Shown in pieces: positions 1-28,029 of a stretch of DNA of 28,029 bases. Origin of the DNA: JACRDV01 sp024860865 [NCBI: Methanobacteriota archaeon] (GTDB taxonomy: Archaea > JACRDV01). The position numbers and the translations under genes were made by a program. The DNA lies in contig JACRDV010000008.1 of NCBI GenBank assembly GCA_024860865.1, positions 1 through 28,029 on the forward strand, in the 5' to 3' direction. The stretch's first letter is position 1; each line of letters opens with the position of its first letter. The notes beneath the pieces are model-generated. The model was given only the letters and a program-made list of their open reading frames with translations, searched no databases and had not been told where the DNA came from.

Positions 1-536
1 ATTTCTTTTTCAGTCATTCCTGCTTGAATTGACTCAGCTACTTCTTTGAGGCTTCTCTCTGCTATTTCAATCGTCTTTTTTATATTTTCAATTTCTTCGC
101 TATCTTTTATACTTCTTAGTTTCATAATTGGTGTAGAGATATCTTTGTACTTTTTTTCACTTATCCCTAGGTTTTTCAGAGTTCTAATATTAAGAAAATC
201 TTCTTCGATACCGATGTATTTTCTATACGATAATTTTTTTAGAAAGGATTTGAAGGGCGAACCATTCCCTCTTCTAACTTTTTCAATATTATCTTTCACA
301 TTTTCAAAAATCTTTGATTTTAATTCAATTACTTCAAAAGTTGATTTCTCTTCAGCTCCTTTAAAATCTATTGGAGTAACGAAAAGCTTTGAACCTCCCT
401 TAAAAGGGATGATTGCAAAAGATATTTGGGTAGGATAAAAACCCGAGAAGTAGTATATATTCTCCGGTTTTGTTATTACACAGCAAGTCACGTCGTTATC
501 CATCGTCTCATAAAGTTTTTCTAATCTTTTTTTCAT
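1..536 (-). CDS. Xaa-Pro dipeptidase/aminopeptidase, M24 family (5' part, runs off window)
   Basis: I translated this minus-strand frame by hand. It is open from an ATG at 536-534 to the left edge of the window, giving 178 residues with no stop. The N-terminal segment contains NIYYFSGFYPTQ, typical of the creatinase N-terminal domain of M24 peptidases. The last part reads KLRSIKDSEEIENIKKTIEI followed by a segment ending AGMTEKE, which is the linker helix leading into the M24 pita-bread catalytic domain. The metal ligands and catalytic domain lie outside the window. Family members are cytosolic metallopeptidases that release an N-terminal residue before proline. The start is the first ATG after the AT-rich upstream region. 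It is divergent from the BtrH_N remnant. The family call is good; dipeptidase versus aminopeptidase cannot be decided from this part. Confidence 0.85.
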   Translation of the reverse strand, partial: MKKRLEKLYETMDNDVTCCVITKPENIYYFSGFYPTQISFAIIPFKGGSKLFVTPIDFKGAEEKSTFEVIELKSKIFENVKDNIEKVRRGNGSPFKSFLKKLSYRKYIGIEEDFLNIRTLKNLGISEKKYKDISTPIMKLRSIKDSEEIENIKKTIEIAERSLKEVAESIQAGMTEKE

Positions 537-705
537 TTTTAGATGATTACCCCAAAAGTTTTGAGATTAACCTTTTGTCTGATATTTTGAATTTTTTATA
601 TTTTTATTATCTATTATTTTATGAAAAATAATCAATAAAAACTTTATGTTATTAATAAAGAATTTTGATTATTAAATTTAATCCAGAAAAGTGGAGTAAG
701 ATAAT

Positions 706-888
706 TTGGAAAAGCTTGTTGAAGGATTTGCTCATAAGCCAGGTGTTCACTGCATAACTTCAGCTTTAAGAGACGCATTTGAATACCATGGTTTTAAATT
801 TAGCGAAGAGATGGTTTTTGGATTAGATTGGGGTTACCAATCATGGTTTATGGAAGGCCATGTGATGGCCCCTAAATTTCTTCTATGA
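706..888 (+). pseudogene. BtrH N-terminal-domain protein, 3'-truncated remnant
   Basis: A 60-codon frame starts with TTG, 9 nt after a GGAG-like site at about 692-696. It carries the HKPGVHCITSALRDAFEYHG and FSEEMVFGL segments that mark the N-terminal domain of BtrH-like proteins (butirosin biosynthesis protein H family, thought to be acyl-transfer or papain-like). Family members usually run to about 300 residues or more. Here the frame stops right after MAPKFLL, and the 160 bp before the next gene encode no continuation in any frame. The conserved Cys in GVHC is present but most of the protein is missing. I read it as a decayed or rearranged gene; a short functional single-domain protein is less likely. 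Confidence 0.6.
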
Positions 889-1025
889 TTTGTGATTATT
901 CATAAACTTTTTCAGGATATGTAGTGATTGATACTGAGATAATATCTTTTATCGGAATAATTTAAAAGAACAAAACTAAATAAAACCTATGGAATTTGGT
1001 CTATAGATTTTTATCTTATATTCAA

Positions 1026-1035
1026 AAACTAGTTT
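1026..1035. promoter_or_regulatory. 10-bp palindrome at permease promoter
   Basis: The perfect palindrome AAACTAGTTT lies 13 bp before the permease ATG and is followed at once by a second CTAGTTT. A TATA-like stretch (CTTATATTC, about 1013-1021) would place transcription start close to the ATG, so the palindrome sits between TATA box and start, where archaeal repressors often bind. This is an inference from position only. Confidence 0.3.
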
Positions 1036-1048
1036 CTAGTTTGAGATT

Positions 1049-3349
1049 ATGGACACTTTAATATTTGCTTTTAGAAATTTAAAGCGTAGAGGAATAAGAA
1101 CAGCTCTAACAATTTTTGGAATTGCAATTGGCATAGCAACAATTGTAGGACTACTTTTAACTGGAGAAAGCATGTCAGTTCATTTAACTGAGTATGCAAA
1201 AAATGTCCTCAGTGCTGATATTTTCATCAGCTCGATTTCTGGAGAAGGTTTTCCAACAAGAGTAGTGGAATCTATTTCTCAAGTTCCAAACGTTGAAGCA
1301 GTATCTCCTAGAATTTACGTATGGACCGCGCTCAATGGTGAGAAACAATGCCAGATAGTTGGAATTGATCCAATTGCTTCTCAAAAAGCTGGAAAATTAA
1401 AAATAGTCGTTGGACGAGGTTTAACCGAAAAAGATGAATACACAATAGTTTTAGGAAAAGACTTGGCCGAAAGAAAACCTGTAATAAAAGTTGGAGATTT
1501 TGTGCGCGTTTCAGCATCCACAACAACGCAAACTTTTCAAGTAATTGGAATTTCTGAAGAAATTGGAGTTCATTATGGTGGCAATGCTTACATTCCATTA
1601 AGTACTGCGCAGAAAATTTTTAACAAAGAAAAAGCCCAAATGATTCTAGTCAAGGTTAAGGACCTAAATCAAGTTAATGATACTGTTCAAAGACTTAAAA
1701 CAGCATTGAAGAACAAAGCTGAAGTCACATCTGCTAGATATGCAATTGAAAACATCCTTAAAGCATTAAGAGTTGTTTTTGTTTTTCTTTGGGTTGTTGC
1801 AATCGCTGCGGTTGTAGCTGGCGGATTTTGTGTTGCGGATACTATGAACATGACTGTTATGGAAAGAGTTAGAGAAGTTGGAATTTTAAAATCAATTGGC
1901 GGAACTCGTTCAATTATCATGAAGCTTTTCATTTCGGAAGCTCTTATATTGGGAGTTTTAGGTTCGATAGTTGGATTGTTTTTAGGAATTCTCGTTTCAA
2001 TTGAATTTAATCACTTAATTTCTAGATTTGAATTGCCTGGCACTATTTTACCGCTTGTTTTTCCGCCAAAAGCTTTTATTATTGGAATTAGCAGCGGATT
2101 GATTTTAACTCTTATTTTTAGTTTATATCCAGTTTGGAAGGCAATAAAAGTAACTCCAGTTCAGGCCTTGAAAAGCGAATTTTTGAAACCGAGTTTTGAA
2201 AAATCTTTGTTAGAAAAATTCAGCAAATTTTTTACCAATATTAGTTTTGTTTTTGCGTTTAGAAACTTAAGTCGCTATAGATTTCGTTCAATTCTTTTAA
2301 TTTTAGGAATTACATTCAGCATCGGAACTATTTTTGCAGTATTTTTAGTTGGTATGAATTTTAAAACAACTATTGCTAATCATATGAAAGAAGCCGTCGG
2401 TTCCGATATTGCGATGAGTTCAACTGATGGATTTCCACTAGAAACCGTTTCTATTTTAGAAAAAATGCCTGAGGTCGAAGCAGCCTCAAGCAATCTTTGG
2501 AATAGCGCTCCAATAAATGGAGAAAGGCATTTGGTGGTTGGAGTTGATCCAAACCAATATTTGAAAGTTTTAAAAACAGTTATTATAAATGGAAGGTTTC
2601 TATCTGAATCTGATGAGTATTCTATTGTACTTAGTTCGCATTTAGCTGATGAACATTTTAAAGTCAAGGTTGGAGATGCTGTTTTAGTCTCTACTCCAGA
2701 TGGAACTAAACAGTTTAAGATCGTAGGAACAGTTGAGAGCATGATAAATATGGGGCATGTTACATATATTCCCCTTAAAATAGCACAGAAGGAATTTGGC
2801 AAAGATAAAGTTGATGAAATTTTAATCAAAGTTAAAGATATCAAAAGGACAGATGAAATTGCACAAAAGCTAAAGAATCGTTTCAAAACAGCGGTAGTTC
2901 TGACTTCTAAAGAGATGATAGAACAAGCACTCGATATTTTAAATCGATACTATATTTTCCTGCTGTTAATAGGATTGATCTCGATTTTTGTTGTTGCCCT
3001 CGGAATTTTAAATGCAACAACCATGTCAATCTTTGAACGCACGCGTGAGATCGGTATAATGAAGGCTATCGGAGGTTCTCAAACAGAAATTTTAAAACTC
3101 TTTTTAGCCGAAAACTTTTTGATCGGGATCATTGGTGGTAGTTTAGCCTTTGGATTTGGCACTTTATTTGCAGCTGGATTTAAGATTTTAACTCTCAAAA
3201 TGATAGGGTTTACCTTTGATTTATTCATTCCAAAATTTTGGATATTTTATCCAGTTTTAATGGCAGTTTCATTGACAATAACAGCTGGTTTTTATGCAAC
3301 GTATCGAGCAATTAAATTGAAAACTATTGATGCTTTGAAATACGGATAA
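1049..3349 (+). CDS. MacB/FtsX-type ABC transporter permease, tandem-duplicated (766 aa)
   Basis: This is an integral membrane permease of the FtsX/MacB superfamily, the subunit of an ABC system for lipoprotein, peptide or envelope-stress export. The chain has two homologous halves, about residues 1-375 and 395-766. Each half begins with FAFRNL, a basic stretch and a transmembrane helix, then an external MacB-PCD-like domain (SADIFISS... and SDIAMSS... are equivalent), then three transmembrane helices with the FtsX signature (ERVREVGILKSIGG in half 1, ERTREIGIMKAIGG in half 2). About eight membrane segments are predicted, so one chain may replace a permease dimer. It has no ATPase on its own strand; the nearest is the convergent one at 3416-4120, so sharing is likely but inferred. 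The ATG start follows a weak GAG and a nearby TATA element, so the leader is short. Substrate unknown. Confidence 0.85.
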   Translation: MDTLIFAFRNLKRRGIRTALTIFGIAIGIATIVGLLLTGESMSVHLTEYAKNVLSADIFISSISGEGFPTRVVESISQVPNVEAVSPRIYVWTALNGEKQCQIVGIDPIASQKAGKLKIVVGRGLTEKDEYTIVLGKDLAERKPVIKVGDFVRVSASTTTQTFQVIGISEEIGVHYGGNAYIPLSTAQKIFNKEKAQMILVKVKDLNQVNDTVQRLKTALKNKAEVTSARYAIENILKALRVVFVFLWVVAIAAVVAGGFCVADTMNMTVMERVREVGILKSIGGTRSIIMKLFISEALILGVLGSIVGLFLGILVSIEFNHLISRFELPGTILPLVFPPKAFIIGISSGLILTLIFSLYPVWKAIKVTPVQALKSEFLKPSFEKSLLEKFSKFFTNISFVFAFRNLSRYRFRSILLILGITFSIGTIFAVFLVGMNFKTTIANHMKEAVGSDIAMSSTDGFPLETVSILEKMPEVEAASSNLWNSAPINGERHLVVGVDPNQYLKVLKTVIINGRFLSESDEYSIVLSSHLADEHFKVKVGDAVLVSTPDGTKQFKIVGTVESMINMGHVTYIPLKIAQKEFGKDKVDEILIKVKDIKRTDEIAQKLKNRFKTAVVLTSKEMIEQALDILNRYYIFLLLIGLISIFVVALGILNATTMSIFERTREIGIMKAIGGSQTEILKLFLAENFLIGIIGGSLAFGFGTLFAAGFKILTLKMIGFTFDLFIPKFWIFYPVLMAVSLTITAGFYATYRAIKLKTIDALKYG

Positions 3350-3415
3350 AATTTATTAAAATCATAAATGTTAAAGAATTACTCTAAAATTAAGTGAACA
3401 AAAAATAGTTAAACA

Positions 3416-4120
3416 TTAACTTTTAAATCTTTGAGTTAAATAAACTTCTCGGTCAACCAATCCATCTTTTAAATATACAATTCTGTCCGAATTTTTCGCA
3501 ATATACTCAGCATGTGTTACGATGATAACAGTTTGGCCGTACTTTTGGTTCAACTCTTTAATTAATTTGATAATTTCAGTTCCAGTTTTTGTATCTAAGT
3601 CTCCAGTAGGTTCATCTGCTAAAATAATAGCTGGTTTATTTGCAAGAGCTCGAGCAATTGTAACTCTTTGTTGCTCTCCGCCACTTAATTCATCCGGCTT
3701 GTGATTTAGTCTGCCTTTTAAACCAACTAGCTCTAATAACTCAGCTGCTCTTTTCTCACGCTCTTTTTTTGGGATATTTGCAAAGGTCATTGGAAGTTCA
3801 ACATTTTCGAGAGCTGTTAAAGTTGGGATGAGATTATAAAATTGAAAAACAAAACCAATTTTTTCGCATCTAAGCAAAGCAAGCTTATTTTCACTGAGCT
3901 TTGTCACGTCAGTACCATCAATAATGACTTGTCCATCAGTTGGTCTATCTAATGCACCAATCATGTTTAACAATGTGGTTTTCCCGCAGCCTGAGGGACC
4001 CATAACTGATAAAAATTCTCCTTGTTGAACTCGTAGGTTAATTCCACGCAAAGCTGGAACCTCGACTTTACCTAGCTTATAAACTTTTGTCAGATTTTTA
4101 GTTTCAACTATCTCAGCCAT
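3416..4120 (-). CDS. ABC transporter ATP-binding protein, LolD/MacB type
   Basis: A 234-residue cytoplasmic ATPase that powers the adjacent FtsX-type permease. It shows Walker A GPSGCGKTT (about residue 42), the Q-loop in FVFQFYNLIP, the signature LSGGEQQR, Walker B ILADEPTGDLD and the switch histidine in IIVTHAEY. The GDLD after Walker B and the KVYKLGKVEVPAL opening are typical of the LolD/FtsE/MacB branch. Its length is normal for the family. The ATG overlaps the stop of the upstream permease by 8 nt, so the two are translationally coupled. It is the last gene of the minus-strand operon that starts at 8377 and converges on the plus-strand permease ending at 3349. Confidence 0.93.
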   Translation of the reverse strand: MAEIVETKNLTKVYKLGKVEVPALRGINLRVQQGEFLSVMGPSGCGKTTLLNMIGALDRPTDGQVIIDGTDVTKLSENKLALLRCEKIGFVFQFYNLIPTLTALENVELPMTFANIPKKEREKRAAELLELVGLKGRLNHKPDELSGGEQQRVTIARALANKPAIILADEPTGDLDTKTGTEIIKLIKELNQKYGQTVIIVTHAEYIAKNSDRIVYLKDGLVDREVYLTQRFKS

Positions 4121-6491
4121 ATCTCAAAGCCTCAACGGGTTTTAATCTAGATGCCTTCCAAGCCGGATAAAAACCAAAAACTACTGCAAGCACTATTGCA
4201 AAGATAAACCCGCCAATAATCAGTTGTATAGTAATAATTGGTCCAGTATAAATTTCACCCATCTCACTGCTAAATCCGCGTCCAAGTTCCCAAGCGCCAA
4301 CGTACCCAAGTACTATGCCTGTAATCCCTCCCAATATACCTATTAAAAGATTTTCTTGTATGAAAATTTTCATCACAAGCCACTCTGTGGCTCCAATGGC
4401 TTTTAGGATTCCTATTTCACGAGTGCGCTCCCAAACTGACATGCTCACAGAGTTTTGTATGCCAAGAGCTGCAACTAAAATCGCTAATGCTGCTATCGAA
4501 ATGAAAAAGTACCAAAACGTTTGTATTCCCTTTTTAACCTGGTCTAAAATTTGACCGAGATTTACTATGTCTGCTTTTTTACCCAAAGCTAATTTTAGTT
4601 TTTGAGAGGTCTCCTCTATTTTGTTAACATCTTTTACTTTAACATAAATTCCAGTGGCTTTCTCTTCTTTGCCTAAAATTTTTTGTGCGGTTTTTAGTGG
4701 AATCCAAACACTGCCTTTAATCTCGCCACCAGGAGGTCCAAACATAGCTTCTGTTGAAATTCCAATCACAGAAAATTCTTCAGTACCGGTAAATGTATCA
4801 ATTCGAATTCTATCACCAACATCTACTGTGAGAAGTTTTTCAGCCAATGTTTTACTCAATATTATGCTTCGATCATCAGTTGAAGTTAGAAATCTGCCCT
4901 TAATAATATTAACTTTCGCACCAACAGCTTGATAAGACTCCGGTTCAATCCCAAGCAAAACAACTTTAAAACCACTGATTGAAACTATCTGCCAGATATT
5001 TGGGGAGGTCTTTTCAATATTAGGCATTCTCTCGACGCCCTCAACAATAGATATAGGAAGTTCTCCAGACCCTCCTTGTGGTCCAGCCTGAGCTTTCGGA
5101 GACACTATTACGTCAGCTCCAATCATGCTTTTAATTTCATAAATTACATGCGATTGTACGAGCAATCCTAGTGACCAGATAGCAATCACTGATGCAATTC
5201 CAGCGCTTATACCTAACACAGTTAGAGTAGTTCGAAATTTTCTACGTGAAAGATTTCGAGCAGCAGTAGGAAAAAGCTTTAGAAGAATCTTTAGTGGATA
5301 GGCCAAAACTTCGAGGAAGCGCAAAAATAATCTATAAATTCTATTTCTATGTGGAGTTTCATAACTAGGTCTCAGCACTTCCAATGGCCGTACTTTTGAA
5401 GCTTTCCAAGAGGGATATAATCCGAAGAAGATTGAGAGAGCTAAACCAAGTCCAATTGCAACAGCCAGAGCTCTGTAGGAAAGCGCTATTGAAACTTGCA
5501 TAAAACCAAATGTTCGAGGCATAAGCTCCTCTATGGCTAATGTAAAACCAAAGCCAAGTAAAACTCCAAAAAAGCTCCCGAGAATTCCGATGATATTAGC
5601 CTCTATCAAAAATATTTTAATGATGGTTAATCCTCTTCCACCAATGGCTTTAAGAATAGCAATTTCTCGCAAGCGCTGTGTAACTGACATCATCAGCGTA
5701 TTTGATATTAAAAAGCCACCAACAATTATTGAAACAGCTGCGATTGAAACCATAAAAGTATTTAGCTGGCGAGTAATCTCTGCAATCGAAGTAAGTTGTT
5801 CCTTTGATGCCTCAATATTGACTTTATTGCCTAGCGAACGCTGAAGGCGATTCGTTGCTTCATCAACTTTCTCATGGTTCTTTATCTTCACTAAAACTCG
5901 AGTAATTTTGTCTTTTTTGTCAAACAGTTTTTGTGAAGTTTCAAGTGGTATATAACCCACATACCCAAAGTTAGTCACATCTTCGCAAAGCCCAATTACC
6001 AGAAATTCTTTGTCACCAGCAGACGTCGTGATTTTAATGCGATTCCCAACATCAGTGTTCAAATGATCTTTGCTTGCAACATTCTCTGATAAAACTATAC
6101 TAAAGGTATCAGTTGACTCTAAATCTCTTCCTTTGATTATTTTTAAAATACGCAATTTTCGAATTTCTTTAGGTTCAAGCCCTATTAACATAAAAGAAGT
6201 ATCTTTAATCCGAACAAATGTAGAGAACTCCGAGCTAACACCTTCAACATCTGGCAATTTTTCAATAGTAGTGGCTAAAGTTTGGGGTAAATCGCCACCA
6301 GTTGTACTTGAGATGAAAAGGTCAGCAATTATAACTTCTTTAACTTGTTTAGTAACCTCAGCCTGCATGCTTTCGCCAAACGATATCAAACTAAAAATGG
6401 CAGCAATACCGATAGCAATTCCAAGTACAGTTAAAGCCGTCCAAAATTTTCTTCGTAATAAATTACGAGCTGCTAAAGAAAAATATACCAA
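4113..6491 (-). CDS. MacB/FtsX-type ABC transporter permease, tandem-duplicated (792 aa)
   Basis: This permease is homologous to the one at 1049-3349 and again consists of two MacB-PCD/FtsX units (about residues 1-375 and 410-792). The half-starts LAARNLLRRKF and TAARNLSRRKF are clearly equivalent, and the FtsX signatures are QRLREIAILKAIGG and ERTREIGILKAIGA. About eight transmembrane segments are present with two extracytoplasmic domains between them. The frame is open up to 6551, but I place the start at TTG 6491: a GAGGT site (6499-6503) lies 7 nt before it, and the resulting N-terminus VYFSLAARNL matches the other family members. The start is 33 bp after the stop of the CWB2 protein, and the 3' end overlaps the ATPase ATG by 8 nt. 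The operon order secreted protein, permease, ATPase suggests export or envelope remodelling involving that secreted protein. Confidence 0.87.
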   Translation of the reverse strand: MVYFSLAARNLLRRKFWTALTVLGIAIGIAAIFSLISFGESMQAEVTKQVKEVIIADLFISSTTGGDLPQTLATTIEKLPDVEGVSSEFSTFVRIKDTSFMLIGLEPKEIRKLRILKIIKGRDLESTDTFSIVLSENVASKDHLNTDVGNRIKITTSAGDKEFLVIGLCEDVTNFGYVGYIPLETSQKLFDKKDKITRVLVKIKNHEKVDEATNRLQRSLGNKVNIEASKEQLTSIAEITRQLNTFMVSIAAVSIIVGGFLISNTLMMSVTQRLREIAILKAIGGRGLTIIKIFLIEANIIGILGSFFGVLLGFGFTLAIEELMPRTFGFMQVSIALSYRALAVAIGLGLALSIFFGLYPSWKASKVRPLEVLRPSYETPHRNRIYRLFLRFLEVLAYPLKILLKLFPTAARNLSRRKFRTTLTVLGISAGIASVIAIWSLGLLVQSHVIYEIKSMIGADVIVSPKAQAGPQGGSGELPISIVEGVERMPNIEKTSPNIWQIVSISGFKVVLLGIEPESYQAVGAKVNIIKGRFLTSTDDRSIILSKTLAEKLLTVDVGDRIRIDTFTGTEEFSVIGISTEAMFGPPGGEIKGSVWIPLKTAQKILGKEEKATGIYVKVKDVNKIEETSQKLKLALGKKADIVNLGQILDQVKKGIQTFWYFFISIAALAILVAALGIQNSVSMSVWERTREIGILKAIGATEWLVMKIFIQENLLIGILGGITGIVLGYVGAWELGRGFSSEMGEIYTGPIITIQLIIGGFIFAIVLAVVFGFYPAWKASRLKPVEALRYG

Positions 6492-6498
6492 AATTTTT

Positions 6499-6503
6499 AC
6501 CTC
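6499..6503 (-). promoter_or_regulatory. ribosome binding site fixing the TTG start of the permease
   Basis: GAGGT on the minus strand lies 7 nt before TTG 6491. No comparable site precedes the longer start at 6551, which would also overlap the previous gene. Confidence 0.6.
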
Positions 6504-6523
6504 TAAATAAAAAAAATACAAAT

Positions 6524-8377
6524 TTAAACGCGAACTACTTTGATATCCCAAGCTCGCAAGTAATCTTCAGTTTCTTTCGGGATAATTTTTCCAAACACTA
6601 CAATGCGTTTAACATCTTTATCAAAAATATATCCTTCAACATCTTCTGGCAATTCAGGCCCTTTACAAACAAAGATAGGAGCGAGATTAATTTGAGCCAA
6701 TGGCACTAGCCCTTGCGAGAATTTGGGCAAACTTTCTTGAACTAGAAAAACAGTTGAGGTTTTTATGATTAAGTTAGCAAATTCTTCTCCAACCTTAACT
6801 GAAGTTTCAACGATATCTTTGCCATTTATTATCTGAACTTGAACGCCAAGCATTTGAAGCTGTTGTGCAATAGATGTTATAGAAGCATTTCCTCGATAGA
6901 TTAAAATTGCTTTTTTAGAGCGCAATTCAGCTAAAGCAGCCTTTGTTTGAGTTGGCAAAGCATCGCTTGAGACGAACAAAATTGGGGACTGTAATCTAGC
7001 AGCTAGTGAGCCCGCACTTAACTGAGTTGGGACATCATTTCCATAAACTAGAACAGCTGTGGTGGATGAACCCCATTTTTTTAATGCAAAATTTGCAGCA
7101 GTTTCTGTTCGATCAACGCCAAAAATTCTTTCAACTTCAAAGCCAAGTTGTTTAAGTTGATTTTCAACTTCACTAGAAACTGCTTGATTTCCACCTACAA
7201 TTGTTATTTTAGCCAAACCAGAACTTTTAGCCTTTAAAAATAATTCAGTATCACTTACCGAAAGTCCATCGCTCCTAACTAAAAAAACAGGAGAGCCTTG
7301 AACAGCAGCATAAGTTCCTGCCACAATTGAATCGCATAAAATATCTTCTCTAGCAACATAGGCTAAACTAGATTTTTGAGGCTCGAGAGAAGGGTCTATT
7401 GGAATCTTCAGCTGGAAAACCGTGAATTTATGAGTGACATAGAATTTCCCATCAATTTCTGGTTGAGAAGATGTAAACTTGAGAGTTGGGAAATCCCCCA
7501 AAGATGGAGTTGAATATTCATAGGTTTTACCATCATATGCAAAGCTTACTGTCAATGGATCGATTTCAATATCGCCGGCCCTAATAACTGTGGATTCTAC
7601 ATAAATAGACCTTGAAGCATAAGGCCCAATTTCAAATGGAATTGTAAGAACCCAGTTATCCCCTTGGATTATCGGTTCAATTTCTTTGGTTTTGATGTAG
7701 TCTCCAGTCACTTCAAAATCCCGGAAATATTTTGCAGGCAAACTTAAAACTGCTTGCGCTTGAAAAACTTTGTAGTAAATTCCTTTGGTTATAGTTCCAT
7801 TTATTATCGGGAAATATCCAGCTGTCCAAGTTTTTAAATTTCCTTGTATATTTATCAGAAATTTTATTCTATCTCCAACTTGAATTTGCGAATCTTTCAC
7901 AACATAGAAATTTCCAGAGCGCTCAAGTTTTGCTGCTTTACCACTTGCTACAATTCCTTCGCGGATAAAAAGCAACGGCTCTCTATTAGTATTTACATCA
8001 AATTTTAATTCTTCTTTCCATTTTCCTTTCCTTTGTCCATCGAGGTAGATATCCCAGCTATACTCTGATCTAGCAGGAGTTTCAGAAATTTTAGATGGCT
8101 CTGGATAATCAGTTTTAACATCAAAAGACCCTTTTACAACTTCATAAATTGGTTTAGTAAGAGTAAATGTAGCTCCTGAGGAAGCAAAGTTTGTGGCTGA
8201 AATAGTAACGCTTGCTTTTTGCTCGCTTAATTCGCTAAAAGGAGTTAGTTTTGTTTCAATCGTTTCGAATTCTTTAACTTCTAGAGTAGGTTGTGCATAC
8301 AAAGCATGGGCGGGATAAGATGAAATGATTACGAGTCCAGCAATTAAAATACCGAGATACTTTATAACAATCACCAT
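6524..8377 (-). CDS. Secreted protein with three C-terminal CWB2 (cell-wall-binding 2) repeats
   Basis: A 617-residue exported protein. Residues 1-27 form a signal peptide (hydrophobic GILIAGLVIISS then AHALYA). Residues about 30-310 are beta-rich and resemble the adhesion-like or COG1361-like domains of archaeal surface proteins, but I do not recognise a specific family. Residues about 325-617 contain three repeats of the CW_binding_2 type: FLVRSDGLSVSDTEL, then RIFGVDRTETAANFA with LSAGSLAARLQSPILFVS, then a third ending VVFGKIIPKE. CWB2 repeats anchor proteins to surface polymers in bacteria and also occur in archaea with S-layers. AGGT precedes ATG 8377 closely; GTG 8374 would have better spacing. 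It is the first gene of the operon with the permease and ATPase downstream and is probably an extracytoplasmic partner of the transporter. Confidence 0.8.
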   Translation of the reverse strand: MVIVIKYLGILIAGLVIISSYPAHALYAQPTLEVKEFETIETKLTPFSELSEQKASVTISATNFASSGATFTLTKPIYEVVKGSFDVKTDYPEPSKISETPARSEYSWDIYLDGQRKGKWKEELKFDVNTNREPLLFIREGIVASGKAAKLERSGNFYVVKDSQIQVGDRIKFLINIQGNLKTWTAGYFPIINGTITKGIYYKVFQAQAVLSLPAKYFRDFEVTGDYIKTKEIEPIIQGDNWVLTIPFEIGPYASRSIYVESTVIRAGDIEIDPLTVSFAYDGKTYEYSTPSLGDFPTLKFTSSQPEIDGKFYVTHKFTVFQLKIPIDPSLEPQKSSLAYVAREDILCDSIVAGTYAAVQGSPVFLVRSDGLSVSDTELFLKAKSSGLAKITIVGGNQAVSSEVENQLKQLGFEVERIFGVDRTETAANFALKKWGSSTTAVLVYGNDVPTQLSAGSLAARLQSPILFVSSDALPTQTKAALAELRSKKAILIYRGNASITSIAQQLQMLGVQVQIINGKDIVETSVKVGEEFANLIIKTSTVFLVQESLPKFSQGLVPLAQINLAPIFVCKGPELPEDVEGYIFDKDVKRIVVFGKIIPKETEDYLRAWDIKVVRV

Positions 8378-8484
8378 ATTAACCTGACATTTGATTTATA
8401 AAATGTTTTCTCCAAATTTCCTTTACCTATAAATCAGGCAGTTTTAAGATTCGGATAATTTTTATTCTTTTAGCATAATTCTTT

Positions 8485-8738
8485 TTGGATAAAAGTTATT
8501 CTAAGGGAGGTAATCGCAAAAATGAGACTAAATTTGCCATCAAGGCATTAAAATTGTACTTTGAATTCTTAATGGAAAAAAATTAATAATTTCGATCCCG
8601 AAAGTTGTAAAAGAAACTTTTGAGAAAGAGGATATCTTTTTGAAAAGGCTAAAGGAATATAGAGAAACTTCAATAAAAAACGAAAAAGAATGGCAGAAGT
8701 GGTGGGACAATTGGTGTAAAGAAGTGTTCAAAATTTAA
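8485..8738 (+). pseudogene. Frameshifted remnant of an unidentified gene
   Basis: There is no intact gene in 8378-8856, but the plus strand reads like coding sequence in two overlapping frames. Frame A (8479-8583) gives NETKFAIKALKLYFEFL then a stop. Frame B, from about 8565 to TAA 8736-8738, gives LNGKKLIISIPKVVKETF and a charged tail ending WWDNWCKEVFKI. Joining the two at about 8568 yields one amphipathic, charged C-terminus of about 80 residues. A GGGAGG site sits at 8505-8510 but leads only to a short ORF. I do not recognise the family; the KALKLYFEFL piece faintly recalls the N-terminal domain of tyrosine recombinases, which is not enough for a call. Confidence 0.35.
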
Positions 8739-8856
8739 TGCCTTTTAGATTAAAAATTTTCAGAAAAGAAAACTAAAGGTGGTAAATGGGAACTTGCATA
8801 TATGAAGACTAAAAAGAAATTGTGTTAATCCACATTAAACTTGTTGGGTTGAAAAT

Positions 8857-9162
8857 ATGGAAAGATGCATCTTGTGCAAAGGAGAATTAGAAAAGCATAA
8901 AGAAGTTAATGAAGGAGTAGGAATAAAGGGATGGAAATGTAAAAAATGTGGAGAAACGTTCTTCCCTTCAAGCGAAATGTTAAAGTGGGAGGTACTTACT
9001 GGTAAAAGAGGTTTAGTAAGAAAAGTGAGAAAAATAGGAAATTCTATAATAGTAACTTTACCTAAGAAACTTGTAAAAGAAGAAGATATCCATAAAGATG
9101 ATTATATTTTATTTGAAAGAACAAAAAAAGGGATGGCACTAAAAATTATACATGGAGAGTAA
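8857..9162 (+). CDS. Zinc-ribbon plus SpoVT/AbrB-like DNA-binding protein
   Basis: A 101-residue protein with two parts. Residues 1-45 are a YgiT-type zinc ribbon with Cys pairs CILC and CKKCG followed by ETFFPSSEM. Residues about 50-98 form a swapped-hairpin AbrB/MazE-type fold: RKVRKIGNSIIVTLPKKLV followed by the acidic turn KEEDIHKDDYILFERT. Such fusions are archaeal transcription regulators or antitoxin-like proteins. No toxin gene is adjacent. The ATG follows a weak GGGTTG region. It stands alone between the debris at 8485-8738 and the convergent regulator ending at 9266, about 100 bp away. The fold call is good; target and role are unknown. Confidence 0.8.
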   Translation: MERCILCKGELEKHKEVNEGVGIKGWKCKKCGETFFPSSEMLKWEVLTGKRGLVRKVRKIGNSIIVTLPKKLVKEEDIHKDDYILFERTKKGMALKIIHGE

Positions 9163-9265
9163 ATTATTCGACATTCAAAAATTTAATCTTTTATTTTCTT
9201 CATAATCATTTTTTATGAGACAAGAAAATTATAAAATTTTTAAAAATATCTTTAGATTTGGAGTT

Positions 9266-9937
9266 CTATGTTCGAGCAAGTGTTTTAACTAATCGTGGAA
9301 GTCCAAAGAGTAAGAGCAATAGAATTGATATGAAAAGTATTACAAGCAGAATATCGACCCAATAAGTAATAAGTGCAACTTCGTAAACCTCTTGTGGAGC
9401 TCTAGTCGCTTCACCCTCACCTAATCCTTTTTGAAAGGGTAGCGCAATCGAAGATGGAATTACAAATTTAGAACTGATTTTAGCATATAGGTTCCATATT
9501 TCTAAGCCTAAGGCACTGGCAATTATTGCTGAGACTATGCCGCGAATTGTATTAATTCGTCTCCCAAGATGACCTGTAATTATCGCTGCCAAATCGCGTT
9601 CTAGTTTAGCTCTTTCTTCCGCAGTTAAGTTGAGGTTATCTGGCAGCCAGACCAGACCGAGCTTAGTAGCGCTGTAATATTTCTCTCTTCTATCTCCGAA
9701 CTCTCTTTTCACTTCCTCAACTAAGTTTAATTTCATTAAGCGCTCGATATGCCAAAAAATAGTTGAAGGGGCTAAATTCATTTCATTTGAAAGCTGAGTC
9801 AGCGATTTTTCTTGCTTAAGTGCAGTTAGAATTTGTTGGCCAGCTCCGCTCATTATCTCTTTAATTGCATTTTTCTTTTCATTATCGAATCCGTTGATTA
9901 ATGAGATTGCTGGTTCATTCTTTCGAGAATTAGCCAT
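9266..9937 (-). CDS. Membrane-anchored winged-helix (ArsR-like) transcription regulator
   Basis: A 223-residue protein. Residues about 25-95 are a winged helix-turn-helix: QILTALKQEKSLTQLSNEMN, then the recognition helix region STIFWHIERLMKLNLVEEV and a wing ending EKYYSAT. Residues about 130-155 contain a moderately hydrophobic helix (IVSAIIASALGLEIWNLYA). Residues about 190-216 are a strong transmembrane segment (DILLVILFISILLLLLFGL), with a short basic tail. Archaeal regulators with C-terminal membrane anchors are known; they are thought to sense envelope or redox state. The gene is divergent from 10064-10333 across a 126-bp spacer holding a palindromic site, which makes autoregulation plausible. 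The start is the ATG at 9937. Confidence 0.78.
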   Translation of the reverse strand: MANSRKNEPAISLINGFDNEKKNAIKEIMSGAGQQILTALKQEKSLTQLSNEMNLAPSTIFWHIERLMKLNLVEEVKREFGDRREKYYSATKLGLVWLPDNLNLTAEERAKLERDLAAIITGHLGRRINTIRGIVSAIIASALGLEIWNLYAKISSKFVIPSSIALPFQKGLGEGEATRAPQEVYEVALITYWVDILLVILFISILLLLLFGLPRLVKTLART

Positions 9938-9992
9938 TATTTTTCCTCTGTGCTAATTTTGTTTCGAGAGAATATAATTATTTTTATGATTG

Positions 9993-10011
9993 TTTCGATA
10001 AATCATCGAAA
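9993..10011. promoter_or_regulatory. Palindromic operator candidate TTTCGAT-N5-ATCGAAA
   Basis: Perfect 7-bp arms with a 5-bp spacer lie in the divergent promoter region between the winged-helix regulator and the small membrane protein. Matching half-sites occur at 9961-9967 (GTTTCGA) and at 10388-10394 (ATCGAAA), the latter directly before the SIMPL gene. Three occurrences within 430 bp beside an HTH gene suggest its operator. Unproven. Confidence 0.45.
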
Positions 10012-10063
10012 TACTAAGTAAAGAGAATATATCTAGTCAGCAACGATATTATTGGGTGAGGAA

Positions 10064-10333
10064 ATGGGAGCAATTGGCTCTACTATTGCATTCATTCATG
10101 GGAAGAAAGAAATTTTTCAAGAAATCAAAAATAATCCGCAAAGACACATTATTTTCTTTTTGCTCGGTATAATTATATTTAGTGCTGAAGAGGTTCTGGA
10201 TATGCCCGAGGAAATCGAAGAAGTAACTATCTGCAGGGATGGAAAGGAGTTTTCAAAAATAACCAAGTTGACGAGAGAACAATCGGAAACGATCAAAGCC
10301 CTTAAAGTTATGGGGGTGTTTCAATCTTTGTAG
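10064..10333 (+). CDS. Small membrane protein of unknown function
   Basis: An 89-residue frame from ATG 10064, preceded by GGTGAG (10055-10060); a TTG at 10052 would add four residues but lacks a ribosome site. Residues about 30-45 (HIIFFLLGIIIFSAEEV) form one transmembrane segment. The N-terminal part has basic and polar residues and the C-terminal half is charged and soluble (EEIEEVTICRDGKEFSKI). I do not recognise a family. It is divergent from the membrane-anchored regulator and 79 bp before the SIMPL gene, so it may be a small co-regulated partner. The good ribosome site supports a real gene; function is unknown. Confidence 0.5.
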   Translation: MGAIGSTIAFIHGKKEIFQEIKNNPQRHIIFFLLGIIIFSAEEVLDMPEEIEEVTICRDGKEFSKITKLTREQSETIKALKVMGVFQSL

Positions 10334-10412
10334 TGCCTATACCAGACGCTATTTGTTCTAAATAATAAAATATCGCTAGAAAAGACTATCGAAATAAAAA
10401 AGTGGTGATTCA

Positions 10413-11156
10413 ATGGAGAAAAATTTAAAAATTTTGTTCGTCAGCTTACTTGTTGCCCTACTTCTAGTAGGTGGCTACCTCTCTTCAAGCGTTCTCGATG
10501 GTATAGCTAAAAACGAGACAAAGAAGATAACAGTCTCTGGCACAAGCACAGTCAGAGCCACGCCAGATAACTCTGTGATAAGCTTCGGTATTGTTACGAA
10601 AGGCGACACTGCAAAGGAAGCTATGGATTCAAACGCAGATAAGATGAACAAAGTAATGCAGGCATTGAAAGCGTTGGGAATAGAGGAGAAGTATATCCAG
10701 ACGACCGGCATAAGTCTTTATCCAGAGTACGAATATCCGAAACCAGAATCTACTGAGAAGCCAAGAATCATTGGCTATGTGGCGACAAATAGGTTGACTG
10801 TTACAATAGTAAAAATAAGCAGCACAGGTGATGTTATAGACAGAGTTGTTGAAGCTGGCGTTAATCAAATTGACGGAATATACTTCAAACTTAGCGATGA
10901 GCGTGCAGAAACCCTAAGAATTGAAGCTTTGGAAAAAGCTGTGGCTAACGCAAAAGTCAAGGCAGATGCTATAGCTAAGGCGCTTAACACGAAAATAACA
11001 GCTACCTTGCAAGTTACGGAATCTGGAGAATATTTCCCACCAATACCGATCTCACGCGGTTATGGGATTGAAGAACTCAAAGGTTCTACCACGCCAGTGT
11101 CACCAGGTGAACTCGAGGTAAGAGCGAGCGTGCAAGTAACGTATGTATTTGGGTGA
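10413..11156 (+). CDS. SIMPL domain (DUF541) exported protein
   Basis: A 247-residue protein with an N-terminal hydrophobic anchor or signal (residues 7-28, ILFVSLLVALLLVGGYLSSS) followed by a SIMPL/DUF541 domain: KKITVSGTSTVRATPDNSVI, then AKEAMDSNADKMNKVMQALK and IQTTGISLYPEYEYP, with the helix KAVANAKVKADAIAKALN near residue 175 and a terminal ASVQVTYVF strand. The pattern matches YggE/Omp28-type proteins, which are periplasmic or extracytoplasmic, oligomeric and of poorly defined function (linked to oxidative stress in bacteria). The length is normal. GGTGAT lies just before the ATG. An ATCGAAA half-site at 10388-10394 hints at control by the regulator at 9266-9937. Confidence 0.88.
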   Translation: MEKNLKILFVSLLVALLLVGGYLSSSVLDGIAKNETKKITVSGTSTVRATPDNSVISFGIVTKGDTAKEAMDSNADKMNKVMQALKALGIEEKYIQTTGISLYPEYEYPKPESTEKPRIIGYVATNRLTVTIVKISSTGDVIDRVVEAGVNQIDGIYFKLSDERAETLRIEALEKAVANAKVKADAIAKALNTKITATLQVTESGEYFPPIPISRGYGIEELKGSTTPVSPGELEVRASVQVTYVFG

Positions 11157-11463
11157 GCGTGGCAATCAAACTTGCATAAAAATGAAGTGAAGCATTTTGC
11201 ATTCCTGTTACATATAATGTGCATTGCCTTCTTGGAGAAGAGAAGCTAAAAAAGCAAATGACTCAAAATATTCGAGGGCAAAAAATAGAATACAGTTTTC
11301 ACATGAATTATTGGGGATAGATATTCTACTCAAAGGAAGTCAAGTAAACTATTGCAAATTTACTTGCAGATTATAAAAAACTCTATCAAATAATTCCAAG
11401 AATTCTGAACGAAAATGTTCTAAAATTTTGAAATTAAACTTTTATTTCTAGTAGCGATAGAGC
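11157..11463. other. Intergenic region without a recognisable gene
   Basis: These 307 bp lie between the convergent SIMPL and HdrB genes. Plus-strand frames give short pieces that look once-coding (for example NLLADYKKLYQIIPRIL just before about 11430) but are broken by several stops. No hairpin terminator or RNA is convincing. Probably decayed sequence. Confidence 0.3.
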
Positions 11464-12333
11464 TTAACCAGATGCTTCCTGTATCTTATTAATAAGAGGT
11501 TCGATGTTAACATGATGATACTTAGTACTCGGAAGTTTATGGCCAAAGGAATAATACAATAGTTCAGAAAGAGTTAATATTGGGATATCATATTTTTCTT
11601 TAAAAACAGTTTCTATTCTTCGTTGCTCTAAATCGTATCTCATAAAGCAACTCGGGCAATCAGATATGAGCAAACAATCTGCTCTCTCTTTTATTTCATT
11701 GAGTTTATCGCGAGCCAATAGCAGTCCTTCTTCATCTGCAATGCCCATTAATTCTCCGCCACAACAAGCATTTTTTAAGGAATATTGGATACTGTTGCAA
11801 CCAAGAACCTCAGTAATATAATCTAAGAAGCGAGGGTTAGATGGATTTTCTATTTTTGTGATTGTCTCTTTATCGAAGATATGGCATCCATGATGAACGG
11901 CTAAATTTAACCCCAAAGGTTTTTTTATTTTTTTCTTTATTTTATCCAAATTATCAAGAACCAAATGTAGAAAATGTTTAACTTCAACTTTTTCGTTGTA
12001 CCGCATTCCTGCGACAGATAAGAGTTTATTGATTTGATTCATTTTTTTATAATCCGATAACGCGAGGGATGCATTTTTCAAGGTCCAATAGCATCCATTG
12101 CACAATGTCAACATTTTTTTATTTTTTGCCAAGCAAAGGTTCCTAGCCGCTAGTGCCAGATATGTTTCTTCTCCGAATTGTTTTTTAAAAATTGGAGCAG
12201 GACAACAGCTAGCACCTTCTAAGTCTTCGTATTCTACTTTAAGATCAGCTAAAACAACTCTTGAGGTAAGCTCAATAAATGGAAATAACCTCGGAATCAA
12301 GCAACCGAGAAATAAACTATACAACCTAATCAC
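11464..12333 (-). CDS. HdrB-like heterodisulfide reductase subunit B (two CCG domains)
   Basis: A 289-residue protein with the HdrB architecture. The first CCG motif uses C11, C43-C44, C78 and C81 (C-X31-CC-X33-CxxC). The second uses C169 in HHGCHI, the CC of NACCGGEL and the pair in CPSC. In methanogen HdrB the two CCG motifs bind non-cubane [4Fe-4S] clusters that cleave CoM-S-S-CoB; HdrB-like proteins outside methanogens act on other disulfides or in electron confurcation. The start is GTG 12333, overlapping the preceding gene by 8 nt. No hdrA or hdrC is nearby. The partners in this operon are a cysteine-free small protein, CooS and a ferredoxin, so electrons from CO may reach an HdrB-type site. 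That link is inference. Confidence 0.87.
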   Translation of the reverse strand: MIRLYSLFLGCLIPRLFPFIELTSRVVLADLKVEYEDLEGASCCPAPIFKKQFGEETYLALAARNLCLAKNKKMLTLCNGCYWTLKNASLALSDYKKMNQINKLLSVAGMRYNEKVEVKHFLHLVLDNLDKIKKKIKKPLGLNLAVHHGCHIFDKETITKIENPSNPRFLDYITEVLGCNSIQYSLKNACCGGELMGIADEEGLLLARDKLNEIKERADCLLISDCPSCFMRYDLEQRRIETVFKEKYDIPILTLSELLYYSFGHKLPSTKYHHVNIEPLINKIQEASG

Positions 12334-12604
12334 GAAATATTCTAAGTATCTTCTCTATCGATTCTGTTTGGATATTGTAGATGTCCTTGAGACTAAGCTC
12401 CTCTCTCATTCTCTTTGTTAACTTTGTGATTTCTCTTATGGCACCTATTTTCCTAAATGTATCCTCTTGTTCGAAAAAACTTGGTTTTAGATTTATTTTT
12501 GCTCCAACAACATATTTTAAAGGTATTGCCGCCTTTCCTCTAAGCGCATCTTGTACCATTTTAGCGCGTTCATATGCTATTCTTCTTTTTTCTTCAATGT
12601 TCAC
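12326..12604 (-). CDS. Conserved-position small protein between cooS and hdrB-like gene (92 aa)
   Basis: A 92-residue, highly charged, mostly helical protein with no cysteine and no membrane segment. Its GTG start at 12604 is 1 nt after the CooS stop and is preceded by GGAG inside the end of cooS; its stop overlaps the HdrB GTG by 8 nt. Such tight coupling on both sides says it is real and made with its neighbours. It occupies the slot where an HdrC iron-sulfur subunit would be expected, yet it lacks any cluster ligand. Recognisable text such as RKIGAIREITKLTKRMREEL matches no family I know. It could be an assembly factor or a structural adaptor between CODH and the HdrB-like protein. Confidence 0.75.
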   Translation of the reverse strand: MNIEEKRRIAYERAKMVQDALRGKAAIPLKYVVGAKINLKPSFFEQEDTFRKIGAIREITKLTKRMREELSLKDIYNIQTESIEKILRIFRD

Positions 12605-12605
12605 T

Positions 12606-14519
12606 TTAGATCTCCTTAGATGTCTTTAAACCTAATTTCGAACGACGTTCATCTATTACAGCAATCAATTTGTCTACAGCCTTTGCTGGATCTGGCTCTA
12701 CAATAAAGTATCCGCCAAAAATGTCTTTGGCCTTTGAAGTTGCTATTTCAGTCACGAGGTTTGAGCCTATTATTGGGGGAACGATTCCTATATGAACTGG
12801 AATACCTAAGCTAACTGCCCAAGTTCCAATCGCAATAGCCTTTTCTGTTAAGGCTTCTGGAGCACAGGCTACAACTGGAAGCGCTTCTGCATCGACACCC
12901 AACTTATCTGCTAAAGCATTTACAATAACCACTGCTCTGCTATTATCTACACAGGAACCGATGTTAAGCACGGGCGGCAATGGTCCATTTAGTCCTGCAG
13001 CTTTACCAACTGCAGTTAAAACAGCCTTTAGCCCTTCTCCAGCATACTTAAAGGTTGCCTCTGGGGACATAAGACCTGCTTTGGCTAAAGCATAGCCTGC
13101 ACAACCAGTTGATAAAATGAGCACATTTTTCTCCAACAATCCTTTGGCCATTGTAACATGAAGCTTGTCTTGAGGCAGTTTTACGTTATTACACCCAGCA
13201 AATAATGCAGCACCTAAAATATTTCCTTTGACAATGTTATCGAGTAATGGCTTTAATGGATCTGATGGATCCACTTTGCTTAGTGCACCAACAATAGCTT
13301 CAACGCTGAAGCCTGCTAAAATCTTTTGTTCATACTTTGGTATGTGAACTTTTGTTTTGTCTCTCTTTTTAAATGCTTCAATAGCAATTTTAATCATTTT
13401 ATTTGTTGCTTCATCTGCATTTTCTGTAGTGAACTCTATGTGCTCTGCTCCTGGAATTTTCGCAATTGGAAATGTAGTGATTAGTTTAGTATGAAAACAA
13501 TCTGCTACTGTAATAAGGCTAGGAGCTATACATTGAACATCTACTATTATTGCATCTAATGCTCCAGTTGCAACAGCCATCTCACTTCCTAAAAAATTTT
13601 GAGCTAAAGGAACTCCATATCTCTCCAAGACTTCATGTCCGGTACAACATATTCCTACTACATTTATGCCTCTGGCTCCGGCAGAACTGGCTTCTTTTTC
13701 TAGTTTCTCAGCTTGCTCAGCAACTTTTGCACTTAATAATGGAACATGCCCATGTACAGCAATATTTACAGAATCTTCTCTTAAGACACCTAAATTTGCT
13801 TTTGAAAAAAGTGGCTTAGGCGTTCCGAATAATATGTCTTGTAAATCAGTTGATATATGAAGTGCAGCGCCGTCTGCCAATGCAACCTTAACTGCTCCCA
13901 ATATTAGATTCACAGGATCTGCATCAACACCCATCGTAGTTCTATGAAGAGATTCAGTAATTGTTAGGTCTAAATTTGGTGGAAGAACGTTTAATCCAGC
14001 AAGCTTTTCAAATCGCTTTTTTGTGGTGTATAGTTGTAGATATTTTGAGTATCCTTCTTGTCTCTGAAATTCTTTCGCAACTTCTTTAGCTAATTCTTTT
14101 AAAACTTCAATTTCGCTTTTTCCTTTAGTTTGAATGCCGAGCCTTTGAGCAAGATTTTCTAGTTTTTGTTTATCCGTAACATTATATCCAGCAGCATGTC
14201 CGTGAGCAATTTTTTCAATTACCTCTAAAACATGCCTTGCATGGTCTATATGAGCAGCAGCCCCACCAGCACATGTCCGGACAAAATTTCGAGCTACTAT
14301 TGTATCTGCAGTTGCTCCACAAACACCTTTTTGTGCCCCTTCTTTAAATGGATCAATTCTACACGGTCCATGCAAACAATTTCTGCAACAAATACCTCTG
14401 AGCCCAAATTCGCATTGAGGTAATTGTGCTTGATACCTATCCCAAAAAGTCTCTATTTTCATTTCCGCTGCAAGAGCAAGCATCTCCTCTACAGCTGGGT
14501 CAATAGTTTTTTCAGACAT
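12606..14519 (-). CDS. cooS: Anaerobic Ni-Fe-S carbon monoxide dehydrogenase catalytic subunit
   Basis: A 637-residue monofunctional CooS, catalysing CO + H2O = CO2 + 2 e- + 2 H+. Numbered from ATG 14519, the D- and B-cluster cysteines are C36, C44, C45, C48, C53 and C67. The C-cluster ligands are H258, C292, C330, C443, C473 and C523, and the proton-relay residues H90, D216 and K560 are present. Adding 3 (counting from an alternative GTG at 14528) gives the positions I recall for Carboxydothermus CODH-II, an almost gap-free match. I choose ATG 14519 because GAGGTG lies 6 nt before it; it is 5 bp after the ferredoxin stop codon ends its overlap zone, so the genes are adjacent. It is the second gene of the ferredoxin-cooS-small protein-hdrB operon. 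No acetyl-CoA synthase subunits or CooC are in the window, so nickel insertion must be encoded elsewhere. Confidence 0.96.
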   Translation of the reverse strand: MSEKTIDPAVEEMLALAAEMKIETFWDRYQAQLPQCEFGLRGICCRNCLHGPCRIDPFKEGAQKGVCGATADTIVARNFVRTCAGGAAAHIDHARHVLEVIEKIAHGHAAGYNVTDKQKLENLAQRLGIQTKGKSEIEVLKELAKEVAKEFQRQEGYSKYLQLYTTKKRFEKLAGLNVLPPNLDLTITESLHRTTMGVDADPVNLILGAVKVALADGAALHISTDLQDILFGTPKPLFSKANLGVLREDSVNIAVHGHVPLLSAKVAEQAEKLEKEASSAGARGINVVGICCTGHEVLERYGVPLAQNFLGSEMAVATGALDAIIVDVQCIAPSLITVADCFHTKLITTFPIAKIPGAEHIEFTTENADEATNKMIKIAIEAFKKRDKTKVHIPKYEQKILAGFSVEAIVGALSKVDPSDPLKPLLDNIVKGNILGAALFAGCNNVKLPQDKLHVTMAKGLLEKNVLILSTGCAGYALAKAGLMSPEATFKYAGEGLKAVLTAVGKAAGLNGPLPPVLNIGSCVDNSRAVVIVNALADKLGVDAEALPVVACAPEALTEKAIAIGTWAVSLGIPVHIGIVPPIIGSNLVTEIATSKAKDIFGGYFIVEPDPAKAVDKLIAVIDERRSKLGLKTSKEI

Positions 14520-15021
14520 AGCTAACACCTCTCTTTTTTAGATACGTCTCAATTACTTCTGAGAAAAATTTGTATCTATGATCTTTAGCGATCTCTGCCT
14601 CTTCCCGATATGTTAATGCTTTTGTTGGGCAAGCGTTTACGCATTCTGGCGCACCATCGCATAAATCACACTTATATGCTCTCCCTTCGACTATCTTAAC
14701 TGCACCAAAAGGACATATTACATAGCATAACCTACAACCGATGCAATTAGCCTTGTTTATTTTTATAATGTTTTTTTCTTTAGAAATAGCACCAGTGGGA
14801 CAAATCATCATACATGGCGCTTCCTCACAGTGCTGACATTGAATAGGTAAGGCTCCTCTTTGGTCGCCAAAAACGATCACAGCGGGCTTTACACCTTCAT
14901 CGATTGCTGATGTTACTGATTTTCCCTTAGAATGAAATGCAGCGCAAGCCATTGCGCAAGAAAAACATGCCATGCATCGCGAAATATCCACAGCAAGGAC
15001 GTAAGTTTGACTAAAATTCAT
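14512..15021 (-). CDS. CooF/HydN-like polyferredoxin, four [4Fe-4S] clusters
   Basis: A 169-residue electron-transfer protein with sixteen cysteines in four groups: C16/19/22/26, C62/65/70/74, C93/96/99/103 and C118/121/127/131 (counted from ATG 15021). The order and the CQHCEEAPC and CIGCRLCYVICP segments are those of CooF, HydN and DMSO-reductase beta-type subunits. Lying just before cooS, it should accept electrons from the CODH D-cluster and pass them on, perhaps to the HdrB-like protein two genes downstream. The frame could begin at TTG 15030, but the only GAG is then too close, so ATG 15021 is preferred. The stop overlaps the cooS ribosome-site region. It is the first gene of the operon; about 160 bp of AT-rich divergent promoter region separates it from 15181. 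Confidence 0.92.
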   Translation of the reverse strand: MNFSQTYVLAVDISRCMACFSCAMACAAFHSKGKSVTSAIDEGVKPAVIVFGDQRGALPIQCQHCEEAPCMMICPTGAISKEKNIIKINKANCIGCRLCYVICPFGAVKIVEGRAYKCDLCDGAPECVNACPTKALTYREEAEIAKDHRYKFFSEVIETYLKKRGVSYV

Positions 15022-15180
15022 TTTAATCAACTCAAGTTTATTGATGTTATGCTACACTAAATTTTTTTCGGAATAAAATTTTGAGAGTATATCAAACGCA
15101 AATATTAAACAATTCAATTGAAGTACTAAATCCAATAGAAAAATTTAATATAAAAGCCTAATATTAGAGGTGGCGATAGT

Positions 15181-15567
15181 TTGCAAGGTAAAATTTCTGC
15201 TTGGATATTAGTTGTATTGCTAGCTGTAATGGTTGCTCTTTCCGCTTACTATGGGTCACTTTTAATTGTTAATTACTTCCAATTAGAAGGGCGCTATTAT
15301 TGGATGTTTTTTGAGGATTATAGAGCTGCATTATCAATTATTTTCGGAGGAACTGTCTTAACAATTGGAATTCTTATTCGAACAACAAAAGCAAAGCTAA
15401 TTGGATATGGTTTAGCATTAGGTGGAGTATTGATTATAATCCCATCTACAATTCAACTTGTCATGAGAAAGCCAGTTTTGCTAAGATTTGTAGCACTAGC
15501 ATGCGGAATAATCCTATTGAGCTATTTCATTTATAAATACCGAGAAAAATTGGAGACTGAAGCTTGA
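15181..15567 (+). CDS. Four-helix membrane protein of unknown function
   Basis: A 128-residue, very hydrophobic protein with four transmembrane segments at about residues 8-30, 46-66, 72-92 and 98-118, and a short charged C-terminal tail (YKYREKLETEA). It starts at TTG 15181, 7-8 nt after AGGTGG. The stop overlaps the next start by 4 nt, so it is coupled to 15564-16193. No family is recognised. It diverges from the CODH operon, which does not by itself imply a functional link. Confidence 0.7.
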   Translation: MQGKISAWILVVLLAVMVALSAYYGSLLIVNYFQLEGRYYWMFFEDYRAALSIIFGGTVLTIGILIRTTKAKLIGYGLALGGVLIIIPSTIQLVMRKPVLLRFVALACGIILLSYFIYKYREKLETEA

Positions 15568-16193
15568 GCAAAATTTTGCAAGGAATTATAATTACTATAA
15601 TAATTGGTGGAGCCCTTTCTGCTATCTTGTTATGGAATATAACTTCTTCAATTAAAGAAGTGAAAGCTGTTGAAGAGTTGGCCCTTACAAAGGCAAAGGA
15701 AGATTTAAAAGTTTTTAAAGAAATTGGTTATACTCCTGCCGAAGCATACTATCAAGAAAGCCCTTATTGGATTTATTGGAAACCATATGAAGCTGAAGCT
15801 GCTAAAAAAGAGAAGGGAATGCACTATATAGAGATTTTTATGAGAGGACCACGAGGCTGGCAGTTTAATGTCCATTGTAAAGTTAAAATGCCAGAAAAAG
15901 AAGTTACTTGGAGCAATTTAACAAAAGCAATGATTATTGCACTTGAATCTGAGAAAATTAGGCCTGAATTAGAGAAGGCAAAGAGAAGAGAATTGCTTGT
16001 TTCAAGCATCCGCTCTACATATAAAACAGAGTCGATTTATGAAGTAGTTTTTGATTTTTCAAATGGAGAAATATATCAGTTTACAGTAGGGGTCAATATA
16101 ATGACAAGAGAAGCTAGCATATTCTCTGAATTGCATAAAGTTTCTGGTCCAACTCCTCCTGCACAGATTTATCCGATACCTTATCGAGATTAA
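15564..16193 (+). CDS. Membrane-anchored protein of unknown function
   Basis: A 209-residue protein with one N-terminal membrane segment (residues about 5-26, LQGIIITIIIGGALSAILLW) and a large hydrophilic domain, probably extracytoplasmic. The domain includes helical segments rich in Lys and Glu (EELALTKAKEDLKVFKEIG), a WIYWKPYEAEAAKKEKG stretch and a beta-rich C-terminal part (VFDFSNGEIYQFTVGVN). It starts at TTG 15564, overlapping the previous stop by 4 nt. I do not recognise the family. The two genes form an operon and likely act together at the membrane. Confidence 0.7.
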   Translation: MSKILQGIIITIIIGGALSAILLWNITSSIKEVKAVEELALTKAKEDLKVFKEIGYTPAEAYYQESPYWIYWKPYEAEAAKKEKGMHYIEIFMRGPRGWQFNVHCKVKMPEKEVTWSNLTKAMIIALESEKIRPELEKAKRRELLVSSIRSTYKTESIYEVVFDFSNGEIYQFTVGVNIMTREASIFSELHKVSGPTPPAQIYPIPYRD

Positions 16194-16242
16194 TCAGATG
16201 TAATTTTCATTAACCTTTTCCCAATTTTAAGAGTTCGTAAGG

Positions 16243-16250
16243 TTTATAGA
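16243..16250 (+). promoter_or_regulatory. TATA-box candidate for the GC-rich RNA island
   Basis: TTTATAGA preceded by AAGG (BRE-like) lies about 25 bp before the point where base composition switches from about 30% to about 50% GC. That is the expected spacing for an archaeal promoter driving a stable RNA from about 16270. Confidence 0.4.
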
Positions 16251-16264
16251 TTGAAAAGAAGCTT

Positions 16265-16565
16265 GTCCTTTGTGACCCAGCCCCTACTGCCATCTCCCGC
16301 AGTGAAAGTGCAAAGCGAGTATGGGCAGAGCAAGGCTTTTTCCTCTTGGGCTCGAAAAGAGACCAGTGTATGGTCTGTAAAGGAGCAACATTGAAAGATC
16401 CATAAGCATCGAAGCAGATCTCACCTTTGGCGACAGAGCGAACCCTGAAGTGGTGGATGTCCGATCCTTTAGCGTTGGAAGGAGACTAATCATTTCTATT
16501 GCGGAGGATGAGAGAGCTGTTCTTATTTTAAGGCACAGCAAAGCTCAGACGTGTTAGAAAGTTTT
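16265..16565 (+). ncRNA. Candidate structured non-coding RNA, family unresolved
   Basis: Positions 16261-16560 are about 48% GC by my count, against roughly 25-30% on both sides, the classic sign of a structured RNA in an AT-rich archaeon. A TATA-like box lies about 25 bp upstream and a T6 tract (16562-16567) ends the island. Local pairing is visible: GACCA/TGGTC around a 5-nt loop (about 16361-16375), CTGCC/GGCAG closing a 40-nt domain (about 16288-16328), and CACC/GGTG around about 16421-16455. I could not match it to RNase P RNA (no GAGGAAAGTCC or ACAGAA core) nor convincingly to SRP RNA, although the stretch near AAAGGAGCAAC weakly resembles helix 8. Short open frames cross it on both strands but none has a start signal. 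A decayed transferred gene is the alternative. Confidence 0.5.
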
Positions 16566-16767
16566 TTCAAATTGATGTTCATTTAAATTTTGTTTTAGAA
16601 GCCTAAAAAATTACTAATTCTATGTAAACGAGGTATAATGATACTGATTTAATACTAATTTCGTATTCGTAAGTAAAATTTATATTTAAGTATTTCGCAT
16701 TTATTATTAATTTTTTTGTAAAATAGAATACTAAAAAGGGATAAAAAAAGACGAATTTTTATAAAAT

Positions 16768-16797
16768 ATTAAAGAAAGGAGCATTAAAGAAAGGAGC
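16768..16797 (+). repeat. Tandem 15-bp repeat carrying two Shine-Dalgarno sites
   Basis: ATTAAAGAAAGGAGC occurs twice head-to-tail. Each copy contains AAAGGAG. Only the second is 8 nt before the ATG at 16805; the first has no start codon at a usable distance. Confidence 0.8.
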
Positions 16798-16804
16798 AAT
16801 ACTA

Positions 16805-16960
16805 ATGCCAAAAAATAAAGCATGTGGAAATTGTACACATATAGATATTTGTAGCATATACCCGCAAGTAGTTAGAATTGTAAACCAATTGTCTGAATCG
16901 CCTTTTAAGGCTTTTGAAGTAGCTAACATTTGTTACAAATATGAACCAAATGGAAAATAA
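16805..16960 (+). CDS. Small four-cysteine protein (51 aa)
   Basis: This short ORF runs from ATG 16805, 8 nt after a strong AAAGGAG, to TAA 16958-16960. The product begins MPKNKACGNCTHIDICSIYP and ends ANICYKYEPNGK. Four cysteines (C7, C10, C16, C43) in CxxC-x5-C...C spacing could bind zinc or an iron-sulfur cluster. A TATA-like stretch lies at about 16756-16767. Small cysteine proteins of this kind occur widely in archaea, but I know no function. The ribosome site, promoter position and patterned cysteines make it a credible gene; its 400-bp neighbours on both sides are non-coding. Confidence 0.65.
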   Translation: MPKNKACGNCTHIDICSIYPQVVRIVNQLSESPFKAFEVANICYKYEPNGK

Positions 16961-17346
16961 CTAACGCACCATTATCATTATTCTTTAAGTTTTTAACTCG
17001 TAAAAAGGACATCTTCAAATTCAGCTATAACCAGTTGTTCTTCTTCGAGCATCTAAAGAAAATTGATAGTTTTTTTCTTTTATTAAAGTTCAAGAAATAA
17101 ATTTGTAGAATTAGATTTTAGTCAGGTTTATTATTTATTCAAAAGCAAAGATTACAACAAGCAACTCGCTCGATTTCGAGCGCGAGAATGGAATCTCTAA
17201 AAAGAATAAAATGCATTACTGCAGATAGTAATAGAGGAGTCTTTTCTATTCTTTTTTCTGTTTTTTAATTTAGAGTGACCCACAATAAATTTTGTCCGAC
17301 ATAAGTCTTAACCAAGTTTAAATAATTTTCAAGAAATTTAGAATTT
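16961..17346. other. Intergenic region with one hairpin
   Basis: These 386 bp hold no convincing gene. A perfect hairpin CGCTCG-ATTT-CGAGCG lies at 17167-17182, with outer CTCG/CGAG pairing, but no T-tract follows. A 19-codon minus-strand frame (17052-16993) is too short to support. Confidence 0.35.
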
Positions 17347-17730
17347 ATGAACAAATTTGATCCACGCAGGAGAGAAGACCGACTGAAAGCTCTTGGGCTT
17401 AAATACACGTCTAATTCAGGTGAGTGCCCACTTTACGATACAAGCTTAAATTCTAAATGCAAACTCGACCCTGACACTTACAGGCTTTATGACTGCAGAG
17501 GCATTTGGATTATAGATGGGATTTGTTGTAGATTTTTAGTCGGTGCGCGAGAAAGGCTGGTAGAAAAAGCCAATCAGACTTTGTTGCTGTCTCTATTCGG
17601 AGTTTCAGTGCTATTAGGCTACAATTCGATTGCTGTGATGGTGGGTATATTCATGATGTTATATGGATATAATCACTATCGAGTAAGGCAAAAAACAGGT
17701 TCGAAATTTTCTTTTGCCTCTAAGATTTAG
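17347..17730 (+). CDS. Cysteine-containing membrane protein of unknown function
   Basis: A 127-residue protein. The N-terminal half is soluble with five cysteines (C27, C37, C50, C59, C60: CPLYDTSLNSKCKL, YDCRGIW, GICCRFLVG), possibly a metal site or disulfides. The C-terminal half has two transmembrane segments at about residues 76-92 and 94-112, then a basic tail (YRVRQKTGSKF). ATG 17347 is the first start after an AT-rich leader with no strong ribosome site, perhaps a leaderless transcript. The stop codon overlaps the stop of the convergent 45-residue gene. No family is recognised. Confidence 0.6.
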   Translation: MNKFDPRRREDRLKALGLKYTSNSGECPLYDTSLNSKCKLDPDTYRLYDCRGIWIIDGICCRFLVGARERLVEKANQTLLLSLFGVSVLLGYNSIAVMVGIFMMLYGYNHYRVRQKTGSKFSFASKI

Positions 17731-17864
17731 CCATATATTACTTCTTTAGGGTCTACAATTCTACGTCTTTTGTTCTCTATGATACTCAATGCATCACATG
17801 CCGCACACGACTCAACTTTCTCTAGCTTTGTCTTAATCCAGATGTGTTCGTGTTTGTTCCTCAT
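17727..17864 (-). CDS. Small CxxC protein (45 aa)
   Basis: This short minus-strand ORF runs from ATG 17864 to TAA 17729-17727. The product is MRNKHEHIWIKTKLEKVE followed by SCAACDALSIIENKRRRI and a short tail. A single CAAC pair, early His residues (HEH) and a charged helix suggest a small metal-binding or nucleic-acid-binding protein. Its stop overlaps the stop of the 127-residue gene on the other strand by 2 nt, a neat convergent pair. No clear ribosome site precedes the ATG. Composition is protein-like (balanced charge, WIKTK and VDPKEVIYG segments), so I favour a real gene, with moderate confidence. Confidence 0.5.
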   Translation of the reverse strand: MRNKHEHIWIKTKLEKVESCAACDALSIIENKRRRIVDPKEVIYG

Positions 17865-18077
17865 AGGGTTAGAATAGTTAGTTTATGTACTATATTTGAT
17901 TTGCTTCGCTAATTATATTATTAAACTGACATTAAGCTTAATAAGTCGAGGAAAAAACATGATTAATTGTCGTTTCGCTCGAGGTCTCTCGAAAGCTGGT
18001 ATCAATTAGAAATTGTTAAATGAAAGATCTAAATTTTTGCTAATGTTTTTGTCTCCTAAGTCGATATTAATTTTCAG

Positions 18078-18581
18078 GTGAAAAAGCTGGGATTAATTAT
18101 ACTTAAAGTTCCAATCAGTCAGACGCGAACAGCTGAAGATGAAGCTGTAAAGATACTTAAGGAAAAACAAGTGAGTTTTAACATCGTACCTACTAGATTT
18201 CGAGGGCTTGTTTTATTGGAAGTTGAAAAGCCGCGAGAGATAGCAAATCTTCTTAGAGAATTTGAAACTTATTATATTTACAAGATTTTTCCAGCTGAGA
18301 AAATTGTAGAAACGAATTACGACATTGTGAAGCGAGAGGCAATCGAATTATCTAAACTGTTGATTAAACCAGAAGAGACTTTTGCTTGTAGAGTTGAGCG
18401 AAGGGGAGCTTTTGGTTCTAGAACAACACCAGAGATTGAGCGAGATATAGGCGGAGAGATAAACGATATAATTGGATGTAAATGTAACTTAAAGGATCCG
18501 GATAAACTCGTGCAAATCGAGGTTTTAGATGGAGATAGTGCTATTTGCATCCTTAATAGAGCAGAAAGAGCGAGAAAATGA
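18078..18581 (+). CDS. THUMP-domain RNA-binding protein (COG1818-like)
   Basis: A 167-residue protein resembling the archaeal stand-alone THUMP proteins of the Tan1-like group, which bind tRNA and assist modification (Tan1 helps Kre33/TmcA make N4-acetylcytidine in tRNA). The N-terminal 75 residues are an alpha/beta domain with FRGLVLLEVEKP. The THUMP part spans about residues 85-160, with TFACRVERRGAFGSR and the EIERDIGGEIND helix followed by the strand LVQIEVLDGDSAIC. The start is GTG 18078. It stands alone, and a 9-bp hairpin follows its stop. Confidence 0.82.
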   Translation: MKKLGLIILKVPISQTRTAEDEAVKILKEKQVSFNIVPTRFRGLVLLEVEKPREIANLLREFETYYIYKIFPAEKIVETNYDIVKREAIELSKLLIKPEETFACRVERRGAFGSRTTPEIERDIGGEINDIIGCKCNLKDPDKLVQIEVLDGDSAICILNRAERARK

Positions 18582-18584
18582 ACG

Positions 18585-18607
18585 TTTTTAAAGGGACTCT
18601 TTAAAAA
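18585..18607 (+). terminator. Hairpin after the THUMP gene
   Basis: TTTTTAAAG and CTTTAAAAA are perfect 9-bp arms around a GGACT loop, 4 nt after the stop codon. It is AT-rich and not followed by a long T-tract, so a terminator role is plausible but not proven. Confidence 0.45.
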
Positions 18608-18795
18608 ATATTAAGAATTACTGAATTTCTCTTATTCTCAAAAATCTTCCTAGATAATCCTCGCTATAAAGGTTTCAACTATAAATTTAGTCTTTTATAT
18701 TATGATTTTTAGAATTTTTTTAAAAATATGGTATGAAATTTTGTATAAATTTAAAATACTAACAATATAAAATTGATATTGTCTAATAGTGCGTA

Positions 18796-18801
18796 GGAGG
18801 T
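18796..18801 (+). promoter_or_regulatory. Strong ribosome site with no canonical start codon
   Basis: GGAGGT is the best Shine-Dalgarno sequence in the area, yet at normal spacing (6 nt) it is followed by ATC in frame with the V4R gene. The nearest canonical in-frame starts are 57 nt further on, behind a weak AAGGT. Confidence 0.5.
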
Positions 18802-18858
18802 ATATCCATCAAAACACGAAGTCCAAAGGGAATAAAAAACCAAAAAGGTACTGCTCCT

Positions 18859-19440
18859 TTGAAAATGATCGCTAAGGATTCAATCACACCGAAAAAGGGA
18901 TTTCAATTTAACGATGAGGGATCGGTGCATTTTTTGGGAATTAAAGGTTTGCTCTTGACTTATAATTTTTTGAATAAGATTTACACCGACTCAAACAGCG
19001 AGATATCATTCGAAAAAGGTGTAAAAACTGGACGCCAATATGCTGAGAATTTATTTAAAAGTTTAGGAGTTAAAGCTAGAGAAATTTTGAATGCCTATCT
19101 AAAAATGACTATATTCAAAGAAAGAGGGGCAATATCGATTGCTACATTTGATAAGAAAAAGAAAGTTGTAATTGTTAAGTACAGGAACCCACGCCCAGAA
19201 AACAGAGAATTCAATGCATTTGTTAGGGGTATCACTCAAGGGGTTTTTGAGCATGCTTTTGAAGGTGAAATAGAATTACAAGAATCCAAATGTACTTTAA
19301 GGGGCGACGAATTTTGCGAATTTATTATTTCTAAACTTGATGATTTTAGCCCAGAGGGTCCGAAATTCAATACCTTTAACTTGTCAATACCTGAAGTGCA
19401 TGCATCTCATAGCAAAGTAGAGCAAGTCATTGAAAACTAG
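18859..19440 (+). CDS. V4R (4-vinyl reductase) domain protein
   Basis: A 193-residue form starts at TTG 18859 (ATG at 18865 also possible). The C-terminal two thirds are a V4R domain, a small-molecule-binding fold found in archaeal regulators and in bacteriochlorophyll enzymes: GVKTGRQYAENLFKSLG, AYLKMTIFKERGAISI and the closing ESKCTLRGDEFCEFII with its two cysteines. There is no HTH, so it is a stand-alone sensor-like protein. The frame is open upstream to 18790. A perfect GGAGGT (18796-18801) lies 6 nt before an in-frame ATC (18808), which would add 17 residues, so the true start may be non-AUG. It overlaps or abuts the small membrane protein that follows. Confidence 0.8.
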   Translation: MKMIAKDSITPKKGFQFNDEGSVHFLGIKGLLLTYNFLNKIYTDSNSEISFEKGVKTGRQYAENLFKSLGVKAREILNAYLKMTIFKERGAISIATFDKKKKVVIVKYRNPRPENREFNAFVRGITQGVFEHAFEGEIELQESKCTLRGDEFCEFIISKLDDFSPEGPKFNTFNLSIPEVHASHSKVEQVIEN

Positions 19441-19450
19441 GGGCATGGAT

Positions 19451-19681
19451 GTGAATCATAATAATCTAAGTGAATGGTTGATAATGGTAGGTGCTTTGAT
19501 GTCCCCGGTAGTTCCTAGTTGGGAGATACCAGTCGTTTCATTCTTTATTCGCATAAAATGGTTCAGTATTGTTCCATTGATCCTTTGCACTATTTGGAGT
19601 ATAGGGATTGCTTTACTTTTTGTTGGTGCTTTTCTTGCTGGCAAAACTATCAAAAGAAGTCTCTATACATTTAAAGTCTAA
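19451..19681 (+). CDS. Small membrane protein, possibly coupled to the V4R gene
   Basis: A 76-residue protein with two hydrophobic segments (about residues 8-24 and 34-62; SIVPLILCTIWSIGIALLFV lies in the second) and a basic C-terminus (KTIKRSLYTFKV). I chose GTG 19451 because AGGGG (19439-19443) is 7 nt before it; ATG 19445 and TTG 19430 are in the same frame and the latter would overlap the V4R stop. No family is recognised. Its position suggests cotranscription with the V4R protein, perhaps as a membrane partner. Confidence 0.5.
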   Translation: MNHNNLSEWLIMVGALMSPVVPSWEIPVVSFFIRIKWFSIVPLILCTIWSIGIALLFVGAFLAGKTIKRSLYTFKV

Positions 19682-19685
19682 TAAC

Positions 19686-19802
19686 TTATTTAGTGAAAGC
19701 TATTTTTTCCCTCTTCTTAGATTTTTCCTCTTCTTCAAACTCCATTATGTCAACATAATCTAAAGTTCCCAGCTTTTTTAACTGTTTTTCTGCCTTGGCT
19801 TT
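19686..19802 (-). pseudogene. C-terminal remnant of an unidentified charged protein
   Basis: The minus strand is open for 38 codons ending at TAA 19688-19686 and encodes AKAEKQLKKLGTLDYVDIME followed by a charged FEEEEKSKKRE tail. An in-frame stop lies directly before it and there is no start codon with a ribosome site. The text is protein-like, so it is probably the tail of a decayed gene. Confidence 0.3.
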
Positions 19803-19847
19803 TTATCTAAAGAATATTTTCACCTAAAATTTCATATGCATTTGTTT

Positions 19848-20102
19848 CTAATGGTGAATCTTGCGGTATGGGATTTTTAGTATTGAATCACATTTGGGAC
19901 ATTTGTATGGCATTTGAGCATCTTTTATAAAATAAAAAGAAAAGCCACATTCTTGGCAAGTAGTATCTTTTAACTCTTTTTTAGGTTCTTCTTGGCCCAG
20001 CCAAAGCAATACTCCGCGGCAAATTGAACAAAAACGCGGTTCTGGTGTTTCACTTTTAGTACAAATTAAATAAGAACAACTCTCGCACTTGTAGCAGTAC
20101 AA
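19848..20102 (-). CDS. Double zinc-ribbon protein (84 aa)
   Basis: An 84-residue protein with two zinc ribbons. The first uses CYKC/CESC near the N-terminus with RFCSICRG. The second uses TCQECGFSF with YKCPKCDSIL. Such small proteins are common in archaea and serve as rubredoxin-like, nucleic-acid-binding or adaptor modules; no specific function can be given. It starts at TTG 20102, 7 nt after GAGG. It is followed on the same strand by debris at 19686-19802 and preceded by the DJ-1/PfpI gene 33 bp away, which may form an operon. Confidence 0.72.
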   Translation of the reverse strand: MYCYKCESCSYLICTKSETPEPRFCSICRGVLLWLGQEEPKKELKDTTCQECGFSFYFIKDAQMPYKCPKCDSILKIPYRKIHH

Positions 20103-20134
20103 TGCAATTCCTCATTTATGCAGTTTTTAGTAGG

Positions 20135-20656
20135 TTATTTGCTCAAAGCTTTAATAATTTGCTCACAAAAATTTGGCAGATCGCCTGGATGCCGTGAAGT
20201 GATAATATTTTCATCTTTAATGACTGATTTATCAGCATATATAGCTCCAGCATTTATCACATCATCTTTAATAGCTTTGTAACAAGTTACGTGCTTGCCC
20301 TCTAAGATTCCGGCTGAAATCAGCACTTGTGGACCATGACAAATTGCGGCGATTATTTTATCATTTTTGTAAATCTTTCTTACTAATTCCAATGCTTTTC
20401 CGTTTGTTCTGAGTTTATCTGGGGCGTATCCGCCCGGAATAATCAAACAATCTGGCAGTGGTTTTGTCAAGGCTTCTTCTAAATTCATATGGGGCTCAAT
20501 AAGTTGCCCATGTTTTCCTCTGAGTGTCTCTTTTTTCGGTGCCACGATTTTAACATCAGCGCATTCTTCCTTAAGCCTAATTTGTGGATAAGTGAGTTCA
20601 GTATCTTCGAATTCGTGCGTAGTGAGAATAAAAATCCTTTTTTCTGCTAAACTCAA
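20135..20656 (-). CDS. DJ-1/PfpI family protein (intracellular protease/glyoxalase-like)
   Basis: A 173-residue class-I-glutamine-amidotransferase-like protein. The nucleophile elbow IIAAICHGPQVLISAG places the reactive Cys at 106 with His 107, and the acidic partner sits in FEDTELTYP near residue 17. The LIIPGGYAPD segment and the final IITSRHPGDLPNF strand-loop are typical of PfpI/YhbO proteins, which act as protease, deglycase or glyoxalase-like stress enzymes. The length equals that of PfpI. It starts at TTG 20656, with no strong ribosome site visible. Confidence 0.9.
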   Translation of the reverse strand: MSLAEKRIFILTTHEFEDTELTYPQIRLKEECADVKIVAPKKETLRGKHGQLIEPHMNLEEALTKPLPDCLIIPGGYAPDKLRTNGKALELVRKIYKNDKIIAAICHGPQVLISAGILEGKHVTCYKAIKDDVINAGAIYADKSVIKDENIITSRHPGDLPNFCEQIIKALSK

Positions 20657-20859
20657 GTAATCCGCTCATTATTGGAAAATATAATAATTAATTGAGATAA
20701 AAGAATACCGACTATAAACTTTACTCTTAATAACTTATTGGCTAGCTTAATTCAAAAAAATAGCATGCATGAAAATTGCTATATTTAGAAAAACTAACTA
20801 ACATTGAGAACTGAGCTTAGATAGCAATAAACTTTCTCAAATACGATAATTAGATAAAA

Positions 20860-21198
20860 TCAGTTTATTCGGTTTGACTCAAATTCTTTCAAGAAATTCC
20901 TTAAAGACTCAAAATCTCCAGAGAATTTATAGATTATTTTTTTGTTGCTATTTAAATTGACCTGTTCAACAATTCGCAAACTCGCGAACTTTTTTAAACA
21001 AGATGAGGCTGTGGTTGGGCTAATTTCAGCTGAGCGAGCAACTTCTCTTATGCTTTTCAATTCGCACTTGCTCAAAGCAATTAGACATTTTATTCGAGGG
21101 TCATCACGAAAAATGTTAAAAACTGTATTAACCATAAACATTAAGAGGTTATTATCGTCTACGGCTATAGGCTTTAGTTCGCAAGCATTTGCAGACAT
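20860..21198 (-). CDS. Winged-helix transcription regulator (ArsR/MarR-like)
   Basis: A 112-residue protein from ATG 21198, chosen because AGGA is 5 nt upstream; the frame stays open to a TTG at 21261 with no ribosome site. Residues about 40-100 form a winged HTH: KCLIALSKCELKSIREVARS, then AEISPTTASSCLKKFASLRIV (recognition helix) and a wing NSNKKIIYKFSG. The pattern fits archaeal ArsR-like dissociable regulators. The N-terminal ACELKPIAVDDNN is unassigned. It is separated by about 110 bp from the convergent-side HhH gene, and its target is unknown. Confidence 0.75.
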   Translation of the reverse strand: MSANACELKPIAVDDNNLLMFMVNTVFNIFRDDPRIKCLIALSKCELKSIREVARSAEISPTTASSCLKKFASLRIVEQVNLNSNKKIIYKFSGDFESLRNFLKEFESNRIN

Positions 21199-21312
21199 AA
21201 AATTCCTAATTGAAGAGGTGATATTAGAATTTTTAAGATTATTGTAATCGGTTGTATACAAGTTCTTTTAATTATTAAAACATTAAAAAATCATATAATT
21301 TTTCATTTATAG

Positions 21313-22026
21313 TTATTTCTTATCGTTTCTTACAATTTTAGATAAGATTTCTGAATATTTTAAACTAGCTTCTGATTGCACTAGCCAAGTCATCCAACAG
21401 AGTTCAATTGGCCTATAGCCAGTTTTCTGAGCAATTTTATGAACGGTCTCTATAAAAGCGATATCATCTAAAATCGGCGTTATTACTTCAGATTCTTTTA
21501 AGATATTTGTAATAATCCTTCTGACTATTTTATCAGGCATGACTGTATCTATCCCACCCATCATTCTTAAATACTGAAAAGTGTTTAAGCCTACACCTTT
21601 GATTTTACCGATTGGATTTTCTTTCCAATTTTGTAACTGCGCATTCTTTGCCCAAGTGATGAAAGCTTGTTTATCAGTTTTCAAATTTTTTTGCTCTTTA
21701 ATGTTTACTAAAGAAGAAGCAATAGATTTGGCAACTTCCCAAGATCTTTTGTTCTTCCAAATTTTTCTAAGAACTTTCATCTCTGCAGAAGTAAGATCTT
21801 CTAAACTTTTTATTTTTCCTGATTTAACGAAAGTCTCCTCAAATTCGATCATTTTTGGGACAACTGTTTTAAAATAATTTAACCCAATTGATGTAAAAGC
21901 AGCATCTATAACCATTAAAAGGATACTACTCCCCCATCTCCTAGTCTTTAGGCATTGATTGCAATAATACCTAACCTCAGGAACTTTTTGCATGTAATGA
22001 TTGACAATAGTTTTTAGTTTATTCAA
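21313..22026 (-). CDS. HhH-GPD-like DNA-repair protein lacking the catalytic lysine
   Basis: A 237-residue, mostly helical protein. The helix-hairpin-helix is IGKIKGVGLNTFQYLRMMGG (about residues 139-158), followed by DTVMPDKIVRRI, which aligns with VDTHVxR of endonuclease III and keeps the Asp (D165). The position of the catalytic Lys (VGxKT) is Asn 148, so if it is a glycosylase it would be monofunctional. There is no C-terminal [4Fe-4S] loop; a CNQC pair is near residue 22. It starts at TTG 22026, 6 nt after AGGG. It is divergent from ku with a 92-bp spacer, suggesting a role in double-strand-break or base repair. Family-level call good, substrate unknown. Confidence 0.65.
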   Translation of the reverse strand: MNKLKTIVNHYMQKVPEVRYYCNQCLKTRRWGSSILLMVIDAAFTSIGLNYFKTVVPKMIEFEETFVKSGKIKSLEDLTSAEMKVLRKIWKNKRSWEVAKSIASSLVNIKEQKNLKTDKQAFITWAKNAQLQNWKENPIGKIKGVGLNTFQYLRMMGGIDTVMPDKIVRRIITNILKESEVITPILDDIAFIETVHKIAQKTGYRPIELCWMTWLVQSEASLKYSEILSKIVRNDKK

Positions 22027-22118
22027 ATTGACCCTTCAAATCTCAGAAAACCTCTTTATGCAAAAAAATATAATTTAGTGTTTTCTAATTCTTTTAAAGA
22101 TTAAATTTTTGTGATATT

Positions 22119-22931
22119 ATGGCCCGTGCTATCTGGACTGGAAGTATTTCATTCGGTCTCGTTAACATTCCTATACGGCTCTATCCAGCGACCGAAGATC
22201 ACGAGATTTCCTTTCGAACACTTCACGATAAGTGCAATACTCCGCTCGAATATAAGCGATATTGCCCAGTGTGTAAAACAGAAGTTTCTTGGGAGAACGT
22301 TGATAAAGGATTTCAAGTTACTAAGGGCAAATTTGTAGTTCTTAAGAAAGCAGATTTTGAGCGCATTAAGTTAAAAACCACAAAGACTATTGATATACTC
22401 CAATTCGTCAATGCAGCAAGAATTGACCCGATTTTCTATAACAAACACTATTTTATTGCTCCTGAAAAAGGTGCTGAGCAAGCATATTCTTTGTTTAAAG
22501 AAGCACTTGAGCTTTCTGGGATGATGGCGCTTGGAAAAGTAGTGATGCGAAATCGTGAGCATCTGGTAGCGCTAAGATGGTATGGCAAAGGTCTTTTGAT
22601 GTCAATATTGTATTATAAGGATGAAGTGAAATCACCTGAGGATTTTGAGGAAATCAAGCAATTAGTGGCAGTGCGAAGTGATGCTCAACTCAAGTTAGCG
22701 AGATTGTTAATAGATCAATTAGCGAAAGAAGATTTTGAGATCAGTGATTTCAAAGACGAGTATCGCAGGGCTCTTCAGCAGTTAGTGAGCGCTAAGCTTA
22801 AAGGCGAAGAATTTTTAGTTGAAAAACCTCCAACTGTCGAGGCAGCAAGAGATTTGATGTCAGCGCTAAAAGCAAGCGTAGAGCAGTTTAAGAAAAAGAA
22901 GAAAAAGAAAATAGAAGTGGAGGCTAGGTGA
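22119..22931 (+). CDS. ku: Ku protein (non-homologous end joining)
   Basis: A 270-residue Ku homolog, close to the usual size of bacterial/archaeal Ku. It opens with MARAIWTGSISFGLVNIPIR, the family's most conserved stretch, and continues with LHDKCNTPLEYKRYCPVCKT, then GFQVTKGKFVVL and the bridge-region text MALGKVVMRNREHLVALRW. The C-terminus ends in a lysine-rich run (FKKKKKKKIEVEAR), the DNA-binding tail seen in many Ku proteins. Ku forms a homodimeric ring that threads onto DNA ends and recruits a LigD-type ligase. The decayed ligase 5' copy begins 11 bp after its stop and the interrupted ligase follows, so this is a Ku-ligase NHEJ locus. Confidence 0.96.
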   Translation: MARAIWTGSISFGLVNIPIRLYPATEDHEISFRTLHDKCNTPLEYKRYCPVCKTEVSWENVDKGFQVTKGKFVVLKKADFERIKLKTTKTIDILQFVNAARIDPIFYNKHYFIAPEKGAEQAYSLFKEALELSGMMALGKVVMRNREHLVALRWYGKGLLMSILYYKDEVKSPEDFEEIKQLVAVRSDAQLKLARLLIDQLAKEDFEISDFKDEYRRALQQLVSAKLKGEEFLVEKPPTVEAARDLMSALKASVEQFKKKKKKKIEVEAR

Positions 22932-22941
22932 GCTTCTTTTG

Positions 22942-23024
22942 ATGAATGAAAAAATTGAGCCAATGCTATCTATCCTAGCAAACCATTTGATTCCCCTAAC
23001 CATATTTTTGAAATCAAATTTGAT
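22942..23024 (+). pseudogene. Decayed extra copy of the DNA ligase 5' end
   Basis: From ATG 22942 the sequence reads MNEKIEPMLSILA. After a 1-nt loss near 22981 it continues PFDSPNHIFEIKFD, the same segment as residues 5-31 of the ligase downstream. The two copies differ at many positions, so this is an old paralogous or replaced 5' end rather than a recent duplication. It contains the active-site EIKFD without interruption but then diverges (PQLILKMEND), losing the rest of the gene. It sits where the ligase should start in a Ku-LigD operon. Confidence 0.6.
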
Positions 23025-23070
23025 CCACAACTAATATTAAAAATGGAAAATGATGAGGTGAAAGTTAAAA

Positions 23071-24065
23071 ATGACCTTATTTGAAGAAAAAATAGCGCCA
23101 ATGTTAGCACATATTTCAGAACCATTTGATTCAAACGAGTGGTTATTTGAGATCAAAATTTCTTGGTAGTTTTTTGCCAGGAAATGGTCATATTTGATGG
23201 TACTAGGACAATTGCTTTTCTTGGAAAAACAACTCGTCTTCAAAATCGTCGCTTTATAGATTTAACGTACCGTTACCCTGAACTCCAGCAATTAAATCGA
23301 AATATTAAGGCAAAAGAGGCGATTCTCGATGGAGAGATTATTGTATTCCAAAATGGATTGTCAAATTTTTACAAATTACAAGAAAGAGAACATCAAACGA
23401 AAAAGTTTAAGATAAATCTACTTTCTGAGCAAATGCCCGCAGTTTATGTAGCTTTTGATTTACTTTACTTAAATGGAAAGAAGTTAGTTACTCAACCTCT
23501 TATTAAACGAAGAGAATTATTAAGTAAAACAGTCAAAGAGGATGAGCGCATTCTTGTTTCACAATATATTTTTGAGTATGGCAAATCTTACTTCAAAGAG
23601 GCAAAAAAACGTGGATTAGAAGGGATAATGGCTAAGCAAATAGGTAGCCCATATCTAATTGGAATGCGTAGCCGATATTGGTTGAAGATAAAGAATTTGA
23701 AAACACTTGATTGCGTTATAGCCGGCTACACAAAGGGAGAAGGTTGGCGGACAAAATACTTCGGAGCTTTAGTTTTGGGTTGCTATTATAGAGGAAAGTT
23801 GACTTATATCGGAAGAGTTGGAACAGGATTAAATGTCTCTGAATTCGAGTTAATTACTCCTCAGTTTGAAAAACTTAAAACAAAAGATTGCCCTTTTTCT
23901 GAAAAGCCAAGGTTTCCCTCGGATATAGAGGTAACGTGGATCAAACCAGAGCTTGTTTGTGAAGTAAAATTCATGAATTTATCCCGAGACCTAAAATTGC
24001 GGGCTCCTAGTTTTATTCGCTTACGGAATGATAAGTGGCCAAAGGATTGTGAGTTAGAAATTTGA
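23071..24065 (+). CDS. ATP-dependent DNA ligase (LigD-type), interrupted by a 35-nt putative BHB intron
   Basis: Exon 1 starts at ATG 23071 after GAGGTG (23054-23059) and reads MTLFEEKIAPMLAHISEPFD, then SNEWLFEIK. As written the frame then hits TAG at 23167. Removing 23157-23191 joins it to the 24065 frame and gives a 319-residue ligase with motif I EIKFDGTR (nucleotidyl Lys 29), motif III AFDLLYLNG, motif IV EGIMAKQ, motif V WLKIKN, and an OB-fold domain ending IRLRNDKWPKD. Without removal, the longest ORF (TTG 23163) has IFDG in place of KFDG and would lack the catalytic lysine. The ligase seals breaks held by Ku, encoded just upstream. Either the mRNA is spliced or the gene is dead; perfect conservation of all other motifs argues for function. 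Confidence 0.8.
23157..23191 (+). other. Putative bulge-helix-bulge (BHB) intron, 35 nt
   Basis: The RNA around the interruption folds as a standard archaeal BHB. The central 4-bp helix is GAUC (23151-23154) with GGUC (23186-23189), including one U.G. The 3-nt bulges are AAA (23155-23157) and AUA (23190-23192). The intron stem is 9 bp, 23158-23166 with 23177-23185 (one U.G), around a 10-nt loop. Cutting after the second nucleotide of each bulge, as the archaeal tRNA-splicing endonuclease does, removes exactly 35 nt and rebuilds the AAA lysine codon. The exon-exon helix is weak (A-U, G.U, a U-U mismatch, then U.G, U-A, A-U). Splicing is inferred. Confidence 0.6.
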
Positions 24066-24213
24066 ATTAATTTTCAGAAAGACAATGCATATATTTTTTA
24101 TCTTACCTTGTAAAAATCTTAATAATTTCTAATTTAAAGAAACTTCTGAATTAGAAAGACAAAGAGCAGAATGGTAACAAATATCTTTTGTTTTTAACTA
24201 ACTTGTAAACTAT

Positions 24214-24453
24214 ATGCGCACTAAAAAAATAAACCCAAATTTACAAACCAAATTAACGATTCAAAATTATTCAGCTCTAAATGAAATTGAAACAGAAACA
24301 AAAATAACTGAATTTGAATCTACTGAAATACCAAATGAAATAGAAAACCTGGCTTTTTTGCCAATTCTAAAGAAAGAGTGCAAACGATGTGGAAGTTCCT
24401 TTGCCACACATTTTGAGTCTGTAGAATTTTGCGCGAATTGTATAAAGTTATGA
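24214..24453 (+). CDS. Small protein with C-terminal zinc ribbon
   Basis: A 79-residue protein. The N-terminal 50 residues are polar and acidic (LNEIETETKITEFESTEIPN), and the C-terminal 27 residues form a zinc ribbon, CKRCGSSF...FCANC. ATG 24214 has no ribosome site, so a leaderless message is likely. A 9-bp hairpin follows about 40 bp after the stop. No family is recognised; DNA- or RNA-binding is possible. Confidence 0.55.
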   Translation: MRTKKINPNLQTKLTIQNYSALNEIETETKITEFESTEIPNEIENLAFLPILKKECKRCGSSFATHFESVEFCANCIKL

Positions 24454-24494
24454 TTTTTAGTATTTTCAAATATATTGGAACCAAAATACCCTAA

Positions 24495-24516
24495 ATTCAG
24501 TGATTTTTCACTGAAT
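24495..24516. terminator. Perfect 9-bp hairpin after the zinc-ribbon gene
   Basis: ATTCAGTGA and TCACTGAAT pair around a TTTT loop. The flanking AATTCA and TGAATT allow an alternative longer pairing. Its position between two same-strand genes fits a terminator or processing site; an operator is the alternative. Confidence 0.4.
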
Positions 24517-24609
24517 CACTTGAATTGAAGTCATAAAATAAGAAAGAATATTTCTTTTTAATGCACTAATTTTACTTGAGCAAGCAAAACTACCAATCAA
24601 GGGACTAAG

Positions 24610-24822
24610 GTGCCAATTAAACAAATACCTTGGTTTAAAGGGCTAACGATAGCAATAGAAGTTGTACTTACTATTTTGATTTCGGGTCTATTATGTGGGA
24701 TCGCAGGCTACTTTCTATGGAGTTCTAATCCGATCTTTGGATTCGTTTTTGGAATGAGCATCGGTTTTTTCTTAGGGCTGATTTTTGCATTTTGGGCTAT
24801 AATTAAAATTTATGGTAAATAG
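24610..24822 (+). CDS. Two-helix small membrane protein (70 aa)
   Basis: A 70-residue hydrophobic protein with two transmembrane segments (about residues 13-35, VVLTILISGLLCGIAGYFL, and 42-66, rich in Gly and Phe). It starts at GTG 24610, 6-7 nt after AAGGG. It ends in a short KIYGK tail. No family is recognised. It is convergent with the metallo-hydrolase gene. Confidence 0.5.
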   Translation: MPIKQIPWFKGLTIAIEVVLTILISGLLCGIAGYFLWSSNPIFGFVFGMSIGFFLGLIFAFWAIIKIYGK

Positions 24823-24838
24823 TTCAAAAAGCATGTCG

Positions 24839-25534
24839 CTATTTTGAATATGTATAAATCTGTCCCTTTTTTAGTTCTACGACCTTTACATAAGGCATTT
24901 GCTCATCAACATGCCTTTTGAATTTAGGGCCTTCAACTTCAATTAAATCTGTGTGATGCGGTATAACTACTTTTGGCGAAATTAACTCAACTGCATGAAG
25001 AGCCGAAGTGATAGAAACGCCAGGGGCTATCCCAACGGGAATGATTGCTATATCAGGCTTGTATTTCTCACCGATCTTTTTCATACCATCGAATGTTTGG
25101 GAATCAATTGCGTGGTAAATTACAATACCATCGTCAGTTTCAAATACAAATGTTAACGGCATTTGAGATGGATGTCTTGCTCTTTCTGCTGTAATTTTGA
25201 TCTTTCCAATGTTGAAAGAATCACCCATATTTATTGTCTTGATTTTATCTTGAGGTATATCTTCTAATTGTCTTGCCACTACTGGAGAGGTCAAAATGGT
25301 TGCATTGGTATTTTTTTGTATAGATGATACTAAATCTGGATCAAGATGATCATAATGTTCGTGGGAAATCAGAATAAGATCTGCTTTTTTGACTTCAAAA
25401 CCTTTGATTTGATATGGATCTATTATTACTGTGGTCGATGGTATTTTAAGAGCAGTTCCAGAGTAACTATTAAACCACATTAACGCTGCGCTTTTAGGCT
25501 TTACTTCTAATTTTTCTAATTCTGTGAATGCCAT
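24839..25534 (-). CDS. Metallo-beta-lactamase-fold hydrolase (UPF0173/UlaG-like)
   Basis: A 231-residue metal-dependent hydrolase. The signature HEHYDH lies at residues 58-63, which supplies the metal ligands H58, H60, D62 and H63. Further ligands are in RARHPS, IYHAIDSQ and the C-terminal PHHTDL. The early WFNSYSGTALKI and IIDPYQ segments are typical of the UPF0173/UlaG (L-ascorbate-6-phosphate lactonase-like) branch, whose archaeal substrates are unknown. The start is ATG 25534. It is monocistronic and convergent with the small membrane gene ending at 24822; a 500-bp intergenic region lies upstream. Confidence 0.88.
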   Translation of the reverse strand: MAFTELEKLEVKPKSAALMWFNSYSGTALKIPSTTVIIDPYQIKGFEVKKADLILISHEHYDHLDPDLVSSIQKNTNATILTSPVVARQLEDIPQDKIKTINMGDSFNIGKIKITAERARHPSQMPLTFVFETDDGIVIYHAIDSQTFDGMKKIGEKYKPDIAIIPVGIAPGVSITSALHAVELISPKVVIPHHTDLIEVEGPKFKRHVDEQMPYVKVVELKKGQIYTYSK

Positions 25535-25734
25535 TTAACTTCCAATAAATTAACACTTATAAGGGATATTTAACATTTCTTAGGAAACTTTTTCAGAACA
25601 TTTTTTAAAAATAAAAAAATTAAAAGGTCAATTTTTTAAGCGGATATCGATTACGAGCAAGTAAAATTTTGTTCAATTAGAAACATAAAGCTTATGGGCT
25701 ATTTTTTTGGGATAGTTTCGAGCAATAGAGTTTT

Positions 25735-25846
25735 AAAATTGGCACGGCAACGAAAATAGTTTGCCATGCTTTCGTAGAGATTATTAACGAGCCATCTACG
25801 AAAGGCTCGGGGTGAAAATTTGAGGCCAACACCCAAATTTTTTATT
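25735..25846 (+). ncRNA. Candidate pseudoknotted structured RNA upstream of cutA
   Basis: In the 500-bp gap 25535-26034 this stretch is GC-rich compared with its very AT-rich flanks. A 10-bp perfect stem pairs CTTTCGTAGA (25769-25778) with TCTACGAAAG (25795-25804). Its loop contains CGAGCC (25788-25793), which pairs with GGCTCG (25804-25809), a pseudoknot or a competing hairpin. GGCAA/TTGCC forms a hairpin at 25746-25765, GGGTG/CACCC another at 25810-25833, and TTGGC (25739-25743) with GCCAA (25825-25829) can close the whole. An AACACCC segment and a T-tract (25838-25843) follow. It could be an H/ACA-like guide, a small RNA or a riboswitch-like leader; it is about 190 nt before cutA. Strand is inferred from the T-tract. 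Confidence 0.5.
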
Positions 25847-26034
25847 TTAAATAATAATATATAAATGTTATTAATATAATATATTTAATAAAATAATTTT
25901 TAATTTAAAAAACTTTTGAGCTCAAATTTAGAATTTAATAGAAATACTGGCTTCTCAGCAAATAATTTTTCTGCTATTCAAAGACTTTGCTAAAAATATA
26001 GATATCTTTAACCAAAGTAGGTTGAGGTGTTAAA

Positions 26035-26364
26035 ATGGATTTAGTTTTAGTATACATAACTGCCCCTAATGCTGAAGAAGCGCAGCGAATTGGCGATATT
26101 TTGGTTCAAGAGCGATTAGCAGCTTGCATAAATATAATTCCTGAGATTCAATCAACATATTGGTGGGAAAACAAAATTGAGCGCGCAAAAGAAGCAGTAA
26201 TAATCGCTAAAACAAAACAAGGAGCAGTTGATCGCTTAATTAAGCGAGTTAAAGAAGTCCATAGTTATCAAGTTCCTTGCATAATTGCGTTTCAAATTTT
26301 GGCAGGAAATCCAGATTTTTTAAATTGGGTAAGAGCTGAGGTAAGTAATAAAGTATTATTTTAA
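26035..26364 (+). CDS. cutA: CutA family protein (divalent cation tolerance)
   Basis: A 109-residue CutA1 homolog, the family's normal size. It contains the characteristic LAACINIIPEIQSTYWWENK and a C-terminal HSYQVPCIIAFQILAGNPDF segment. CutA is a very stable trimeric ferredoxin-like-fold protein linked to copper tolerance in bacteria; its archaeal role is unclear. GAGGTG lies 5-6 nt before ATG 26035. It is the first gene of a likely three-gene operon: the nucleotidyltransferase begins 24 bp later and overlaps endonuclease III. Confidence 0.95.
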   Translation: MDLVLVYITAPNAEEAQRIGDILVQERLAACINIIPEIQSTYWWENKIERAKEAVIIAKTKQGAVDRLIKRVKEVHSYQVPCIIAFQILAGNPDFLNWVRAEVSNKVLF

Positions 26365-26387
26365 TAATGTTTTGTATCTAAAATGAT

Positions 26388-27110
26388 TTGGTGGCGGAAA
26401 TTACAGTTAGGCCAGAAAAAGAAGCTTTTAGAGAAATTATTTATGATACCTATTGCTGGAAAATTTTAAAAGACCTTCGTAGCCAAGCTGCTGAAATTAT
26501 GGAAGTCCTATCAAAAAATAACATCAGCTCAATGGTTCACGGAAGTTTAGCTCGCGGGGATGTCGATAAAGAGTCAGACATAGATGTTTTCATTTCCCAA
26601 ACTATTCCATCATTCCAAATTGAGATTGCCCTTGAAGATGCGGGTTATAAACCAATTTTAAGGGAAATAGTTCAAGCAACACCTTGGCAGTTGATAAAAG
26701 CTCATTTTTACATTTCTGAAAAGAAAGTCGTCAGTTGGCCTTTAATTTCGCCAAAGAAAGCTGAACTTGAGTTTTATTACTTTGGCGGAGCGGCAACTCT
26801 CCCTCAACTTAGGAACAACGTAAGAGTGCCAGGTGTTGATAAGCGACTGATTGTTATATTGCCCATTGAAAAAGGTCATCAAGAAGTTCCGGTTTTAGCG
26901 TACGGCGAAGGAAAAGTTGCAAAGCTTTTAAACATTAGCCTTGATGCTGTAAAAGAGCGTGTTCAAGTATTAACGAGAAGGGCAGAAATTGGTCATACTG
27001 GAATTTATATCAAGAGAGCGCTAGGACCTGACGAAACTTACGAGGATGTTTTTAGAAAACTCATTGTTGAGCATCCTGTTATCAAAAAGCGCATTCGTGA
27101 AACGGAATGA
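26388..27110 (+). CDS. Archaeal nucleotidyltransferase-domain protein (COG2413-like)
   Basis: A 240-residue protein with the polymerase-beta superfamily signature HGSLARGDVDKESDIDVFI (about residues 52-70), where GS and DxD are the nucleotide- and metal-binding elements. The later YYFGGAATLPQLRNNVRVPG and KGHQEVPVLAYGEG segments and a C-terminal HTH-like part (AKLLNISLDAVKERVQVLTRR) match the archaeal predicted nucleotidyltransferases of COG2413. The substrate is unknown. I use TTG 26388; GTG 26391 is equally possible and neither has a strong ribosome site. The stop overlaps the endonuclease III ATG by 4 nt, so the two are coupled. Confidence 0.85.
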   Translation: MVAEITVRPEKEAFREIIYDTYCWKILKDLRSQAAEIMEVLSKNNISSMVHGSLARGDVDKESDIDVFISQTIPSFQIEIALEDAGYKPILREIVQATPWQLIKAHFYISEKKVVSWPLISPKKAELEFYYFGGAATLPQLRNNVRVPGVDKRLIVILPIEKGHQEVPVLAYGEGKVAKLLNISLDAVKERVQVLTRRAEIGHTGIYIKRALGPDETYEDVFRKLIVEHPVIKKRIRETE

Positions 27111-27754
27111 AAGCAAAAACGATAATTCAAAAATTGATGAAAATTTATCCTTCTGAACTATGGGATTTTAAAAAGCTGGAAGATCCATTTGAATGTTTAG
27201 TTTGGACCATTCTTTCGCAACAGACTACTTCAAAAAATGCTGAAGTTGCATTCGAACAACTTTGGAAAAAATTTAATAACATTCAAAAACTTGCTTCAGC
27301 AAATCGAACTGAAGTTTCAAAATTAATTTACACGGCAGGTTTATCAGCTCAAAAATCAAATTATCTTATTAAGTCTTCAAGAGAAATCTTAAAAAAATAT
27401 GATGGGGGCCTAAAAGCAGTTCTTAAAAAGCCTGAGACTGAAGCTCGAAAAGAATTAATGGTCCTTCCAGGAGTTGGATTAAAAACAGCTGATGTTATTT
27501 TATGTTTTGCAGGCGGAAGAGACACTATTCCTGTTGATACCCATGTTTTTATAGTCTCAAGGAGGCTTGGATTAGCAAGTGGCAAAACAGTGTCAAAGGT
27601 TAAAGCAGAACTAGAAGCAGTGATTCCACCAAAACTTAGAAGATTCGGACATTTATTGCTAATTCAACTTGGAAGAGATTATTGTAAGGCTCGAAACCCA
27701 AAATGTTCAATATGCCCAGTTAATAAATTTTGTACATATTATCAAGGAATATGA
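27107..27754 (+). CDS. nth: Endonuclease III, [4Fe-4S] DNA glycosylase/AP lyase
   Basis: A 215-residue Nth homolog that removes oxidised pyrimidines and cleaves at abasic sites. The HhH motif LPGVGLKTAD contains the catalytic Lys 126, and VDTHV contains the catalytic Asp 144. The C-terminal cluster loop is C193-x6-C200-x2-C203-x5-C209, the standard spacing. The length equals that of bacterial Nth. The ATG overlaps the previous stop (ATGA), so it belongs to the cutA operon. Unlike the HhH protein at 21313-22026, all active-site residues are present. Confidence 0.96.
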   Translation: MKAKTIIQKLMKIYPSELWDFKKLEDPFECLVWTILSQQTTSKNAEVAFEQLWKKFNNIQKLASANRTEVSKLIYTAGLSAQKSNYLIKSSREILKKYDGGLKAVLKKPETEARKELMVLPGVGLKTADVILCFAGGRDTIPVDTHVFIVSRRLGLASGKTVSKVKAELEAVIPPKLRRFGHLLLIQLGRDYCKARNPKCSICPVNKFCTYYQGI

Positions 27755-27815
27755 ATTGGAAGTAATCCATTTGGTAGAAAAAATTCGGTTTATGCATATA
27801 ATTTTTTAAAAAATT

Positions 27816-28029
27816 TTAAGAGAAAAGTCTTTTTAGATTAAAATTAGCCAACTTTTTCTTGCGCTTTACAACTACTTTTAACCGTTTTTTCATTTTAGGA
27901 ACTGGAATTCCCAACTGTTGTAACCCAACAATTTTAATTGAGTGCTTTTGGTTTTTAAACCAATTTTGGATGACTATACCATTAGTCTCAAAATATTTTA
28001 AATAATTAGATACTGTCATTGCATTAATC
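27816..28029 (-). CDS. Winged-helix DNA-binding protein (3' part, runs off window)
   Basis: The minus-strand frame is open from the right edge of the window to TAA 27818-27816, so this is the C-terminal 70 codons of a longer gene; the ATG at 28019 may be internal. It reads MTVSNYLKYFETNGIVIQNW (recognition helix and turn), then FKNQKHSIKIVGLQQLG (wing), and ends in a strongly basic tail (KKRLKVVVKRKKKL). The pattern fits a winged helix of the MarR/ArsR type with a basic extension. The N-terminal part and true start are outside the window. Confidence 0.55.
   Translation of the reverse strand, partial: INAMTVSNYLKYFETNGIVIQNWFKNQKHSIKIVGLQQLGIPVPKMKKRLKVVVKRKKKLANFNLKRLFS

Follow-up and report, generated by a model that had tools for sequence, protein, structure and literature searches.

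Bulge-helix-bulge (BHB) introns are known in tRNA, in rRNA and in the mRNA of cbf5. In the accessible text of the study on Crenarchaeota, the BHB structures of the cbf5 introns are mostly unconventional and are linked to a hetero-oligomeric EndA (PMC2738675). A paper from 2020, as far as its accessible text goes, cites cbf5 as the sole other BHB intron described from archaea, and places BHB sites in the 5′ UTR of Haloferax HVO_1309, with EndA acting on mRNA (PMC7714728).

Here we analyse a DNA ligase gene of the uncultured archaeon JACRDV01 sp024860865 (assembly GCA_024860865.1), whose frame is broken at the active-site lysine codon by a short insert with BHB geometry. The whole stretch of DNA analysed, hereafter the window, is 28,029 nucleotides long (contig JACRDV010000008.1, positions 1–28,029, forward strand; G000:C32 in our numbering) and belongs to a draft genome of 160 contigs that is 92.45% complete.

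The interrupted ligase gene

The ATP-dependent ligase lies next to its NHEJ partner Ku, and its features, all on the forward strand, are the following:

22119..22931, +, Ku gene, NHEJ partner, directly 5′ of the ligase (Pfam PF02735, 6e-49; TIGR02772, 290.4 bits, cut-off 150)
22942..23070, +, 5′ end of a second ligase, a frameshifted remnant (MNEKIEPML...PFDSPNHIFEIKFD) that has the site ATCAAATTTGAT without an intron, from reading frames and alignment with the exons
23071..23156, +, ligase exon 1, 28 codons and the AA of the Lys29 codon, from reading frames and homologue alignment
23151..23154, +, central helix, exon side, GAUC
23155..23157, +, bulge 1, AAA, with the predicted cut after 23156
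23157..23191, +, putative BHB intron, 35 nt
23158..23166, +, 5′ arm of the inner stem, AUUUCUUGG
23177..23185, +, 3′ arm of the inner stem, CCAGGAAAU
23186..23189, +, central helix, intron side, GGUC
23190..23192, +, bulge 2, AUA, with the predicted cut after 23191
23192..24065, +, ligase exon 2, from the third base of the Lys29 codon to the stop (PF01068, PF04679)

A sequence-only reading of the window had proposed that the ligase frame breaks between EIK and FDG and that 35 extra nucleotides lie there, and this was confirmed at base level. Exon 1 begins with the ATG at 23071 and ends GAG ATC AA, as read directly from the sequence. The fold that the same reading had drawn can also be read directly: a central helix GAUC/GGUC of 4 bp, one of them U-G, two bulges (AAA and AUA) and an inner stem of 9 bp (12 bp if G-U pairs are counted) closed by a loop of 10 nt. 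The outer, exonic helix has two weak pairs, and the structure is a BHB with an inner stem, short of the full hBHBh′. When each bulge is cut behind its second nucleotide, the joined exons read GAG ATC AAA TTT GAT GG, which encodes E-I-K-F-D; the junction has two product-equivalent registers, and one of the two has the full central helix. Without splicing, the upstream ligase frame stops within the insert, at UAG 23167–23169, and the downstream frame reads I, not K, ahead of FDG.

Removal of 23157–23191 rebuilds E-I-K-F-D, alters nothing else and yields the 319-residue ligase that had been predicted. This protein scores 279.7 bits against the NHEJ-ligase equivalog TIGR02779 (cut-off 227.75; NCBIfam scores were computed for the spliced reading), and its Pfam ligase domain reaches 128.5 bits, versus 113.4 for the downstream open frame alone. 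It has the adenylation domain PF01068 with the KxDG lysine and the C-terminal domain PF04679, and its residues 6–314 match the solved chain 1vs0_A (Rv0938), which we take to be LigD. Across KxDG it aligns without gaps with ten homologues, and it retains 48 of the 52 columns that are invariant among them, the four exceptions being K/R, F/L, L/I and T/S. Exon 2 is open for 290 codons.

Aligning the locus with its relatives had been suggested as a check, and it gave homologues that lack the intron at this codon. KxDGxR is uninterrupted in 80 of 80 homologue loci, the best 80 of 514 genome-contig loci (79 by an open-frame rule and L113, which ends early, by eye), found by a search with two patterns, one of which an intron at this place would break. 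It is also uninterrupted in the 10 aligned LigD-like homologues from other genomes. The same intron was not seen in ligase relatives among the matches listed for 148 other genomes, the source of these 10 homologues; no phage match to the ligase was found, and a phylum-level search of the genome set returned no genome besides the host's own. Since the homologous ligases examined do not have it (80/80), this lineage probably acquired the intron.

No further copy of the insert turned up in the host genome, where the stem pattern matches one place and an 81-nt query retrieved itself and three weak pieces of 17–23 nt; nor did viral contigs contain an exact match. A mobile repeat was rejected on the single genome match to the stem pattern and the absence of an exact viral-contig match, and an intein on the size of the insert, which is 35 nt, not a multiple of three, and contains UAG. 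Once joined, the site ATCAAATTTGAT (23152–23156 and 23192–23198) reads as a perfect 12-bp palindrome, and the intron lies at its midpoint to within one nucleotide. Insertion at this palindrome could reflect a preference or chance, the latter because I-K-F-D in AT-rich codons spells ATCAAATTTGAT.

The folding energy of the intron region was beaten by 3 of 200 shuffles (z = −2.32). On both strands of the real window, no BHB other than the ligase intron reaches 12 inner pairs, and 60 dinucleotide shuffles of the window gave on average 0.57 BHBs per strand with an inner stem of at least 12. RNAfold assigned the central helix a pair probability of 0.94–0.98 with flanks of 10–20 nt, about 0.1 with 40 nt and 0.0 with 80 nt; from 40 nt upwards an alternative fold is favoured. 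The ligase fold alone is thus not significant and could be a chance product of an AT-rich window, and independent intron cases were therefore sought. At the ligase, chance is exceeded by the joint occurrence of the fold, the splice register and the rebuilt catalytic codon, and by its recurrence in other genes.

Splicing machinery and further candidate introns

The host genome has one match to PF01974, a 185-aa open frame (107.4 bits, cut-off 27) that passes the endA equivalog cut-off. Among solved structures it is closest to 5x89, followed by 1a79, presumably the M. jannaschii enzyme, which is matched at residues 7–171 of 171, almost its entire length. The length suggests an alpha-type, possibly homotetrameric EndA; the part of the genome absent from the draft could encode another subunit. 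Homotetrameric EndA prefers strict BHB motifs, which would fit the 3-4-3 geometry seen here. RtcB, the ligase that acts in tRNA splicing, is also encoded, by a gene that is itself interrupted. Among 15 aligned tRNA matches, 12 contain 13–44 extra nucleotides in the anticodon or D loop, and splicing would therefore be routine in this organism. These come from 22 hits, of which 19 loci were analysed (five of them without a match) and three were left out, one being a tRNA already seen elsewhere and two being 72–73 nt long. Host tRNA genes with insertions in the D loop and elsewhere were noted at L130 and L133. The host TruB/Cbf5 is encoded in a single open frame of 338 aa.

Two more coding genes of the host carry a candidate intron:

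L162:89-119 (G000:C15), rtcB intron, 31 nt, strict BHB, in the HxGYGFPIGG motif
L197:16677-16714 (G000:C51), radical-SAM intron, 38 nt, strict BHB, just before the cysteine motif

The rtcB break was found by searching for the partner enzyme RtcB, with no fold criterion applied. Positions 1–26 and 25–426 of the RtcB model fall in different frames, and removing the 31 nt, which have a GGGG/CUCC central helix and an inner stem of 10, restores MPDAHWG-Y-GFPIGG. The spliced reading covers the whole model and scores 568.5 bits, versus 522.7 and 22.8 for the unspliced pieces; this is the only RtcB gene found in the host genome. In the radical-SAM intron the inner helix has 10 pairs and the outer helix 10 or more. 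Homologues with 76 and 71% identity cross the junction without a break (RKYT.FYATGVY.GIATGY), while the host sequence itself is matched in two separate parts.

A survey for BHBs covered 745 kb of the 1544-kb host genome (the window and 75 stretches) and was limited to strict BHBs, so that relaxed ones would be missed. Its first 611 kb, window included, held 1525 candidates, none of which passed the first coding-score filter; looser filters left 588 and then 53, among which the radical-SAM intron ranked first, the ligase second and rtcB sixth. Another, stricter coding score left 869 candidates, passing the ligase and excluding the rtcB and radical-SAM introns. A later run returned 258 candidates in 60 of the earlier stretches (radical-SAM first, rtcB ninth) and 49 in 15 new stretches (134 kb), none of the latter convincing. 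The printed top rows were judged by eye, four candidates were inspected more closely and three were tested with homology. By eye the remaining ones resembled neighbouring genes or joins of non-coding sequence, secY/adk being one example, and they were set aside.

We also searched for rtcB in 283 distinct archaeal genomes, host included (149 and 141, with 7 shared), and examined eight broken-looking entries among the matches listed. Six of the eight carry strict BHB introns, at these places:

G059 (32 nt), G194 (28 nt), G150 (31 nt) and G176 (23 nt), at the codon and phase of the host intron
G180 (31 nt) and G235 (32 nt), five nt upstream of the host site
G176 (29 nt) and G235 (32 nt), second intron, in the GIG(F/Y)DINCG motif
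L243, L274, L275, L276, L277 and L278 (reverse strand), the six further rtcB loci

With the host, at least seven archaeal genomes thus have rtcB introns. AGA forms the second bulge of three of the five introns at the shared position, and also that of the second intron in G176. In the reading of G194 an unusual CHADGH stands directly before the intron, where MPDxH would be expected, and exon 1 of G194 may hold an error. The two other entries were an intein-like one (G172), rejected as a BHB intron, and one at a contig end (G274), in which no BHB was found. Several archaeal rtcB genes have long intein-like open frames of about 900–1000 aa, presumably inteins, in the conserved region that hosts the BHB introns, and L280 shows an intein-like start in rtcB.

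The ligase, host rtcB and radical-SAM introns and the eight rtcB introns of the six other genomes form a set of 11. Covariation of the helix, which had been suggested for ligase homologues, was examined over this set of ligase, rtcB and radical-SAM genes instead. In all 11, the two halves of the central helix, exonic and intronic, are fully paired (4/4), and their sequences differ between most genes and genomes. When the intron halves were shuffled 100,000 times, no shuffle reached 10, and the best, 9 of 11, occurred three times. A 4/4 helix was among the criteria by which the rtcB and radical-SAM cases were sought; these statistics are therefore not independent of selection, and the shuffle understates the probability of a chance result. 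After both splice sites were slid in step by 1–6 nt, none of the 11 retained a full helix together with three inner pairs, and random positions with the same lengths had them in 0.13% of cases; each intron has one to three product-equivalent registers. The outer helix has 0–2 pairs in nine of the other ten introns too. With 40-nt flanks the RNAfold helix probability ranges from 0.00 to 0.95 among the introns, and one rtcB intron falls below the ligase; the low ligase value is therefore not unique.

Proposed splicing and alternative readings

We consider it very probable that the 35 nt are a BHB-type pre-mRNA intron, with EndA cutting the ligase pre-mRNA and RtcB joining it, as the sequence-only reading had proposed in calling the insert a spliced BHB intron. 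That proposal is supported by the TIGR02779 pass of the spliced ligase, the candidate introns in rtcB and radical-SAM genes, and those in rtcB of six other genomes. Transcription of the ligase, cleavage and ligation of its RNA and activity of the enzyme are predictions from the genome sequence. The transcript would fold into a strict 3-4-3 bulge-helix-bulge, which the host EndA would cut after the second nucleotide of each bulge. EndA cleavage leaves 2′,3′-cyclic phosphate and 5′-OH ends. RtcB would then join the exons and rebuild the Lys29 codon of the KxDG motif, the lysine that receives AMP. Unspliced RNA would give only a 32-aa peptide or a protein without this lysine; because the downstream frame has isoleucine in its place, an active ligase would need splicing. 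Splicing would also compete with translation, which would run into a stop starting 11 nt downstream of the 5′ cut.

Several points count against the intron: the weak outer helix, the alternative fold found by RNAfold, its absence from the other ligases examined, the stricter coding score that passed the ligase but excluded the rtcB and radical-SAM introns, the decayed ligase fragment nearby, and the palindromic empty site as a possible hairpin-insertion hot spot. The last two would suit a pseudogene, in which the ligase gene was disrupted when a hairpin-forming sequence inserted at the palindrome, the resemblance to a BHB being fortuitous. The frameshifted 5′ fragment upstream shows past decay at the locus, the empty site ATCAAATTTGAT is palindromic, and the shuffles produce inner stems of this length at about 0.57 per strand. 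Yet exon 2 has stayed open over its 290 codons, the whole ligase keeps 48 of 52 invariant columns, and the host genome yielded no second copy of the insert. Moreover, the same architecture interrupts the only RtcB gene found, in a genome with frequent tRNA introns, and in each of the 11 introns the fold lies at the splice register. With these observations we regard a pseudogene as improbable. An assembly or sequencing artefact would be conceivable in so fragmented and incomplete a draft (160 contigs, 92.45%), but it would not be expected to give strict BHBs in exactly the right register, in three genes whose inserts are unrelated and again in the rtcB of six other genomes, which makes an artefact extraordinarily unlikely.

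Recoding, by a −1 frameshift or by ribosome bypass across the 35 nt, would draw on the hairpin with a stop in its loop. The bypass in phage T4 gene 60 involves a hairpin with a stop and matched take-off and landing codons. Such codons are needed for bypass, whereas here they would be AAA and ATA; the frameshift product would gain about 12 residues between K and FDG, breaking motif I, and either route leaves the 3-4-3 geometry of 11 introns unexplained. We therefore hold recoding to be highly unlikely.

Comparison with known systems

The ligase, rtcB and radical-SAM mRNAs would be new hosts for a known mechanism. That such an intron was not known from a LigD-type ligase, as had been stated from recall, agrees with the open-licence literature, in which, PMC12397907, PMC6379350 and PMC4090602 included, we found no report of an intron in a DNA-ligase or rtcB mRNA; nor was one found there for a radical-SAM mRNA, in searches that were not directed at radical SAM. 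If the reading holds for the three coding introns from roughly half of this genome and for the rtcB introns of at least seven genomes, some protein genes of little-studied archaea look broken yet are spliced, the tRNA machinery splices mRNA more widely than has been assumed and at canonical motifs, and the gain and loss of mRNA introns can be studied across genomes. A more far-reaching idea, which we put forward tentatively and with some doubt, is that in several archaeal lineages gene expression has a recurring layer of short strict BHB introns, which cluster in catalytic motifs and include a self-referential loop, in which RtcB joins its own mRNA, so that the output of RtcB, and thereby of the NHEJ ligase, is tied to splicing capacity or tRNA-splicing load. 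The intron in the mRNA of the splicing ligase itself would make such a regulatory loop directly testable.

The presumed rtcB inteins apparently occupy the same conserved region of RtcB as the BHB introns; unlike these, they are in frame, far longer and removed from the protein. The motif at the ligase is that of archaeal tRNA BHB introns, as given in the accessible text of PMC6379350 and PMC4090602, and presumably the same enzymes act on it, but the host RNA is an mRNA and the outer exon helix of the ligase is weak. Like HVO_1309, as described in the accessible text of PMC7714728, our cases place EndA on an archaeal mRNA, here by prediction; the site there is in the 5′ UTR, whereas here a coding frame would be rebuilt. 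The closest parallel in kind is cbf5, where, in the accessible text of PMC2738675, a BHB intron likewise lies in a coding region, is cut between bulge nucleotides 2 and 3 and leaves a conserved protein product. In contrast to cbf5, the introns of the host genome are strict 3-4-3 BHBs, occur where only one EndA-type gene was found, and are hosted by ligase, rtcB and radical-SAM genes.
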